The translations under genes were made by a program, and so were the position numbers. Below, one piece after another: positions 1-64,000 of a stretch of 64,000 nucleotides of DNA. Location of the stretch: contig NZ_LR215979.1 of assembly GCF_900683735.1 (NCBI RefSeq), forward strand, positions 62,001 to 126,000. Reading direction: 5' to 3'. The notes beneath the pieces were generated by a model, which ran no database searches, had not been told where the DNA came from, and saw nothing but the letters and a program-made list of their open reading frames with translations. The stretch comes from Fusobacterium ulcerans ATCC 49185. GTDB taxonomy: Bacteria > Fusobacteriota > Fusobacteriia > Fusobacteriales > Fusobacteriaceae. Each line of letters opens with the position of its first letter. Positions within the stretch are counted from its first letter, which is position 1.

Positions 1-90
1 GAAGAATTTTTAGAAACTGAATGTCATTTCTGTGGAAAAAAATATAAATTTACTAAAGAAGATTTTAAAGATATTTTAGAGGTGAAATGA
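1..90 (+). CDS. hslO: Hsp33 redox chaperone, C-terminal end (partial)
   Basis: The first 29 codons before the TGA at 88-90 read as the tail of a protein with a CHFC zinc motif followed by GKKYKFTKEDF. This matches the second CxxC of the Hsp33 zinc-binding C-terminal domain, which holds the redox-switch cysteines of this cytoplasmic holdase. The start lies outside the window. The stop directly abuts the tatD start, so the two are probably co-transcribed. The assignment rests on a short tail only. Confidence 0.75.
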   Translation, partial: EEFLETECHFCGKKYKFTKEDFKDILEVK

Positions 91-849
91 ATGAAACTTA
101 TAGATTCTCATGCTCATATGGATTCAAAGCAATTTGATTCAGATAGAGCAGAGGTATTTCAAAGAATAAAAGATAATATGGATTTCATAGTCAATATAGG
201 GTATGATATAGAGAGCAGCAAACAAGGTGTTGAATACAGTAGAGAATATGATTTTATATATGCTGTTGTGGGAGTACATCCTGACGATATAGAGGGATAT
301 GATGATAAGCTTGAACAAGAACTTGAAGAGCTGGCTAAAGATGAAAAAGTACTGGCTATTGGAGAGATAGGACTGGACTATCACTGGATGACTCGTCCAA
401 AGGAAGAGCAGCAGAAAATATTTAGAAGACAGATGAAAGTAGCAGAAAGAGTTGGAAAACCAGTGGTAATACATTCAAGAGATGCTATAGAGGATACTGT
501 AAAAATATTGAAAGAGTTTCCTTCAGTAAAAGGAATATTTCATTGTTATCCAGGTTCAGTGGAAACAGCTCTTCAGGTAATGGACAATTACTATTTTGGT
601 ATAGGTGGGGTACTTACTTTTAAAAATGCAAAAAAACTGATTGAGGTAGTGAAGAATATACCTTTAGAAAAATTAATTCTTGAGACTGATTGTCCATATA
701 TGGCACCTACTCCTTTTAGAGGACAGAGAAACGAACCCATATATGTGGAATATGTAGCTAAAAAAATAGCTGAGATAAAAGGAATAACATATGAGGAAGT
801 AGCAGAAGCTACAAATCTAAATACAAGAAAAGCCTATAACATGATATAG
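91..849 (+). CDS. tatD: TatD family metal-dependent DNase
   Basis: A 252-aa cytoplasmic TIM-barrel metallohydrolase of the TatD/YcfH family, usual length. Metal-binding residues are visible: H7 and H9 in SHAHMD, E92 in GEIGLDYHW, H128 in VIHSRD, H151 in IFHCYPG and D200 in LETDCPYMAP. The family has 3'-5' exonuclease activity and is linked to DNA repair and quality control; the true substrate here is unknown. The ATG follows the hslO stop with no gap, preceded by GAGGTGAA as ribosome site inside hslO. The next gene starts 15 bp downstream, so this is part of a multi-gene transcript. Confidence 0.9.
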   Translation: MKLIDSHAHMDSKQFDSDRAEVFQRIKDNMDFIVNIGYDIESSKQGVEYSREYDFIYAVVGVHPDDIEGYDDKLEQELEELAKDEKVLAIGEIGLDYHWMTRPKEEQQKIFRRQMKVAERVGKPVVIHSRDAIEDTVKILKEFPSVKGIFHCYPGSVETALQVMDNYYFGIGGVLTFKNAKKLIEVVKNIPLEKLILETDCPYMAPTPFRGQRNEPIYVEYVAKKIAEIKGITYEEVAEATNLNTRKAYNMI

Positions 850-864
850 GAATGAGGGGAAAAA

Positions 865-1686
865 ATGATAATTTGTCCTGTTTGTAAAAAAATATTAGAT
901 AAAGATGGAAAAACATATAGATGTGAAAATAACCACTGTTTTGATGAAGGAAAGCAAGGATATCTGAATCTTCTTCTTGCAAATCAGAAGCATAGCAAAA
1001 CTCCAGGTGATGATAAGGAAATGGTGCTTAGCAGAAAAGGATTTCTGGAAAAAGATTACTATAAGATAATATCGGAAGCGGTAAATACGCTAGTTTTGGA
1101 TAATAGAGCATCTAATGATATAGAAATATTGGACATAGGATGTGGAGAGGGATATTATACTGGAAGATTGAAAAAATCTCTTGATGAGAATGGAATAAAA
1201 TCCAATATAACTGGGATAGATATTTCTAAAGAAGCAGTGATATGTGCTGCAAGAACATATAAAAATATTGACTGGATAGTAGCCAGTGCCACTAATATTC
1301 CTCTTGAAGCTGGATCTCTTGACTATATAATTTGTATGTTTGCTAAAATAATTCCAGAAGAGAAAATGAGAACATTGAAAAAGGGTGGAAAGCTAATAAT
1401 AGTTTCTACTGGAGAAAATCATCTGCTGGAATTAAAAAAAGTTGTGTATGATAATGTAAGAACAGAATTTTATTCTCCAATAGAGGATCTAAAAATTTTT
1501 AAGCATATAAATACAGTAAACTGTACAGGAAAATCTTTCATAAAAGAAAATGAAAGTATAAGAAATCTTTTTGATATGACTCCGTATAAATGGAGAAGTC
1601 CAAAAGAAGGTGTGGATAAACTCTTTGCATTGAATGAGTTGGAAATAACTATTGATGTGAATATAGATATTTTTGAGAAAGAATAA
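865..1686 (+). CDS. RlmA-like 23S rRNA (guanine-N1) methyltransferase
   Basis: A 273-aa protein that opens with a zinc ribbon (CPVCKK, then CENNHCF) followed by GKQGYLNLL. This is the N-terminal signature of the RlmA family, which methylates N1 of a guanine in hairpin 35 of 23S rRNA. A class I SAM motif, ILDIGCGEGYYTG, lies near residue 90. The C-terminal half is typical of the family (TPYKW motif near the end). An AGGAATGAGGGG ribosome site precedes the ATG. Whether it is type I or type II (tylosin-resistance type) cannot be decided by eye. Confidence 0.85.
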   Translation: MIICPVCKKILDKDGKTYRCENNHCFDEGKQGYLNLLLANQKHSKTPGDDKEMVLSRKGFLEKDYYKIISEAVNTLVLDNRASNDIEILDIGCGEGYYTGRLKKSLDENGIKSNITGIDISKEAVICAARTYKNIDWIVASATNIPLEAGSLDYIICMFAKIIPEEKMRTLKKGGKLIIVSTGENHLLELKKVVYDNVRTEFYSPIEDLKIFKHINTVNCTGKSFIKENESIRNLFDMTPYKWRSPKEGVDKLFALNELEITIDVNIDIFEKE

Positions 1687-1705
1687 TCCTCAAGGAGAAA
1701 AAACT

Positions 1706-2074
1706 ATGATTCTAGGGATAGGAAATGATATTATAGAGATAGCAAGAATAGAAAAAGCTATATCTAATGAAAAATTCAAAAAGAGAGTATATACAGAAAA
1801 AGAGATAGAAATTACAGAAAAAAAAGGTAACAAAGCAGCCAGCTATGCTGGAAGATTTTCAGCAAAAGAGGCAATATCTAAAGCATTGGGAACAGGGGTA
1901 AGAGATTTTAATCTGACTGATATAGAAATATTAAATGATAAACTGGGAAAGCCATATGTTGTATTTAAAAATATATTAAAAGACAGAATGGCAGATGTGA
2001 GAATGGAAATATCTATTTCTCATTCTAAAGAGTATGCAACAGCAGTAGCAGTTATGTTTAAAAAGGAGTGCTGA
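1706..2074 (+). CDS. acpS: Holo-[acyl-carrier-protein] synthase
   Basis: Transfers 4'-phosphopantetheine from CoA to the serine of apo-ACP, needed for fatty acid synthesis. The 122-aa product has the family motifs GIGNDIIEIARIE at the start (Asp ligand) and RFSAKEAISKALG in the middle. An upstream ATG at 1673 lies inside the methyltransferase gene and has no ribosome site. The ATG at 1706 follows CAAGGAG by 9 bases and gives the normal N-terminus MILGIGND, so it is chosen. The 3' end overlaps the ribosome site of the next gene. Confidence 0.95.
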   Translation: MILGIGNDIIEIARIEKAISNEKFKKRVYTEKEIEITEKKGNKAASYAGRFSAKEAISKALGTGVRDFNLTDIEILNDKLGKPYVVFKNILKDRMADVRMEISISHSKEYATAVAVMFKKEC

Positions 2075-2076
2075 AG

Positions 2077-2541
2077 ATGGAAGTAAATAAAGAGTTTTAT
2101 GCTGAACTTGAAGAATTTATAAATGGATTGAAAGACAAAAAAAATGATGTAAAAATTCTTAACTTTGTATTGGAAAAACTGGATGCTATTCCAGAAGAAG
2201 TACAGAAATTTATAGCAGATAAAACAGGCTTGCTTGAAATATCAATAGAAAACACAATAAATTTTTATCCTAAATTTAGAAATAAAGTCAGTGGAAAAAA
2301 AGTTAAAGAAGTTTCTATATGTGTAGGAATGACTTGTGGTGTACATGGAAAAGGATTCTATGACGAACTGGCTGAAATATTAGAAATAGATGAAAATGGA
2401 GTATCAAAGGATGGAAAGATACTTTTAACAACAAAAAGATGTTTTGGAAGATGCAATAAAGGACCAAATGTTTCAATTGATGGTGAGATATATAGTATGA
2501 TGTCTATGCCTGAATTAAAAAATAGATTGGGATTAAAATAA
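2077..2541 (+). CDS. NuoE-like [2Fe-2S] thioredoxin-fold protein
   Basis: A 154-aa stand-alone member of the NuoE / HndA / bidirectional-hydrogenase 24-kDa family. Four cluster-binding cysteines are visible as CVGMTC (Cx4C) and RCFGRC (Cx3C) with GP following. In complexes this subunit passes electrons from NADH or an electron-bifurcating core to partners, but no NuoF/NuoG-type gene lies next to it, so the partner is unknown. An in-frame GTG at 2068 is too close to AAGGAG; the ATG at 2077 sits 9 bases after it and is preferred. Ends 20 bp before prfB. Confidence 0.8.
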   Translation: MEVNKEFYAELEEFINGLKDKKNDVKILNFVLEKLDAIPEEVQKFIADKTGLLEISIENTINFYPKFRNKVSGKKVKEVSICVGMTCGVHGKGFYDELAEILEIDENGVSKDGKILLTTKRCFGRCNKGPNVSIDGEIYSMMSMPELKNRLGLK

Positions 2542-2561
2542 TATAATCAAGGAGGAAAAAT

Positions 2562-3663
2562 TTGGATATATTAGACATAAAAAGAGAATTCTCTGAATAT
2601 AAGCAAAAAATAGTTGATATAAGGGGGTCTCTTTGACTTAGAAAAGAGAGAGAAAAAAATATCTGAGCTTGAAAAAATGACTATGGAAGAAAATTTCTGG
2701 AATGATAAGAGAAGCAGTTCTGCAGTCATAAAGGAAATGAATGGAGAAAAAGAAATTGTAGCTGAGTTTAAGAAATTGGAATCAGAACTAGGAGAAGAGG
2801 AAGTTCTAATAGATTTTGTTGAGATGGGAGAAACAGATTTTCAAAGTGAGCTTGAAGAAAAACATATGATACTTGGAAAAGACATTGATCACTTTGATAC
2901 AAGACTTCTTTTAGATGGAGAATTCGATTCAAACAATGCTATTGTTACTATTCATTCGGGAGCTGGAGGAACAGAAGCTTGCGACTGGGCAGATATGCTT
3001 TACAGAATGTACTCAAGATGGTGCAATGAAAAAAAATATAAAATAAGTGAAATGGATTTTATGCCTGGAGATAGTGTGGGAATAAAATCTATAACTTTTC
3101 TTGTAGAGGGAAGAAATGCTTATGGATATATGAAAAGTGAAAAAGGAATCCACAGACTTGTAAGAATATCTCCTTTTGATGCTAATAAAAAAAGACATAC
3201 ATCTTTTGCTTCAGTGGAAGTTATGCCAGAAGTTGACGAAAGTGTAGAGGTAAATGTAGATGCTGGAGATTTGAGAATAGATACATACAGAGCCAGTGGA
3301 GCTGGAGGTCAGCATGTAAATATGACAGACTCAGCAGTAAGAATTACACATATTCCAACAGGGATAGTAGTTACATGTCAAAGAGAAAGATCTCAGCTGA
3401 ATAACAGAGAAACAGCTATGAAAATGTTGAAGTCTAAATTAATTGAACTTGAGATGAAGAAAAAAGAAGAAGAGATGAAGAGAATACAAGGAGAGCAAAG
3501 TGAAATAGGATGGGGAAATCAGATAAGATCATACGTCTTCCAGCCTTACACTTTAGTAAAAGACCACAGAACATCAGCTGAATCAGGAAATATCAAGGCT
3601 GTTATGGATGGAGATATAGATATTTTCATAAACACATATTTAAGATGGAATAAAACAAAATAA
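2562..3663 (+). CDS. prfB: Peptide chain release factor 2, programmed +1 frameshift
   Basis: RF2 releases peptides at UGA and UAA stops. The frame opens at TTG 2562 (GGAGG 2551-2555 upstream) and runs 24 codons to a TGA at 2634-2636. A +1 shift at CTT TGA C resumes the frame at GAC 2635 and gives 366 aa, the normal RF2 length. GGQ is present (SGAGGQHVN), and the SPF tripeptide of RF2 that reads UGA is in ISPFDANKKRH. A prediction that starts at the internal ATG 2677 would lose the first 38 codons or so. Followed after 69 bp by gltX. Confidence 0.97.
2622..2637 (+). promoter_or_regulatory. prfB autoregulatory +1 frameshift site
   Basis: The bases AGGGGGTCTCTTTGAC combine an internal Shine-Dalgarno-like AGGGGG placed just before CTT TGA C. 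This is the same arrangement as in E. coli prfB (which has TAT where this has TCT). Low RF2 slows decoding of the UGA and lets the ribosome slip +1 from CTT to TTT, restoring RF2 synthesis. Confidence 0.96.
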
Positions 3664-3683
3664 TTCTTTAAAAAAGATTAAAA

Positions 3684-3712
3684 TTGTGGTAAAATTTGTA
3701 TTAAATTATTAA
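3684..3712 (+). promoter_or_regulatory. Possible sigma70 promoter for gltX
   Basis: TTGTGG, a 17-base spacer and TATTAA lie 21 bases before the gltX start codon. The -10 is a weak match, and the untranslated leader would be short. No terminator is seen between prfB and gltX, so readthrough is also likely. Confidence 0.4.
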
Positions 3713-3732
3713 AACTAAGAGGGGTGGAAAAA

Positions 3733-5247
3733 ATGGAAAAGAGAGTAAGAACTAGAATAGCACCATCACCTACTGGAGATCCTCATGTAGGGACTGCGTA
3801 CATAGCGCTTTTCAACTTAGCATTTGCACATATTAATAACGGAGACTTTATTTTAAGAATAGAGGATACTGATCAGAATAGATATACTGCCGGTTCAGAA
3901 CAGATGATTTTTGATGCGTTAAAGTGGCTTGATCTGACTTATGCAGAAGGTCCAGATGTAGGAGGGCCTTATGGACCATACAGACAATCAGAAAGATTTG
4001 AACTTTATGGTGACTATGCAAAACAATTAGTAGAAAAAGGTGGAGCATACTATTGCTTCTGTACACAAGAAAGACTTGAAAAATTAAGAGAAAGACAAAA
4101 AGCTATGGGAAAAGCTCCAGGGTATGATGGACATTGCAGATCGTTAACTCCTGAAGAAATTCAAGCTAAATTAGCTGCTGGAGAACCATATGTAATAAGA
4201 TTAAAAATGCCTTATGAAGGTGAAACTATCATAAAAGATAGATTAAGAGGAGATATTGTATTTGAAAATAATAAAATAGATGATCAAGTACTTTTAAAAG
4301 CGGATGGATTTCCAACTTATCACCTTGCCAATGTAGTAGATGATCATTTAATGGAAGTTACTCATGTAATAAGAGCGGAAGAATGGATAGCATCAACACC
4401 TAAACATATCCAATTATATAAAGCTTTTGGATGGGATGCACCAGAATTTATTCATATGCCATTACTTAGAAATGCAGACAGAACTAAAATATCTAAGAGA
4501 AAAAATCCTGTATCATTGAACTGGTACAGAGATGAAGGATATCTTAAAGAAGGTATAGTAAACTTCTTAGGACTTATGGGATATTCATTTGGAGAAAATA
4601 AAGAAATATTTACATTAGAAGAATTTAAAGAAAACTTTAATATAAATAAAGTATCTCTTGGAGGACCTGTATTTGACCTTGTAAAGCTTGGTTGGGTGAA
4701 TAACCAACATATGAGAATGAAAGATATTGATGAACTTTCTAAATTAGCAGTTCCTTTCTTCCAACAACAAGGACATGTAGGAGAAAATGTTTCAGAAAAA
4801 GAATATGAAGCTATTGTTAAAATAGTTGGAATATTGAGAGAAAGTGCTCAAACTTTAAAAGAACTTGCAGTAGAAGCAACAGCTTACTATCAAGATGAGT
4901 TTGAACTTCCAGAAGTAACTGAAGAAATGAATAAAAAAGAGAGAAAAAGTGTAGAAAAATTATGTTCATCTATAGAAGATCCAGTTGGAAAAGAATCAAT
5001 AAAATTATTTATGGAAAAACTTAACAAGTGGGAAAAAGATGAATTTACAGTGGAAGAAGCAAAAGACCTGTTACATCATACAATGGATGAAATAGGAGAA
5101 GGACCAGCGAAAGTATTTATGCCATTGAGAGCAGTAATCACTGGACAGGCTAGAGGAGCTGATCTTTTCAATGTTCTTTACATAATAGGAAAAGAAAGAA
5201 CATTAAAAAGAATGAAGGCTATGATAGCTAAATACAATGTTCTTTAA
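3733..5247 (+). CDS. gltX: Glutamyl-tRNA synthetase
   Basis: A 504-aa class I aminoacyl-tRNA synthetase that charges tRNA-Glu (possibly also tRNA-Gln in organisms with the amidotransferase route). The HIGH-type motif is in [14 protein letters not shown] near the N-terminus and the KMSKS-type loop reads KISKRKNP near residue 250. CFCTQERL lies in the connective region. ATG at 3733 follows GAGGGGTGG with normal spacing; the GTG at 3724 falls within that ribosome site and is rejected. Followed by a strong intrinsic terminator. Confidence 0.95.
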
Positions 5248-5262
5248 TAGGAAAAATAAAGG

Positions 5263-5290
5263 GGAAAGAGTTTTACTCTTTCCTTTTTTT
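5263..5290 (+). terminator. Intrinsic terminator after gltX
   Basis: GGAAAGAG, a TTTTA loop and CTCTTTCC form a perfect 8-bp stem followed directly by seven T's. Confidence 0.93.
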
Positions 5291-5319
5291 ATAATATTTA
5301 ACTAAAAATAGAAATTGTT

Positions 5320-5347
5320 TTTACATGAAGAAAATTTATGTTATAAT
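5320..5347 (+). promoter_or_regulatory. Sigma70-type promoter for the TPR gene
   Basis: TTTACA, a 16-base spacer and a consensus TATAAT at 5342-5347, just after the gltX terminator and about 40 bases before the TPR start codon. Confidence 0.65.
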
Positions 5348-5388
5348 ATTCTAAGAGCAAATCTTTTTAATAGGAGGATGATCACAAG

Positions 5389-5967
5389 TTGTTAAAAACA
5401 GAGTTATTAAAAACTGAAATATTCAGGGATTATAGTGATAAAGATCTGGTTAAAGAGGAAGAAGAAATAAGATTTTCACTTTTGGAAAATCCTCAAAACA
5501 TAGAAAACTTAAAAAGTTTAGCAGCAATATTATATTATAAAAGAGATTATAATGGAGCAATTAAGTTATATGAAAAGATAGTGAACACGAATCCTGAAAA
5601 TGCAGATTATGCAGCTTTTTTAGGGTATCTTTATTATGAAAATGAAAATTATGAGAATGCTATTGATTATTTTAACAAGTCATTGGAAATAGCACCAGAT
5701 AATTCCTTTGTTCATTTTCTTCTTGGAAATACATATTCAAGAGCTGGGCTTATAAAAGAAGCAATTAATAGTTATGATTTTGCTATATTTTTGGATTTGG
5801 ATATCTATACTGCACATTTGGATTTTGCTAAAAAATATGAAGCAATAGGGCAGAAACAGAGAGCTTTAAAAGAATATATTATAGCTTATGAAATAGACCC
5901 TAGAGAAAAGAGTATTGTTGAGAAAATAAACGAATTAAAAGCAGATATAGGATCTAAGAAATATTAA
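5389..5967 (+). CDS. Tetratricopeptide repeat protein
   Basis: A 192-aa protein with no signal peptide. Residues about 45-175 form four TPR-like units, e.g. NPENADYAAFLGYLYYENEN and APDNSFVHFLLGNTYSRAG, each with the small/large residue pattern of helix pairs. TPRs bind other proteins; the partner is not evident. The start is TTG at 5389: GGAGG lies 11 bases upstream, and the only nearby ATG (5379) runs into a stop after five codons. It has its own promoter and terminator, so it is a single-gene transcript. Confidence 0.8.
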   Translation: MLKTELLKTEIFRDYSDKDLVKEEEEIRFSLLENPQNIENLKSLAAILYYKRDYNGAIKLYEKIVNTNPENADYAAFLGYLYYENENYENAIDYFNKSLEIAPDNSFVHFLLGNTYSRAGLIKEAINSYDFAIFLDLDIYTAHLDFAKKYEAIGQKQRALKEYIIAYEIDPREKSIVEKINELKADIGSKKY

Positions 5968-5977
5968 AAATTTCTAA

Positions 5978-6011
5978 TAGAAGGAAAAGTGTTTCTTTTC
6001 TTTCTATTTTT
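5978..6011 (+). terminator. Intrinsic terminator after the TPR gene
   Basis: TAGAAGGAAAAG and CTTTTCTTTCTA form a 12-bp stem (one G-U pair) around a TGTTT loop, followed by TTTTTA. Confidence 0.85.
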
Positions 6012-6044
6012 ACTTTTTAATATTTGATTTTTAAAGGAGAGGAA

Positions 6045-6590
6045 ATGATATATAGTGTTTCATTAGTATTTATACTAATAATATTTTTATTTATAGGGAT
6101 GACCTTTGGATTTAACAGAGCAGTAGCTTTTATTCCAGTTTTGTTCATCATCTTTTTGCTTGTTGCATTTCTTGGATGGTTTGCAATAAACTTTTTCTGG
6201 CTGATACTTCTTGTAATGCTAATAAATTACATCAAAAATCAGAACCAGCCTAAGAGTACAAAGAAAAGAACATATTACTATAAATTTGAGAGAACGGAAG
6301 ATTTTGATGAATTTTTTCGTCAGGCAGGACAACAGAGTGGAGGATATTCATATGGAGGAAATAATGGAAATCCATTTGGATACGCTGAAGATAAAACAAA
6401 ATATTATAAGATTTTAGGTGTTAACTCTAATGCAACAAAAGAAGAAGTAAAAAAAGCCTATAGAGATCTTGTAAAACAGCACCATCCAGATAAGTTTAGT
6501 AATGCAAGTGAATCAGATAAGAAATATCATGAAAACAGAATAAAAGAGATAAATGAAGCTTATGATAAATTGTCAAAAGATTTTTCTTAG
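6045..6590 (+). CDS. Membrane-anchored J-domain protein
   Basis: A 181-aa protein. Residues 1-60 hold two hydrophobic membrane segments (IYSVSLVFILIIFLFIGMTFG and a second from FIPVLFIIF to VMLINYI). A Gly/Ser/Asn-rich linker with a YKFERTEDFDEFF stretch follows, then a C-terminal J domain (YYKILGVNSNATKEEVKKAYR) with the HPD tripeptide in QHHPDKF. J domains stimulate DnaK ATPase, so this is probably a DnaK recruiter at the inner membrane. ATG 6045 follows AAGGAG by 5 bases; an upstream in-frame ATG at 6024 has no ribosome site. Confidence 0.85.
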   Translation: MIYSVSLVFILIIFLFIGMTFGFNRAVAFIPVLFIIFLLVAFLGWFAINFFWLILLVMLINYIKNQNQPKSTKKRTYYYKFERTEDFDEFFRQAGQQSGGYSYGGNNGNPFGYAEDKTKYYKILGVNSNATKEEVKKAYRDLVKQHHPDKFSNASESDKKYHENRIKEINEAYDKLSKDFS

Positions 6591-6591
6591 C

Positions 6592-6620
6592 TTGAAATGA
6601 TTTATAAGCTATGCTATAAT
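6592..6620 (+). promoter_or_regulatory. Sigma70 promoter for glmU-prs
   Basis: TTGAAA, exactly 17 bases, then consensus TATAAT. It starts just after the J-domain gene stop and lies 60 bases upstream of glmU. Confidence 0.85.
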
Positions 6621-6680
6621 TATATGGGTTTAAGTTTAGTAAAAAATTTAACTTATTCTTAACAGACAAAGGAGAAAAAA

Positions 6681-8030
6681 ATGAAATTGAAAACATTGAT
6701 TCTTGCTGCTGGAAAAGGTACTAGAATGAAATCAGAACTTCCTAAAGTTATCCATGAAGTGAATGGAATTCCAATGATTTCTAAGATAATCAAAGTTCTG
6801 GAGATTTTAAAACCTGAAGAGAACATACTTATTTTAGGACATAAAAAAGAAGAAGTTTTAAAAGTGGTAGGAGAAGATGCAGACTATGTAGTACAGACTG
6901 AGCAACTTGGAACAGGACATGCAGTGTTGCAGGCAAAAGATAAATTAGAAGATTATGATGGAGATGTAATGGTACTATGTGGAGATACTCCTCTGTTAAG
7001 AGAAGAAACTCTGGAAGAACTTTATAAATTCCATAGAGATACAGATTCAGTAACAACTATACTTACTTCTATTTATGATAATCCATTTGGTTATGGAAGA
7101 ATAGTAAAAGAAAATGGATTAGTTAAAGCAATAGTTGAAGAGAAGGAAGCAGATGCTGAAATTAAAAAGATAAAAGAAGTAAATGCTGGAGTTTACTGTT
7201 TTAAAGGAAGAGAGCTTTTTGATGCTCTTTCAAAAATAACTAATAACAATGAAAAAGGTGAATATTACCTAACTGATGTAATAGGAATACAAGTAGGAGA
7301 AGGGAAAAAAGTACAAAGTTTTGTGCTAAATGATAATATAGAAATATTAGGAGTAAACTCAAAAGTAGAACTTGCTCAAGCTTCAAAAGTATTGAGAGAT
7401 AGAAAAAATATTGAGCTTATGGAAAAGGGAGCTATTCTTATAGATCCATCAGCTGTATATGCTGAAGAAGATGTAAAAGTAGGAAGAGATACTGTTATTT
7501 ATCCTGGAGTAGTATTACAGGGAAAAACAGTGATTGGAGATAATTGTCAGATTTTAGGAACTACTAGAATAATAGACAGTACTTTAGGAGATAATATTAA
7601 AGTAGAAAGTTCTGTAATAGAGGAAAGTATTCTAGAAGAGGGAGTAACTGTAGGACCTTTTGCACATTTGAGACCAAAGAGCCATTTAAAAGAAAAAGTA
7701 CATATAGGAAACTTTGTAGAAATAAAAAAATCTACTTTGGAAAAGGGAGTAAAAGCTGGTCATCTAACTTATTTAGGTGATGCACAGATTGGTGAGGACA
7801 CAAATATTGGTGCTGGAACTATAACTTGTAATTATGATGGAAAGAACAAGTTTAAGACTGTTGTAGGAAAGAACTCTTTTATAGGAAGTGATTCTATGTT
7901 GGTAGCCCCAGTTATTATTGGAGAAAATGCTTTAGTAGGAGCAGGTTCAGTAATAACTAAGGATGTTCCTGATAACTCATTGGCTGTATCAAGAAGTAAA
8001 CAAATTATTAAAAATGATTGGAGGAAATAA
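6681..8030 (+). CDS. glmU: Bifunctional GlcNAc-1-P uridyltransferase / GlcN-1-P acetyltransferase
   Basis: Makes UDP-GlcNAc for peptidoglycan and LPS in the cytoplasm. The 449-aa protein has the N-terminal nucleotidyltransferase motif [22 protein letters not shown] near residue 78 and a C-terminal left-handed beta-helix of hexapeptide repeats (e.g. [18 protein letters not shown]). The acetyltransferase end has NYDGKNKF with the expected basic residues. ATG follows AAAGGAG. Only three bases separate it from prs, so the two share a transcript. Confidence 0.97.
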
Positions 8031-8033
8031 AAA

Positions 8034-9011
8034 ATGGTTAAATCTGAAAATGTTAAGATTTTTGCTGGGACATCAAATGTGGCTTTAGCTACAAAAATCG
8101 CTGAGAGGTATGGACTGCCATTAGGTGAAGCAGAAGTAGTTAGATTTAAAGATGGAGAGGTTTTTGTTAAAATTGATGAAACTGTTAGAGGTAGGGATGT
8201 ATTTGTAGTACAATCAACTTCTGAACCTGTTAATGAAAACTTAATGGAACTTTTAATTTTCATTGACGCATTAAAAAGAGCATCTGCAAAAAGTATCAAT
8301 GTCATCATTCCTTACTATGGATATGCAAGACAAGATAGAAAATCTAGTCCTAGAGAACCAATTACTTCTAAATTAGTAGCAAATTTATTAACAAAATCAG
8401 GGGCTAACAGAATTGTTGCCATGGACCTACACGCTGATCAAATACAAGGATTCTTTGATATCCCAGTGGATCATATGCAAGCTTTACCATTGATGGTAAA
8501 ATATTTCATGAAGAAAGGGCTTTATGGAGATGATGTAGTAGTAGTTTCGCCAGATATTGGTGGAGTAAAAAGAGCTAGAAAATTAGCTGAATGGCTAGAT
8601 TGTAAAATAGCTATCATTGATAAAAGAAGACCAAAACCAAATATGTCAGAAGTTATGAATCTTATAGGAGAAGTTCAAGGAAAAACTGCTATATTTATAG
8701 ATGATATGATTGATACAGCTGGAACTATTACAAATGGTGCTGCTGCTATAATTGACAGAGGAGCAAAAGAAGCATATGCTTGTTGTACACATGCGGTATT
8801 CTCTGATCCTGCTATTGAAAGATTAGCAGAATCTCCTTTAAAAGAAGTTATAGTAACTGACTCTATTGCTTTACCAGAAAGAAAGAAATTAGACAAAATA
8901 ACTGTTCTTTCAGTTGATGAAATTTTCTCAGAAGCTATTAATAGAATTGTAAATAATCAATCAGTTTCTGAATTATTTGAAAAAGCTGAAACAAAAAGAA
9001 ATGTTAAATAA
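8034..9011 (+). CDS. prs: Ribose-phosphate pyrophosphokinase
   Basis: Makes PRPP from ribose 5-phosphate and ATP for nucleotide, His and Trp synthesis. The 325-aa length and motifs match class I enzymes: the binding loop [18 protein letters not shown] near residue 135, [10 protein letters not shown], and the PRPP loop [12 protein letters not shown] near residue 225. GGAGGA ribosome site overlaps the end of glmU. glmU-prs pairing is common in bacteria and links two sugar-phosphate/nucleotide precursors. Confidence 0.97.
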
Positions 9012-9047
9012 TCCAGTCACAAAGGTAAAAAAATAATTTTTTCTAAT

Positions 9048-9076
9048 AAAAGCTAGTAGTTTTACTAGCTTTTTAT
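9048..9076 (+). terminator. Intrinsic terminator after prs
   Basis: AAAGCTAGTA, a GTTT-type loop, then TACTAGCTTTTT: an 8-11 bp stem with a T-run. Confidence 0.9.
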
Positions 9077-9136
9077 TTGTATATATGATAAAATTATTAA
9101 TATTTTAATAATGATATGTTAGGCTAGGTGTATAGA

Positions 9137-9787
9137 ATGAACAAAGTGAAATATACTGCTTTAGATGTTGATTATGAAGAAATAGGAAAACTTTTGAAAG
9201 AAGGAAATCTAATAATTTATCCTACTGATACTGTATATGGAGTGGGAGGAATAATAGAATCAGATGAAGCTATATCTAAGGTATACAAAGCTAAAGAGAG
9301 AAGTTTTAAATCACCTCTTATCGTTTTGGTAAGTGATGTATCTAAAATAGAAAAAATAGCATATATAGAAGAGAGAAATAGAGAAAAAATAGAAAAGCTG
9401 ATAAAAGAATTTTGGCCTGGAGGTCTTACTATTATACTGAATAAAAAAGAAAATGTTCCTGATATAATGGTATCAGGAGGTAAAACTGTAGGAGTAAGAA
9501 TGCCTGACCTTGATACTGCTCTAAAAATAATAGAATCAGCAGGAGGATTACTTCCTACTACAAGTGCAAACATATCTGGTGAGGCTACACCAAAAAGTTA
9601 TGAGGAGTTGTCAGAAGCTTTTAAAGAAAGAGTGGAAATATTAGTTGATGGAGGAAAATGCCCAATAGGAAATGCCTCAACTATAATAGATATGAGTGAT
9701 AAACCAAAAATCCTTAGAACAGGAGCCATATCTGTTGAAGATATAGAAAAAATTATTGGAAAATTAAATGGGGAGGAAATAAATTAA
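9137..9787 (+). CDS. tsaC: L-threonylcarbamoyladenylate synthase (Sua5/YrdC/YwlC family)
   Basis: Makes threonylcarbamoyl-AMP for t6A37 modification of ANN-decoding tRNAs. The 216-aa product has the nucleotide-binding motif GNLIIYPTDTVYGVGG, KAKERSFKSPL, and the TTSANISGE motif near residue 145. Length fits TsaC-type proteins with only a short C-terminal extension after the YrdC domain. ATG at 9137 is chosen over an in-frame GTG at 9128; the ribosome site (CTAGG) is weak for either. Its stop overlaps the next start by one base (TAATG), so translation is coupled. Confidence 0.88.
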   Translation: MNKVKYTALDVDYEEIGKLLKEGNLIIYPTDTVYGVGGIIESDEAISKVYKAKERSFKSPLIVLVSDVSKIEKIAYIEERNREKIEKLIKEFWPGGLTIILNKKENVPDIMVSGGKTVGVRMPDLDTALKIIESAGGLLPTTSANISGEATPKSYEELSEAFKERVEILVDGGKCPIGNASTIIDMSDKPKILRTGAISVEDIEKIIGKLNGEEIN

Positions 9788-10224
9788 TGAAAACACAAAG
9801 AGTAAATCCAAATGCAATGAATCCTATGCAGATGAATAATATGTCATCTATGATGGGAATGATGAACAGCATTCAAAAAATAGGTAAGGGAAAAAGAAAA
9901 TATTCTATTATGCTGGACAAAAATAATAAAAAATTCTTAGCAAAATTTATAGATGAAGTAAAAAAACAATTTGCTTCTTCACCTTTAGGAGCACAAGGAC
10001 AAGGTGTCAGTGATTTTTTTGACTATGTAAAAAAAATGTGTGAAGATAAAAACCAAATGGAACTTAAAGTTAGTTTTGAAGAATATGAATTCCTTAAAAA
10101 AATGGTAATTGATTCTGTAAAAGGAATGGAAGCTATGGAATTCAAATGGTATCAACTTATCAAAAAAGGTATGATAAAAATGATGGTAAAACAATACAGA
10201 GAACTTCTAACAAAATTAAAATAG
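9787..10224 (+). CDS. Uncharacterised 145-aa protein, Met-rich N-terminus
   Basis: I do not recognise a family. The first 35 residues are rich in Met, Asn and Ser (NAMNPMQMNNMSSMMGMMNS) and likely disordered. The rest is a charged, mostly alpha-helical region with many Lys. No signal peptide, membrane segment or metal motif is seen. It starts on the last base of the Sua5 gene stop and lies 24 bp before murI, so it belongs to a three-gene operon. Codon use matches the neighbours, so it is a genuine gene. Confidence 0.75.
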   Translation: MKTQRVNPNAMNPMQMNNMSSMMGMMNSIQKIGKGKRKYSIMLDKNNKKFLAKFIDEVKKQFASSPLGAQGQGVSDFFDYVKKMCEDKNQMELKVSFEEYEFLKKMVIDSVKGMEAMEFKWYQLIKKGMIKMMVKQYRELLTKLK

Positions 10225-10248
10225 AATTGTTTTTATGAAGGGGGAGTA

Positions 10249-11040
10249 ATGAAGAAAGATTACAGTATTGGAGTATTTGACTCTGGAGTTGGAGGCACAA
10301 CTGTACTAAAAATAATGGCAGAAATATTACCCCATGAAAATATGATATATTATGCTGATAGCGGCAATGCTCCATATGGAAGAAAGACAGTAGAAGAATT
10401 ACAAAGTCTGTGTTTTAATATAATGGATTTCTTTCTTAAAAACAGATGCAAAGCTGTTGTTATAGCATGTAATACAGCTACAGCTGCTGCTTTAACTGCA
10501 ATAAAAGAAAGATATGATATACCTGTAATTGGAGTAATAAATCCTGGTTCAAGAGCAGCTGCAAGTGTCAGTAAAAATGGACATATTGCTGTCTTAGCAA
10601 CTCCTTTTACGGCTAATTCAAATGCTTATGGAGAGGAAATAAAGAAATTTGCTAAAAAGGCCTCTGTTTATCAGGAAGGATGTTCTGAACTATGTACTAT
10701 GATAGAAGAGGGATGGGAAACTTTTGAAGATAGAGGAGATATTTTAGATGAACATATATCTCAATTTCCAGGATCAGCAGATACATTAGTACTAGGCTGT
10801 ACTCATTATCCCATTATAAGGGAAGATATAGAAAAATATTTTTCTGGAAAAATAGTTGATCCAGCTAAAGAAACAGTAATTGAACTTATAGACACTTTAA
10901 GAGATGAAGATATGATGAATAATTCAAAAGAAAAAGGTAAAATAGAATTCTTTGTCAGTGGAGATAAGGAGCAATTTAGAAAAACAGCAGAAAAGTTTTT
11001 AGGATTTGAAGTTAAAAAACTTTACCAGATAGAAAAGTAA
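10249..11040 (+). CDS. murI: Glutamate racemase
   Basis: Supplies D-glutamate for peptidoglycan. The 263-aa enzyme has the signature GVFDSGVGGTTVLK at the N-terminus and both catalytic cysteines: ACNTATAAAL near residue 75 and LGCTHYP near residue 185. GGGGGAG ribosome site precedes the ATG. The gene ends at a strong hairpin shared with the convergent kinase gene. Confidence 0.96.
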   Translation: MKKDYSIGVFDSGVGGTTVLKIMAEILPHENMIYYADSGNAPYGRKTVEELQSLCFNIMDFFLKNRCKAVVIACNTATAAALTAIKERYDIPVIGVINPGSRAAASVSKNGHIAVLATPFTANSNAYGEEIKKFAKKASVYQEGCSELCTMIEEGWETFEDRGDILDEHISQFPGSADTLVLGCTHYPIIREDIEKYFSGKIVDPAKETVIELIDTLRDEDMMNNSKEKGKIEFFVSGDKEQFRKTAEKFLGFEVKKLYQIEK

Positions 11041-11050
11041 TTAAAATATA

Positions 11051-11084
11051 AAGAAGTATCCTTTAAAAAGATACTTCTTTTTTT
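11051..11084 (+). terminator. Terminator after murI, overlapping the convergent gene end
   Basis: AAGAAGTATC and GATACTTCTT make a perfect 10-bp stem, followed by TTTTT on the + strand. The stop codon of the minus-strand kinase gene (11063-11065) sits in the loop, so the right arm encodes its last residues. On the minus strand the stem is followed by a weaker TTTATATTTT. Confidence 0.9.
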
Positions 11085-11980
11085 GTTATATACCATGATG
11101 GAATAATTTTTTCAAATCCATCAAAATGCTTATAGGTTTCATAATATCTATTTTTCATTCCATTGATTTCATTGTCATCAAAATTTTCTGCCCATGCTAT
11201 TGAAATTAATGATGAAAGAGCACAATAAAAAGAAAAGTTTTTCCAAAATACATGAGATGGTTCATCCTTGAAATAACCATGAATCTGTCCAATAGAAAAA
11301 GGGATACTGATTTCCATACTGAAGCTTTGCAGTTTAAAAAACTCCTCATACCTATTGCCATAACTGTAACGATTAAAGTCAATAACACCTATATGTTCAT
11401 CAGGGGTAAGAATGAGATTTCCAACATGAAAATCACCATGGAGATAAACAGCAGGAGAGGAATTTACTAGATCTATATTATTTCTAACATATTTTAAAAC
11501 CTTAGAATCATTTTTAACTCTATTGGAACCTTTTTCAAAATTTTCTAATTTCCAAAGATGATATTTATCTTTATTTGGAGGGATATCTTTTTCTTCTACT
11601 GGGATAGAATGAATCTTTTTTAATATCTGGCCAGCTTCAATTCCCAAAAGATATTGTTTCTTTTCAGATAAATGAGACAGGGTTTCATATAATGTTTTTC
11701 CATCAATCCAATTTAATATCATATATACATAAGAATCTTTAATATCTTTTCCAAAATATAAAGCCTTAGACATTTGGAAATCTAAGGCATTTACTATTTT
11801 TATAAATTCAAACTCTTTTCTTTTGCTTTCGTAAAGTTTAATATCAGAAGTACGAAGAAGAAGCTTCTCATTATCTTTGGTTTCAATATAATATTTTTTA
11901 TCATTTGACCAACCTTTTTTTATTTCAGATATAACTTTCCAATTTTCTCTGAAAGGTATATCTTTAAATGAAGAAAGCAT
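11063..11980 (-). CDS. Aminoglycoside/choline-kinase-like phosphotransferase
   Basis: A 305-aa protein of the APH/choline kinase fold. The catalytic loop HGDFHVGNLIL and the metal-binding IDFNRYSYGNRYEEF are clear, and an N-terminal lobe with LLRTSD precedes them. Family members phosphorylate small alcohols, aminoglycosides or similar; the substrate is not predictable and resistance should not be assumed. GAGGTGATAGAAA precedes the ATG. It starts 18 bp after trpS and is probably in its transcript. Confidence 0.8.
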   Translation of the reverse strand: MLSSFKDIPFRENWKVISEIKKGWSNDKKYYIETKDNEKLLLRTSDIKLYESKRKEFEFIKIVNALDFQMSKALYFGKDIKDSYVYMILNWIDGKTLYETLSHLSEKKQYLLGIEAGQILKKIHSIPVEEKDIPPNKDKYHLWKLENFEKGSNRVKNDSKVLKYVRNNIDLVNSSPAVYLHGDFHVGNLILTPDEHIGVIDFNRYSYGNRYEEFFKLQSFSMEISIPFSIGQIHGYFKDEPSHVFWKNFSFYCALSSLISIAWAENFDDNEINGMKNRYYETYKHFDGFEKIIPSWYITKKEVSF

Positions 11981-11998
11981 TTTCTATCACCTCAATTT

Positions 11999-12985
11999 TT
12001 ATTTATAAGCATTTCCTATAAGACCTACAGCTTCTTTAGCTCTCATTATTTTCTCTCTGGCAATAGCTCTTGCTTTTTTAGCTCCCTCATTAAGAACTTC
12101 CTGTACATAGGCACTGTTTTCTACTAAATGTTCTCTTCTCTCTCTTGCTTTTCCAAAATATTCAAGGATAGCATTTAAAAGTTCAGTTTTAGCATGTCCA
12201 TATCCGAAGTTTCCAGCAAGGAATTTTTCTTTAAGTTCATTTTGTTTTTCAATAGAAGCAAAAAGAGAATAAAGTTTTGCTATATTATTATTTGGATCTT
12301 TTGGTTCTTCTAAAGGAGTAGAATCAGTAACTATACTCATAACTTGTTTTTTTAGTTCTTTTTTAGAAGCGAACATATTTATTGTATTTCCATAAGATTT
12401 ACTCATTTTTTGTCCATCTGTTCCTGGAATAACTGCAAGATCATCCATTATAAGAGGATCAGGAAGTTTGAAAAGTTCAACTCCATATTGCTGATTAAAT
12501 TTCATAGCTATATCTCTTGTCATTTCAAGATGCTGTTTTTGGTCTTTTCCAACTGGAACTATATCAGTATCATAAATAAGAATATCAGCAGCCATAAGCA
12601 CAGGGTAAGTCATAAGTCCAGCATTTGGAGTGAAACCTTTAGCTATTTTATCTTTATATGAATGTCCTCTTTCTAATAATCCTACAGGAGTAACATTTGA
12701 AAGAAGCCAAGAAAGCTCAACATGTTCTGGTATATCAGATTGAAGAAAGATAGTAGACTTCTCAGGATCTAATCCAAGAGCAAGATAATCCAATACAATA
12801 TTGTATGTATTTTCCTTTAAAGATTTTGGATCAGTAAGAGAAGTAAGTGAGTGATAGTCAGCGATAAAGTAGAAACCTTCAAATTCGCCACTGTTTTGAT
12901 TTTTTACGAACTGGCTGATTGCACCAAAGTAGTTTCCAAGATGAAGGATCCCGCTAGGTTGAATACCAGATAAACTTCTTTTCAT
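11999..12985 (-). CDS. trpS: Tryptophanyl-tRNA synthetase
   Basis: A 328-aa class I synthetase. The HIGH-like motif is in GIQPSGILHLGNYFGAI at the N-terminus, and the KMSKS loop is intact in DGQKMSKSYGN near residue 195. The chosen ATG at 12985 follows AGGAGGAATTTCT; a longer frame from 13027 would add 14 residues upstream of the ribosome site and is rejected. Confidence 0.96.
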   Translation of the reverse strand: MKRSLSGIQPSGILHLGNYFGAISQFVKNQNSGEFEGFYFIADYHSLTSLTDPKSLKENTYNIVLDYLALGLDPEKSTIFLQSDIPEHVELSWLLSNVTPVGLLERGHSYKDKIAKGFTPNAGLMTYPVLMAADILIYDTDIVPVGKDQKQHLEMTRDIAMKFNQQYGVELFKLPDPLIMDDLAVIPGTDGQKMSKSYGNTINMFASKKELKKQVMSIVTDSTPLEEPKDPNNNIAKLYSLFASIEKQNELKEKFLAGNFGYGHAKTELLNAILEYFGKARERREHLVENSAYVQEVLNEGAKKARAIAREKIMRAKEAVGLIGNAYK

Positions 12986-13017
12986 AGAAATTCCTCCTAA
13001 AACTAAATATATTCTAC

Positions 13018-13046
13018 ATAGTACCATATATATAAAAAAAATTCAA
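13018..13046 (-). promoter_or_regulatory. Sigma70 promoter for trpS
   Basis: On the minus strand TTGAAT, 17 bases, then TACTAT, about 33 bases before the trpS start codon. It lies back to back with a + strand TATAAT at 13081-13086 that likely serves the ROK kinase gene. Confidence 0.65.
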
Positions 13047-13132
13047 TAATACAGCTCTTTTTAAAAAAGAAGTAATATAGTATAATGAAGTAGACAAACA
13101 GAAAAATAGAAAGAAAATTTTGGAGGGATAAT

Positions 13133-14080
13133 ATGGATTATTATGTGGGAATCGATTTAGGTGGAACAAACACTAAAATAGGATTATTGAATATAGAAGG
13201 AGATATATTGAAAAGTTCCATAATAAAGACTCTTTCTTCAGAAGGGGTAGACAAAACAATGGAACGAATCTGGAGTGTTATACAGGAACTTGCAAAAGAA
13301 ACAGATGTAAATATAGAAAATGTAAAAGGAATAGGAATGGGAATTCCTGGACCTGTGGAGGATCAAAGCATAGTTGCATTTTTTGCAAACTTTCCATGGG
13401 GAACTAATGTAAATGTAAAAGAGAAACTGGAAAAAATAACAGGAATAGAAACTAAATTAGACAATGATGCTAATATCATAGCATTGGGAGAAGCAAAATA
13501 TGGAGCTGCAAAGGGAAGTAAAAGCAGTGTAACAGTTGCACTTGGAACAGGTATTGGTGGAGGAATATATGTAAATGGAATGCTTATATCTGGATTCAAA
13601 GGTGCTGGTGGAGAAATAGGACATATGAAAATAGTAAAAGATGGAAGGGTATGTGGATGCGGACAGAAAGGATGTTTTGAAGCTTATGCTTCAGCTACAG
13701 GATTGATAAGAGAAGCTGTATCAAGACTTACTGTGAACAAACAGAATCTTCTTTATACTATGATAGAAGGAAATATAGCTGGACTGGAAGCAAAAGATAT
13801 ATTTGATGCTGCTAAAGAGGGAGATGCTTTTTCATTAGATCTTGTTGACTATGAGGCAGAGTATTTAGCTATGGGAATAGCTAATATTTTAAATATAATA
13901 AATCCAGAAACAATAGTTTTAGGAGGAGGAGTTGCTTTAGCTGGAGATATACTTCTGGATCCTCTTAGAAAAAAATTAGAAAAGTATGCTCTTCCAGTTA
14001 CGTTGGAAGATTTGAAAATTGTTCAGGGAATACTAGGAAATGAAGCAGGAATAAAAGGTGCAGTAGGGCTTTTCTCATAA
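13133..14080 (+). CDS. ROK family sugar kinase (glucokinase-like)
   Basis: A 315-aa ATP-dependent sugar kinase. The phosphate-binding motif GIDLGGTNTKIGLL starts the protein, the catalytic region has LDNDAN near residue 115, and the ROK zinc motif CGCGQKGCFEAYAS is near residue 180. The length and motifs fit glucokinase (GlcK type). Its position just upstream of a galactose/glucose-type ABC importer supports a role in phosphorylating imported hexose, but there is a separate promoter for the importer. GGAGGG precedes the ATG. Confidence 0.87.
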   Translation: MDYYVGIDLGGTNTKIGLLNIEGDILKSSIIKTLSSEGVDKTMERIWSVIQELAKETDVNIENVKGIGMGIPGPVEDQSIVAFFANFPWGTNVNVKEKLEKITGIETKLDNDANIIALGEAKYGAAKGSKSSVTVALGTGIGGGIYVNGMLISGFKGAGGEIGHMKIVKDGRVCGCGQKGCFEAYASATGLIREAVSRLTVNKQNLLYTMIEGNIAGLEAKDIFDAAKEGDAFSLDLVDYEAEYLAMGIANILNIINPETIVLGGGVALAGDILLDPLRKKLEKYALPVTLEDLKIVQGILGNEAGIKGAVGLFS

Positions 14081-14171
14081 AAACAATATGAGTTTATAAA
14101 AAACATTCTAGCAGAAAATTGAATTATTATTCCCTAGTTTATAAAGTTTTTAGAATTTTTATGTAAAGATA

Positions 14172-14200
14172 TTGACAAAGCTTGAATAAAAGATTATATT
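14172..14200 (+). promoter_or_regulatory. Strong sigma70 promoter for mglBAC
   Basis: Consensus TTGACA, exactly 17 bases, then TATATT. About 97 bases of untranslated leader follow before mglB, containing the inverted repeat at 14248-14278. Confidence 0.85.
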
Positions 14201-14247
14201 AATTAGTGAAAGTATAGTTTTAAAATCTTAGTTTCATAAATAAATTG

Positions 14248-14278
14248 TAAAGTTCTAAAAAAGAACATGAGAACTTTA
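14248..14278 (+). promoter_or_regulatory. Inverted repeat in mglB leader (operator or mRNA hairpin)
   Basis: TAAAGTTCT and AGAACTTTA, a perfect 9-bp repeat, are separated by 13 bases. An internal GTTCT-AAAAA-AGAAC repeat shares its left arm. It lies 26 bases upstream of the mglB start codon and just before its ribosome site. It could be a repressor site downstream of the promoter, or alternative RNA hairpins. Confidence 0.5.
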
Positions 14279-14303
14279 TAAAAACTTAGGAGGTATTTTA
14301 GCT

Positions 14304-15341
14304 ATGAAAAAAACAAGTTTAATATTGGGGGCACTATTATTAGTAGCAGGGTTAGCTGGATGTGGAGAGAAAAAAGAAGCAGCTCCTACAGATACAGCAG
14401 CAGCACCAAAAGCAGAGAAAAAATTAAGAATAGGTTTTACAGCTTATAAATTTGACGATAACTTTATTGCTCTATACAGAAAAGTTGTATTAGACGAAGC
14501 TAAGAAAATAGAAGACAAAGTTGATTTAACAATGGTTGATTCTCAAAACAGCCAACAAACTCAAAATGACCAAATTGATGTAATGCTTTCTAAAGGAACA
14601 GATGCATTAGCAGTCAACTTAGTTGACCCAGCAGCTGGACAAACAGTAATGGAAAAAATTAAAGCTGAAAATGTACCAGTTGTATTTTATAATAAAAAAC
14701 CTGCAAAGGAAGTTTTAGCAGCTTATGATAAAGCTTATTATGTAGGAATCGACCCTAATGCTCAAGGAATAGCTCAAGGGGAACTTATCATGAAAGCTTG
14801 GAAAGCTAATCCAGATTTAGACTTAAATAAAGATGGAAAAATCCAATATGTAATGATTAAAGGAGAACCAGGACATCCAGATGCTGAAGCAAGAACTATT
14901 TATTCAATCAAAACTTTAAATGATAATGGAATAGAAACTGAAGAATTACATCTAGATGCTGCTATGTGGGATACTGCACAAGCAAAAGATAAAATGGATG
15001 CATGGTTATCAGGACCTAATGGAGATAAAATTGAAGTTGTTATCTGTAATAATGATGGAATGGCTTTAGGAGCTATTGAATCAATGAAAGCTGTTGGAAA
15101 GAAACTTCCAGTATTTGGAGTAGATGCTTTACCAGAAGCTATTGTTAAGATTGAAGCTGGAGAAATGGCTGGAACTGTTCTTAATGATGCTAAAGGTCAA
15201 GGAAAAGCTACTTGGGATATGGTAGTTAATCTAGCAGAAGGAAAAGCTCCAACTGAAGGAACTGAATGGAAATTAGATGAAAAAGAAATTTTAATACCTA
15301 GTATTGGAATTGATAAAGATAATGTAGCAGAATTTAAATAA
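14304..15341 (+). CDS. mglB: Galactose/glucose-type ABC transporter substrate-binding lipoprotein
   Basis: Captures a sugar (galactose, methyl-galactoside or glucose by homology) outside the inner membrane. The 345-aa precursor has a signal peptide with lipobox LAGC (lipid-modified Cys near residue 20), an Ala/Thr-rich linker, then a periplasmic binding fold of the LacI-like pentose/hexose family (e.g. [24 protein letters not shown]). A lipid anchor replaces the soluble form of E. coli MglB. It has its own strong promoter, and a hairpin separates it from mglA, which suits higher expression than the rest of the operon. Confidence 0.92.
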
Positions 15342-15364
15342 GATAAAATTATATAAATAAATTA

Positions 15365-15418
15365 TTTTGGGAAGAGAAGGGGGATTGTTTTGTAGACACA
15401 TCTCCCTTTTTCCCAAAA
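15365..15418 (+). terminator. Intercistronic hairpin between mglB and mglA
   Basis: Outer arms TTTTGGGA (15365-15372) and TCCCAAAA (15411-15418) plus inner AGGGGGAT/ATCTCCCT form a long stem. It is followed by AAAAGGAT rather than T's. This probably protects the mglB 3' end or gives partial termination, raising binding protein over transporter. Confidence 0.65.
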
Positions 15419-15458
15419 AGGATATAGAAAAGAAAGTTAGTTATAGTGAGGAGACAAT

Positions 15459-16961
15459 ATGAAAAATTTAGAATATATGCTAGAAATGGATAATATCTCT
15501 AAAGAGTTTCCGGGGGTAAAAGCATTAGATGGGGCTAATTTGAAAGTTAGACCTCACTCTGTTCATGCACTTATGGGTGAGAATGGTGCTGGAAAATCAA
15601 CTCTGATGAAATGTTTATTTGGAATCTATGAGAAAGATAGTGGAAAGATACTTTTTGAAGGGAAAGAAATAAACTTTACTTCTGCAAAGGAAGCTCTAGA
15701 TAATGGAGTATCAATGGTTCATCAAGAACTTAATCAAGTACTTCAAAGAAATGTGCTTGATAATATCTGGCTTGGAAGATACCCGCAAAAAGGATTTTTT
15801 ATAGATGAGAAAAAAATGTATAATGACACTAAAAAAATATTTGAAGAACTTGAGATAGATGTAGATCCACGTTCAAAAGTAGCAGACCTAGCTGTTTCAG
15901 AAAGACAAATGATAGAAATAGCAAAAGCAGTATCATATAATTCGAAAATAATCGTGATGGACGAACCAACTTCTTCACTTACTGAAAAAGAGGTAGAACA
16001 TCTGTTTAAAATAATTAATAAATTAAGAGATAGAGGATGCGGAATTGTATATATTTCTCATAAAATGGAAGAGATAAAAGCTATATCTGATGATATAACT
16101 ATCCTTAGAGATGGTAAATGGATAGCTACAGAATCAGTTGCAGATCTTTCAACTGACCAAATAATAAATATGATGGTAGGAAGAGATTTGACTAATCGTT
16201 TTCCTCCAAAAGATAATGTGGTAAAAGAGTGTATTTTAAAGGTTGAAGGACTTACAGCTGCAAAACAGCCATCTATTAATAATATCAGCTTTGAACTTCA
16301 TAAAGGTGAAATATTGGGAGTAGCTGGACTGGTTGGAGCCAAGAGAACAGATATTGTAGAAACAATATTTGGTATAAGAGAAAAAGCAGCAGGAAATATA
16401 TTTTTAAATGGAAAGGAAGTTAAAAATAAGACTCCTAATGAAGCAATAGAAAATGGATTTGCTTTAGTAACAGAGGAACGTAGAGCTACAGGTATATACA
16501 GTATGCTGAATGTAGGTTTCAACTCAACTATTTCAAATCTTGATAGATATTTAAGTAAATTCCGTTTATTAAGTGATAAGGGGATTAAAAAAGATACTCA
16601 ATGGGTAATTGACAGTATGAGAGTAAAAACACCTTCTCAATCAACAAGTATAGGTTCTTTGTCTGGAGGAAATCAGCAGAAAGTAATATTAGGAAGATGG
16701 CTTTTAACAGAGCCAGATGTACTTATGCTGGATGAACCTACAAGAGGAATAGATGTTTTGGCAAAGTTTGAAATTTATCAGCTTATGATTGAACTTGCTA
16801 AAAAAGATAAAGGAATTATTATGATTTCTTCTGAAATGCCAGAACTTCTGGGAGTAACAGACAGAATACTTGTTATGAGTAATGGTAGAGTTGCAGGGAT
16901 AGTAAAAACATCTGAAACAACTCAGGAAGAAATAATGACTTTATCAGCAAAATATCTATAG
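15459..16961 (+). CDS. mglA: Galactose-type sugar ABC transporter ATPase (fused dimer)
   Basis: A 500-aa protein with two ABC cassettes in tandem, as in MglA/RbsA/XylG. The first has intact Walker [10 protein letters not shown] (near residue 45), [12 protein letters not shown] and Walker [10 protein letters not shown]. The second has a degenerate Walker A ([12 protein letters not shown]), normal for this family, but a good LSGGNQQK signature and [11 protein letters not shown]. It energises sugar uptake with MglC. GAGGAG precedes the ATG; the next gene starts 18 bp later. Confidence 0.95.
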
Positions 16962-16979
16962 AAAAAAAGGGAGAAAAAA

Positions 16980-17999
16980 ATGAATATACGTACAAAAGAT
17001 GGAAAAATTGATTTTAAAAAATTATTTATACAAAGTGGACTTTATCTTGTTCTTTTCTTGATGCTGATTTTAATAATAGCTAAAGAACCTTCGTTTTTAA
17101 GTATAAGAAATTTTAAGAATATTCTTACTCAATCATCAGTTAGAGCAATTATAGCTCTTGGAGTTGCTGGATTGATTGTAACTCAAGGTACTGACCTTTC
17201 AGTAGGTAGACAGGTAGGATTTTCAGCTGTTATCTCTGCAACATTGCTGCAGGCCACTACCAATGTAAATAAAGTATTTCCTAATTTAGAGGAATTCCCA
17301 GTTATTGGAGCAATTCTAATTGTAATGGTTGTAGGTATGATAATTGGATCAATAAATGGTCTTATAGTTGCAAAACTTAATGTTCATCCCTTTATTGCTA
17401 CTTTGGGAATGATGACTATTGTTTATGGAATCAATTCATTATATTATGACTATGTTGGTGCTTCTCCAATATCAGGATTCAGTAAAAGTTACAGTTCATT
17501 TGCACAGGGATATATAGGAACTCCAAGTTTTAATATGTCTTATCTTATTATATATGCTGCAATTGCTACTGTAATAATGTGGATATTGTGGAATAAAACA
17601 AAATTTGGAAAAAATGTTTTTGCTGTTGGTGGAAATCCAGAAGCAGCAAAAGTATCTGGAGTAAATGTAGCTTGGACACTTGTAAAAATATATGCCCTAT
17701 CAGGAATGTATTATGCTTTTGGTGGATTGCTTGAGGCTGGACGTATTGGATCAGCAACAAACAACTTAGGAAATATGTATGAAATGGATGCCATTGCAGC
17801 CTGTGTTATTGGTGGAGTTTCATTTTATGGAGGAGTTGGAAAGATATCTGGGGTAATAACAGGAGTTATCATCCTTACTGTTATCAACTATGGTTTGACT
17901 TATGTAGGAGTAAGTCCATACTGGCAATATATCATAAAAGGTATGATAATTGTAGCTGCTGTGGCATTTGATGCTATCAAATACTCTAAGAAAAAATAG
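16980..17999 (+). CDS. mglC: Galactose-type sugar ABC transporter permease
   Basis: A 339-aa inner-membrane permease with about 8-10 hydrophobic segments and the family pattern GVAGLIVTQGTDLSVG (cf. LTGGIDLSVG in RbsC). The ARIGSATNNLGNMYEMDAIAACVIGGVSF motif near residue 255 is the conserved cytoplasmic loop that contacts the ATPase. GGGAG precedes the ATG. It closes the mglBAC operon and is followed by a terminator. Confidence 0.95.
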   Translation: MNIRTKDGKIDFKKLFIQSGLYLVLFLMLILIIAKEPSFLSIRNFKNILTQSSVRAIIALGVAGLIVTQGTDLSVGRQVGFSAVISATLLQATTNVNKVFPNLEEFPVIGAILIVMVVGMIIGSINGLIVAKLNVHPFIATLGMMTIVYGINSLYYDYVGASPISGFSKSYSSFAQGYIGTPSFNMSYLIIYAAIATVIMWILWNKTKFGKNVFAVGGNPEAAKVSGVNVAWTLVKIYALSGMYYAFGGLLEAGRIGSATNNLGNMYEMDAIAACVIGGVSFYGGVGKISGVITGVIILTVINYGLTYVGVSPYWQYIIKGMIIVAAVAFDAIKYSKKK

Positions 18000-18034
18000 T
18001 TGAAACATTATAACATACAGAGAAAATAAATTTT

Positions 18035-18066
18035 GAGCCTGGCTTGTAGAAGTCAGGCTTTTTTTA
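18035..18066 (+). terminator. Intrinsic terminator after mglC
   Basis: AGCCTGGCTT and AAGTCAGGCTT pair around a GTAG loop (one G-U), followed by TTTTTT. Confidence 0.88.
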
Positions 18067-18087
18067 CAGATATCTTCCATCCTCACA

Positions 18088-18116
18088 TTGACAAAATGTC
18101 GAATCTACAATATAAT
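18088..18116 (+). promoter_or_regulatory. Consensus sigma70 promoter for the AraC regulator
   Basis: TTGACA, exactly 17 bases and TATAAT: a perfect match to both hexamers. The spacer reads AAATGTCGAATCTACAA, which resembles the putative GntR operators at 37111 and 38052. A perfect promoter for a regulator suggests it is held down by a repressor. Confidence 0.85.
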
Positions 18117-18189
18117 TATATAGACATAAAAGCATATAATCAACAAGTATATAGACTAATAATATAACTATAACGACTAAGGAGTAAAA

Positions 18190-19110
18190 ATGCAGTGTAC
18201 TAAGATACTAACTGATAAAAATAATGAAGAACTTGCTGTACATGGAAATTATGAATTTCCCTGTGCTGTATATTTTTCAGATGTATCTAAATATACAGCT
18301 GGAGAGATAGCATGGCACTGGCATAAAGAAATAGAGATAATAACTATATACAAAGGGACACTCTATATTGAGATAGAAAATAAAAAGTTTACTCTTAAAA
18401 AAGGAGAAAGTCTTTTTATAAATTCAGAAGAGATGCATTTTATGAGAATGGATGCAAGAGAGGAATGTAGAATAATATCTTTTGTATTTGATAAAGTGCT
18501 GATATGTGGAGAAAAGGGGAGTAAGATAGATCAGAAATACATAATACCTCTTATTAACTGCAAGGAGCTTTCAGCATTGGAGCTAACAGAAGAGGATTCT
18601 CAGAAACTCATACAAGGATATTTTTCCTATGCTGATGAAATATTAGGCTATGAAATAGTAATAAGAAATGTACTAAGTGAAATACTCTTGAATATAGTGA
18701 GAGAAAATCAGGAGCTTTTAGAAAAATCCAATGGGAGTAATAATACAGACAGAGAACGAATGAAGTATATGCTGACTTTTATACATAAAAATTACTCTGA
18801 AGATATAAGTCTTGGAGATATAGCAAAGGAAGCATTTATAGGAGAAAGGGAAGCATTGAGATGTTTTGCAAGAACAATAGGAACATCACCAATAGAATAT
18901 CTACAGAAATATCGGATATATACAGCAGCAGAACTCCTTAGAAAAAGTGAACTTCCAGTAACAGAGATATGCTTGCAGGCTGGATTTAATAGTCCAAGCT
19001 ACTTTTCAAAAGTATTTTGCAGAATGCTGGGAATGACTCCAAGAGAATACAGAAAAAATAAATTAAATTTAGATATAAAAAACAAGATTTTTTTATTAGA
19101 TGACAAATAA
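18190..19110 (+). CDS. AraC-family regulator with cupin sensor domain
   Basis: A 306-aa transcription regulator. Residues about 15-110 form a cupin-like sugar-sensing domain (WHWHKEIEIITIYKGTLYIEI). Residues about 195-290 carry the paired AraC helix-turn-helix (ISLGDIAKEAFIGEREALRCFARTIG, then ICLQAGFNSPSYFSKVFCRMLGMTPREYRK). It follows mglBAC and may control sugar uptake genes, but it has its own strong promoter and terminator, so the target is only inferred. GGAG precedes the ATG. Confidence 0.9.
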   Translation: MQCTKILTDKNNEELAVHGNYEFPCAVYFSDVSKYTAGEIAWHWHKEIEIITIYKGTLYIEIENKKFTLKKGESLFINSEEMHFMRMDAREECRIISFVFDKVLICGEKGSKIDQKYIIPLINCKELSALELTEEDSQKLIQGYFSYADEILGYEIVIRNVLSEILLNIVRENQELLEKSNGSNNTDRERMKYMLTFIHKNYSEDISLGDIAKEAFIGEREALRCFARTIGTSPIEYLQKYRIYTAAELLRKSELPVTEICLQAGFNSPSYFSKVFCRMLGMTPREYRKNKLNLDIKNKIFLLDDK

Positions 19111-19123
19111 ATAATTTTTATTG

Positions 19124-19173
19124 AATATACCTTATCTGTTGAATGTGAACAGCAGATTAAGGTATATTTTTTT
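19124..19173 (+). terminator. Terminator after AraC gene
   Basis: AATATACCTTA pairs with TAAGGTATATT, with an inner CTGTT/AACAG stem, followed by TTTTTT. Confidence 0.85.
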
Positions 19174-19182
19174 ATGCCATTT

Positions 19183-19210
19183 TTGTGCAGAGATTGAGAG
19201 GAATTATAAT
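19183..19210 (+). promoter_or_regulatory. Sigma70-type promoter for the ABC exporter pair
   Basis: TTGTGC, 16 bases, then consensus TATAAT, about 57 bases before the ATPase start. Confidence 0.65.
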
Positions 19211-19266
19211 TTATATTATGCTAAACTTTATTTACTATCGATAGAAATTAGTTAAAGGAGCAATCT

Positions 19267-20214
19267 ATGGAAATAATTCAGATAAATAATCTTATAAAAA
19301 ATTATAAAAACAGAGAGAAAGTATTAGATATAGAAAAACTTATAATTAAACAGGGAGAAATTTTTTCACTTTTAGGACCTAATGGAGCTGGGAAATCAAC
19401 TTTGATAAATATATTGACCACTTATTTAAATTATAATGGTGGTGAAGTGAAAATATCAGGAAAAGATTTAAGAAAAGAGAGTCAGGAAATAAGAAAAGAA
19501 ATAGCTTGTGTAGCACAAAATATATCTATTGATGAACATCTTTCTTTAGAGGAAAATTTAATTTTTCAAGGGGAATTGTATGGAATAGCAAAAAATGAAC
19601 TTAAAAACAGAGCAGAAATATTCATACATGAATTTGACTTGGAAGAATATAGAGAATATCCAGTTTCTACATATTCAGGAGGGGTAAAAAGAAGATTGGA
19701 TATTGCTGTGAATATGATATCATATCCTAAAATATTATTTTTAGATGAACCAACAGTGGGAATAGATATACATTCAAGAAAATCTATATGGAAAATGATG
19801 AGAAAAATAAAAGAAAAATATGGTACAACTATTTTTTTAACGACACATTACCTTGAAGAAGCTCAGGAATTAAGTGATTATATATGTATATTAAAAAATG
19901 GAAATATAGCAGCTCAGGGAACTATTGATAGTTTAGGAAAATACATAAATCAAAAGATTGTAAAGATAGGATTTAAAAATGAAGAAATTGCTGAATATGT
20001 AAAAGAAAAAATTTTTGAGAGAGATGATATGGAGTTAAAAAAAGATGAACTTTATTTAAAAATAAATAATCAGAGTGAAATTACCCATTTAAATAAGATT
20101 TTATTGGATAACAAAATAAACTTTGTATATTTTGGGTTATTAAAACCAGATTTAGAAGAAATTTTTTTGAATATTATGAAGGAAAGTAAAGAGGGTGAAA
20201 AAATATGGCTCTAG
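19267..20214 (+). CDS. ABC-2 type transporter ATP-binding protein
   Basis: A 315-aa single cassette of the DrrA/CcmA type. Walker A is GPNGAGKST near residue 40, the signature is YSGGVKRRLDIA near residue 140 and Walker B is ILFLDEPTVGID. About 90 residues after the cassette form the C-terminal extension usual in drug or antibiotic exporters. It pairs with the permease whose start overlaps its end by 10 bases. The substrate is unknown. Confidence 0.9.
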   Translation: MEIIQINNLIKNYKNREKVLDIEKLIIKQGEIFSLLGPNGAGKSTLINILTTYLNYNGGEVKISGKDLRKESQEIRKEIACVAQNISIDEHLSLEENLIFQGELYGIAKNELKNRAEIFIHEFDLEEYREYPVSTYSGGVKRRLDIAVNMISYPKILFLDEPTVGIDIHSRKSIWKMMRKIKEKYGTTIFLTTHYLEEAQELSDYICILKNGNIAAQGTIDSLGKYINQKIVKIGFKNEEIAEYVKEKIFERDDMELKKDELYLKINNQSEITHLNKILLDNKINFVYFGLLKPDLEEIFLNIMKESKEGEKIWL

Positions 20215-20960
20215 GAACAATTTTCAGAAGAAATTTAAAGTGGCGTATCCAGAATCCAATAACTATAATAATGAGTATCCTACAACCTATGTTATGGCTT
20301 ATTTTTTATAGCAAAGCAGCTGAAATGACCATGAAAGGAGAGACAGGAGGAAATTATATTGAATTTATACTTCCAGGAATATTAGTGCTTGTTATTTTTT
20401 CAAGTTCAGGGAGTAGTGGGATAAGTAACTATATAACTAAAAAGAATGGAAGTTTTTACAGAATATTAATATCACCTGTAAAAAGAAGTGATATTATTTT
20501 AGGACATCTTCTTGAAACTATTACTGTTTCTTTTTTAGAAATTGGGATATTGATTGCAATTTCAGCTTTTTCATCTATCTATATAAGAAGTGGAATAAAA
20601 GGAATAATTGTAATTATAATTCTTCTCTTTTTAACTGCTTTCTTTACAGCAGGGGTATCATATTTTTTAAGTCTTCTTCTCCCAAATGAAGATGCTTTTT
20701 TTACAGTAATCAATACTTTAGTTCTTCCAGTATTTTTTATAAGTACAGCACTTTTTCCATTAAAAAATATGACAGGAAATTTTAGAACGGCAGTACTTAT
20801 GAATCCATTTACTCATATAATAGAAAATATAAGAAATCTTATGATGAATCAATATATTTGCTGGAAAGAAGTAATATTTACAGGAGGAATATTTTTTATA
20901 CTGTGCTGTATAATTTTTGGAGCAATATTGAGTAAACTAAAAGGAGATAAAAAAGTATAG
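20205..20960 (+). CDS. ABC-2 type transporter permease
   Basis: A 251-aa inner-membrane protein with six hydrophobic segments and the ABC-2 signature region (DAFFTVINTLVLPVFFISTALFPL, then MNPFTHIIENIRN). Starts inside the ATPase gene, so the pair is translationally coupled. Probable exporter of a drug, lipid or peptide; the direction is inferred from the family, not shown. Confidence 0.9.
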   Translation: MALGTIFRRNLKWRIQNPITIIMSILQPMLWLIFYSKAAEMTMKGETGGNYIEFILPGILVLVIFSSSGSSGISNYITKKNGSFYRILISPVKRSDIILGHLLETITVSFLEIGILIAISAFSSIYIRSGIKGIIVIIILLFLTAFFTAGVSYFLSLLLPNEDAFFTVINTLVLPVFFISTALFPLKNMTGNFRTAVLMNPFTHIIENIRNLMMNQYICWKEVIFTGGIFFILCCIIFGAILSKLKGDKKV

Positions 20961-21003
20961 GGAGAATTTTTTTATAATGTTATGATAGAAAGAAAGGAGA
21001 AAT

Positions 21004-21840
21004 ATGATGGAATGGATAGAAAGACTCAATGAAGCTGTTGAATATATAGAAATGAATCTTGAAAATAAAATAGATTATACTAAAGCTTCTAAAATAGCCT
21101 GCTGTTCTGTCTATCATTTTCAGAGAATGTTTTCATATATTGCAGGGGTAACATTGGGAGAATATATCAGAAGAAGAAAAATGACAAAAGCTGCTTTTGA
21201 GCTCCAAAGAAGTGATATAAAGATACTGGAACTTTCAGCTAAATATGGATATGATTCACCAACTTCTTTCAGTAGAGCTTTTCAAAGTATACATAAAATT
21301 TCTCCCTCTATTGCTAGAAATAAAAATATAACATTAAAAACATATCCTAAATTAACATTTTCACTTTCAGTTAAAGGAGAAGAGGAATTAGAGTACTATA
21401 TAACTGAAAAAGATTCTCTTGATATATTAGGAATTGGAAAAAAGATTGAATTGGATATGGAGAAAAATTTTTCTGAAATTCCTGATTTCTGGAATGAAAA
21501 TATAAAAAATAAAAATATAGAAAAATTATTAAAATATAATGAAAAGGATAAAAATATCCTTGGAGTTTCATTATATAACAATAAGGAAGTTTGGTACTAT
21601 ATAGCTGTCTTTAATGATAGAGAAGGTGAAGATGGTATGGAAAGGCATAAAATACCTGGAGGAACATGGGCAGTTTTTAGATGTTCATCTCCTTTTTTAG
21701 AAAATTCACAAAAAATTTACAGAAGATTCTATACTGAATGGCTTCCATATTCAGGATATACTTATGCTGAGACTGCAGATATAGAAATTTATCCTGACAG
21801 CAATGAAAAGGATATGGAAATATGGTTTTCTATAAAATAA
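21004..21840 (+). CDS. AraC-family regulator with GyrI-like effector domain
   Basis: A 278-aa regulator of the Rob/SoxS-with-sensor type. An N-terminal AraC helix-turn-helix pair (residues about 8-105: IDYTKASKIACCSVYHFQRMFSYIAG, then YGYDSPTSFSRAFQSIHKISPS) precedes a GyrI-like small-molecule binding domain ending in an EIYPDSNEKDMEIWFSIK tail. Such proteins often sense drugs and induce adjacent exporters, which fits the ABC-2 pair ending 43 bp upstream. AAGGAG precedes two adjacent ATGs (21004, 21007); either could be used. Confidence 0.88.
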   Translation: MMEWIERLNEAVEYIEMNLENKIDYTKASKIACCSVYHFQRMFSYIAGVTLGEYIRRRKMTKAAFELQRSDIKILELSAKYGYDSPTSFSRAFQSIHKISPSIARNKNITLKTYPKLTFSLSVKGEEELEYYITEKDSLDILGIGKKIELDMEKNFSEIPDFWNENIKNKNIEKLLKYNEKDKNILGVSLYNNKEVWYYIAVFNDREGEDGMERHKIPGGTWAVFRCSSPFLENSQKIYRRFYTEWLPYSGYTYAETADIEIYPDSNEKDMEIWFSIK

Positions 21841-21848
21841 AAAAAATA

Positions 21849-21877
21849 TTGTGCTTTAAAAAAAAATATGATATACT
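21849..21877 (+). promoter_or_regulatory. Sigma70-type promoter for pyrG
   Basis: TTGTGC, exactly 17 bases, then TATACT. The transcript would have a leader of about 125 bases with two hairpins before pyrG. Confidence 0.65.
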
Positions 21878-21915
21878 CATTAAGTAAAAAATATTTACAA
21901 ATAAAAAAAATATCC

Positions 21916-21974
21916 AAAGAAAAACGTGCAATTTTTCTTTAAAATAAAAGACGATTTTTTTTTCGTCTTTTTTT
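21916..21974 (+). promoter_or_regulatory. pyrG leader hairpin plus intrinsic attenuator
   Basis: A first stem AAAGAAAAA/TTTTTCTTT (21916-21924 with 21932-21940) has no T-run. Right after it, AAAAGACGA/TCGTCTTTT (21946-21954 with 21963-21971) is followed by TTT and has the form of an intrinsic terminator. It lies between the pyrG promoter and gene. Many Firmicutes regulate pyrG by CTP-dependent attenuation, so an attenuator role is likely, though the loop of eight T's is odd. It could also end transcription from upstream. Confidence 0.65.
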
Positions 21975-22011
21975 GATTATTGAAAATAAAATTACTTTAT
22001 GGAGGATATTT

Positions 22012-23619
22012 ATGAAAGAAACTAAGTACATATTTGTAACAGGCGGAGTAGTATCATCATTAGGAAAAGGGATAACAGCATCTTCATTAGGTAGACTGCT
22101 TAGAGAAAGAGGATATAATGTAACTATTCAAAAATTTGATCCATATATTAATATTGATCCAGGAACAATGAACCCATATGAACATGGAGAGGTTTTTGTA
22201 ACTGATGATGGAGCTGAAACAGATTTAGATTTGGGACATTATGAAAGATTTATTGATCAGAATCTTACAAAATACAATAATATAACAACAGGAAAAATAT
22301 ATCAGTCAGTTATAAACAAAGAGAGAAAAGGGGAATATTTAGGTAAAACAGTTCAGATAATTCCTCATATTACAAATGAGATAAAATCAAAAATAGAGAT
22401 AGTAGGAAAAGCTAATGATTCAGATATAGTTATAACAGAAATCGGAGGAACAGTAGGAGATATTGAATCTACTCCATTTCTGGAAGCAATAAGACAATTC
22501 AGATATGATGTAGGACGAGAAAATGTTATCTATATTCATGTGACCCTTCTTCCTTACTTAAAAGCAGCAGGAGAATTAAAAACTAAACCATCTCAACATT
22601 CAGTTAAAGAACTTATGGGACTTGGAATAAGACCTGATATTCTTGTGTGCAGAACAGAGCATCCTATCAGTGATGATATAAGAAGAAAGCTTTCAATGTT
22701 CTGTGACATAGATATAGATGCAGTAATAGAAGCACAAGATGCCGGAACTATATATGAACTTCCTCTTGTGATGGAAGAAAAGGGGCTGGCAAAAACAGCT
22801 TGTAAAAAACTTGGGATAGAAGACAGAGAGATTGATCTTACTCCTTGGAAAGAGGTTGTAGATAAGATAAAAAATCCAAAGGAAAGAATAAGATTAGCAG
22901 TAGTAGGGAAATATGTTGAATTGAAAGATGCATATATAAGTGTAAATGAAGCTATAGAAAATGCAGCCTATGCTCAAGGATGCAAGGCTGAAATTGACTA
23001 TATTCAGGCAGAAAATCTTGATATAAAAAGACTTGAAGGATATAATGGAATACTTGTGCCAGGAGGATTTGGGAACAGAGGTATTGAAGGGAAAATGGAG
23101 GCAATAAAATTTGCTAGAGAGAATAAGATTCCTTTCCTTGGAATATGTCTTGGAATGCAGCTTGCAGTAATTGAGTTTGCCAGAAATGTAATGGGAATGT
23201 CTGGAGCAAATTCTACAGAATTTGATAAGGATACTAAGTATCCAGTGATAGATATTATGATTGATCAAAAAAATATAGAGAACATGGGTGGAACAATGAG
23301 ATTAGGTGCATATCCATGTGTACTTAAAGAAGGAACACTTGCAAGGGAACTTTACAATGAAGAGCTGATATATGAAAGACATAGACACAGATTTGAATTT
23401 AATAATAAATTTAAAGATGAGATACAAAAGGCAGGGCTTTTAATATCAGGGAATTCTCCTGATGGAACACTTGCAGAGATAGTGGAGCTTTCAAAAGAAG
23501 TTCATCCATTCTTTATAGCAGGGCAATTTCATCCAGAATTTAAAACAAGACCAAATAATCCTCATCCATTATTCAAGGGCTTTGTAGAGGCGATATATAA
23601 AAAACAATATAACAAATAA
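22012..23619 (+). CDS. pyrG: CTP synthase
   Basis: Converts UTP and glutamine to CTP. The 535-aa length is typical. The synthetase domain starts [23 protein letters not shown], with [25 protein letters not shown]. The C-terminal class I glutamine amidotransferase has the nucleophile in [12 protein letters not shown] (near residue 380) and HPEF near the end. The ATG at 22012 follows GGAGG by 7 bases; an upstream in-frame ATG at 21973 lies inside the attenuator region and is rejected. Confidence 0.97.
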
Positions 23620-23641
23620 AAAATATAAACATATTAGGAGG

Positions 23642-23702
23642 CTATCTCATAAGCAGAAGAATGTTTTAAAAATTTTATCTGCTTATTTGATAGTTTTTTT
23701 TA
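23642..23702 (+). terminator. Terminator after pyrG
   Basis: CTATCTCATAAGCAG pairs with CTGCTTATTTGATAG (two mismatches in 15) around a 22-base loop, followed by a run of nine or more T's. Confidence 0.85.
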
Positions 23703-23806
23703 TGAAATGGTTCTGATTTTAGGATTATACTTTGTAAAGAAAATATAGCTAATATCAGTATTTTATGATAAAATAAAGGGAAGTCTTAAATAACAGGTGA
23801 TTAAAT

Positions 23807-25516
23807 ATGTTTTTGCCTACAACGATGGAAGAGGTAAAGAAATTAGGATGGGATTCTTTAGATATAATATTAATATCCGGAGATACATATATAGATTCTT
23901 CCTATAACGGAAGTGCACTGATAGGAAAATGGTTATATAAGCATGGATTTAAAGTTGGAATAATATCTCAGCCAGATATCAATAGTGATAAAGATATTAC
24001 AAGACTGGGAGAGCCTAATTTATACTGGGCAGTTTCAGCAGGGTGTGTAGATTCCATGGTAGCTAACTATACAGCAACAAAAAAGAAAAGGAAAAGTGAT
24101 GATTTTACTCCAGGGGGAGAAAATACAAGAAGACCAGACAGGGCTTCTATTATGTATACTAACCTTATAAAAAGATTTTTTAAAAATGGAAATGCTCCTG
24201 TAGTTTTAGGAGGAATTGAAGCAAGTTTGAGAAGAATCACTCATTATGACTATTGGAGTAATAATTTGAGAAGACCTTTGATATTCGATGCAAAGGCAGA
24301 TATTCTCTCTTATGGAATGGGAGAAAAATCTATGCTGGCTCTGGCTCAGGCACTGAAAGGTGGAAGAGAATGGAGAAACATAAGAGGGTTAAGTTATATA
24401 GCTAAAGAAAAAAAAGACAGCTATTTGGAGCTGCCGTCTTTTGAGGAGTGTGTGAAGGACAAGAAGGTGTTTGCAAAAGCTTTTGATATATTCTATCACA
24501 ACTGTGATCCAATTACGGCTAAGGGATTATGTCAGCCTTGTGGGGACAGATATTTGATACAGAATCCTCCAAGTGAAAATTTTACATCAGAGGAACTGGA
24601 CGATATTTACTCTATGGATTTTGAAAGAGATGTACATCCTTATTACAAAGCTATGGGAGAAGTGAGAGCTTTAGACACGATTAGAACTTCTGTGACTACT
24701 CATAGAGGCTGCTATGGAGAGTGTAATTTCTGTGCAATAGCTATTCATCAAGGAAGAACAGTTATATCAAGAAGTCAGGACTCTATTGTAGAAGAGGTAA
24801 AAGAGATTGCCTCTGCTTCTAAATTTAAAGGATATATAGCAGATGTAGGAGGACCTACTGCTAATATGTATGATGTGGAATGCAGCAAGAAATTAAAGCT
24901 GGGAGCTTGTCAGGATAAAAGATGTCTTTATCCTCATAAATGTCCAGCATTGAAAATAGATCATAACAGTCAGATAGAACTTTTAGATAAATTAAAAAAT
25001 ATTGATAAAATCAAAAAAATATTCATTGCATCTGGAATAAGATATGATATGATTTTAGATGATAAAAGAAATGGACAGATATATCTTGAAGAAATAATTA
25101 AAGATCATGTATCTGGACAGATGAAAATAGCTCCTGAACATACAGAGGATAAAGTTTTAGCTCTTATGGGAAAACAGGGGAAAGCTCCTTTGAAGGAATT
25201 CAAGGAAAAATTTTATAAGATAAACAGTAAATTAGGAAAAAAACAGTTTTTAACTTATTATTTGATAGCGGCTCATCCAGGGTGTGATGAAAAAGATATG
25301 CTTGATCTGAGAAGATTTGCCTCATCTGAACTAAGGATAAATCCAGAGCAGGTACAGGTATTTACCCCTACACCGTCTACATATTCTACACTTATGTATT
25401 ATACAGAAATGGATCCTTTTACAAATAAGAAACTTTTTGTAGAAAAAGATAATGGAAAGAAGCAAAAACAAAAGGATATTTTAATTCCTAGAGAAAATAA
25501 TAATAAGAGAAGATAA
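23807..25516 (+). CDS. YgiQ family (UPF0313) radical SAM protein
   Basis: A 569-aa protein with the N-terminal DUF3362-type signature of YgiQ proteins (DIILISGDTYIDSSYNGSALIGKWL). The radical SAM Cx3Cx2C motif is in HRGCYGECNFCAIAIHQGR near residue 310. The C-terminal end is Lys/Asn-rich. The function of the family is not established; some members are annotated as B12-independent radical enzymes. ATG 23807 follows AACAGGTGAT, a moderate site. It is 29 bp upstream of der and likely co-transcribed with it. Confidence 0.88.
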   Translation: MFLPTTMEEVKKLGWDSLDIILISGDTYIDSSYNGSALIGKWLYKHGFKVGIISQPDINSDKDITRLGEPNLYWAVSAGCVDSMVANYTATKKKRKSDDFTPGGENTRRPDRASIMYTNLIKRFFKNGNAPVVLGGIEASLRRITHYDYWSNNLRRPLIFDAKADILSYGMGEKSMLALAQALKGGREWRNIRGLSYIAKEKKDSYLELPSFEECVKDKKVFAKAFDIFYHNCDPITAKGLCQPCGDRYLIQNPPSENFTSEELDDIYSMDFERDVHPYYKAMGEVRALDTIRTSVTTHRGCYGECNFCAIAIHQGRTVISRSQDSIVEEVKEIASASKFKGYIADVGGPTANMYDVECSKKLKLGACQDKRCLYPHKCPALKIDHNSQIELLDKLKNIDKIKKIFIASGIRYDMILDDKRNGQIYLEEIIKDHVSGQMKIAPEHTEDKVLALMGKQGKAPLKEFKEKFYKINSKLGKKQFLTYYLIAAHPGCDEKDMLDLRRFASSELRINPEQVQVFTPTPSTYSTLMYYTEMDPFTNKKLFVEKDNGKKQKQKDILIPRENNNKRR

Positions 25517-25545
25517 ATAATTTTAATTAAATAGGGAGGTATATA

Positions 25546-26871
25546 ATGAAGCCTATTGTTGCAATCGTTGGAAGACCAAATGTTGGAAAATCGACACTTT
25601 TCAATAATCTGATAGGAGACAGAATAGCTATAGTTGATGACATGCCAGGTGTTACAAGAGACAGACTATATAGAGAAACAGAATGGAATGGAGTGGAATT
25701 TGTTGTAGTAGATACTGGAGGTCTTGAGCCAAGAAACAACGAATTTATGATGACAAAAATAAAGGAACAGGCAGAAGTTGCTATGAATGAAGCTGATGTT
25801 ATCCTTTTTGTAGTTGATGGAAAGTCAGGAGTTAACCCTCTTGATGAAGAGATAGCGTATATCCTTAGAAAAAAACAGAAGCCTATCATCTTATGTGTAA
25901 ACAAGATAGATAATTTCCTTCAGCAGCAAGATGATGTTTATGATTTCTGGGGACTTGGATTTGAACATCTTATCCCAGTTTCAGGAGCACACAAGGTAAA
26001 CCTTGGAGATATGCTGGACATGGTAACTGAAATGATAGAAAAAATCGACTTGCCAGAAGAGGAAGAAGATGTATTGAAACTTGCTATCATAGGAAAACCA
26101 AATGCTGGAAAATCTTCACTGGTAAACAGATTGTCAGGAGAAGAGAGAACTATTGTAAGTGATATAGCAGGAACTACAAGAGATGCTATTGATACTATTG
26201 TTCAATACAAAGATAACAAATACATGATAATAGATACTGCTGGTATCAGAAGAAAATCAAAAGTAGAAGAAAGTCTTGAATACTATTCTGTATTGAGAGC
26301 TATCAAGACTATAAAGAGAGCAGATGTATGCATCCTTATGCTTGATGGTAAAGAGGGACTTACTGAGCAGGACAAGAGAATAGCAGGAATAGCTGCTGAA
26401 GAATTGAAGCCAATAGTTGTAGTAGTCAATAAATGGGACTTGGTAGATAAGAATAAAGTATCTATGAAGAGTATGAAAGAAGAACTTTATGCTGAACTTC
26501 CATTTTTATCATATGCTCCTATAGAGTTTGTTTCAGCTCTTACAGGGCAGAGAACTACAAAAATACTTGAAATATCAGATACAATCTATGAAGAATATAC
26601 TAAGAGAATATCTACAGGTATTCTAAATACAGTATTGAAAGAAGCAGTATTAATGAATAATCCACCTACTAGAAAAGGTAGAGTAGTAAAAATTAATTAT
26701 GCTACACAAGTTTCAACTGCACCACCAAAATTTGTATTATTCTGTAACTACCCAGAACTTATACATTTCTCATATGCTAGATATATTGAGAATAAATTCA
26801 GAGAAGCATTTGGGTTTGATGGATCACCTATCCTTATCAGCTTTGAAAAGAAAAATGCAGAAAAAGACTAG
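25546..26871 (+). CDS. der: Ribosome-associated GTPase Der (EngA)
   Basis: Essential 50S assembly factor with two GTPase domains. Residues 1-170 have GRPNVGKSTLFN, DTGG and NKID. The second domain starts near residue 180 with GKPNAGKSSLVN, DTAGIRRK and NKWD. A C-terminal KH-like domain ends with FEKKNAEKD. The 441-aa length is normal. GGGAGG precedes the ATG by 6 bases. Confidence 0.97.
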   Translation: MKPIVAIVGRPNVGKSTLFNNLIGDRIAIVDDMPGVTRDRLYRETEWNGVEFVVVDTGGLEPRNNEFMMTKIKEQAEVAMNEADVILFVVDGKSGVNPLDEEIAYILRKKQKPIILCVNKIDNFLQQQDDVYDFWGLGFEHLIPVSGAHKVNLGDMLDMVTEMIEKIDLPEEEEDVLKLAIIGKPNAGKSSLVNRLSGEERTIVSDIAGTTRDAIDTIVQYKDNKYMIIDTAGIRRKSKVEESLEYYSVLRAIKTIKRADVCILMLDGKEGLTEQDKRIAGIAAEELKPIVVVVNKWDLVDKNKVSMKSMKEELYAELPFLSYAPIEFVSALTGQRTTKILEISDTIYEEYTKRISTGILNTVLKEAVLMNNPPTRKGRVVKINYATQVSTAPPKFVLFCNYPELIHFSYARYIENKFREAFGFDGSPILISFEKKNAEKD

Positions 26872-26875
26872 AATA

Positions 26876-26911
26876 AAAAAAGCTCCCTTGGTTCATTCAA
26901 AGGAGCTTTTC
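26876..26911. terminator. Bidirectional terminator between der and glyoxalase
   Basis: AAAAAGCTCC and GGAGCTTTT pair around a 15-base loop, with A's before and T's after, so it can end transcription from both converging genes. Confidence 0.9.
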
Positions 26912-26913
26912 TA

Positions 26914-27282
26914 TTATCTCTTAGGTACTATTTCTATCCAATATCCATCAGGATCAGTTACAAAATAGATTCCCATAGCAGGATTTTCAAAAGCTATACA
27001 TCCCATTTCTTTATGTTTTTTATAGGCAGCATCATAATCATCAGTAACTAAAGCTAAGTGAAATTCCTCATCTCCAAGGTTGTAAGGCTCTTCTCTATCT
27101 CTCATCCAAGTCAGTTCCAAAGAGAAGTTAGTTTTTCCATCTCCTAAATATACCAAGATAAAGCTTCCATCTTCTGCTTCTTTTCTTCTTACTTCTTTAA
27201 GTCCAAGAGCTTCTTCATAGAATTTTAAACTTCTATCTAGATCAAAAATATTAAAATTAAAATGGTTAAATGTAAAGTTCAT
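26914..27282 (-). CDS. Glyoxalase I-like protein
   Basis: A 122-aa single-domain VOC metalloenzyme. Lactoylglutathione lyase removes methylglyoxal as its hemithioacetal. Likely metal ligands are H7 (FTFNHFNFNIFDL), E in FSLELTW, H in EEFHLALV and E in DGYWIEIVPKR near the C-terminus, as in GloA. Length is a little short but complete. GGAGGTAATAT precedes the ATG on the minus strand. Convergent with der. Confidence 0.85.
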   Translation of the reverse strand: MNFTFNHFNFNIFDLDRSLKFYEEALGLKEVRRKEAEDGSFILVYLGDGKTNFSLELTWMRDREEPYNLGDEEFHLALVTDDYDAAYKKHKEMGCIAFENPAMGIYFVTDPDGYWIEIVPKR

Positions 27283-27349
27283 ATATTACCTCCTGAGAAA
27301 ATTATCATATATATTTAGAGTATCTCAAATGAACAGTATTGTCAATTAA

Positions 27350-27555
27350 AAAGAGAATGACTTCTAGTTGAAATATAATTTTAGAACTTTTCCAGTATAA
27401 ATATTTGTTATTAATTTCGATCTTAAAACTAAAAATAGTAAACTCACTTCGTTCAGACATACTATTTTTCACGTTTTATTCTCTTCATTAATTACACAAA
27501 TTTTTATAATTTCCAAATTTCTAAAATATAATTTAACTTTTTATTCATTCTCTTT
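27350..27555. repeat. Near-palindromic dispersed repeat, copy 1
   Basis: An AT-rich unit of about 205 bp bounded by an 11-bp perfect inverted repeat (AAAGAGAATGA). Its reverse complement matches the unit at 55349-55557 over almost the full length, including TTTTAGAAATTTGGAAATTA and GTTTACTATTTTTAGTTTTA. The two halves pair with each other, and an inner hairpin flanks GTTTACTATTTTT. No coding capacity. It sits 5 bases after the DUF1537 kinase stop. Structure is MITE- or REPIN-like; it may also end transcription of the operon. Confidence 0.8.
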
Positions 27556-27560
27556 AAGTT

Positions 27561-28829
27561 TTAAATACTATGATTTTCTAAAAATTCATTGATTCTCTCT
27601 ATGATACTCTCTTCTCCAAATCCACCAGCTTTAGTAATAACATTTATAGCAGTATCTTTTCCTACTGCTCTAGTAAATACTACACCTGGAAAGATTTCAC
27701 TCACAGGGATTATATATTGGCATCCTATATTTTTCAGGATACCCATAAGAGTATCTCCACCAAAAATTATCAGATTTTTTATATCATGTTCCCTTATCAA
27801 GTCAGAAACAAGCTGCCCTGTACTGTTTGCTATGTTAGATGTTAATTCTTCCATAGGGATGCTATTTTTCTCTGTATATTCAATAGCTTTTTTTATTACA
27901 TCTTCTGAGTCAGTGGTTCTTAAAAGGAACTTTTTATTATTGTTAATCTTTTCCTTAAAATATTCTTTATCAGTTATATAATTGTCAGAATTTTTGTAAT
28001 CCTCTGAAATTATATTGGTAAATTTCAAGCTGTCTGAACAATATCCTATTTTTTCTGCATATTTACACTGCTTAAGAGATGTAATGTTTACACTTCCACA
28101 CACAAAAAGAATTCTGTCATCTTCTAAAATGATATCTTCTTTTTTAGTATCACTTTTAATGTAGTGTGTAAGGACTTCTGCAAATCCAGCATTTCCAATA
28201 GTATAGTTTAATCTGTTTTTATTATGCAGAAATTTTCCAATATTTTCCATATCTTCCATATTTTCAGAATCAAAAATATAGATATGTTTTTCTTTATTAT
28301 CTAATGGAGAAAATTCTTCGTTGATATCTTTTAATTTTACATTTATATCTGACTGCTTATTTATTATATCAGGAATAAAGCTATCTGTTACAGGATTCAA
28401 TATATCCATAGCAAATTGAGTTTCTGCTAATTTTACATTATTTACATATAGCACCCCATCTTTTACAGTTCTTTTTCCTAATGGGAAAGCTGGAATAAAT
28501 GAAACTTCATCTATATTCAAACCTTCCATGAACCCTTCTACTTCGCTTCCTATATTCCCTCTTAAAGTGGAATCAGTTTTCTTGTAGAAGAATTTTATTT
28601 CTTTTTTATCAAATTTAGAAAGGGCAGATTTTACTCTTTCCTTAGCTTCATCAGCAGGAATATGTCTGCTTTCAGTATCAATAACTACTACATCAGCTTC
28701 TTTACAGATATCTTCAAAGTTAAAATTTAAGTCAGTTGTAACAATGGCAGACATATTTTTTTTAGAAAATTGAACCCCTGTATCTAAAGCACCAGTTAAA
28801 TCATCAGCAATAATTACAAGCTTTACCAT
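27561..28829 (-). CDS. DUF1537 four-carbon acid-sugar kinase
   Basis: A 422-aa ATP-dependent kinase of the OtnK/DtnK type, which phosphorylate threonate, erythronate or their 2/3-oxo forms at O4. The N-terminal substrate domain begins IIADDLTGALDTGVQF and has DTESRHIPADEA. The C-terminal nucleotide domain has FGGDTLMGIL and ends with ITKAGGFGEE, all conserved in the family. It is the last gene of the eight-gene operon. With the PdxA2-like gene upstream it suggests the D-threonate/erythronate to dihydroxyacetone phosphate route. Confidence 0.88.
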   Translation of the reverse strand: MVKLVIIADDLTGALDTGVQFSKKNMSAIVTTDLNFNFEDICKEADVVVIDTESRHIPADEAKERVKSALSKFDKKEIKFFYKKTDSTLRGNIGSEVEGFMEGLNIDEVSFIPAFPLGKRTVKDGVLYVNNVKLAETQFAMDILNPVTDSFIPDIINKQSDINVKLKDINEEFSPLDNKEKHIYIFDSENMEDMENIGKFLHNKNRLNYTIGNAGFAEVLTHYIKSDTKKEDIILEDDRILFVCGSVNITSLKQCKYAEKIGYCSDSLKFTNIISEDYKNSDNYITDKEYFKEKINNNKKFLLRTTDSEDVIKKAIEYTEKNSIPMEELTSNIANSTGQLVSDLIREHDIKNLIIFGGDTLMGILKNIGCQYIIPVSEIFPGVVFTRAVGKDTAINVITKAGGFGEESIIERINEFLENHSI

Positions 28830-28845
28830 AAGAACTCCTTATTGA

Positions 28846-29748
28846 TTATTTCATTCCTTTTGCAGTATTTGCTTCAAGTACTTTTTTGATAGCTTCTATC
28901 CCAGCTTCTGGAACTTGGCAGAAAGGTTTTCTGCATTTTCCAACAGGATATCCAAGAAGAGATACAGCAGTTTTTACAATTGTATTTGGGTTTCCAAATT
29001 TAAAGCAATCTCTGAAAGAACGGATACTGTCTTGAATTTCTCTAGCTTTTTCTAAATTTCCAGCTACAAAAGTATCATAGATAGAAGCCATTGTAGAAGG
29101 GAAAACGTTGGCACAACCAGCTATTCCTCCTCTTCCTCCAGCTAAAAGACACCATAAGATAAGAGAGTCATTTCCTGATAGTACAGCAAAGTCTTTTCTG
29201 TATCTTGTTTTTTCTATATATTGAAGCATATTATCAAAGTTTCCACTGCTGTCTTTTACTCCAACTATATTAGGAATTTTACTTAATTTTTCAACTGTAG
29301 CAGGAGCTAAGGCATTTCCAGTTCTTGCTGGTATATTGTATAGAACTATTGGAAGATCTACAGCCTCAGCCACTTCTTTATAGTGTTCATAAAGTTCATC
29401 TTGAGATGCAGCAGCAAATGATGGTGTGATGATAGAAAGGACATCTATTCCTATCTCTTTAGCTTTTAGAGATAATTCTATTGTTTCTTTTGTACTTACA
29501 CAACCAGTTCCACCATAAACTGGAACTCTTCCTTTTGCCTCATCTACTACTATTTTTAAAACCTGCTCTTTTTCTTCACGACTTAATATGTAAGCTTCTC
29601 CATTTGTTCCAAGAGGAAATAATGCATGTATTCCTGATTCAATTTGGTGATTTACCTGATTTCTTAATTCTTTTTCATTTATTGTTTCGTCAGCATTCAT
29701 AGGAGTTAATAGAGGTACTATAACTCCTTTTATTTCTACATTTTTCAT
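28846..29748 (-). CDS. DapA-superfamily aldolase (not true DHDPS)
   Basis: A 300-aa TIM-barrel Schiff-base aldolase. YNIPARTG (near residue 138) gives the catalytic Tyr and VGVKDSSGN (near residue 165) the lysine. The motif PLGTNGEAY replaces the GTTGE usual in dihydrodipicolinate synthase, which fits catabolic family members that split or form pyruvate adducts (2-keto-3-deoxy acids, N-acetylneuraminate and others). Set in a sugar-acid operon, it is probably a catabolic aldolase with pyruvate as one product. Confidence 0.85.
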   Translation of the reverse strand: MKNVEIKGVIVPLLTPMNADETINEKELRNQVNHQIESGIHALFPLGTNGEAYILSREEKEQVLKIVVDEAKGRVPVYGGTGCVSTKETIELSLKAKEIGIDVLSIITPSFAAASQDELYEHYKEVAEAVDLPIVLYNIPARTGNALAPATVEKLSKIPNIVGVKDSSGNFDNMLQYIEKTRYRKDFAVLSGNDSLILWCLLAGGRGGIAGCANVFPSTMASIYDTFVAGNLEKAREIQDSIRSFRDCFKFGNPNTIVKTAVSLLGYPVGKCRKPFCQVPEAGIEAIKKVLEANTAKGMK

Positions 29749-29766
29749 TTATATTTTCCCCCTTGA

Positions 29767-31293
29767 TCAAATAGTGATTTCTTTTTCAAATTCTTTAGAT
29801 TCTTCTGGATAGTCCAATCTCATGTGAGTTCCTCTGCTCTCTTTACGTTCAGAAGCAGCTTTCAGCATGAAGTAAATAGACTCTGCTATTTGCAAAGTTT
29901 CTGTATCTTTGGCTATTTCATCTTTTTCCAAGATATCAGCAATGATTTTCTTTGCATCTTCTAGTAATTTTCCATCTCTGTATATTCCCAAAGCTTTAAC
30001 AGCTATTTCTTTTATTTGAGGAACATATTTATTGTATATTTCTTTGTCTGTGTTATATTCAATAGGGAATTCTTTCTTTTCTTCAGCTTTATTTGCAGCA
30101 GCTTCAGCAACTGCCTGTCCGCAAAGCAATCCTGAAAGAACTGCCTGACTGGCTGCATTTCCAGCACAACGGCAGGCTCCATGGATTCCGCCGCAAGCCT
30201 CACCAATAGCATATAGTCCCTTAACTGTAGATTCATAATTGCCGTCCACTTTGATTCCACCAGAGAAGCTGTGAGCCATAGGACTTACCTCTAGTAATTG
30301 CTCATTAAGATCTACTCCATTTTCCATCAAACGATCAAAGAACCATGGATAAGCTTTCAATACTTCTCTGTCTATATGTCTTAAATCAACATAAACTCCT
30401 CCATGCTCAGTTCCATTTCCTAGATTAACTTCTTTCCATATTTGTTTGTTCAGCAATGTCTTAGGTGAGCCAGCTTCTCCCTGTGGTCTTACTTTAAGAA
30501 GGAATCTTTCACCTTTGGAATTCAGCAGATGAGCTCCCTCTCCAAGCATAGCAGTAGGACAAGGTTCTCCAACTGCTCCAGGAGGATATGCTACAACCAT
30601 AGGTTCATATTCTAAAAATTCTACATCTATTAAATCTGCTCCAGCTTCTTTAGCTATTGACAGAGTATTTCCTTTGATATCCATTGGATAAGTAGAAGAG
30701 CCAAACAGATTTCCTACTCCACCCCATGCAGCTATGACAATTTCAGAATAAACATTTTCTAAATTTCCATTTTTATCTTTAACTGTGATTCCATAGACTT
30801 TATTTTTCTCACTTAGAACTTTTACACATTCATATCCTTCATAGAATTTAACTCCTTTTTCTTTTAAAGAAGCTATTAATTTATCAACAATTTCCACTCC
30901 GATTAACTCTTTAGTAGAGCACAATGATCTTGGAAAAGTATGTCCAGATACGTGTCTGAGCTTTGTAGTTCCATCAGGATTTTTAGCAAATTTGATTCCC
31001 CATCTAGTAAGAAGATCATATCCATTCATTGTATTTTCAGCCATTTCATTTACAAGCTTTCTATTGGCTATCCTATAACCTGCATTGAACATATCCTCTG
31101 CATATTTTTCTATGGTATCTCCATAAGGATTGTCAGGTAAAACAAAATTTATTGCAGCTATAACTGGACTTCCGCCATAACCTTTAGTATAAATTGCAAT
31201 ATCCCTTATACCAAGTTCATACATTCTTGCTGCTGATGCCAGAGCTGCTAATCCCATTCCAGCAATAACGACTTTGTGGTGTGTATAATCCAT
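29767..31293 (-). CDS. FAD-dependent oxidoreductase, fumarate-reductase flavoprotein-like
   Basis: A 508-aa flavoprotein of the SdhA/FrdA/NadB superfamily. The FAD-binding GMGLAALASAARMYELG starts the protein. HTFPRSLCSTKE near residue 120 and SGGIKVDGNYESTVKGLYAIGEACGGIHGACR near residue 350 match the flavin and substrate regions. There is no Tat or Sec signal and no flavin-transfer domain, so it is cytoplasmic. No iron-sulfur or membrane subunit is adjacent. In this operon it may oxidise or reduce a carboxylate intermediate; the reaction is unknown. Confidence 0.82.
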   Translation of the reverse strand: MDYTHHKVVIAGMGLAALASAARMYELGIRDIAIYTKGYGGSPVIAAINFVLPDNPYGDTIEKYAEDMFNAGYRIANRKLVNEMAENTMNGYDLLTRWGIKFAKNPDGTTKLRHVSGHTFPRSLCSTKELIGVEIVDKLIASLKEKGVKFYEGYECVKVLSEKNKVYGITVKDKNGNLENVYSEIVIAAWGGVGNLFGSSTYPMDIKGNTLSIAKEAGADLIDVEFLEYEPMVVAYPPGAVGEPCPTAMLGEGAHLLNSKGERFLLKVRPQGEAGSPKTLLNKQIWKEVNLGNGTEHGGVYVDLRHIDREVLKAYPWFFDRLMENGVDLNEQLLEVSPMAHSFSGGIKVDGNYESTVKGLYAIGEACGGIHGACRCAGNAASQAVLSGLLCGQAVAEAAANKAEEKKEFPIEYNTDKEIYNKYVPQIKEIAVKALGIYRDGKLLEDAKKIIADILEKDEIAKDTETLQIAESIYFMLKAASERKESRGTHMRLDYPEESKEFEKEITI

Positions 31294-31312
31294 ATTTATA
31301 TCCCCTTTTTTA

Positions 31313-31756
31313 TTATTTTGGTAATTTTAAAACAAGTTTTTTATATCTTGTTGAGAATTCTGTATGTCTTACTGCTTTATGTCCATCATGTGGAAAGCAT
31401 ATATAGAACATTCCAGGAGTTATTTTAATTCTGTTTTCAAGACTGCCGTTCTTATAATAAGTAGCATCTTTTGTTTCATTATATGGTTCTGGATCAAATA
31501 ATTCTTTATGCTCAGCCCAAGCAAGAACTTCAGACCCTTCTAAGAGGATCTGAATATCTATATACTTGTCATGAGTTTCAAAATTTCCTTCTGTAATTCC
31601 TTTAGTAACTCCCTCTTGAACCATGAAGAATCCCCAGTCATATTCATATCTTCCAGTTTCAAAAGTTTTAAATTCATCTAATGTTTTAACTGCTGCTGAA
31701 AGATTTTTTACTATTTTTTCATAAAATGATATATTTTCTATTTTATCTATTATCAT
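31313..31756 (-). CDS. YhcH/YjgK/YiaL family cupin protein
   Basis: A 147-aa cupin-like protein. The pattern EVLAWAEHKELFDPEPYNETKDATYY and FYICFPHDGHKAVR fits the family (once called beta-galactosidase beta subunit EbgC). Members sit in sialic-acid and 2,3-diketogulonate operons and are thought to handle sugar or sugar-acid anomers. That supports an acid-sugar substrate for the operon. Spaced 11 bp after the permease gene. Confidence 0.85.
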   Translation of the reverse strand: MIIDKIENISFYEKIVKNLSAAVKTLDEFKTFETGRYEYDWGFFMVQEGVTKGITEGNFETHDKYIDIQILLEGSEVLAWAEHKELFDPEPYNETKDATYYKNGSLENRIKITPGMFYICFPHDGHKAVRHTEFSTRYKKLVLKLPK

Positions 31757-31767
31757 TTAACTGCTCC

Positions 31768-33657
31768 TTATGCTTCTACTGGAACTTTTTTCTTTTTAAG
31801 AAGACCAGCAGCAATTATATACACTCCAATAACCAATCCAATTATATCTGTTATAGTTTCTGGAGCAATCATACAAAGCGCACCAATAAAGAGGATAGCC
31901 CTGTTGAATTTATTGAGTGGTGCTACCATATATCCTGAAATTGCTCCTGCAAGAAGATATGTTCCAAAGAACAGAATAACTGTAGCTTTAGCAATTTCTC
32001 CTGGAGTTCCCATTAACAGAAGTTCTGGATTGTAAACAAATACAAATGGCACTAAGAAAGCAACCAGTGCATACATAAAGCCTGTGAATCCTGTTTTCAA
32101 GGAATCAGCACCAGCTATTCCTGCTGCAGTATAAGAAGCAAGACATACTGGAGGAGTAATTTGAGCCATTATTCCAAAGTAGAATACAAACATATTTGCA
32201 GATAATGGATTTACATTAAGTTTTATCAATACGGGTACAAAAAGTATATTTGATACAAGGTAAGCAGCAACTGTAGGAAGAGCCATACCAAGAAGCATAC
32301 ATCCAAACATCGCTATTATAAGAGCTACACTTAAATGAGAAGTACCTATTTTAGCAATTATATTAGAGAATCTTGTAGCAAGTCCTGACTGAATAACAAC
32401 ACCAATGATTATTCCACAGGCAGCAGTAGGTATAGCGATGTTAGAAGCTTGCTTAACCCCATCTACAGCTGTGTCTGCTGTTGTTCTAAGAGATTGATAA
32501 TATTTTCCACCTTTGTAGAATTTACTGAATAAGTTGCAAAGGAGAACTGCAAATATACCAACCATTCCACTTCTCATCAATGATTTTCCTGAAATGATAT
32601 ATATAACAAGAACGATTGCAGGAATTATCATATAAACTCTTTCAAGAAGAGGATCTTTTATTTCAATAGTTACAGCTTCTTTGTCAGATACTATAGCTTC
32701 TTTTTTAGCCATGAATGTAACAAGGAAGAATACTGAACCATAATATGCAAGAGCTGGAATAATTGCTGCAAAGGCTACTGTCTTATATGGAACTCCAAGC
32801 ATTTCTGCCATGATGAAAGCTCCCACTCCCATGATTGGAGGCATAATCTGTCCACCTGTAGAAGCAACAGCTTCAATAGCACCAGCCTGATGAGGTTCAT
32901 ATCCTACTTTTTTCATCATAGGAATAGTCATTACCCCAGTAGTTGATACATTGGCAACAGCACTTCCAGATATCATTCCCATAAGACCAGAAGAGATGAT
33001 GGCAGCTTTTGCTGGTCCTCCAGCACTTTTATTAGAGAATTTCATACCAAAGTCTATAAGCAGCTGACCTCCGCCACATTGAGAGAAGAATGCTCCAAAT
33101 AGAATAAAATAGAATAAACTTGTTGCAGAAGTATATAGAGGTGTTCCAAATATTCCCCCTGAACCAAGCATCATTGTTTCAGTAAAGCTTCTCATATTTG
33201 TACCTTTAAAGTACAATATTCCTGGGCAGTACATTCCAAGCCAGTCATATATTATAAACAGAAGTATAAATATGAAAAGTATTTTTCCAAGAGTTCTACG
33301 AACAGCTTCAAGCAGAACCAGTATACAGATAACAGTTGCCATTTTATCCATAGCAGTAACAATATCTACGTATTGCACTCTGATGCTAAGACGAGGAAAT
33401 TCAACTATTGTATAATAAAGCAGAAAAATGATACCTGCGAAAAATGGGATATCCAATAATTTCATCCATTTTTTTCCTGAATTTTTGTCTGCAGGATTTA
33501 CTATAAAAATAACCAAAAGAGCCAAAATCAAGTGCATTGGATTTTGAAGCATAGGATCCAATGGCTTTATTAAAGCTAAATATAATTGGAATCCAATGAA
33601 AATGACAACAATTGTATTTAGAATATAATTTCGTATACTACTAGAACTTTTTTCCAT
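31768..33657 (-). CDS. TRAP transporter fused 4TM/12TM permease (DctQM type)
   Basis: A 629-aa inner-membrane protein with about 16-18 hydrophobic segments. Residues about 1-150 correspond to the small DctQ-like subunit. The rest is the large DctM-like subunit (GTPLYTSATSLFYFILFGAFF, GSAVANVSTTGVMTIPMMKK, STGGQIMPPIMGVGAFIMAEM, GMALPTVAAYLV). Fusion is typical of TAXI-type TRAP systems, which use ion gradients. Its partner is the TAXI binding protein 155 bp upstream. AAAGGAG precedes the ATG. Confidence 0.93.
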   Translation of the reverse strand: MEKSSSSIRNYILNTIVVIFIGFQLYLALIKPLDPMLQNPMHLILALLVIFIVNPADKNSGKKWMKLLDIPFFAGIIFLLYYTIVEFPRLSIRVQYVDIVTAMDKMATVICILVLLEAVRRTLGKILFIFILLFIIYDWLGMYCPGILYFKGTNMRSFTETMMLGSGGIFGTPLYTSATSLFYFILFGAFFSQCGGGQLLIDFGMKFSNKSAGGPAKAAIISSGLMGMISGSAVANVSTTGVMTIPMMKKVGYEPHQAGAIEAVASTGGQIMPPIMGVGAFIMAEMLGVPYKTVAFAAIIPALAYYGSVFFLVTFMAKKEAIVSDKEAVTIEIKDPLLERVYMIIPAIVLVIYIISGKSLMRSGMVGIFAVLLCNLFSKFYKGGKYYQSLRTTADTAVDGVKQASNIAIPTAACGIIIGVVIQSGLATRFSNIIAKIGTSHLSVALIIAMFGCMLLGMALPTVAAYLVSNILFVPVLIKLNVNPLSANMFVFYFGIMAQITPPVCLASYTAAGIAGADSLKTGFTGFMYALVAFLVPFVFVYNPELLLMGTPGEIAKATVILFFGTYLLAGAISGYMVAPLNKFNRAILFIGALCMIAPETITDIIGLVIGVYIIAAGLLKKKKVPVEA

Positions 33658-33679
33658 TTTATCTCCTTTTTATGTAATA

Positions 33680-33779
33680 GGGTGACTCATAAGTAGAAAT
33701 ATTTCTTATCAATAATTATAGAAGTTAAAGCTGCTAACTGCTTAATTACTGGAAATTTAATCTAGCTTTTTTGTCACCC
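33680..33779. repeat. GGGTGAC-bounded inverted-repeat unit between TRAP genes
   Basis: GGGTGACTCATAAGTAGA at the left end and, inverted, GGGTGACAAAAAAGCTAGA at the right end bracket about 100 bp. It fills most of the gap between binding protein and permease. No T-run follows on the minus strand, so it is not a simple terminator. Possible mRNA processing hairpin (keeping binding protein in excess) or a small insertion. Confidence 0.5.
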
Positions 33780-33812
33780 ACTTAGTATTAACAAATTAAG
33801 TTAAAGTTAATT

Positions 33813-34838
33813 TTATTTTAAGTATCCTTTTTCTTTGTAATATCTTTCTGCACCTGGATGCAATTTAACTCCAGTTTGAGCAGGAGTTCCTGCTGTTGCA
33901 GGATTGAAGTAAGATAAAGCTGCAAGCTGAGAAGCAAGTTCATCTTTTCCTTCACAAAGAGATTTAGCTAAACTGTAAGCTGTATCATCATCCATATTTT
34001 TATGAACAAGGATAACTTGTTGAGAACCAACAGATTTAATAACATTTGTCTGTCCATTCCATGTATTGGCATCGATATCAATGTAGTCAAATCCTGCATG
34101 TGCAAGTTTGTCCAGAGTATCTTGACTTAATTGAGGGAAATACATAGCTTTAGTCATACAAAGCTCAGTAGTATTCGCCTGACCAGCTGCAACGTGGTCA
34201 ATAGTCATATCTGCTTTACCATCTTGAAGATAAATCTTTATAGCATCTCCACCTAGTAAATCAACACTTCCACCCCAAGATCTGATATCATCAAATGTAA
34301 CACCGAAAGTTTCAAAAAGTTTAACCCCAGCTAGATTTCCAAGAGTACCTATTTTTTTGATAGCTATTCTTACTGGATATTTTTTCTCTACTAATTCTTC
34401 TACTGTTGTGATTCCAGTTTTATCAACAAACTCTTTTGTAAATAAAACGTTTAGGAAGTCGTGTCCTAATCCACCAGCAATAGCTGTTGTAGATTTTGTA
34501 GGTTCTTTTCCTAATATTCCAGATTCTTCAGACCATTTTGCAGGTCCTGCATTACTCATTATAATGTCGCACTGCTCATTTTCTAAAACTATTGGAGCTC
34601 CAACTCCACCAGGAGATTCAGTAGTAAGGTCAATATTTGAACCTTCAGGAAGCCCTTTTAAGAAGATATTAGATATAGCAGATGCATATTGATATGCTCC
34701 TGTTCCTACTTCTTGAGTTGCAAATGTTAAGTGGACTTTTTTTCCAGCTGCTGTTGCTGCTGCTGTATCTTCAGATTTTTTCTCACCACAAGCTACAAAT
34801 GTTCCGCATAAACATAACATTAATAACAATTTTTTCAT
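33813..34838 (-). CDS. TAXI-family TRAP transporter substrate-binding lipoprotein
   Basis: A 341-aa precursor. The signal peptide ends in a lipobox (FVACGEKK), so it is a surface- or periplasm-side lipoprotein. The mature part has TAXI features: TFATQEVGTGAYQYASAISNIF, GGVGAPIVLENEQCDIIMSNAGPA and VDLLGGDAIKIYLQDGKADMTIDH. Known ligands of TAXI proteins include glutamate and other small carboxylates. In this operon the likely ligand is an acid sugar. GGGGTAAATC precedes the ATG. Confidence 0.92.
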   Translation of the reverse strand: MKKLLLMLCLCGTFVACGEKKSEDTAAATAAGKKVHLTFATQEVGTGAYQYASAISNIFLKGLPEGSNIDLTTESPGGVGAPIVLENEQCDIIMSNAGPAKWSEESGILGKEPTKSTTAIAGGLGHDFLNVLFTKEFVDKTGITTVEELVEKKYPVRIAIKKIGTLGNLAGVKLFETFGVTFDDIRSWGGSVDLLGGDAIKIYLQDGKADMTIDHVAAGQANTTELCMTKAMYFPQLSQDTLDKLAHAGFDYIDIDANTWNGQTNVIKSVGSQQVILVHKNMDDDTAYSLAKSLCEGKDELASQLAALSYFNPATAGTPAQTGVKLHPGAERYYKEKGYLK

Positions 34839-34859
34839 GATTTACCCCCAATTTTATTT

Positions 34860-35906
34860 TTATTTTATGTTGTTTTCTGCTAACTTGATTCCATAATCTA
34901 TTGCATTTATAAGGCTTAATTCATTTGCTGTTCCAGTTCCTGATTGATCAAAGGCTGTTCCATGATCTACAGAGCTTCTTATTATAGGAAGACCTAAAGT
35001 TATATTTACGCCAGCAACTGCTTCCCACTTCTGCTCTTTTTGATTATATACAAATCCTATAACTTTTAAAGGAATATGTCCCTGATCATGATACATAGCT
35101 ACAACAATGTCATACCATCCTCCACGAGCTTTAGAAAAGATAGTGTCAGGAGGAATAGGACCAATTGCATTGATACCTTCCTGCTGAGCTTTATCTATTG
35201 CAGGAATGATTTCATCTACTTCTTCTGTACCGAAAAGACCATTTTCACCACAGTGAGGATTAAGTCCTGCCACTCCTATTTTAGGATTTTTTATTCCAAG
35301 CTTTTTACAAGCATCATCAGCTATTTTTATAACATCATATACTCTTTCTTTTTTACATCTGTCGCAAGCTTCTCTCAAAGACACATGTGTACTTACATGT
35401 ACAACTCTTAAATTTTCATGAGCAAGCATCATTGTATATTTCTTTGTTTTTGTGAATTCAGCATAGATTTCAGTATGTCCTGAGTAGTGATGTCCTGCAA
35501 GGTTTATAGATTCCTTATTAAGAGCATTTGTAACAGTAGCATCTATTTCATTATTTTGTGCTAGTTCTATTACTTTTTTTACATATTGGAAAGCTGCATT
35601 TCCAGCTGCTTTTGAAACCTTTCCAATTTCAAAGTCTTCAGGATTTACAATTCCCATATCATAGACATCTACAGTTCCATGTTGGAATAGAGCCTCTGAT
35701 ATATTTTTGATAGAATGGATTTTTAGATTAGTCAGCCCTGTATATTCAACAGCTTTTTTCATTACTGAAGCATCTCCTATGACAACAGGTCTGCATCTGT
35801 CATAGATATCTTTGTTGTTTAAAGCTTTAAGAGATATTTCAGGACCTATACTTGCTGGATCCCCCATAGTGATTCCTATTATAGGCAGTTTATTCAATTT
35901 TTTCAC
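34860..35906 (-). CDS. PdxA2-like 4-phospho-threonate/erythronate dehydrogenase
   Basis: A 348-aa NAD-dependent enzyme of the PdxA family. TMGDPASIGPEISLKAL begins it. Metal ligands lie in HHYSGHTEIYAEF, YHDQGHIPLK and SSVDHGTAFDQSG. True PdxA acts in pyridoxal phosphate synthesis, but PdxA2 next to a DUF1537 kinase (as here) oxidises and decarboxylates D-threonate or erythronate 4-phosphate to dihydroxyacetone phosphate. The context favours PdxA2, though motifs alone cannot separate the two. 5 bp after the alcohol dehydrogenase gene. Confidence 0.85.
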   Translation of the reverse strand: MKKLNKLPIIGITMGDPASIGPEISLKALNNKDIYDRCRPVVIGDASVMKKAVEYTGLTNLKIHSIKNISEALFQHGTVDVYDMGIVNPEDFEIGKVSKAAGNAAFQYVKKVIELAQNNEIDATVTNALNKESINLAGHHYSGHTEIYAEFTKTKKYTMMLAHENLRVVHVSTHVSLREACDRCKKERVYDVIKIADDACKKLGIKNPKIGVAGLNPHCGENGLFGTEEVDEIIPAIDKAQQEGINAIGPIPPDTIFSKARGGWYDIVVAMYHDQGHIPLKVIGFVYNQKEQKWEAVAGVNITLGLPIIRSSVDHGTAFDQSGTGTANELSLINAIDYGIKLAENNIK

Positions 35907-35910
35907 CTTC

Positions 35911-37068
35911 CTAATTTAAAACTTTTAAATAAATATTTTTAATATCATCTAAGCTTAGTTCTTTTAAATTATTTGAAAGCAGCCTAGTTACTTTACTTCC
36001 TGCATCAACTAAGAAATCAAGATCATTCATAGTCACTCCAAATTCTTTTAAACTGACAGGTATTTCTGTAACTTCAACAATATTTTTTATTTCATCTATA
36101 ATGTATTGAGCTTTTTCCTCAGGAGTATTTTTGCTCATATCTGGTCTTAAACGGTCACACATTCTTGAAAATTGCTCTAAGCAGGCATCTTTGTTGAATT
36201 CCATTACTGGACTCATCATTATTGCATTAGAGATTCCATGAGGGATATGATATTTTCCTCCTAGGGGATAAGAAAGTGCGTGGACAGCTGTAGTTCCTGA
36301 TGAAGTTATTGCTATTCCTCCATAAAAGGCTCCCATAAGCATATTAGTTTTTGCTTCCATATCATCTGGATTCAGATAGGCCTTCCTTATATTATTAAAT
36401 ATAAGTTCTCCTCCAGCCAGTGCATACAAGTCACTGAAAGGATTAGCTTTTTTAGAAGTAAGACATTCTACACAGTGAGCAAGAGCATCTACTCCAGTAG
36501 AAGCTATAAGCTTCTTAGGAAGCTTTTCTATCATTGCTGGATCCAGTATCACATAATCAGGAATAAGACCATTATTTACAATTCCTACTTTAAGCCCTTC
36601 TTCAGGAACAGCAACTATTGAGTTGCATGTTGCTTCTGAACCAGTTCCACAAGTTGTAGGAATCATTAATGATTTTATCTGTTTGCTTCCTTGTGATGGA
36701 TTTTTTAAAAGATCTTTTACTGTGTAAGAAGCATCTTTTAAGATTGAACATAATTTTGCAATGTCCATTACACTTCCTCCACCTACTGCTATGATAAAAT
36801 CGCTTTTATATTTGTCCAGTTCTTTCATAACCTTTTCTACATCATGGTAGCTTGGTTCAGTAGCTAGATCATCTATTATGTTGTAATTTACTTTTGTGTT
36901 TTCAATCTTTTCAATTATTGCAGAAAAGAAACTGCTTCCTCTAACACCTTTATCGGTAAATACTATAACATTAGAAACTTTTTCTTTATTTAAAATTGTT
37001 TCAATGTGCTCTATACTTCCAAATCCTCCATAGACATTAGAAGGGATATTCATATTGTATAATTTCAT
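35911..37068 (-). CDS. Iron-containing alcohol dehydrogenase
   Basis: A 385-aa group III (Fe-ADH) dehydrogenase. GGGSVMDIAKL near residue 97 binds NAD; GVDALAHCVE (near residue 193) and HALSYPLGGKYHIPHGISNA (near residue 258) carry the metal-binding Asp and His residues. It is the first gene of the operon. It could oxidise the acid-sugar alcohol or reduce an aldehyde product; which one is unknown. A GGGGG-type site (AAGGGGGAAAA) precedes the ATG. Confidence 0.9.
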   Translation of the reverse strand: MKLYNMNIPSNVYGGFGSIEHIETILNKEKVSNVIVFTDKGVRGSSFFSAIIEKIENTKVNYNIIDDLATEPSYHDVEKVMKELDKYKSDFIIAVGGGSVMDIAKLCSILKDASYTVKDLLKNPSQGSKQIKSLMIPTTCGTGSEATCNSIVAVPEEGLKVGIVNNGLIPDYVILDPAMIEKLPKKLIASTGVDALAHCVECLTSKKANPFSDLYALAGGELIFNNIRKAYLNPDDMEAKTNMLMGAFYGGIAITSSGTTAVHALSYPLGGKYHIPHGISNAIMMSPVMEFNKDACLEQFSRMCDRLRPDMSKNTPEEKAQYIIDEIKNIVEVTEIPVSLKEFGVTMNDLDFLVDAGSKVTRLLSNNLKELSLDDIKNIYLKVLN

Positions 37069-37110
37069 TTTTCCCCCTTGTAACTTTCAAAGAAAATACT
37101 TTTTGTTAAA

Positions 37111-37118
37111 TGTCGACA
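37111..37118. promoter_or_regulatory. Putative GntR operator at the operon promoter
   Basis: TGTCGACA is a perfect palindrome in AAATGTCGACAATC, about 18-25 bases downstream of the -10 of the minus-strand operon promoter. Binding there would block transcript start or elongation. The same AAATGTCGAC occurs upstream of the GntR gene itself. Confidence 0.6.
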
Positions 37119-37135
37119 ATCAACTTTCTACTTGA

Positions 37136-37164
37136 ATGATACCCCCAAATTTTTAATTTGTCAA
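37136..37164 (-). promoter_or_regulatory. Sigma70 promoter of the acid-sugar operon
   Basis: On the minus strand TTGACA (37159-37164), exactly 17 bases, then TATCAT (37136-37141). The leader to the alcohol dehydrogenase start is about 60 bases and contains TGTCGACA. Confidence 0.8.
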
Positions 37165-37267
37165 TAGAAAAATTTAAAAAAATATTCTGAAAAATTACAA
37201 AACGGTTTTTTATCAGTATGTTTGTATTTAAAAATGAATATAAAAAAACAAAAACTGAAAATATAAA

Positions 37268-37304
37268 AAGGACTAAACCTTGTAAAATACAAGACTTAGT
37301 CCTT
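37268..37304 (-). terminator. Terminator after the GntR gene
   Basis: On the minus strand AAGGACTAA and TTAGTCCTT pair with an inner CTTGTA/TACAAG stem, followed by TTTTATAT. It separates the regulator transcript from the operon promoter. Confidence 0.85.
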
Positions 37305-37317
37305 GATAGTATAACGA

Positions 37318-37998
37318 TTATATTTCATCACTTTTTAAAAGATAATTAATAAGAACTTCTCCAGAAGTCATTATATGATTTTTCATTTCTTTTTCTGCCT
37401 TTTCTTTATCCTTTTCTTTGATTAATTCTATGAGGTTGTCATGTACCCCATATTCAATAGAAAGGCTTGAGTTTATCAGCATATTATATTTTGACATTCT
37501 CATATAAAGCTGTGTCTGGAGAACAAAATTCTCTATTAATTTTTGAAGTTTTGTATGGTTTGATCTCTGGCAGATAAGATTGTGGAAAGCAACATCACAA
37601 TTAATGAAGTTTTCTACATCTTGTTTTTTCAAGCTTTCTGTCATAGTCTTAGAAAGAGATACCATAGTTTTTATATCTTCTGGTGTAAAATTATCTATAG
37701 CGAGGCTTACCGCCATTCCTTCTAAAAGAGCACGAAGAGAATAAGTTTCCTCTATACTTTTTTTATTCAGTGTGGCAACTGTTGCCCCTTTTTTAGGAAT
37801 ATATTCAACAATTCCCTGAGCTGCAAGTTCTCTTATAGCTTCCCTTATTGGAGCTCTGCTGATATTCATTTCAGTAGCAATAGTCTGCTCGATTATCTTT
37901 TCTCCTGATTTGAGTTCTCCTGTGGCAATAGCTGTAATAATGGAATTTATTACTTCAACATATAAATTTGTATTTGATATTGGTTTAAAAGTCCCCAT
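37318..37998 (-). CDS. GntR/FCD family transcriptional regulator
   Basis: A 226-aa regulator. N-terminal winged helix (residues about 10-75: GEKIIEQTIATEMNISRAPIREAIRELAAQGIVEYIPKKGA). The C-terminal FCD ligand domain has the metal-binding residues of the VanR/FadR subfamily (E and R in YSLRALLEGMAVSLA, N/H in NCDVAFHNLICQRSNH). It lies just upstream of the acid-sugar operon in the same direction, separated by a terminator. Such regulators usually repress until the substrate acid binds. GAGAGGA precedes the ATG. Confidence 0.9.
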   Translation of the reverse strand: MGTFKPISNTNLYVEVINSIITAIATGELKSGEKIIEQTIATEMNISRAPIREAIRELAAQGIVEYIPKKGATVATLNKKSIEETYSLRALLEGMAVSLAIDNFTPEDIKTMVSLSKTMTESLKKQDVENFINCDVAFHNLICQRSNHTKLQKLIENFVLQTQLYMRMSKYNMLINSSLSIEYGVHDNLIELIKEKDKEKAEKEMKNHIMTSGEVLINYLLKSDEI

Positions 37999-38019
37999 AT
38001 TCCTCTCCGTCCTTATATA

Positions 38020-38060
38020 TTATAATTATATTATTTTGTTGTTTGTAGAAAGTCGACATT
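38020..38060 (-). promoter_or_regulatory. GntR gene promoter region with putative operator
   Basis: On the minus strand AAATGTCGACTTTCTACAA (operator-like, GTCGAC at 38052-38057) lies about 18 bases upstream of overlapping TATAAT boxes (ATAATATAATTATAAT). The site would cover the -35, which suits autorepression. Confidence 0.5.
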
Positions 38061-38202
38061 TATTTTCTTTAAAAAAAATTTGAATCATAAAAATATATTC
38101 TATTGTAGAAATCATAAATTCTTTAGCTGAAATTAAAAAATACTTTCAGCATCTTAGTATAAATTATTGTAACATTTTTTTTAATATCTATCAACTTAAT
38201 TA

Positions 38203-38252
38203 AAAAAAAGGGCTGAATCCTAAGCTCAGTCCCTTTGCAATAATATATTATT
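38203..38252 (-). repeat. Duplicated terminator unit, copy A
   Basis: The 50 bases here match 40161-40210 with one difference, and similarity continues in AT-rich DNA beyond. The unit holds a hairpin (AAAGGGCTGA with TCAGTCCCTTT, one bulge) that ends in a T-run on the minus strand. No gene stops next to this copy. Confidence 0.85.
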
Positions 38253-38669
38253 TAAAAAAATTAATTTATTTACTATTCTTTTTATCTTCTTTAATTTTTA
38301 CTAATAAAATTAAAAATAGAAATTGGAACTATGGAGTAATTTTTAAGAATTACCTCTTATTTTTATCCATATCAAATTATTTTTAAATTTAAATAAGTAT
38401 TTTTATAATTTTTGATATAAAAGATAATATATTATCTAATATTGAAATTTTAGCAATTTTTAGCTAATATATTATATATAGAATTTGATTTATTAAACTT
38501 TAAAATGCCTAATGAAATTCAATTGGAAATAGCAAAAAATATAGGGTTAAATTATGATAAAACTAAAAAAAATGCTGAAGAAATGAGAGAAATTATCAAA
38601 GAAGATTTAGGAAAAATAATTAAAAGTCAAAAATAAACAATATTAAATTAGGTGTTATTTTTAGGAATA
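38253..38669. other. AT-rich stretch between GntR and the AlbA-like gene
   Basis: Very AT-rich, with no complete family-like gene. It contains a short segment at 38335-38400 (GAATTACCTCTT core followed by T/A-rich DNA) that resembles 46752-46812 upstream of the autotransporter locus, and a short + strand reading frame (38505-38636). It looks like decayed DNA. Confidence 0.5.
38505..38636 (+). pseudogene. Possible 43-aa ORF or gene remnant
   Basis: Starts MPNEIQLEIAKNIGLNYDK and ends with a Lys-rich helical tail. The amino-acid pattern looks protein-like, and the frame is open for a further 17 codons upstream without a start, so it may be the tail of a lost gene. No ribosome site is seen. I do not recognise it. 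Confidence 0.3.
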
Positions 38670-38707
38670 AAAAACAGAAGGCTGATTAATTTCTACCTTC
38701 TGTTTTT
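38670..38707. terminator. Bidirectional terminator after the AlbA-like gene
   Basis: AAAAACAGAAGG and CCTTCTGTTTTT form a perfect 12-bp stem around 14 bases, with T-runs on both strands. Confidence 0.92.
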
Positions 38708-38749
38708 ACTGTTATTTATAAATTTTTATTAAATTCTATATCTTGTTTT

Positions 38750-40066
38750 TTATCTCTTTTTATAAATAAAACTTCTTCCTTCTCTATATTTTTCTATTAA
38801 ATTTAATTCTATCATTTCTTTTAAAAGAGTAATAATTCTTGCTTGTCTTAATTTCATATATTTTTCGATTTCTTTACGACTAGCTCCTCCTTTTTCTTCA
38901 ATTAAATTTAATATTTTTTTATGCTGTTCTTTTATAGTTGGTTTAGAATACTCTTCTTTGGCTGTCTCTTTTATTTCAGAATAATGTACATTAGGAAGTA
39001 TTACCTGAAATGCTCCTACTTCAGTTTTTATTTGAGGCTTTAGTCCATACTCTCCATAACTTGACATTATCTTTTGTATTCCAGTACCATAAGCTTCAAT
39101 CAAGTGCAGCCTATAGAATAAATTAGCCAATTTTTCATTTCTTGACTGTGATACTCCCAGCATTATAGCTTCCAAAGAAAGTCCTGACACTATTCCTCCT
39201 AAAGATAAAAACTCTATTCGATCTTCATAGATGTTGATTAATGTACTAGCTCCAAAAGAATATTCTCTATGAACTACTGCATTTAAAAGTGATTCTCTAA
39301 TAGCTTCTACTGGATAATCTCTTTCATCTTTTCTTAAAAGTCCTTCAAATGTAGCAGAAGTTTTATTTAATAAATTGATAAATTCAAATGCATCAGTTAC
39401 TTGCTTTAACAATGAACCTGTAAATTCTTTTCTATCTTTAAATACTTTTTTTTCTAAACCTTCAAACACTGCTATCTTTAATGTATGAGCACATTGATCT
39501 GAAATAAGAAGACCTAAATTAGTATATAGTTCATCTTCTCCTATCAATCCTAATGTTTTCTTTTGAGCTTTTCCAAAAGTTATATCTGCTTTTTTAAATA
39601 TACTGTCAGCAAAATTAAAAGTAAGTTCCTGATTTAATGAACGTAGTTCCTCATAAGAATCTCCATCTGTTTCTTTTATCATTTGTCTTATATGTTCTTC
39701 TGAAGCTGGAACAGATGAACTTCCCTGTCTTACATATACACCTGAAGGTTTAAGTCCTTTGTCAGCTATATAGTATGGTCTTGAAGCTCCTCTTTGTACT
39801 CTTACCACTACTACATTCTTTCCTTTAATTAATTCTATATCAGTTGTTACAAACATTGTTACATCAGGCTTTATTGAATTTCTAATCGAAGCAGTTACTT
39901 GCTCCAAAGTAGCATCAGGATTGCTTACTCCTAGTATTTCTCCAGAATCATTAACTCCTATGTAAATAATTCCATCATTAGTATTAGCAAAAGCTACTAC
40001 TTCTTTCTTTATCTCTGGTATAAATATTTCTTTTAGCTCAACACTTGTTCCTTCTTGTAATTTCAT
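38750..40066 (-). CDS. AlbA_2/Schlafen-like ATP-binding transcriptional regulator (COG2865)
   Basis: A 438-aa protein. The N-terminal AlbA_2/Schlafen-like domain (residues about 5-130) starts EGTSVELKEIF and has VVAFANTNDGIIYIGVNDSGEILG. The middle has RESLLNAVVHREYSFG and the C-terminal part of the COG2865 type (YRLHLIEAYGTGIQKI), then a winged-helix tail. Family members are described as putative regulators or helicase-related; function unsettled. ATG 40066 follows AGGAGG; an upstream hydrophobic extension to 40162 is read from AT-rich DNA and rejected. It is flanked by two copies of a terminator unit, suggesting insertion. Confidence 0.8.
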   Translation of the reverse strand: MKLQEGTSVELKEIFIPEIKKEVVAFANTNDGIIYIGVNDSGEILGVSNPDATLEQVTASIRNSIKPDVTMFVTTDIELIKGKNVVVVRVQRGASRPYYIADKGLKPSGVYVRQGSSSVPASEEHIRQMIKETDGDSYEELRSLNQELTFNFADSIFKKADITFGKAQKKTLGLIGEDELYTNLGLLISDQCAHTLKIAVFEGLEKKVFKDRKEFTGSLLKQVTDAFEFINLLNKTSATFEGLLRKDERDYPVEAIRESLLNAVVHREYSFGASTLINIYEDRIEFLSLGGIVSGLSLEAIMLGVSQSRNEKLANLFYRLHLIEAYGTGIQKIMSSYGEYGLKPQIKTEVGAFQVILPNVHYSEIKETAKEEYSKPTIKEQHKKILNLIEEKGGASRKEIEKYMKLRQARIITLLKEMIELNLIEKYREGRSFIYKKR

Positions 40067-40160
40067 AGCTCCTCCTAAAATGGTGATATATTCTAACACT
40101 ATTCTAACATATTCTAATACTATTAGCAATTGAAAAAATATTAGAATTAAAAAGAAGAAC

Positions 40161-40210
40161 AAAAAAAGGGCTGAATCCTAAGCTCAGTCCCTTTACAATA
40201 ATATATTATT
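40161..40210 (-). terminator. Terminator of the autotransporter operon (duplicated unit, copy B)
   Basis: On the minus strand AAAGGGACTGA and TCAGCCCTTT pair around GCTTAGGAT, followed by TTTT. It lies 32 bases after the stop of the last gene of the surface locus. The whole unit is repeated at 38203-38252. Confidence 0.85.
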
Positions 40211-40241
40211 TTAATAAAAATTTAATTTATTTACTTTCTTC

Positions 40242-40520
40242 TTATATACTCAGATTTTTAGGCTGAATATACTTGAATACTTTTTTAGAAGGGAGTTCTA
40301 TCTTCTCACTTGTATAAATATTTTGTACTATTTTTCTTTTTTTATCTGTAAGAGTGAATTTGCCTTTGTTTTTTATTTTTAATTCATTATCCAGTATAAC
40401 AGCTTCAGCAATACTTTCTATCATCATTTTTATATCTTCTTCAGCTTCATTTAAATTTACTTCCTGATTTTTTAAGATGCTCAATTTTCTGTAATAGTGT
40501 AAAAATTCTTTACTATTCAT
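40242..40520 (-). CDS. Divergent HU/IHF-like protein
   Basis: A 92-aa protein. Residues about 30-90 follow the HU/IHF pattern (IAEAVILDNELKIKNKGKFTLTDKKRKIVQNIYTSEKIELPSKKVFKYIQPKNL), with the basic DNA-binding arm and the IP-kkv-fkp end. It is more diverged than a housekeeping HU. It overlaps the Wzz-like gene by 8 bases and is the last gene of the surface locus. Its partner may be the similar protein at the other end of the locus (46040-46360). Confidence 0.7.
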   Translation of the reverse strand: MNSKEFLHYYRKLSILKNQEVNLNEAEEDIKMMIESIAEAVILDNELKIKNKGKFTLTDKKRKIVQNIYTSEKIELPSKKVFKYIQPKNLSI

Positions 40521-41331
40521 AGTTTACCTCTATGTGTAATTTTCTTAAACTATATCTCTTCCAAAATTCACCTATTATAACAACAAGTATTCCTGTGATT
40601 ATTCCCCAAAAATTTATCAGTATAAATAGTGATAAAAAACTATTGTTTTTATACATAGATATAGAATCGATTACTACCATATTTTTATATTTTTTTTGAA
40701 GTTTCAACCCTGTAAGTATTTTTATTTGTTCCAAATATGCTTCAATAGTTTTTCTTAACTCTTCTGTTTTTGTAGAACTGGTACTATTTGTCATTTCTTG
40801 AGAAAAATGTTCAATATTCTCTAAAGCTTTTTTTTCCTCAGCGATAATTATTTTTTCTACTTTATCTGATATGTATTCTTCCATTTCAAAGAATATTTTA
40901 TCTTTTTCGTTAAATAAACTGTTTCCATCTAGGCTTTCAAGAAAATAAATGTCACTGCTTTCATTTCTTAAATTTCTTATTTCTATAGTATTAGAATTGT
41001 ATTGGTATTTTATTACATCTTCTGTAATTAAAATATTTCGCTGTACAGCAGATTTTTTTATATATTTTGATATATCTTCTATATCCAAATTAGGGAATGT
41101 AAGTCCAGATTTTTGAAATAATCTGTCTTCCAGAAATCTTTCTTTCTCTATATGAAATTCTATACTTAAAATATTTTTATTATTTTCATAATTTAAATAT
41201 GCTGTTATTATACTTGCAATAAATGCTGCAAGTATAATTGAAAGAAATATTTTCTTCCATTTAAAGAAAATGTGAACTATTTCATATATATTTATTTCAT
41301 TTTCTATTTCTTCAACTTCATCTTTCCTCAT
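40513..41331 (-). CDS. Wzz-like chain-length determinant family protein
   Basis: A 272-aa inner-membrane protein with a charged N-terminus, a membrane segment near residues 28-46 (KKIFLSIILAAFIASIITAYL), a coiled-coil-rich periplasmic part (about 50-230) and a second membrane segment near 232-255. This is the topology of Wzz/PCP proteins that set polysaccharide length. No polysaccharide polymerase genes are adjacent, so it may have another envelope role linked to the autotransporter. Confidence 0.65.
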   Translation of the reverse strand: MRKDEVEEIENEINIYEIVHIFFKWKKIFLSIILAAFIASIITAYLNYENNKNILSIEFHIEKERFLEDRLFQKSGLTFPNLDIEDISKYIKKSAVQRNILITEDVIKYQYNSNTIEIRNLRNESSDIYFLESLDGNSLFNEKDKIFFEMEEYISDKVEKIIIAEEKKALENIEHFSQEMTNSTSSTKTEELRKTIEAYLEQIKILTGLKLQKKYKNMVVIDSISMYKNNSFLSLFILINFWGIITGILVVIIGEFWKRYSLRKLHIEVNYE

Positions 41332-41339
41332 AAACTCCC

Positions 41340-41699
41340 CTATTCTTTAACTTTTACTCCATCTTTCCATTCTTCCTGAAGAATTACTTTTCCAGATTCA
41401 TCATATACTTTTATTATTCCATCTGCTTTTCCATCTTTGAATGTTCCTTCTATTTTAGGCTTTCCATCTTCATAATATTGAGTCTGCTTTCCATCTTGTT
41501 TTCCATTCTTCCAGCTGCTCTCCAGCATTTTCTTTCCATCTGGATATTTAGCTGTTACTTTTCCTGTAAATGGCTTTTCGGCTCCCTTTTCATAGAAAAC
41601 TCCACTTTTATTTTCCAATAGAGAAAGGTCTATTTCTTTTAAATTATTTCCACAGCTTATCATTAATAAGGATGCCATTAATATTAATATTTTTTTCAT
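41340..41699 (-). CDS. YwqK/MORN-repeat lipoprotein
   Basis: A 119-aa precursor with a signal peptide and lipobox ISCGNN (Cys near residue 16). Then three short repeats of the YwqK type (YPDGKKMLESSWKNGKQDG, YYEDGKPKIEGTFKDGKADG, YDESGKVILQEEWKDG). Such repeats are often called toxin-antitoxin YwqK antitoxins, but the lipid anchor and context suggest an envelope protein. AAAGGAG precedes the ATG. Confidence 0.8.
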   Translation of the reverse strand: MKKILILMASLLMISCGNNLKEIDLSLLENKSGVFYEKGAEKPFTGKVTAKYPDGKKMLESSWKNGKQDGKQTQYYEDGKPKIEGTFKDGKADGIIKVYDESGKVILQEEWKDGVKVKE

Positions 41700-41727
41700 T
41701 TATATCTCCTTTTTGTGTAAAGTACAA

Positions 41728-41751
41728 CTGCAGGTAAGTAATTACCTGCAG
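41728..41751 (-). promoter_or_regulatory. Perfect hairpin between autotransporter and lipoprotein genes
   Basis: CTGCAGGTAA and TTACCTGCAG make a perfect 10-bp stem with a 4-base loop. No T-run follows on either strand, so it is more likely an mRNA-stabilising or processing hairpin than a terminator. Confidence 0.65.
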
Positions 41752-41790
41752 CTGCTGGGATTTAGTTATGACAAATCTTTACTTTTATAA

Positions 41791-44700
41791 TTAGAATTTG
41801 TATCCTGCTCCTAATGTAACTCCAATAGAATCTCTGTCTTCATCATCAAATTCATAAGACAATCCTCCATTGTAGAATACTCCATTTGTTAATTCAACAT
41901 CTGCCCCTATGTTAAGTTTTAAGCTGTTTTTCTCTAAGTTAGCTCCCTTAACTTTTGCAGTGCTTCCATCATTTCCTGCTCTGCTTATGAAGTTTACTTT
42001 GTAGTAGTCATCATCTTTTCCAGCTACATTAGTAGTGAAACTTGCTCCTGCCAGAAGATGCATTTTTCCTGTTTCAAGTGTTATTCCTTTTTTGATTTCC
42101 ACTCCTAACTCTACATCAGCCATAGTATCTTTAACTTCTTCCTGCTTCATTCTTCCATTATTGATAGAATCCTGTTGGAATCTAGTTACTGTCAATCTAG
42201 CTTTTGGTGAAAGTGTTAAGCTTTCTCCAAGTGCATAGTTGTATTTACCTTGAACATATCCACTTAAAGCTGTAGAATCAAATTTATCTTTTCCAATGAA
42301 GTTTTCAGCATCTACTCTATCTACCATATATCCCAACCCTGTAGTTAAGTCTATATTGTTGAATTTATCATTTCTATATAGTCCGAAGTAGAATGCGTCT
42401 CCATCAGCGCTTGCTCCATTTTTCATATCAAGGTCTTGTTTAGTTCCAGAGAATGCAAATCCTACTGATGAAGTATCAGTCAATCCATATTCCATTGCTC
42501 CTAACAATCCTGTGTTTTTAGTTTCTACTTTGTAATCTCTTAATGTACCTTCTCTATCATAATCAGTATTATTGAACAGGAATTTACCTTGAGCTGTAAA
42601 CTCTCCCTGTCTTGGTCTAACGTTTAGAGATAAAACTGCATCTTCATTCATTTTTAATGTATCTAAAGACATTTTTACAGTTTCAGAATAGATATTATTA
42701 GAGTAAAGATCATCTAGTTGAACTGCTCTTAAATCAATATCCTTTGATAATATGTCATGGATAGATTGAGTAGCAATATACATATTATTCAACTCTGCAT
42801 ATTTAAGTCCACTCTCTCCAAGCAAACCATTTTTATTAAACTGTGCATTCCATATTCCATCTGCTCCTTTTACTACATTGTAGTAAATATCACTATTAGC
42901 TACAACACTTCCATCTATTAAAAGATGAGCTCCTAAATTGAATGCAGTATTTTCTGTAAGAGTATTAGTCAGCAGAACTACTTTTCCATGTGCTGCATCA
43001 TTAGGAGAACTTCCATCTAGACTTTGAATACTAACATCAGCTACCTCAGAATTTTGAAGTACATTTTTACCATTTTCTCCTATTTCTACTCCCATATTTC
43101 CCTCAACAAGGTCTATTGAAGTTTGCTCATTTGTACTACTAGAAGCTTCTATTACAGAATCTGCCCCAAATGTAAGCATTCCATTATCAGTTACATTAAT
43201 CTCTTTTATATCAGTAACTGTACCATTTATTTTAGAATTTCCTTTAGCATTTAATGTTCCTTGTAAATTAGAACCACTAAGTTCTCCTTTTATATCAGCA
43301 TTTACTGTATAATTATCAAGGTTAACTATTCCATTACCTTCTAGCTTTATACCTACTCTGTCTGCTGATGTTGTGTATGTTGTTGTTTCTGGTGCTTGCA
43401 TATTCATTTCTCCATTAGAAAGCCCAAGAGTACCAGTAACGTCTACTACAATTGCAGCTTCTGTTACTGATGGTCCAGTTGCTGCTGTTATATTTCCTGA
43501 ATAGTTTAATGTTTTAGAATCTGTTACATTTACCTTTCCAGTTTCTGTGATGTTTATAATTCTATCTGAAGTAGAGTTATCAATTGTTACTGGATTTGTT
43601 CCATCTGGAGCTGTAGCTAATGTTCCTTCTAAATTAAGCTGTACATTTGATAAGTTATCAGTTGGATTTTCTGCTTTTAATACAAGGGAATTACTCTCTT
43701 TTACACTAAAAGCTCTATCTGCTTCTGATTGTTGAGCTAAAGCTACAGATAAATCTTCTATTGAATGTGACCCATCAAGTGCTGCAGCTGTAGTAAAGTA
43801 TTTTCCATCACTAAACTTGATGTATCCAACACTTGAGAAACTTCCATTTGAATCACTAGCTATTACATGCATAGTTTTTAACGCTGTTTCTACTTGGACT
43901 AGAGTTAAATCCTCTAAACTAGATGCACCAGCTTCCCCTAAAAAGGCATCTGAACTTATAGCTAAATCAATAGTTCCATAGTTTGCTACATTTACTGCTG
44001 CCCCTGATGAAATATGTGAACTGTTATCAGGTGTCGCTGTATCAACTGCTTTTAATGTAATTAATCCCTGGTTAGTAAGAGATATAGTATTAGAATTATT
44101 ACCCACAACTAATTTTCCAGTTCCTGCTATTGTTACAGTTCCTGTATTTTTAACTGAAGCTACATTATCAGCATTAACACTTGATAAGTCTAGAGCTGTT
44201 TTTCCTGTTTTTACAGTTAGTCCATCCACTCCTTCTACATTAAGATTTACATTTAAGTGTCCAGCTGTCATAGCTCCTGCTTTAACTATATTTCCATTTC
44301 CTGTAATGTCAACATTTTTATTAATATTTACAGTTGCTGTTCCTGCAGCAAGAGCTCCTACATCAACTAAGCTTCCATCTACAACTTTTTGGTCATCAGC
44401 ATTTAAAACTACATTTACATTTCCAGCTATTGTACCTATATTTACCAAGTTGGCTCCAGATAGTAAGTCAACACTTTTATTGACATTTATATTTACTTCT
44501 CCAGCTGTACTATTAGCTACATTTACTAATTTTTTTGTATCAGTTACTTGAAGATTGCTTTGGTTTACATTTACTGTAATAATTCCATCTGCTTTTCCAG
44601 CTGTTATATTTACTCCTGTTCCAGATACTTCTGCTTTAGCAACTTTAATATTAGCAGGGGCAGGTTGTGCATTTTCAAGATTTACTGTAATATTATTATT

Positions 44701-45987
44701 TTTTTCTCCTGCTACTGTTACCCCTGTTCCTGCTGTTGCTCCTAATGTAGTTTTTACAGCTGCAGTAGTAGTACCTGCACCTAAATTTTGTCCAGTTATT
44801 GCAATACCAGTAGCATTAGCATTCCCTGTTGAAATACTTCCAGTTGTGATATCAAGAGTACTCTTATCTACAGTTGATATAGCTGCAGTTATTCCAGTAG
44901 CACCAGCATTTTCAACAGATATATCCTTTGTTGATATATTAGCTGTTACTGCTCCAACAGTTCCTCCAGTATACTCAATACCTGTTCCTGCACCATTTAA
45001 AGTGATAGCTATATCTTCAAGTGTTACATTTCCTACAGCATTAATTCCTTTTCCTGTTCCATTTATTTCAATACTTCCATCAGTTATTGTTGTAGTTCCT
45101 GTTCCCTCAACTTTTATTCCAGTTTTCCCATCTGCTACTGTTATTTTTCCAGCTTCTACCTTAACTTTTCCTGCTCCCTCAACTTTTATTCCTACTCCAT
45201 CTGTTACATCAATTGTTCCTTTATTTATTAAGACGGCTTCTGCTCCCTCTAATAATTCTCCAGTTGCCATACCTATACCTTTTGTTACTGTAATTGTTCC
45301 ATCATTTGTTAGAGTAGTAGTTTTATCAACTGCTGTATCAGCTAACATACCTATGCTTGTATCAGCGTTTTCACCATTAGAATTTACTGTAATTATCTTG
45401 CCGGCATTATTTACAGCTGCCGCTCCTGCTCCTGCTGATAATCCAACAGCAAACTTATTAACTGTAATTGCTCCATTATTTGTTACTGTATCTTCTGCTC
45501 CTGCAGCTTTCATTGCTGTTGCTTTATTGCTTGCATTAAATCCAACAGCCTCAATTTCTAAGCTGCTTGCTATAGATTTATGGTCACTATCTGTTTTTAA
45601 AAGTGTAATTGCTCCATCATTTGTTGCTGTTGCAGTAACTTTTCCTAATGTATTTGATTGACCTTCTGCTCCAGCAAAAATTGTTTCTCCCTTTTCATTA
45701 GTTGTTACTGTTAATAAATTCTCAAGAGCTCCACCTTTTCCTGCCAATTTCTCATACTGTGCTACAGAGATGGAATCTGTAGCTCCTGATACATCGGATG
45801 CTCCACCACTATCAACATTAATTGTTACTTTTGGACCATTAGCTGTTGTAAACTCTACAGGTTTTGTAGCCCCAAATGCTACTGTTCCTGCTATTAAGAA
45901 CCCTACCACTGTTGCTGCTGTTATTGATACTTTTTCCTTTAGACATCTCTTTAGAGATTTCTCTACTTCACTAAAATTGCTAATCAT
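41791..45987 (-). CDS. Type Va autotransporter adhesin-like outer-membrane protein
   Basis: A 1398-aa precursor. The N-terminal MISNFSEVEKSLKRCLKEKVS is followed by a hydrophobic signal segment (VVGFLIAGTVAFG), the extended form common in Fusobacterium autotransporters. The passenger (about 40-1080) is a Gly/Thr/Val/Asn-rich beta-helix with many GTG and N-G-T-I-T-V turns. The last 280 residues form the translocating barrel, ending GVTLGAGYKF. Passengers act as adhesins or enzymes; no protease motif is obvious. ATG 45987 follows GGGAGG by 10 bases; an upstream ATG at 46005 precedes that site. Confidence 0.92.
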   Translation of the reverse strand: MISNFSEVEKSLKRCLKEKVSITAATVVGFLIAGTVAFGATKPVEFTTANGPKVTINVDSGGASDVSGATDSISVAQYEKLAGKGGALENLLTVTTNEKGETIFAGAEGQSNTLGKVTATATNDGAITLLKTDSDHKSIASSLEIEAVGFNASNKATAMKAAGAEDTVTNNGAITVNKFAVGLSAGAGAAAVNNAGKIITVNSNGENADTSIGMLADTAVDKTTTLTNDGTITVTKGIGMATGELLEGAEAVLINKGTIDVTDGVGIKVEGAGKVKVEAGKITVADGKTGIKVEGTGTTTITDGSIEINGTGKGINAVGNVTLEDIAITLNGAGTGIEYTGGTVGAVTANISTKDISVENAGATGITAAISTVDKSTLDITTGSISTGNANATGIAITGQNLGAGTTTAAVKTTLGATAGTGVTVAGEKNNNITVNLENAQPAPANIKVAKAEVSGTGVNITAGKADGIITVNVNQSNLQVTDTKKLVNVANSTAGEVNINVNKSVDLLSGANLVNIGTIAGNVNVVLNADDQKVVDGSLVDVGALAAGTATVNINKNVDITGNGNIVKAGAMTAGHLNVNLNVEGVDGLTVKTGKTALDLSSVNADNVASVKNTGTVTIAGTGKLVVGNNSNTISLTNQGLITLKAVDTATPDNSSHISSGAAVNVANYGTIDLAISSDAFLGEAGASSLEDLTLVQVETALKTMHVIASDSNGSFSSVGYIKFSDGKYFTTAAALDGSHSIEDLSVALAQQSEADRAFSVKESNSLVLKAENPTDNLSNVQLNLEGTLATAPDGTNPVTIDNSTSDRIINITETGKVNVTDSKTLNYSGNITAATGPSVTEAAIVVDVTGTLGLSNGEMNMQAPETTTYTTSADRVGIKLEGNGIVNLDNYTVNADIKGELSGSNLQGTLNAKGNSKINGTVTDIKEINVTDNGMLTFGADSVIEASSSTNEQTSIDLVEGNMGVEIGENGKNVLQNSEVADVSIQSLDGSSPNDAAHGKVVLLTNTLTENTAFNLGAHLLIDGSVVANSDIYYNVVKGADGIWNAQFNKNGLLGESGLKYAELNNMYIATQSIHDILSKDIDLRAVQLDDLYSNNIYSETVKMSLDTLKMNEDAVLSLNVRPRQGEFTAQGKFLFNNTDYDREGTLRDYKVETKNTGLLGAMEYGLTDTSSVGFAFSGTKQDLDMKNGASADGDAFYFGLYRNDKFNNIDLTTGLGYMVDRVDAENFIGKDKFDSTALSGYVQGKYNYALGESLTLSPKARLTVTRFQQDSINNGRMKQEEVKDTMADVELGVEIKKGITLETGKMHLLAGASFTTNVAGKDDDYYKVNFISRAGNDGSTAKVKGANLEKNSLKLNIGADVELTNGVFYNGGLSYEFDDEDRDSIGVTLGAGYKF

Positions 45988-46039
45988 AACTATTTTTCCT
46001 CCCATTGTTTTATTTTAACTGCTCTTTTTCCAGACTACT

Positions 46040-46360
46040 TTACTTTATCCCAGTTTCATCTGTTAAGCTGCAGCTATTTACTTTTTTACTTAGCTTTTTC
46101 ATAAACCCGTTTTTTACCTTGAACTTCAATGCCGTCCTTTCCTTTGTCATAAACAAAATATTTTTATGAATATCATATATCTTTCTTGGCTTGAGCTTTT
46201 TTAATTCAAATACTCCAAAATCTTTTACTATTACTTTTTTGTCTTGTGCAAGTCCTGCAAAAACTGCTTCCCAAAAAAATTCTAATTTTTTCTTTGATTC
46301 TTTTATGCTTTTTAATTTTCTCTTCTTCTTGTATAATTTTAGAAATTCGATCTCTGTCAT
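46040..46360 (-). CDS. HU/IHF-like DNA-binding protein, first gene of surface locus
   Basis: A 106-aa basic protein. The middle (AVFAGLAQDKKVIVKDFGVFELKKLKPRKIYDIHKN) matches the HU/IHF turn (kxxGFGxFexxxr) and the end has a FKVKNGFMKKL strand. It directly precedes the autotransporter gene and lies 42 bases downstream of the left inverted repeat at 46402. In many phase-variable loci the first gene is a regulator; here it could bend DNA at the invertible segment, an inference. Confidence 0.7.
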   Translation of the reverse strand: MTEIEFLKLYKKKRKLKSIKESKKKLEFFWEAVFAGLAQDKKVIVKDFGVFELKKLKPRKIYDIHKNILFMTKERTALKFKVKNGFMKKLSKKVNSCSLTDETGIK

Positions 46361-46401
46361 AACACTCTCTTTTCCACTAAAAAATCACACCTAAAAAAAT
46401 T

Positions 46402-46427
46402 GTTCTTGTTTATGTATAAATACGAAC
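46402..46427 (+). repeat. Left 26-bp inverted repeat of putative invertible segment
   Basis: Begins GTTCTTGTTTATG and ends AATACGAAC. It is the exact reverse complement of 46600-46625 over all 26 bases, in a region with otherwise random AT-rich sequence. The arm itself is an imperfect dyad (GTTC...GAAC), as expected of a site-specific recombinase core. Matching stops at both edges. Confidence 0.9.
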
Positions 46428-46599
46428 TTTTTAAATTTTTTTTATTTTTTTTAAAATCATCTTAAATACAAAATTTAACTTACATTTTTTTAAAAGTTCA
46501 ATGTTTTTAAAAAAATAAAAATTGATTATTTTGGTTTTTTATGGTATATATAATTGATAGGAGTAAAGATTGTTTTAGATAGTTACAAATTCTGAAAGT
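46428..46599. promoter_or_regulatory. 172-bp putative invertible promoter segment
   Basis: Non-coding, enclosed by the 26-bp inverted repeat. It holds one good sigma70-like promoter on the + strand (TTGATT 46522-46527, 17 bases, TATATAAT from 46545). That promoter reads away from the autotransporter operon. After inversion the same promoter would lie at about 46473-46505 on the minus strand and read straight into the HU-like and autotransporter genes. Only a weak minus-strand candidate (TTGAAC, 17, TTAAAT) exists in the present state. Confidence 0.75.
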
Positions 46600-46625
46600 G
46601 TTCGTATTTATACATAAACAAGAAC
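46600..46625 (-). repeat. Right 26-bp inverted repeat of putative invertible segment
   Basis: Begins GTTCGTATTTATAC and ends AACAAGAAC, perfect inverted copy of 46402-46427. Outside it the DNA is AT-rich with no gene until 46861, and no recombinase gene is next to it. Confidence 0.9.
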
Positions 46626-46805
46626 TCCTGATTTTTATTTTTTGGTTTTTTTAATTTTTTTTCTTCCTTTCTGAATTTTTCAATCATTTTTTTCCAGCCT
46701 TTAACTCAATATATTTTTTACACAAAAAATATAAAATAAAATGAGGGGTGCAGAATGATTTTTGAGAATTACCTCTTGATTTTTTGCCGTCATTTTAATT
46801 TTTAA
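46626..46805. other. AT-rich non-coding stretch right of the invertible segment
   Basis: No gene-like frame. Contains a GAATTACCTCTT segment (46752-46812) resembling 38335-38400. Poly-T tracts dominate the remainder. Confidence 0.5.
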
Positions 46806-46836
46806 ATAAAAAAACTCAGACGCATTCATCTGAGAT
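46806..46836 (-). terminator. Terminator after the phage-like HTH gene
   Basis: On the minus strand CTCAGA and TCTGAG pair around TGAATGCG, followed by TTTTTTT. It lies 25 bases after the stop of the gene ending at 46861 and shields the invertible segment from that transcript. Confidence 0.85.
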
Positions 46837-46860
46837 TCTTTATATGCTCTCTATTAAATT

Positions 46861-47100
46861 TTATTCCAGAAGAAAAATCAGGCTTTTTGTGTAGATTACA
46901 ATACTTGCTCCCATTTTTTTGTGAATAATATCTCCCCCTTCAACTTTGTCATAAATAGTATTTCTGTGTTTGTTGAAATATTCTGCTGTCTTCTTCACTG
47001 TAGTCCATTCTCCCAGATTCTCTACCATTTCATCTGCCAGTGCCTTATCTATTGCTGAAAGACTTCCTAGCTTCTTAAAAATATATTCTTCCCTCTCCAT
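46861..47100 (-). CDS. Small HTH DNA-binding protein (excisionase-like)
   Basis: A 79-aa protein. Residues about 30-60 (EWTTVKKTAEYFNKHRNTIYDKVEGGDI) form a MerR/excisionase-type helix-turn-helix with a short wing. AAAGGAG precedes the ATG. It follows the DnaC-like gene and is probably co-transcribed with it. A role as excisionase or replication regulator of a mobile element fits, but no integrase is seen in the window. Confidence 0.65.
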   Translation of the reverse strand: MEREEYIFKKLGSLSAIDKALADEMVENLGEWTTVKKTAEYFNKHRNTIYDKVEGGDIIHKKMGASIVIYTKSLIFLLE

Positions 47101-47124
47101 ATGTAATTCTCCTTTTTTATTTTT

Positions 47125-47931
47125 TTAAGATATAAATTCAAAGAACTTCTGTTTTGTCATTCCCCTTCTGCTTTTCCCTGTTACCTGTACAGGAAAGCAC
47201 ATATCAATTATCCTATCTCTTATCCTATTCTGCCCCTGTGTTGAAAACTTTTCACTTATCTCGCATTTTTCCTCATCTTCGTTGAAATTTAAATTTGTAG
47301 AAATTATCAAAGGCTTCTCGCTTCTGTATCTTGTATCAATGAGATTATATATTTTCTCTGCTCTCCATCCAGTATTATTTCTATCCAGCCCCTTTTCCCC
47401 TCCAAAGTCGTCTATCACTAGCAAATCGCATTTTTCCACCTGCTCCAGAATATTCATCTCTGCTTCTGCCCACTGGAGTGTGAGCTTATTGAGATACAGC
47501 CCTAAATTCATTACCAGTACTGTTTTTCCCCTTTCCATGAGATAGTTGACTATACAGGCAGTGGTAAAAGTCTTTCCTGTTCCTATTCCTCCATAAAACA
47601 ACAATCCCTCCTGTTCATCTTTTTTCAGAAAACTTTTCACATATTTCTGTGCCAGCTGCATCTGCTGGTTGTCCATATCAGCATTTTTAAAAGTGCTTTT
47701 TATAAATCTGCTGTCCATAACAGAAATATCCTTAAATTTCTTCACTTTGTTTATCATACATTCCTGAACTCTTTTTCTTTCCATTTCCTCCATTTCTCTT
47801 TTTTCCTCCTCTTCCAGACAGGGACAGGCAGGTATGTATTCTAATTTTTTTCTGAAAAATTCAGGAAGATTTTTAAGATAACTATCCTCATTCTTTACAT
47901 ACTCTTTCCCGCAATACTTACATTTCTTCAT
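47125..47931 (-). CDS. DnaC/IstB-like helicase loader ATPase (phage-type)
   Basis: A 268-aa AAA+ protein. A zinc-ribbon-like CKYCGKEY...CPCL starts it; Walker A is FYGGIGTGKTFTT near residue 108, Walker B is LLVIDDFGGEKG near residue 170, and the sensor region RIRDRIIDMCFPVQVTGKSRRG lies at the end. It loads a replicative helicase in phage and plasmid replication modules. ATG 47931 sits 7 bases after GAGGAG; the ATG at 47937 is too near. It overlaps the initiator gene upstream. Confidence 0.85.
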   Translation of the reverse strand: MKKCKYCGKEYVKNEDSYLKNLPEFFRKKLEYIPACPCLEEEEKREMEEMERKRVQECMINKVKKFKDISVMDSRFIKSTFKNADMDNQQMQLAQKYVKSFLKKDEQEGLLFYGGIGTGKTFTTACIVNYLMERGKTVLVMNLGLYLNKLTLQWAEAEMNILEQVEKCDLLVIDDFGGEKGLDRNNTGWRAEKIYNLIDTRYRSEKPLIISTNLNFNEDEEKCEISEKFSTQGQNRIRDRIIDMCFPVQVTGKSRRGMTKQKFFEFIS

Positions 47932-48787
47932 TTTCATTCTCCTCTAATGCTCCATTTAGAATACTGTTAATAAAATCTCCTGTAAAATCTTCGTACTCTG
48001 GTTTTTTAAATTTTTTCATAGGATTATTTTTCTCTGCATTCATCTTTCTTTTGTCTTTGAAATTTCCATTAAGAGCCTTTTTTAGATTATCTATTTTGAA
48101 AATACTGTTGATGCTCATACTGTTTTTAACAAACTGGGATTTGGACATCTCTGTCAGTGCTTCAAACAGCTTTAAAGTTCCTAACTCCCTCCATACTTTC
48201 AAAATCACATAGTTATCTGGACAATAGTTATATGCAGGTAATTTCAGCTCTTTATATTTTTTTAATATATCCTGTATCTCCACAGGAGCATTACTTGATT
48301 TTTCTTTCTCAATTTCTTCTTCATGTTTTAGATTATCAACTGCTTTTTCTTCTGCCCTTGTGTGTGTATTATTTATATTTTTATCTTTTATGTTATTATT
48401 AATACTGTTATTATTAGTTTCTCCCTGACCGTGTCCGATAAAATCCGTATCGGTTTTTGCCGTGTCCGGTGAAACTATACATTGGTTGATGTTTACAGTA
48501 TATAGATTTTGTGCAAACTTCCCCTTTTCTTTGTGCTGTATCACTGTTACATACCCTCTGTCTTTTAATTCTCTGACATATTTTATCAATGTGTCTTTGC
48601 CTATTCCCAAATCTCCGCATATTAAATTTTGTGATGGAAAAGCATTTTTTCCTTTTCCAGTGTAGCTGCATATATAGGCATATACAGCTTTAGATAAAAC
48701 ATTTAAATCTCTGTCCCTCATCACTTTTTTTGCTATAAATCCATATCCTTCTTTAAATATTCCCTGTCCTTTAATTTTCTCCGTCAT
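47918..48787 (-). CDS. Phage-type replication initiator (helix-turn-helix, DnaD-like)
   Basis: A 289-aa protein. The N-terminal winged helix (residues about 20-100: KVMRDRDLNVLSKAVYAYICSYTG, then GIGKDTLIKYVRELKDRGYV) is typical of phage replication organisers. The middle is Asn/Lys-rich and disordered and the C-terminal part helical. Paired with a DnaC-like gene downstream it makes a two-gene replication module. The ribosome site AAAGGAGAGAAG precedes the ATG. Confidence 0.8.
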   Translation of the reverse strand: MTEKIKGQGIFKEGYGFIAKKVMRDRDLNVLSKAVYAYICSYTGKGKNAFPSQNLICGDLGIGKDTLIKYVRELKDRGYVTVIQHKEKGKFAQNLYTVNINQCIVSPDTAKTDTDFIGHGQGETNNNSINNNIKDKNINNTHTRAEEKAVDNLKHEEEIEKEKSSNAPVEIQDILKKYKELKLPAYNYCPDNYVILKVWRELGTLKLFEALTEMSKSQFVKNSMSINSIFKIDNLKKALNGNFKDKRKMNAEKNNPMKKFKKPEYEDFTGDFINSILNGALEENENEEM

Positions 48788-49006
48788 CTTCTCTCCTTTT
48801 TTGAAATAAAATGTTTTTTTATCTTTTTTCTTTTTTATATTAGTTTTTTAATTGAGTTTTCTTAAAATTTTTTTCCAAGTAATTGATAGTTTTATATCAC
48901 TATTTCAAAATTTAAAATATTTTTTTCTTGCCTTCTTTAAAATAAGTTGTTATAGTTGTACTCAGACACTTCCAGTAGTGTAAAAAAATTTAAAGGTGGG
49001 AAATTA

Positions 49007-49123
49007 GTGAAAGAAAATTTGGAAATAATTGAAGAAAAAGAAATAGCAGACAGAGAAAAAATTATTGAACTCTTAGAAGTAATTATGGAAGTCTGGCTTG
49101 AGATGAGAAAGAGGTCTTGTTAA
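49007..49123 (+). CDS. Possible 38-aa small protein
   Basis: GTG start after AAGGTGGG with good spacing. The product (KENLEIIEEKEIADREKII then LLEVIMEVWLEMRKRSC) is a strong amphipathic helix. It lies divergent to the replication genes. Size and position fit a phage early or regulatory peptide, but it could be chance. Confidence 0.4.
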   Translation: MKENLEIIEEKEIADREKIIELLEVIMEVWLEMRKRSC

Positions 49124-49289
49124 ATTACCATTATTTGTTCTCCTAAAGGTAAACTTTATTTTTTTTAATTTTTTATTTTTGCAGGTTTATCAAAAAACAA
49201 CATAACATATTGTATCTCTAAAGAGGAACTGTGTCAAGAAATAAAAAACTTTTTATTAATGGAGTATCTCCTCTAATATTTCAATAGAA

Positions 49290-49332
49290 AAGCTCATATA
49301 CTTAGAATTCCTTCCTAAAGTTATATGAGCTT
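49290..49332 (-). terminator. Terminator after the XRE regulator
   Basis: AAGCTCATATA and TATATGAGCTT form an 11-bp stem, with an inner CTTAG/CTAAG pairing. On the minus strand a TTTTCTATTG tail follows, and it lies 14 bases after the stop at 49347. Confidence 0.8.
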
Positions 49333-49346
49333 GAAAAAAATTTTTG

Positions 49347-49778
49347 TTATATTTTATCTATTTTTTCTTTTATTTCATCTAATATATTTTTATCTTCTTC
49401 TAGTGTTCCTTTTCTGAAGCTAAGTATTTCCAGTCTTTCAATTACCATTCTCAGTATATCTTTCTGTTCCTTTATATCCAATTTTTCAAGGAAGATATTA
49501 TATAGTTCTATCATAATATTTTCATTATTTATATATGGACTTTTAATTTCTTCTATTACAAAATCAGGGATTGTTTCATTAACATATGCTTTTATTAATT
49601 CTTTTTTCTGCAGAGGATATTCTTTTACAAGTTTTTCAAGAATCTCAATATTTATAGGCTTTTCAGACTTCTCTATTTTATCTATATAGGTAAAATATAT
49701 TCCAGTTTTTCCAGATAAAGCTCTCAAACTGTCCCTCTGCTGTGTTCTTATCTTTTTTAGTACTTCACCAAATCTCAT
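49347..49778 (-). CDS. XRE-family HTH regulator (phage repressor-like)
   Basis: A 143-aa protein with an N-terminal XRE helix-turn-helix (residues about 5-60: LKKIRTQQRDSLRALSGKTGIYFTYIDKIEKSEKPINIEILEKLV) and a helical C-terminal part with no LexA/CI cleavage motif. It faces away from nothing similar, so a complete phage switch is not present. GAGAGGTAC precedes the ATG. It could be a repressor of the nearby replication module or of an adjacent gene. Confidence 0.75.
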   Translation of the reverse strand: MRFGEVLKKIRTQQRDSLRALSGKTGIYFTYIDKIEKSEKPINIEILEKLVKEYPLQKKELIKAYVNETIPDFVIEEIKSPYINNENIMIELYNIFLEKLDIKEQKDILRMVIERLEILSFRKGTLEEDKNILDEIKEKIDKI

Positions 49779-49938
49779 TTTGTACCTCTCTTTGTTTATA
49801 GGCTTTTTTTTAGATTATATAATATTTTATAGTAAAAGTAAAAAGATAATTATTCCAGCTGTATCTTTAGAGTGGGACTGTTTTATTTAGTAAAAATAAA
49901 ACTAAAAAATTTTGATTTTAGATTTTTAAGAAAGATGG

Positions 49939-49944
49939 TATAAT
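49939..49944 (+). promoter_or_regulatory. -10 element for the metallo-hydrolase gene
   Basis: Consensus TATAAT 30 bases before the ATG. A TTTAGA-type -35 lies 16 bases upstream, weak. Confidence 0.5.
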
Positions 49945-49974
49945 ATATAGTCTAAATTTAAAAGGAGGAGAAAT

Positions 49975-50688
49975 ATGAATATTTATTATATCTATCACAG
50001 CTGTTTTGTAGTTGAAAATTCAGAGTATGTTTTAATCTTTGATTATTATAAAACTCCAAGAAAGAAAAACCCTTTATTTAACATAGAAGATTTTATTGCC
50101 GAGATGGATAAAAAAGTAGTAGTTTTTTCTTCTCATGCACATGCAGACCATTTCAATCCTGAAATTTTGAAATGGCAGGAGAAAAATCCGCAGATATCTT
50201 ATGTACTTAGTAGCGACATTGGGTTAAAAACAATCCCTGAAAGATGCTATATAGTATCAGAAGGAAATGAAACTACAGTAGAAGGGCTTAATATAAAAAT
50301 ATATGGTTCTACTGATGCAGGAGTATCTTTCTGGATAAAAATGGGAGATAAAATTGTATTCCATGCTGGAGATCTCAATTGGTGGTACTGGTCAGATGAT
50401 ACAAAAGAAGAGGAAGATTTTATGAGAAACTCTTTCCAAAAGATAATAAAAGATATAAAAGAAAATACAGAGAAGATAAATGTAGCTTTCTTCCCTGTTG
50501 ATCCACGTTTGGAAGAAAATACTTTTCTTGGGGGGAAATATTTTGTTCAAGAGCTTCACCCTGAAATTATTATTCCAATGCATTTTGGAAAAAGCTACAA
50601 TGTAACAAAAGAATTTTGTGAAGCATTGAAAGGAACTGAAACAAAAGGTGTAGTAATAAATGAATGTCTGGAAAAATTACTAATATAA
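49975..50688 (+). CDS. Metallo-beta-lactamase fold hydrolase
   Basis: A 237-aa cytoplasmic protein of the MBL fold (UlaG/RNase-Z-like short members). The metal motif HxHxDH is in SSHAHADHFNPEIL near residue 57; a further His lies in VFHAGDLNWWYW (near residue 125) and in IPMHFGKSYN near residue 200. Substrate unknown. AAGGAGGAG precedes the ATG. It stands alone, with its own promoter. Confidence 0.85.
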   Translation: MNIYYIYHSCFVVENSEYVLIFDYYKTPRKKNPLFNIEDFIAEMDKKVVVFSSHAHADHFNPEILKWQEKNPQISYVLSSDIGLKTIPERCYIVSEGNETTVEGLNIKIYGSTDAGVSFWIKMGDKIVFHAGDLNWWYWSDDTKEEEDFMRNSFQKIIKDIKENTEKINVAFFPVDPRLEENTFLGGKYFVQELHPEIIIPMHFGKSYNVTKEFCEALKGTETKGVVINECLEKLLI

Positions 50689-50733
50689 TCTTTCTGAAAA
50701 AGCGCCAAATAGGAATTGGAAAAAATTAAAACG

Positions 50734-50762
50734 TTGATAAACCATATATTATTTGATATAAT
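50734..50762 (+). promoter_or_regulatory. Sigma70 promoter for SNF2 helicase operon
   Basis: TTGATA, exactly 17 bases, then consensus TATAAT. The expected transcript start (about 50769) falls after an ATG at 50765, which decides for the downstream start codon at 50798. Confidence 0.8.
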
Positions 50763-50797
50763 ATATGTTAAATAAAATTATAACAAGGAAAATGAGT

Positions 50798-53545
50798 ATG
50801 AATTGGGAAAAAATGGATTACAGATTAGATAGCATCTACTTTATGTTAAAAACAGATGAAAAAGGAAAATATATAGTACCAGTTTTTTCTGATGGAACAG
50901 TACTAGATAGTCTGGATTTTGTTGAGATAGATGATTATACAGATAAAACACAATCAATTCTTTCTTATATAAAAGGAATAAAGGAAGACAGTTTTTTTAT
51001 TGATTGGGAAAAAGAGTATCAGGAAGCTTATTTAAGCGAACATTCAAATCTTATTCCACAGCTTATTGATAATGATAAATTTGTTGATGAAAATATGAAT
51101 AAGATACAATGGGTAAAGGAAAATAATACTCTATCATTAATCATAAAAGAAAAAGAAGAAGATGAAAATATTTTATATACTGAGCTTCTTTTAAATGGAA
51201 GTTTCAATGATTTTGAAATAATAAATGAAGAATTAGCTGCAAGAAAAGGAGTATTTTATATTCTGGAGAATGAAGATAATGGACTTCATAGTATAAAGGA
51301 ATTAATAGGAAATGTTCATAAAAAGGAACTTGAAAATTTTATAACTATAACTATGAAGTATTTTAAAAATATAGAGATAGAATATAAGGATTATAAAATT
51401 GTACAGGGAGAAAAAAATATTCCAGTACCTCAGATAATAATAGAAAAAATCTCACAGGACAACAGCTTGTATCTCCAGATAACACTTATGATATCTACGA
51501 TGGATTATGAATTTTTGAAAAAAAATGAAATAGAACATACAGCAGTGGTAAATAATCTTGAAAAGAAGATATTTATAAGTGAAGTTGATTTGAGCAGACT
51601 TCCAGAAGCTATGGAAGAGATAGCTAAAGTATTGGCAAAATTACAAAAAAATATAAAGATAAAAGCAGGTTTCTATATAGATGAAGATAATCTTGTTATT
51701 ATGCAGGAAAAACTTGCTAAAGAATTTATAATGAAAGAGCTTTTACAGTTTGCCTCAAAATATAAAGTAGTTGGAACAGATAAATTAAGAAAGTATAATA
51801 TAAAAGCTGTAAAACCAAAAGTAGTTGGGAACTTCAGCCATTCTATAGATTTCCTTGAGGGAGAGATAGAACTGGAAATAGAAGGGGAAAAATTCTCTAT
51901 ATTAGATGTACTTTCATCATATAGAAAAGATTCATATATAATGCTGAGTGATGGGACAAGTGCTCTTATAAATAGAAAATATATAGAAAAATTAGAAAGA
52001 CTTTTTAAAGACAGCGATAAGAAAAAAGTAAAATTATCATTCTTCGACCTTCCATTAGTTGAAGAACTGATAGAGGACAAGATATTCTCACAGGAGATGA
52101 ACAGAAGCAGAGATTTCTTTAAGGGGATAAATAATGTAAAAAGTTATGAAATAGATCCCCCTAATGTAAAAGCTCAGCTCAGAGAATATCAAGAGTATGG
52201 ATTTAAATGGCTGGCATATCTCATGGATAATAATTTAGGAGGATGTCTGGCTGATGATATGGGGCTTGGGAAAACTCTTCAGGCAATAGCGGTTTTGACA
52301 AGGCTTCATGAGGAAAAAGGAAAGAAAAGCCTTGTGATAATGCCTAAAAGTTTGATATACAACTGGGAAGGGGAAATAAAAAGATTCAGTCCTAAGCTGA
52401 AAGTAGGTATTTATTATGGAAATTTCAGAAATATAGACATCATTAAAAAGAGCAGTGTAATACTAACTACTTATGGAACTATAAGAAATGATATTGAAAC
52501 TTTAAAAGAGATGAAGTTTGATACAATAATTCTTGATGAATCTCAAAATATAAAAAACATCAATGCACAGACAACAAAAGCAATAATGCTTCTTGAATCA
52601 AAAAATAGAATAGCTTTGAGCGGTACTCCAATTGAAAATAATCTTGGAGAGCTCTATTCCCTGTTTAGATTTCTGAATCCAGCTATGTTTGGAACAGCAG
52701 AAGAATTTAATAATTATTATGCTGTACCTATACAGAAGGAGAATGATCAGGAAGCTATTGAGGAATTGAAAAAGAAAATTTACCCTTTTATATTGAGAAG
52801 AGTAAAGAAAGAAGTACTGAAAGATCTTCCAGATAAAATAGAAAAAACTATGTTTATAGAAATGAATGCAGAACAGAAAAAACTTTATGAAGAAAGAAGA
52901 AGCTACTATTATAAAATGGTAAACAGCCAGATAAGAGAAAATGGTATTGGAAAGACACAGTTCTTTATTCTTCAGGCTCTTAATGAACTTAGACAGATAA
53001 CAAGCTGTCCAGAAGCAAAAAGCAATGGAGTTACTTCAAGCAAGAGAGAAGTTCTGGTAAATAATATAGTGGAAGCTGTAGAGAATGGACATAAGGTGCT
53101 TGTATTTACAAACTACATAAATTCAATAGAAAATATATGCGATGATTTAAAAAGATATGGAATAAACTATCTTTCAATGACTGGAAGTACAAAGGACAGA
53201 CAATCTTTAGTAGATAGATTCCAGAAAGATAATAAATATAAGGTTTTTATTATGACATTGAAAACAGGAGGAGTAGGGTTGAATCTTACTGCTGCTGACA
53301 CAATATTTATATATGATCCATGGTGGAATAAAACTGTAGAAAACCAAGCAATTGACAGAGCTTACAGATTAGGACAGGATAGAACGGTATTTTCATATAA
53401 ATTGATACTAAAAGATACAATAGAAGAAAAGATATTGCAGCTGCAGGATACAAAGAGCAAGTTATTAGATAATTTAATATCTGAGGACAGTTCATCAATG
53501 AAAATACTTACTGAAAAAGATATTGAGTTTATACTTGGAGAATAG
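50798..53545 (+). CDS. SNF2-family DEAD/DEAH-box helicase
   Basis: A 915-aa protein. Residues 1-440 are a poorly conserved N-terminal region without a visible SWIM zinc finger. From about 465 the SNF2 motor begins: LADDMGLGKTLQAIAV (motif I), DTIILDESQNIKN (II), LSGTPIENNLGELYSLF (III), TGGVGLNLTAADTI (V) and QAIDRAYRLGQDR (VI). Such proteins move along DNA or remodel nucleoprotein. Start chosen at 50798 (AAGGA 8 bases upstream and promoter position). It forms an operon with a large unknown gene 19 bp downstream. Confidence 0.9.
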   Translation: MNWEKMDYRLDSIYFMLKTDEKGKYIVPVFSDGTVLDSLDFVEIDDYTDKTQSILSYIKGIKEDSFFIDWEKEYQEAYLSEHSNLIPQLIDNDKFVDENMNKIQWVKENNTLSLIIKEKEEDENILYTELLLNGSFNDFEIINEELAARKGVFYILENEDNGLHSIKELIGNVHKKELENFITITMKYFKNIEIEYKDYKIVQGEKNIPVPQIIIEKISQDNSLYLQITLMISTMDYEFLKKNEIEHTAVVNNLEKKIFISEVDLSRLPEAMEEIAKVLAKLQKNIKIKAGFYIDEDNLVIMQEKLAKEFIMKELLQFASKYKVVGTDKLRKYNIKAVKPKVVGNFSHSIDFLEGEIELEIEGEKFSILDVLSSYRKDSYIMLSDGTSALINRKYIEKLERLFKDSDKKKVKLSFFDLPLVEELIEDKIFSQEMNRSRDFFKGINNVKSYEIDPPNVKAQLREYQEYGFKWLAYLMDNNLGGCLADDMGLGKTLQAIAVLTRLHEEKGKKSLVIMPKSLIYNWEGEIKRFSPKLKVGIYYGNFRNIDIIKKSSVILTTYGTIRNDIETLKEMKFDTIILDESQNIKNINAQTTKAIMLLESKNRIALSGTPIENNLGELYSLFRFLNPAMFGTAEEFNNYYAVPIQKENDQEAIEELKKKIYPFILRRVKKEVLKDLPDKIEKTMFIEMNAEQKKLYEERRSYYYKMVNSQIRENGIGKTQFFILQALNELRQITSCPEAKSNGVTSSKREVLVNNIVEAVENGHKVLVFTNYINSIENICDDLKRYGINYLSMTGSTKDRQSLVDRFQKDNKYKVFIMTLKTGGVGLNLTAADTIFIYDPWWNKTVENQAIDRAYRLGQDRTVFSYKLILKDTIEEKILQLQDTKSKLLDNLISEDSSSMKILTEKDIEFILGE

Positions 53546-53564
53546 ATTACAGGGAGAAAATAAA

Positions 53565-55331
53565 ATGGGAATAAGTAAAGACAGATTTAGAGAAGCACTG
53601 AATGAGTTCTACCCTAAAGATATATTGTTTAGATTATACAACAGATATTTTCTGGACTGGATAGCTGAGGGATATATTGGAAGTAATTTAGGACTTTTTG
53701 AAATATCTCTGATTTGTGAAAACAGCAACAAACAAACTTTTATGGATTTGATAGAACAGGTATATCTTAAAGAAGAAGTGTTTTGTTCAGTGTTTGCAAC
53801 ATTAGATGAAGAGGTAAAAAAAGTCTTTGAAGAAATAATGTGGAATGAAAAGTTTTTTATTCCAGCAAAAGACAGAGAAAAATATTTGAAACTGGAAAAC
53901 AACTATGATTTAAATAAGGATTTAAAAGAAGAGTATTTATTTTTCAAAGCAGAGAAGGATAATAAAAGAGGGGAATATTTATATATGGATTATGACTTGA
54001 TAAGAGTCATAAGAAAATTTATGATAAAACCTCCTGAATATAATATAATTCCTCTGACTAGTATAGAAGAATGTCTTGTAAATAATAATGAAAAGGAATT
54101 AGCAGAAAATCTGAAAATATACTTTGATTTCTATAAACAAGGTGGAATAGTTCTTTCTAACAGTGGAAAAATATTAAAAGAGTCAAAAGTTAATATGAAA
54201 AAATACTGCAACATAAATGAGTATTATGAAAATTCAAAAGATTTGGACTTTTTAAAGACTGAAACTATAGCTTTATTTTTCTTTTTAGTAAAAGAAAAAT
54301 ATATGAATGAAAGCTATTTTAGAGTTTCTAATATAAAAACAATAGTACAGGATTTCCTTACTGGAGAATTGATACAGGAAGAAAATTATCATTATACCTC
54401 TTTATACTTGAACTATTTAAAAGGGGTAAAGAATATATGGAAATCAAAAGAAGAGATAAAAAGAGGACTTATCACTATTAAAAAAATAATTGATGAGATA
54501 CCTAATGATAAAATTGTAAGTGTAGACAATATAATAAAATCTATACTATATAGAGATGAATTTATAGAGATAATAGATATAAAAGATGCTTATGATTATA
54601 TATATATAAATGAAGCTAACTATGAAAGAACAAAAATACTTAATTATGAAAGATATCTTGCATATGTTGTTGTTCCATTTATAAAATCAGTTTTATTCCT
54701 TCTTGGAACTATGGGAGTATTGGAGCTGTATTATGATTATCCATCTATCAACAACTGCCTATATCTTAAAAATGGATATTTAAGCAAATATGATGGGCTT
54801 AAATATATAAAAATAACAGATTTAGGGAAATATTGTCTGGGAAGAATAGATAATTTTGACTTTGATAATACAAAGAATGAAGGAGAAGTAGTCTTAGATG
54901 AAGACAGACTTATAGCTACAATAATAGGAGATGTTCCAGTACAAACTATGTTTCTGGAAAGAGTATCTCAAAAAATAGCTGTAAATAAATACAAGTTCAC
55001 AAAAGAGAATTTTCTTAGGGGATTGAATGGATATCAGGAGCTTGAAGATAGAATAGTTGAGTTTAAAACAAAGATATCTGATAATTTAAATGAATTATGG
55101 CAGGGATTCTTTGATGATCTGGTAGAAAAGAGCAGTGCTATAAGAGCTGAACATCAGTTTGTAGTATTAAAACTTAAAAATGACAGAGAACTTATAAGCA
55201 CAATAACAAAAGATGAAAGATTCAAATCTCTTTTGCTAAAGGGAGAAGACTTTCATGTCCTTGTAAAAAGTGAAAATGTAGGGCAGGTAGTTGATTTATT
55301 TAAGGAATATGGCTACTATGTAAATTTTTAA
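53565..55331 (+). CDS. Uncharacterised 588-aa partner of the SNF2 helicase
   Basis: I do not recognise a family. It is soluble, rich in Lys, Glu, Asn and Tyr, mostly helical by look, with a short hydrophobic patch (YVVVPFIKSVLFLLGTMGVLELYY near residue 395). The C-terminal end (VVLKLKNDRELISTITKDERFKSLLLKGEDFHVLVKSENVGQVVDLFKEYGYYVNF) resembles a helicase-accessory or winged-helix tail. ATG 53565 follows AGGGAG by 8 bases. Tight coupling to the SNF2 gene suggests they act together; DNA repair or defence is possible but unproven. Confidence 0.75.
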   Translation: MGISKDRFREALNEFYPKDILFRLYNRYFLDWIAEGYIGSNLGLFEISLICENSNKQTFMDLIEQVYLKEEVFCSVFATLDEEVKKVFEEIMWNEKFFIPAKDREKYLKLENNYDLNKDLKEEYLFFKAEKDNKRGEYLYMDYDLIRVIRKFMIKPPEYNIIPLTSIEECLVNNNEKELAENLKIYFDFYKQGGIVLSNSGKILKESKVNMKKYCNINEYYENSKDLDFLKTETIALFFFLVKEKYMNESYFRVSNIKTIVQDFLTGELIQEENYHYTSLYLNYLKGVKNIWKSKEEIKRGLITIKKIIDEIPNDKIVSVDNIIKSILYRDEFIEIIDIKDAYDYIYINEANYERTKILNYERYLAYVVVPFIKSVLFLLGTMGVLELYYDYPSINNCLYLKNGYLSKYDGLKYIKITDLGKYCLGRIDNFDFDNTKNEGEVVLDEDRLIATIIGDVPVQTMFLERVSQKIAVNKYKFTKENFLRGLNGYQELEDRIVEFKTKISDNLNELWQGFFDDLVEKSSAIRAEHQFVVLKLKNDRELISTITKDERFKSLLLKGEDFHVLVKSENVGQVVDLFKEYGYYVNF

Positions 55332-55348
55332 AAAATTCAAGAATAAAT

Positions 55349-55557
55349 AAAAAAAGTGAGTTAAAAAGCTGAATTGAATTTTAGAAATTTGGAAATTAGA
55401 AAGGTTTGTGTAATTAATGAAGTAAGTAAAACGTAAAAAAATAGTATGTTTGAGCAAAGCGAGTTTACTATTTTTAGTTTTATGAACAAGATAAATAACA
55501 AACCTTTCTACTGGAAAAGGTCTAAAATTATATTTTTATTTTAATTCACTTTTTTTT
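55349..55557. repeat. Near-palindromic dispersed repeat, copy 2
   Basis: About 205 bp bounded by AAAAAGTGAGTTAAAA and its near-perfect inverse (one mismatch in 16). It matches copy 1 (27350-27555) in inverted orientation. Its two halves pair (AATTTTAGA...TAGAAAGGTTTGT against ACAAACCTTTCTA...TCTAAAATT), with an inner hairpin around GAGTTTACTATTTTT. It lies between converging genes and ends 1-2 bases before the Rep-like gene stop. Confidence 0.8.
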
Positions 55558-55558
55558 A

Positions 55559-56737
55559 TTAATTTTCAAATAAAGAGATATAGCTTATCTCGTTATCATT
55601 ATATTCAGCAAAGATTATAAAATCATTATCGAAATATTCCAATTCTTTTCTCACTTTTAAAGACTGGAGAGATTTTAAAAATTGAGGATTTAAAGTAAGA
55701 TAATTAAATTTTAGATTTGCCAGTATTTTAAATAAATCAGAGTGAAGCTGAGCCAAAGAAGTGTATTTCTTTTCAATATTTTCTATACACTTAAATGTTT
55801 CTGAAAATTTTATTATTTTATTTTTAAATCTATTTTCTGCATAGTTTAAGTCAATTGCCTCTTCAAAAAAGAGTTTAAAGCCATTTTTAGGATAGTGAGC
55901 TATACTGTAATTTACATTTTTTATTATATAATCATAACTTTTATCATCCAAAGACTTGAAGACTTTTGTCCAAAGGTCTTTTTTTATATCTGCAACAGAA
56001 ATTGCTTTTTCAATTTTTTCAATAATACTGTTAGTAAGAGTTGCCTTTTCCTCTTCATTAATATCTTTTATTTCAAGGAGCAAACCTATAATTTTAGAGT
56101 TAGAAGAATCTCTGTTCTTAATTTTTGTATATTCAATGTTTTTTTTAGTCACTTTTGATATTTCTTGAAATGCTGGTCTAAGTATCATTTTTTCAAAGTC
56201 AAAAAATCTATCATAGGATTCTTCCAATCCCAATAAACTTTTCAATTTATTTATAGAAATCTCAATGGATTTATTCATAGAAATATTAAATTTAAGAAAA
56301 TTATATAGAGCAATAGCATAATCATTTTGGAAAAAAAGCAGTATATCAAAATCATTTTTTTGAAAGTAAGAATTTTTTTGGAAAATTGATCTGAATTCTT
56401 CTGTAAAAATTACCTTGATATAATTTTTTTCTATATGATATGAAGAAATAATAGAGAAAGCTCCCTTTTTTTCAATTAATTCCAGCTTAAAAACTGTATA
56501 GATAATTATTTTTTCACTGAGCTTTTGAAATATTTTAAGAATATTTTCCAATTCTCCCAAGAGTAAAAGTTTTTTTATTTTTAATATTGGAACGAGAATA
56601 TTATTACTTAATATATCTTCTTTATCTTTTAATAGAAAATCAAAGAGAATTTTTTCTTTTTTTGAAAAAACTTTATTAAATTTGATATCTATCTCCTTTT
56701 CACTTAAACTGATATAATCATTAAAATTTTTCTTCAA
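55559..56737 (-). CDS. Rep_3-superfamily replication initiator protein
   Basis: A 392-aa protein. Residues about 1-210 follow the plasmid RepA/RepB initiator fold: two winged-helix units with SIEISINKLKSLLGLEESYDRFFDFEKMILRPAFQEISK, the hallmark of Rep_3. The remaining 180 residues are a helical extension. It starts at TTG 56737 after AGGAGG. Rep_3 proteins bind iterons; three matching motifs lie just upstream (56763-56831). Here it sits among chromosomal genes, so it is either a captured plasmid or a chromosomal homologue with another job. Confidence 0.82.
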   Translation of the reverse strand: MKKNFNDYISLSEKEIDIKFNKVFSKKEKILFDFLLKDKEDILSNNILVPILKIKKLLLLGELENILKIFQKLSEKIIIYTVFKLELIEKKGAFSIISSYHIEKNYIKVIFTEEFRSIFQKNSYFQKNDFDILLFFQNDYAIALYNFLKFNISMNKSIEISINKLKSLLGLEESYDRFFDFEKMILRPAFQEISKVTKKNIEYTKIKNRDSSNSKIIGLLLEIKDINEEEKATLTNSIIEKIEKAISVADIKKDLWTKVFKSLDDKSYDYIIKNVNYSIAHYPKNGFKLFFEEAIDLNYAENRFKNKIIKFSETFKCIENIEKKYTSLAQLHSDLFKILANLKFNYLTLNPQFLKSLQSLKVRKELEYFDNDFIIFAEYNDNEISYISLFEN

Positions 56738-56762
56738 AAAAATTCCTCCTTTTCAAAATTAT

Positions 56763-56831
56763 TTTATACGATATTTTATATTTTTTCTATTTTATAAACG
56801 ATAAAATTTAAAATTAAAAATCGTCTATAAA
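56763..56831. repeat. Iteron-like motifs upstream of the Rep_3 gene
   Basis: TTTATACGATA (56763), TTTATAAACGATA (56791) and, inverted, TTTATAGACGAT (56820-56831) share TTTATA-n-ACGAT. They lie within 100 bases before the Rep start codon and could bind Rep for autoregulation or initiation. Spacing is irregular, so a true origin is doubtful. Confidence 0.5.
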
Positions 56832-56931
56832 GAAATAATAGCATAAAAATTCAATAAAATAAACATATAGTTTGAGAAATTACTTAGACAAATATAGTGC
56901 TATATGAAAAATAACGACGAAAATTGAAAAT

Positions 56932-56960
56932 TTGACAAAACAAAATAAAAAATGTATAAC
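56932..56960 (+). promoter_or_regulatory. Sigma70 promoter for the amidohydrolase-DgaE operon
   Basis: Consensus TTGACA, exactly 17 bases, then TATAAC. A leader of about 70 bases follows. No sigma54-type element is seen, though a sigma54-type activator ends the window. Confidence 0.85.
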
Positions 56961-57035
56961 TGATAACAAGAGAATGAGGTTGATAAAAAGATTAAATGTT
57001 TTAAAATGAAACGGATTTAGGAGGTGGTTTTAAAA

Positions 57036-58157
57036 TTGAAAACTGTTATAAAAAATGGAAGGCTTTTAGATAGTAAGAATAATTTTCATATGACAAGAGC
57101 AGACATATTAATAGAAGATGGAATAATAAAAAAGATTGGAGAAAATCTCAATGAAGAGGACAGCAAGGTAATTGATGTAAAAGATAGTATAGTTACCCCA
57201 GGATTTATTGATATACATGTTCATTGCTTTCCAAAAGGAACAGCAATAAGTTCTTTACCAGATGAAATAGGAGTGAAAAGAGGAGTAACTTCAATAATTG
57301 ATGCTGGAACTTCTGGAGCAGATACAATAGATGATTTTTATGAAAACTTTATAAAAAAATCAAAAACAAGAATATTCGCTTATCTAAATATTGCTCATCA
57401 AGGATTAAAAACTTTGAGCGAACTTAGTGATATGAAAAATATAGATAAAGAAAAAATAAAAGAATCATTAGAAAAATATCCAGAAACAATAGTAGGCTTA
57501 AAAGCAAGAGCAAGTGGTTCAGTAGTAAAAGAAAATGGAGTAAATCCTATAGCTGAAGGGAAGAAAATAGCATCAGAATTTGAAATTCCATTGGTAGTAC
57601 ATATAGGTAATGCTCCTCCAAAAGTAGAAGAAGTATTGAATCTTTTAGGAGAAGGAGATGTGGTTACCCACTGCTACAATAATAAAGCAAATGGATTGAT
57701 AAGAGAAGGAAAAGTTATTCCTGAAGCTAGAGAAGCAATAAAACGTGGAGTTCTTTTTGATATAGGACATGGTTCAGAAAGCTTCTCTCTGGATACAGCA
57801 GAAGAGGGAATAAAAGAAGGTTTTGAAGCTGATATGATAAGCACAGATCTCTATGAGAGAAATATGATTACACCAGTAGGAAGCTTAGAGAATACAATAA
57901 ACAAAATGATATATCTTGGATGGTCAGTGGAAAAATGTGTAGAAAAAGTTACATATGAACCAGCAAGAGCGTTTAAATTAAAAGGACTTGGAGAACTTAA
58001 AGAGGGTTATATGGGAGATCTTACTATATTTGATATAGTGGAAAATGGGAAATTAGAATTAAAAGACAGTGTAAATAAAGTAATAACAGCAGAAAAATAT
58101 ATAAAGACAAAGTATGTTTTTGTAAAAGATGAATTAATTAAAAAGGAGGATATTTAG
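57036..58157 (+). CDS. Amidohydrolase/deacetylase of the EF_0837 type
   Basis: A 373-aa metal-dependent hydrolase of the dihydroorotase-like superfamily. GFIDIHVHCFPKG near residue 60 has the HxH metal motif, AGTSGADTIDDF follows, a likely carbamylated or ligand Lys lies in VGLKARASGS near 155, His in VVHIGNAPP (near 188) and VTHCYNNKANG, and Asp in SFSLDTAEEG. In related operons it is a predicted N-acyl or cyclic-amide hydrolase feeding the DgaE/DgaF route. Start TTG 57036 is 11 bases after AGGAGG; the GTG at 57024 is inside that site. Confidence 0.85.
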   Translation: MKTVIKNGRLLDSKNNFHMTRADILIEDGIIKKIGENLNEEDSKVIDVKDSIVTPGFIDIHVHCFPKGTAISSLPDEIGVKRGVTSIIDAGTSGADTIDDFYENFIKKSKTRIFAYLNIAHQGLKTLSELSDMKNIDKEKIKESLEKYPETIVGLKARASGSVVKENGVNPIAEGKKIASEFEIPLVVHIGNAPPKVEEVLNLLGEGDVVTHCYNNKANGLIREGKVIPEAREAIKRGVLFDIGHGSESFSLDTAEEGIKEGFEADMISTDLYERNMITPVGSLENTINKMIYLGWSVEKCVEKVTYEPARAFKLKGLGELKEGYMGDLTIFDIVENGKLELKDSVNKVITAEKYIKTKYVFVKDELIKKEDI

Positions 58158-58525
58158 TGAAAGATTTATTGAAAGATGTTCAAACAAGATTAAAAATGAC
58201 AGATGAGGAATTTGAAATGTATCTTCCTGATGCTGACCATACAACTAAGATATTGGCAGAAGAAAAAATAGAATTTCTTCCAGATTTTAAACTTGTATTT
58301 TATGCACATATGGTAAGCCTTGCAAAGAGATTAAAAGAAGATATTGGATTAGATTGTGGAGATGACTGTCCAGAGGATGAAGTGGAAAAAGAAGCAATAG
58401 AGGTTTCAGAAAAAATAATTATGCCTTTGGCAGAAAAATATAAGAGAGACTTAAACAGAATGGAAATAGTTCTTGCAGCTATTCAACTACAGTTAGCTAT
58501 GGAAATGCAGAAGGAAAATAATTAA
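58157..58525 (+). CDS. PRD domain-like regulatory protein
   Basis: A 122-aa soluble protein. The helical pattern and FKLVFYAHMVSLAKRLKEDIG resemble one PTS-regulation domain, with the His that is phosphorylated by HPr or EIIB in larger regulators. It has no DNA-binding part. GTG start overlaps the amidohydrolase stop by one base after AAGGAGG. A free PRD in this operon suggests link to PTS signalling, an inference. Confidence 0.6.
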   Translation: MKDLLKDVQTRLKMTDEEFEMYLPDADHTTKILAEEKIEFLPDFKLVFYAHMVSLAKRLKEDIGLDCGDDCPEDEVEKEAIEVSEKIIMPLAEKYKRDLNRMEIVLAAIQLQLAMEMQKENN

Positions 58526-58559
58526 TTAATGATATAATATACTTTAGGAGGTAAAAAAG

Positions 58560-58925
58560 ATGGAAAAAGAAATCGTAGTAGTAATAGCACACAGACTTGG
58601 GAAAGGTCAAAATGTAGCAAAGGGAGTAGAAGCAGCTGGAGGAAAGGCAATAGTTGTACCTGGTATGGCAGCAGATATGAAGCTCGGAGATGTAATGAAA
58701 GAAAATAATGCAACATTTGGAATTTCTTTTTGTGGAAGTGGAGGAGCTGGAGCAATAATGGCTCAAACAAAATATGGGTACAAAGCAACTTCTCATTTAA
58801 GATCAGTGGAAGCAGGAGTTACAGCTATTAAACAAGGATATGAAGTAGTAGGATTTGGATTTTTAGATACAGAAGAATTAGGAAGAAGATTAGTAGAAGA
58901 GTACAAAAGAGTAAATAAAATGTAA
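58560..58925 (+). CDS. SFCGS family glycine-rich protein
   Basis: A 121-aa soluble protein with the family signature GISFCGSGGAGAIMAQ near residue 60 and an N-terminal VIAHRLGKGQNVAKGVEA. The Cys in a glycine-rich loop recalls PTS EIIB phospho-cysteine domains in position and size, but I cannot show homology. It always appears with DUF4312, DUF4311 and DUF4310 proteins and is likely a cytoplasmic part of that system. GGAGG precedes the ATG. Confidence 0.85.
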   Translation: MEKEIVVVIAHRLGKGQNVAKGVEAAGGKAIVVPGMAADMKLGDVMKENNATFGISFCGSGGAGAIMAQTKYGYKATSHLRSVEAGVTAIKQGYEVVGFGFLDTEELGRRLVEEYKRVNKM

Positions 58926-58946
58926 AATTTTTTCAGGAGGCATAAA

Positions 58947-59231
58947 ATGAGAGAGGCTAAATTAAATAGCGAAATAAAAACTATGAAAATAAAAGATTCA
59001 GGAAAAACAAAAGAGGAAGCTTTGGGGAAAATATTTACCTCTTTCAGAAGGAAAGTCCAAACTGAAATAACAGGAGTTATAGTAAAACTTGAACCTCTTG
59101 AAACATATCTTATAGATATAGAAGAGGAAAAGAAAACAGAAAGATTTTTGGAGCTTTTTATGCCAAGAGAAAAAACTATATATCACATAGAGATGGAAAT
59201 AGAATATGAAGTAAAATATATAAAACTCTAA
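58947..59231 (+). CDS. DUF4312 family protein
   Basis: A 94-aa soluble protein. The pattern KIFTSFRRKVQTEITGVIVKLEPLETYLIDIEEEKKTERFLELFMPREKTIYHIEMEIEYEVKYIKL forms a small alpha-beta domain with a strand-rich C-terminus. Function unknown; it lies between the SFCGS and DUF4311 genes, in the order seen in the family operons of Enterococcus and Salmonella as I recall them. AGGAGG precedes the ATG. Confidence 0.8.
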   Translation: MREAKLNSEIKTMKIKDSGKTKEEALGKIFTSFRRKVQTEITGVIVKLEPLETYLIDIEEEKKTERFLELFMPREKTIYHIEMEIEYEVKYIKL

Positions 59232-59244
59232 GAAGGAGGAAAGT

Positions 59245-59958
59245 ATGATATTTATAGTCATCAAGTCATTAATAATCGGATTTATAGGAGGAGCAGCAAT
59301 AGCAGCAGGGGCAGCTAGAATGTTTCACACTCCTAATTCACAATCAATGGGAGCGTTTCGTACACTGGGAGAGCTTAATGCATGTCAGGGAGATACAATG
59401 GCGCACTTCTCATTTGGTTTAGGTTTCTTATTTAATGCAGCAGCAGCAGTAGTTGCAGCAGGAGCACTTACTCAAGATGTTTTTCATAGAGTAGTTCCTA
59501 ACTTTGCAGCAGCAGCACTATTATCTAAAAATAAAAAAGTTGAAGAAACTTTATATGATCCTTTGAAAATGGGAATAGCAGGAGGATTTATAGGAGCAAT
59601 TGTAGTTACATTTTTAAATACAGTAGCTTTCCTTATTCCAGCAGCTCTTTCTCAAATAGCTAAAGAAATATTATCTCCAGCAGCAGCTTTAATGATTAAT
59701 CCAGTAATGCCCATAGTGTTCTGGCTTGCAGCTTTAGATGCAGGTAAAATAACTGGAGTATGGGCAACAGTTCTAGGTGGAATGGCTCATATGATTATGG
59801 GAAATGCTGTTCCAGGAATAGTTTTAGGTATTCTTATAGGACAAACTATTGATGAAAATGGATATAATAAATCTGTAAAAGTAATGATTACAATAGTAGT
59901 TATTCTATTTGTTGTAATTGCTTACTTTAGAGGGTTTTTCGCTAAATTAGGACTATAG
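59245..59958 (+). CDS. DUF4311 family membrane protein (putative transporter subunit)
   Basis: A 237-aa very hydrophobic protein with about six membrane segments. Conserved-looking polar sites are GAARMFHTPNSQSMGAFRTLGELNACQGDTMAHFSFG near the N-terminus and DVFHRVVPN. It starts 13 bp after DUF4312 and 27 bp before DUF4310. Its size and pairing with another polytopic protein suggest two halves of a permease. Confidence 0.85.
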   Translation: MIFIVIKSLIIGFIGGAAIAAGAARMFHTPNSQSMGAFRTLGELNACQGDTMAHFSFGLGFLFNAAAAVVAAGALTQDVFHRVVPNFAAAALLSKNKKVEETLYDPLKMGIAGGFIGAIVVTFLNTVAFLIPAALSQIAKEILSPAAALMINPVMPIVFWLAALDAGKITGVWATVLGGMAHMIMGNAVPGIVLGILIGQTIDENGYNKSVKVMITIVVILFVVIAYFRGFFAKLGL

Positions 59959-59985
59959 TTAGATTTAGATTAGGAGGCATGAATT

Positions 59986-60624
59986 ATGGAGAATAAAAAA
60001 AATAGTTTTTTATTAGCTGATATGTCATTTCCGATACTAGTAGGAATGGCATGTGCAGCAATATTTGCAGGAACTCATATGTATGTAGTGCATAAAGTTG
60101 GAGCTTTTAATGAAATATTCGTTGTAAAGATGTTGGATCAGGGACTTAATGGTGGAGATTATGCAGCAGCAGCAGGATTTGCAGCTGGATTCCTTATTGC
60201 CAGAGTATTGGAAGGACCATTGGTAGGATTGCTTGATATAGGTGGAGCTTTGATGACAGGAGTTGGAGTTGGACTGCCAGCATTGTTCTTAGCTTCTGGA
60301 ATAGAAAGTCCTGTAAAAAGTTTCCCACTAGCTTTATTAGTAGGTGGAGCTATTGGAGTTATCATTGGATTTATTATAATTGCTATTAGAAAAGCTATGC
60401 CAGATGGAATGTCAGCTGGTGGTACAGGAATAATGATGGGAGCTGGAAATGCTACTGGAAGATTCCTTGGTCCTCTTATTATATTATCTGCTATTCAATA
60501 TAATATTCCAGCAGGAGTAGGATCATTTTTAGGAGCAGCTCTTTTCTATAAATTTGACAGACACATAGCAGGAGGAGCAATAATAGGAGCTATGCTTATT
60601 GGAGGATTAGCTTTACTTTTCTAA
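59986..60624 (+). CDS. DUF4310 family membrane protein (putative transporter subunit)
   Basis: A 212-aa membrane protein with about six hydrophobic segments and many Gly/Ala (GDYAAAAGFAAGFLIARVLEGPLVGLLDIGGALMTGVGVG, then MPDGMSAGGTGIMMGAGNATGRFLGPL). Together with the DUF4311 protein it probably makes a new type of permease. The SFCGS and DUF4312 proteins would be its soluble components. AGGAGG precedes the ATG. Confidence 0.85.
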   Translation: MENKKNSFLLADMSFPILVGMACAAIFAGTHMYVVHKVGAFNEIFVVKMLDQGLNGGDYAAAAGFAAGFLIARVLEGPLVGLLDIGGALMTGVGVGLPALFLASGIESPVKSFPLALLVGGAIGVIIGFIIIAIRKAMPDGMSAGGTGIMMGAGNATGRFLGPLIILSAIQYNIPAGVGSFLGAALFYKFDRHIAGGAIIGAMLIGGLALLF

Positions 60625-60646
60625 ATGACATGGAGATGAAATAGTT

Positions 60647-61750
60647 ATGAATATATATGAAAAAATAGGATTGAAAAGAGTTATCAATGGAAGTGGAAAG
60701 ATGACAGCTTTGGGGGTATCTAAAATAAGCGATACTGTAGCTGAAACAATGAAGGAAGCAGGACAAAACTTTGTAGTCATAGATGACCTTATTGACAGAG
60801 TGGGAGAGATGATATCTAAAGTTACAGGAGGAGAAGATACTTGTGTTACATCTAGTGCTTCAGCAGCTATTGCTCTTTCAGTAGCAGGATTGATAACTGG
60901 AAAAAGCCTTACTCTTATAGAAAGACTTCCAGATACAACTGGATTGAAAAATAAGGTAGTTCTTCAAAAAGGACATGCTGTAAACTATGGAGCTCCAATC
61001 ACTACAATGATAAGATTAGGTGGAGGAATACCAGTAGAAGCAGGGTGCAGCAATGAAGTAAAGCCTGAACATGTGGAAGAGGCAATAGATGAAAATACAA
61101 TAGCTCTTCTATATGTAAAATCACACCATGCAGTACAAAAAGGAATGCTTTCTATAGAAGAGATGTCAGAGATAGCTAAAAAACATTCCCTTCCTTTGAT
61201 AATAGACGCAGCAGCTGAAGAGGATATACATAGATATCTTAAATTAGGTGGAGATCTGGTAATTTATTCTGGAGCAAAGGCATTATGTGGACCAGCTTCT
61301 GGATTTGTTACTGGAAAAAAACAATATATAGATGCAATAAAAATGCAGTATAAAGGTATTGGAAGAGCCATGAAAATAGGGAAAGTATGTATGATGGGTC
61401 TGGTAAAAGCTGTAGAAGAATATTCAAAAAGAGATGAAAAAGCAGTTATAGATGAGCAGATGAGATTGGCAGGACTTTTAATGGAAGAATTAAAAGATGA
61501 ACCAAAAGTAGAAACATCTATAGTACAAGATGAAGCTGGAAGAGAGATATACAGAGTACAGATAAAATTAAATGAAAAACTTACTGATATGTCAGGAAAA
61601 GATTTCATGAAACATTTAAGAGAAGGAGAAGCAGAAATTCATGTGAGAAAGCATTATGCTAATCTTGGAATAGTAAATGTTGATATGAGAGCTCTGACAG
61701 AAAGTGACATTAAATTTATAGGTGCAAGGATAAAAGAGATTTTAAAATAA
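60647..61750 (+). CDS. DgaE-like D-glucosaminate-6-phosphate ammonia-lyase family protein
   Basis: A 367-aa PLP enzyme of the SelA-like (EF_0838/DgaE) family. NGSGKMTALGVSKISDTVAE starts it, TSSASAAIALSVAGL lies near residue 70, DAAAEEDIHRYL near 190 and the PLP lysine is in VIYSGAKALCGPASGFVTG near 210. DgaE eliminates ammonia from D-glucosaminate 6-phosphate to give 2-keto-3-deoxygluconate 6-phosphate. The next gene encodes the matching aldolase. No selenocysteine-tRNA function is expected. Confidence 0.88.
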   Translation: MNIYEKIGLKRVINGSGKMTALGVSKISDTVAETMKEAGQNFVVIDDLIDRVGEMISKVTGGEDTCVTSSASAAIALSVAGLITGKSLTLIERLPDTTGLKNKVVLQKGHAVNYGAPITTMIRLGGGIPVEAGCSNEVKPEHVEEAIDENTIALLYVKSHHAVQKGMLSIEEMSEIAKKHSLPLIIDAAAEEDIHRYLKLGGDLVIYSGAKALCGPASGFVTGKKQYIDAIKMQYKGIGRAMKIGKVCMMGLVKAVEEYSKRDEKAVIDEQMRLAGLLMEELKDEPKVETSIVQDEAGREIYRVQIKLNEKLTDMSGKDFMKHLREGEAEIHVRKHYANLGIVNVDMRALTESDIKFIGARIKEILK

Positions 61751-61763
61751 TCAGGAGGAACAA

Positions 61764-62513
61764 ATGCAGACAAAAATCAAATTTTATAAAGATAGAGTAG
61801 CAGTAAACTTTTTAGCTAAAGATAAGAAAAATGGAGCAGATGTATTCAATGCTATTGATGGATATACAGCTGTTGGAGTATTATCAAAACAATTTGATAC
61901 AGTAGAAGAGGGAATTGAATATGTAAAAGATTACATGAAAGATGTACCAGTTGTATCAGTAGGACTTGGAGCAGGGGACCCAGCTCAATTCCAGAAAGCA
62001 GCTTTAATAGCAGCAGCAACTGATCCAGGACATGTAAATCAAGTATTTACAGGGGCAGCATATGCAGCTGGAGCATTAAAAGCAATGAAAGCAGAGAATA
62101 CAGCAGTAAATGTATTGATGAGCCCAACAGGAATAGTAGGAAAAGTAAAAATTTCAACTGGAGAGTTAAGTTCAAAGGAAGAGCCTGCAATAGTTGATGT
62201 AGATACAGCAATGGCAATGGTATTAGATATGAGAGCTCAGGGAATAAAATATTTTCCAATGGGAGGTCTAAAATCAAAAGATGAGCTAAAAGCAGTAGCA
62301 GAAGCATGTGCAAGACATGGAGTACCAATGATGGAGCCATCAGGTGGAGTAGATTTAAGCAACTTCAAAGAGATTACTAAAATATGTCTGGATGCAGGAG
62401 TAGAAAAAGTTATGCCTCATATCTATGGAGCAGTGATAGATAAAGAGAGCGGAAATACAAAAATTGAAGATGTAAAAGCAGTATATCAAATGGTTAAGGA
62501 ACTTCTTGATTAA
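61764..62513 (+). CDS. DgaF-like KDPG-type aldolase
   Basis: A 249-aa protein of the KDGP aldolase (DgaF/EF_0839) family. ADVFNAIDGYTAVGVLSKQFDTVEEGIEYVKD starts it; SVGLGAGDPAQF, FTGAAYAAGALK and KYFPMGGLKSKDELKAVAEAC follow, with a candidate Schiff-base Lys in the last. It would split the DgaE product into pyruvate and glyceraldehyde 3-phosphate. Spaced 13 bp after DgaE, so directly coupled. Confidence 0.88.
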   Translation: MQTKIKFYKDRVAVNFLAKDKKNGADVFNAIDGYTAVGVLSKQFDTVEEGIEYVKDYMKDVPVVSVGLGAGDPAQFQKAALIAAATDPGHVNQVFTGAAYAAGALKAMKAENTAVNVLMSPTGIVGKVKISTGELSSKEEPAIVDVDTAMAMVLDMRAQGIKYFPMGGLKSKDELKAVAEACARHGVPMMEPSGGVDLSNFKEITKICLDAGVEKVMPHIYGAVIDKESGNTKIEDVKAVYQMVKELLD

Positions 62514-62514
62514 T

Positions 62515-63171
62515 ATGAAAGAGATAAAGCTGGTAATCTTTGATATGGATGGACTGCTTTTAGATACAGAAAGACTTTCTAATATTGCCTGGACAGAAGC
62601 AGGAAAAAATATGGGAATAGATATCACCTATGATATTTTGAGAAGAATAAAGGGTGGTAATATAAAGAATGCAGAAAGTGTTTTAATGAGTTTTTTAGAT
62701 GAAGAAAAATGTGAAAAACTTTTTAGAGAGAAAAAAAGAATACAAGTAAGAGTTGTAGAAGAAGAAGGGATAAGGTTAAAAAAGGGAGTATTAGAATTAT
62801 TGACTTTTTTAAAGGAAAAAGAAATAAAAACAGCAGTGGCAACCTCTACAGGAAAAGAGCTGGCAACAAAGGAGCTACAGGATACAGGTATATATAAATA
62901 TTTTGATGGATTTGTTTTTGGGGACGAAGTGAAGAATGGGAAACCAAATCCTGAGATATTTTTAGCAGCTTGTAAAAAATTTGATGTTGCTCCAGAAAAT
63001 GCAGTTGTTCTTGAGGATTCTGTGTTAGGATTGAAAGCGGCTGTTTCAGGAGGAATAAAATGTATAGTGGTAGAAGATACTGTACAGCTTACTGAAGAGG
63101 AAAACAGACTGCCATATAGGAAGTATGAAAGTCTGTTGGAAGTGAGAGATTTCTTTAAAGAAGTAATATAA
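62515..63171 (+). CDS. HAD-family phosphatase, beta-phosphoglucomutase-like
   Basis: A 218-aa HAD hydrolase. Motif I is VIFDMDGLLLDTERL at the N-terminus, motif II is AVATSTGKELA near residue 110, motif III is NGKPNPEIFLAA and motif IV is VLEDSVLGLKAA. The cap is of the four-helix type of beta-PGM and related sugar-phosphate phosphatases. It closes the DgaE operon. Start choice is open: ATG 62515 gives the usual N-terminus but lies 14 bases after AAGGA; TTG 62506 is spaced 5 bases from it and would add three residues. Confidence 0.88.
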   Translation: MKEIKLVIFDMDGLLLDTERLSNIAWTEAGKNMGIDITYDILRRIKGGNIKNAESVLMSFLDEEKCEKLFREKKRIQVRVVEEEGIRLKKGVLELLTFLKEKEIKTAVATSTGKELATKELQDTGIYKYFDGFVFGDEVKNGKPNPEIFLAACKKFDVAPENAVVLEDSVLGLKAAVSGGIKCIVVEDTVQLTEEENRLPYRKYESLLEVRDFFKEVI

Positions 63172-63188
63172 ATGGGGAAAGAAAAGAG

Positions 63189-63222
63189 AGGCAGTTGATT
63201 TTAATATCAACTGCCTTCTTTA
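63189..63222 (+). terminator. Terminator after the DgaE operon
   Basis: AGGCAGTTGAT and ATCAACTGCCT form a perfect 11-bp stem with a 6-base loop, followed by TCTTT. Weak T-run but a strong stem. Confidence 0.85.
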
Positions 63223-63277
63223 AATATATTATAATAAATATATTATGAAAATAAGTTTATCAGATATATATTTAAGA

Positions 63278-63307
63278 TTGACAAGAGAATTTTAAATGTA
63301 GTAGAAT
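63278..63307 (+). promoter_or_regulatory. Sigma70-type promoter for the PAS/AAA+ activator
   Basis: Consensus TTGACA, an 18-base spacer and TAGAAT, 88 bases before the ATG. Confidence 0.6.
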
Positions 63308-63394
63308 TACACTATAAATATCTATAAGACAAAATTTTAAATAAAATTACTAAAATAACCTACATTGAAGTATTTAAAATATCTAGGGGGAGAA

Positions 63395-64000
63395 ATGATA
63401 AAAAAGAATAAATTTTTCAATGTAGACCAGGATTTTATTAAAATCTTGGAGTCTTCATATGATGGAATTTATATAACAGATGGGGAAGCAAATACTTTAT
63501 ATTTAAATGAAGCATATGAAAAAATGACAGGAATAAATAGAGAAGAACTTGTTGGAAAGAACATGAAAGATTTAGTTAAAAATAAATTATATGATTCATC
63601 AGGTTCCTTACTTGTACTGCAAACAAAAGATAAGGTTTCATTAAGACAAAAAGTTGTAAAGAGCAACAAGGAGATACTAATAACAAGTACTCCTGTATTT
63701 CATGGAGAAGAGATAATTTATATAGTGACTAATGTAAGAGATATCAGTGATCTTTCTAGTTTACAAAAAAGATTAAAAAAAGTAGAAACATTAAATAAAG
63801 AGTATGAAGAAGCATTAAAGACTATGAAAAACCAGATGTATGGAATTATAAATAATGATGATGTAAGAAGTGATATAATGCTTCGCCTTGTTGAAAAAAT
63901 TTTGAAATTGGCAAAGATAGATGTACCATTAATGCTTGGTGGGGAAACAGGAGTAGGAAAAACATATTTTGCTAAATATATACATATGAACAGCCAAAGA
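63395..64000 (+). CDS. PAS domain / sigma54-interacting AAA+ activator (partial)
   Basis: The first 202 residues are in the window. Residues about 12-125 form a PAS sensor (ILESSYDGIYITDGEANTLYLNEAYEKMTG). A coiled coil follows (KRLKKVETLNKEYEEALKTMKNQM), then the AAA+ start with Walker A GGETGVGKTYFAKYIH, as in RocR/NtrC-type activators. It lies just after the DgaE operon and may control it or genes to the right. AGGGGGAGAA precedes the ATG; the gene runs off the end. Confidence 0.85.
   Translation, partial: MIKKNKFFNVDQDFIKILESSYDGIYITDGEANTLYLNEAYEKMTGINREELVGKNMKDLVKNKLYDSSGSLLVLQTKDKVSLRQKVVKSNKEILITSTPVFHGEEIIYIVTNVRDISDLSSLQKRLKKVETLNKEYEEALKTMKNQMYGIINNDDVRSDIMLRLVEKILKLAKIDVPLMLGGETGVGKTYFAKYIHMNSQR

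Follow-up and report, generated by a model that had tools for sequence, protein, structure and literature searches.

The 172-bp segment at positions 46428 to 46599 (plus strand) of the window, a 64,000-nucleotide stretch of the chromosome of Fusobacterium ulcerans ATCC 49185, is very probably a phase switch worked by a tyrosine recombinase that is encoded elsewhere in the genome and shared by at least 30 switches. Flipping of the segment probably turns a surface adhesin and its neighbouring genes on or off.

The segment is enclosed by a perfect 26-bp inverted repeat, with its left arm at 46402-46427 (plus strand) and its right arm, the exact reverse complement of the left, at 46600-46625 (minus strand), so that the whole structure spans 224 bp; with an extension, the repeat reaches 31 nt at 94% identity. 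This is the longest perfect inverted repeat in the window with arms up to 400 bp apart, and in 60 first-order shuffles of the window the longest was 17 bp or less; arms of 26 bp at this locus are far beyond chance. The left arm reads GTTCTTGTTT-ATGTAT-AAATACGAAC, and each arm is itself an imperfect dyad of the form GTTCNNNTTT-6 bp-AAANNNGAAC. No credible gene was found inside the 172-bp segment. The perfect repeat, the dyad arms and the non-coding interior had been described in an earlier note made from the letters of the window, and all three descriptions hold.

To the left of the segment lies a minus-strand operon that starts 42 bp from the left arm. Its first gene encodes an HU/IHF-like protein (46040-46360; PF00216, E 2e-7) and its second an autotransporter of the type V secretion kind (41791-46005; PF03797, E 3e-21), which is 1404 aa long from the first ATG and 1398 aa from the MISNF start. 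These are followed, on the same strand, by a MORN-repeat protein that is probably exported (41340-41699; PF07661), a 272-aa protein with membrane segments and no Pfam match (40513-41331), and a second HU/IHF-like protein (40242-40520; PF00216, E 2e-9), the last gene of the operon, after which inspection of the sequence reveals a terminator-like hairpin and T run. The operon start, the HU-like gene and the 1398-aa autotransporter had been described in the earlier note, and these descriptions hold. The N-terminus of the 272-aa protein is similar to genes in two related genomes (G026:165899 and G027:885563), and by eye the protein resembles chain-length-regulator-like proteins that adjoin other switches.

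A sigma70-like promoter had been predicted within the segment, pointing right, away from the operon. A promoter-like sequence does point in this direction (TTGATT-17-TATATA with TGG before the -10, at 46522-46550 on the plus strand), and in a comparison of six homologous switches no other 32-bp stretch is conserved as well as its block (81% of positions invariant; median, 62%). By consensus it is a weak promoter, agreeing at just 8 of 12 positions, and it goes unranked in a generic promoter scan; a TATAAT is present, but at 19-nt spacing. Near-consensus promoters are found within most segments of the arm family. The predicted promoter is presumably active.

The arm recurs throughout the 3,839,419-bp chromosome, where the earlier note had proposed searching for further copies. 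A profile scan of genome regions gave 26 paired loci, all inverted and 141-231 bp apart, and a further class with the core ATTACAAT contributes four more loci, giving at least 30 switches in the window genome; in the first arm search of the genome, a reversed-pattern control gave zero matches. Of 98 Fusobacteriota genomes, no more than four have the family in abundance: the window genome (G000), G026, G027 and G028, the last being F. varium Fv113-g1, for which we list 18 switches. These four genomes together contain 81 arm pairs, with the ATTACAAT class counted additionally. The arm pattern had no match in the viral collection, and no arms were found in two examined F. varium plasmid stretches. 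The genes downstream of the switches encode mostly autotransporters, HU-like pairs, outer-membrane proteins and initiating sugar transferases (PF02397), and in the relatives an MBOAT acyltransferase is also found downstream of a switch.

Loci L281-L286 have switches of the ATTACAAT class before HU-like genes and initiating sugar transferases (PF02397), a layout that suggests phase-variable polysaccharide. At L076 (~8173), L114 (~4473) and L120 (~3499), one arm has decayed into a GC-richer hairpin with a T run behind it (GGGCGCC...AAAGGCGGCTTTTTTT), which may be a terminator directed towards the interior. A replication-like module, consisting of an HTH_36 initiator, an IstB/DnaC-like ATPase and a small HTH protein, is situated upstream of many switches (46861-48787 in the window, and in L066, L068, L072, L073, L050 and L080), which gives the impression that the autotransporter cassettes move together with an element of plasmid or phage origin. 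In a more distant genus-mate, G029, at least one arm pair encloses a promoter (L095:1501-1690).

The central positions of the arms bear on the type of recombinase. Positions 11-16 are identical within 73 of the 74 strong pairs from the four genomes, a figure that is not to be over-read, the paralogous loci being non-independent; when arms were re-dealt within each genome in a permutation, the mean number of identical cores was 36.8 and the maximum 48. The cores vary between loci (ATGTAT, ATCTAT, ATATAA, GTATAT, GTGTAT and others), and at the positions flanking the core the two arms differ about as often as by chance. Tyrosine recombinases need an identical spacer of 6-8 bp between two binding elements, and serine recombinases constrain 2 bp. 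A constrained block of 6 bp between two binding elements thus points to a tyrosine recombinase, and the central ATGTAT of the window arms (46412-46417 on the plus strand, 46610-46615 on the minus strand) would be the region of strand exchange. A serine invertase of the Hin, Gin or Mpi type, for which each arm would be a hix-like 26-bp dyad with a central GT, is compatible with the length and dyad symmetry of the arms, but the identity constraint between arms covers the 6 bp of positions 11-16 and not 2, the central AT is palindromic at several loci, and the sole serine recombinase of the genome (PF00239) is a 468-aa protein of the large type situated among phage-like genes. We rejected this reading, which is highly improbable, because of the 6-bp constraint and because PF00239 finds no small serine recombinase in the genome. 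The sole strong pair with unlike cores (ATACAT and ATCTAT; G027:C1:1564473, L184:8774-8950) is possibly a locked switch. In eight G028 copies, half-site shuffling was considered as a footprint of crossover and dropped, as all eight interiors have the same orientation.

To look for inversion, we compared the interiors and 600-bp flanks of all loci in the four genomes. The direction of interior and flanks agrees in 385 of 408 homologous comparisons and disagrees in 23. When the window locus is aligned with its homologue G026:C1:2099442, the two flanks align in reverse orientation (84% over 588 bp and 73% over 264 bp) and the interior in forward orientation (80% over 172 bp, E 3e-39). The earlier note had taken the locus to be phase-variable and had proposed a comparison of orientation among strains; the opposite orientation in G026 supports that view. 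Within the window genome, the locus at 3783353 is inverted relative to three paralogues with flanks 92-98% identical, and that at 958543 is inverted relative to a six-member group. In a single genome, G026, loci L285 and L286 have interiors that are 95.8% identical and opposite to their flanks, and two syntenic sugar-transferase loci with the same neighbours, G000:2742278 and G026:913030, have opposite interiors. We read such opposed interiors as traces that site-specific inversion has left in the course of evolution. Both orientations are seen when homologous loci of relatives are compared, and also inside the G026 genome; switching presumably takes place in present-day cells as well. Were the arms paired operators at which a regulator, perhaps the HU-like proteins themselves, binds DNA, and the segment static, their dyad form and the association of HU-like genes with many loci would be accounted for, but the inverted interiors between homologues and the strict identity of the central 6 bp would be left unexplained, and we hold this to be so improbable as to be scarcely credible.

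The conserved promoter-like block faces away from the operon in the window genome and faces it in G026; the window assembly is therefore best read as OFF, as the earlier note had proposed, and the G026 homologue would be ON. Scored by promoter orientation, 62 loci of the family are OFF and 7 are ON, at least two of the ON calls being doubtful. It could be that inversion belongs to the past and that the window copy is now locked OFF, for example through host-gene loss or selection in culture. That about nine-tenths of the scored loci are OFF is in keeping with this, as is the locus at G000:C1:3783353 (L050:7954-8199), whose orientation is ON when compared with its paralogues but whose promoter hexamers have decayed. 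However, the arms of the window locus are perfect, its promoter block is conserved and the recombinase genes are intact, and we consider a locked state improbable.

The working switch that we favour requires a recombinase acting in trans. The earlier note had seen no recombinase gene adjacent to the repeat, and indeed there is no serine or tyrosine recombinase match within the window; the search for an unlinked enzyme that it had proposed led to two 198-aa tyrosine recombinases (PF00589) elsewhere in the genome, P0001 (992076-992672) and P0002 (1678061-1678657). Both genes are intact, their products have all of the catalytic residues (R44, K68, H146, R149, H172 and Y181) and no N-terminal binding domain, and both lie near HU-like gene pairs. 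NCBIfam models gave only sub-threshold Xer-type matches and none to the FimB/FimE model. Relatives of P0001 at 73% identity or more are found only in the four arm-bearing genomes, which are close relatives, making the co-occurrence in effect one event. In G028 the recombinases are on two smaller contigs, with coordinates that coincide with plasmids AP017969 and AP017970. A search of the named genome collection with P0001 alone returned nothing, and with an alignment only more distant relatives; nothing convincing was found in a search for inverted repeats of other sequence beside these more distant relatives. P0001 and P0002 are the best candidates for working the switches.

A third protein of similar size, P0003 (189 aa, PF00589), adjoins a canonical HU gene and is found in all four arm-bearing genomes and in most genus-mates. 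It is unlikely, if worth keeping in view, that the switch is real and is worked by P0003 or an Xer-type recombinase instead of P0001 or P0002. G029 would favour this, as it has a paired arm and 15 HU-like genes, lacks a close P0001 relative, and has the P0003 orthologue as its best match to P0001. On the other hand, P0003 is kept in at least six genus-mates without the arm family, and P0001 relatives above the 73% level accompany only the arm family.

The HU/IHF-like genes have themselves multiplied. The four arm-bearing genomes have 56, 55, 48 and 58 PF00216 matches; elsewhere in the genus, most genomes have 4, and two have 7 and 15, the latter being G029. Of the 26 switches in the window genome, 12 have HU-like genes within 6 kb, and these genes number 22. 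In the fim switch of Escherichia coli, FimB and FimE invert the promoter with IHF as a cofactor, and this analogy suggests that the HU-like proteins may take part in inversion. As HU/IHF-like genes have multiplied with the switches and each switched operon makes an HU-like pair, one can go further and imagine that these locus-encoded pairs bind their own switch and set the direction or rate of its inversion, so that an operon that is ON would control its own return to OFF, within a self-tuned, distributed network in which the differing 6-bp cores limit exchange between unlike loci. We offer this as an improbable speculation.

In the mechanism that we propose, the unlinked tyrosine recombinase would bind both halves of each 26-bp arm, and strand exchange inside the central 6 bp would invert the 172-bp interior. 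In the ON state, the promoter would read left into the genes for the HU-like protein, the autotransporter, the MORN protein, the membrane protein and the second HU-like protein; in the OFF state, as in this assembly, it would read right and so away from these genes. At least 30 switches would be served by the same recombinase or recombinases, and cells would therefore differ in the set of surface proteins and polysaccharide enzymes that they display.

The fusobacteria, a group with links to colitis and colorectal cancer, have autotransporter adhesins as their hallmark surface proteins. If most autotransporters sit behind switches that rest OFF, gene content says little about what is displayed at the surface; a single assembly would be one state among many, and expression studies would need to track orientation. 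With the arm sequence and the four genomes in hand, these predictions are testable at once on reads that are already public; for F. varium Fv113-g1 these are DNA reads (DRA005489) and RNA-seq (DRA005507). In F. varium Fv113-g1, RNA-seq of 44 autotransporters found few to be clearly induced, and inversion was unmentioned (PMC5720691). The freely accessible literature that we searched contained no account of invertible promoters in Fusobacterium.

The likeness to fim lies in promoter inversion, in small recombinases that are about 200 aa long and lack an N-terminal arm-binding domain, and in the involvement of an IHF/HU-type protein in E. coli; the sites are unlike, and the candidates described here showed no match to a FimB/FimE model. 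Bacteroides fragilis, with its Mpi and Tsr systems, has a global invertase that inverts many promoters, both of surface polysaccharides and of other surface genes. However, Mpi belongs to the serine recombinases, whereas the sites described here fit a tyrosine recombinase and the targets are mostly autotransporters. The closest working parallels are RecV of Clostridioides difficile and ipuS of uropathogenic E. coli. RecV is a single recombinase needed for several dispersed switches of surface structures (PMC7446863), as proposed here, but with fewer loci, a flagellar switch that acts after transcription start and no reported HU-like expansion. At ipuS, tyrosine recombinases flip a promoter-bearing segment, about 260 bp long, before the operon of the autotransporter UpaE (PMC6083910); promoter flipping before an autotransporter operon and recombinases common to several switches would be shared with the Fusobacterium loci, but ipuS serves one autotransporter operon, has 7-bp repeats and has its recombinases close to the switch (PMC6083910). 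The Fusobacterium system, in contrast, has at least 30 loci, 26-bp arms, unlinked candidate recombinases and HU-like genes within the switched operons. The mechanism is of a known kind, and what is new is its scale, its host group and its link to HU-like genes.
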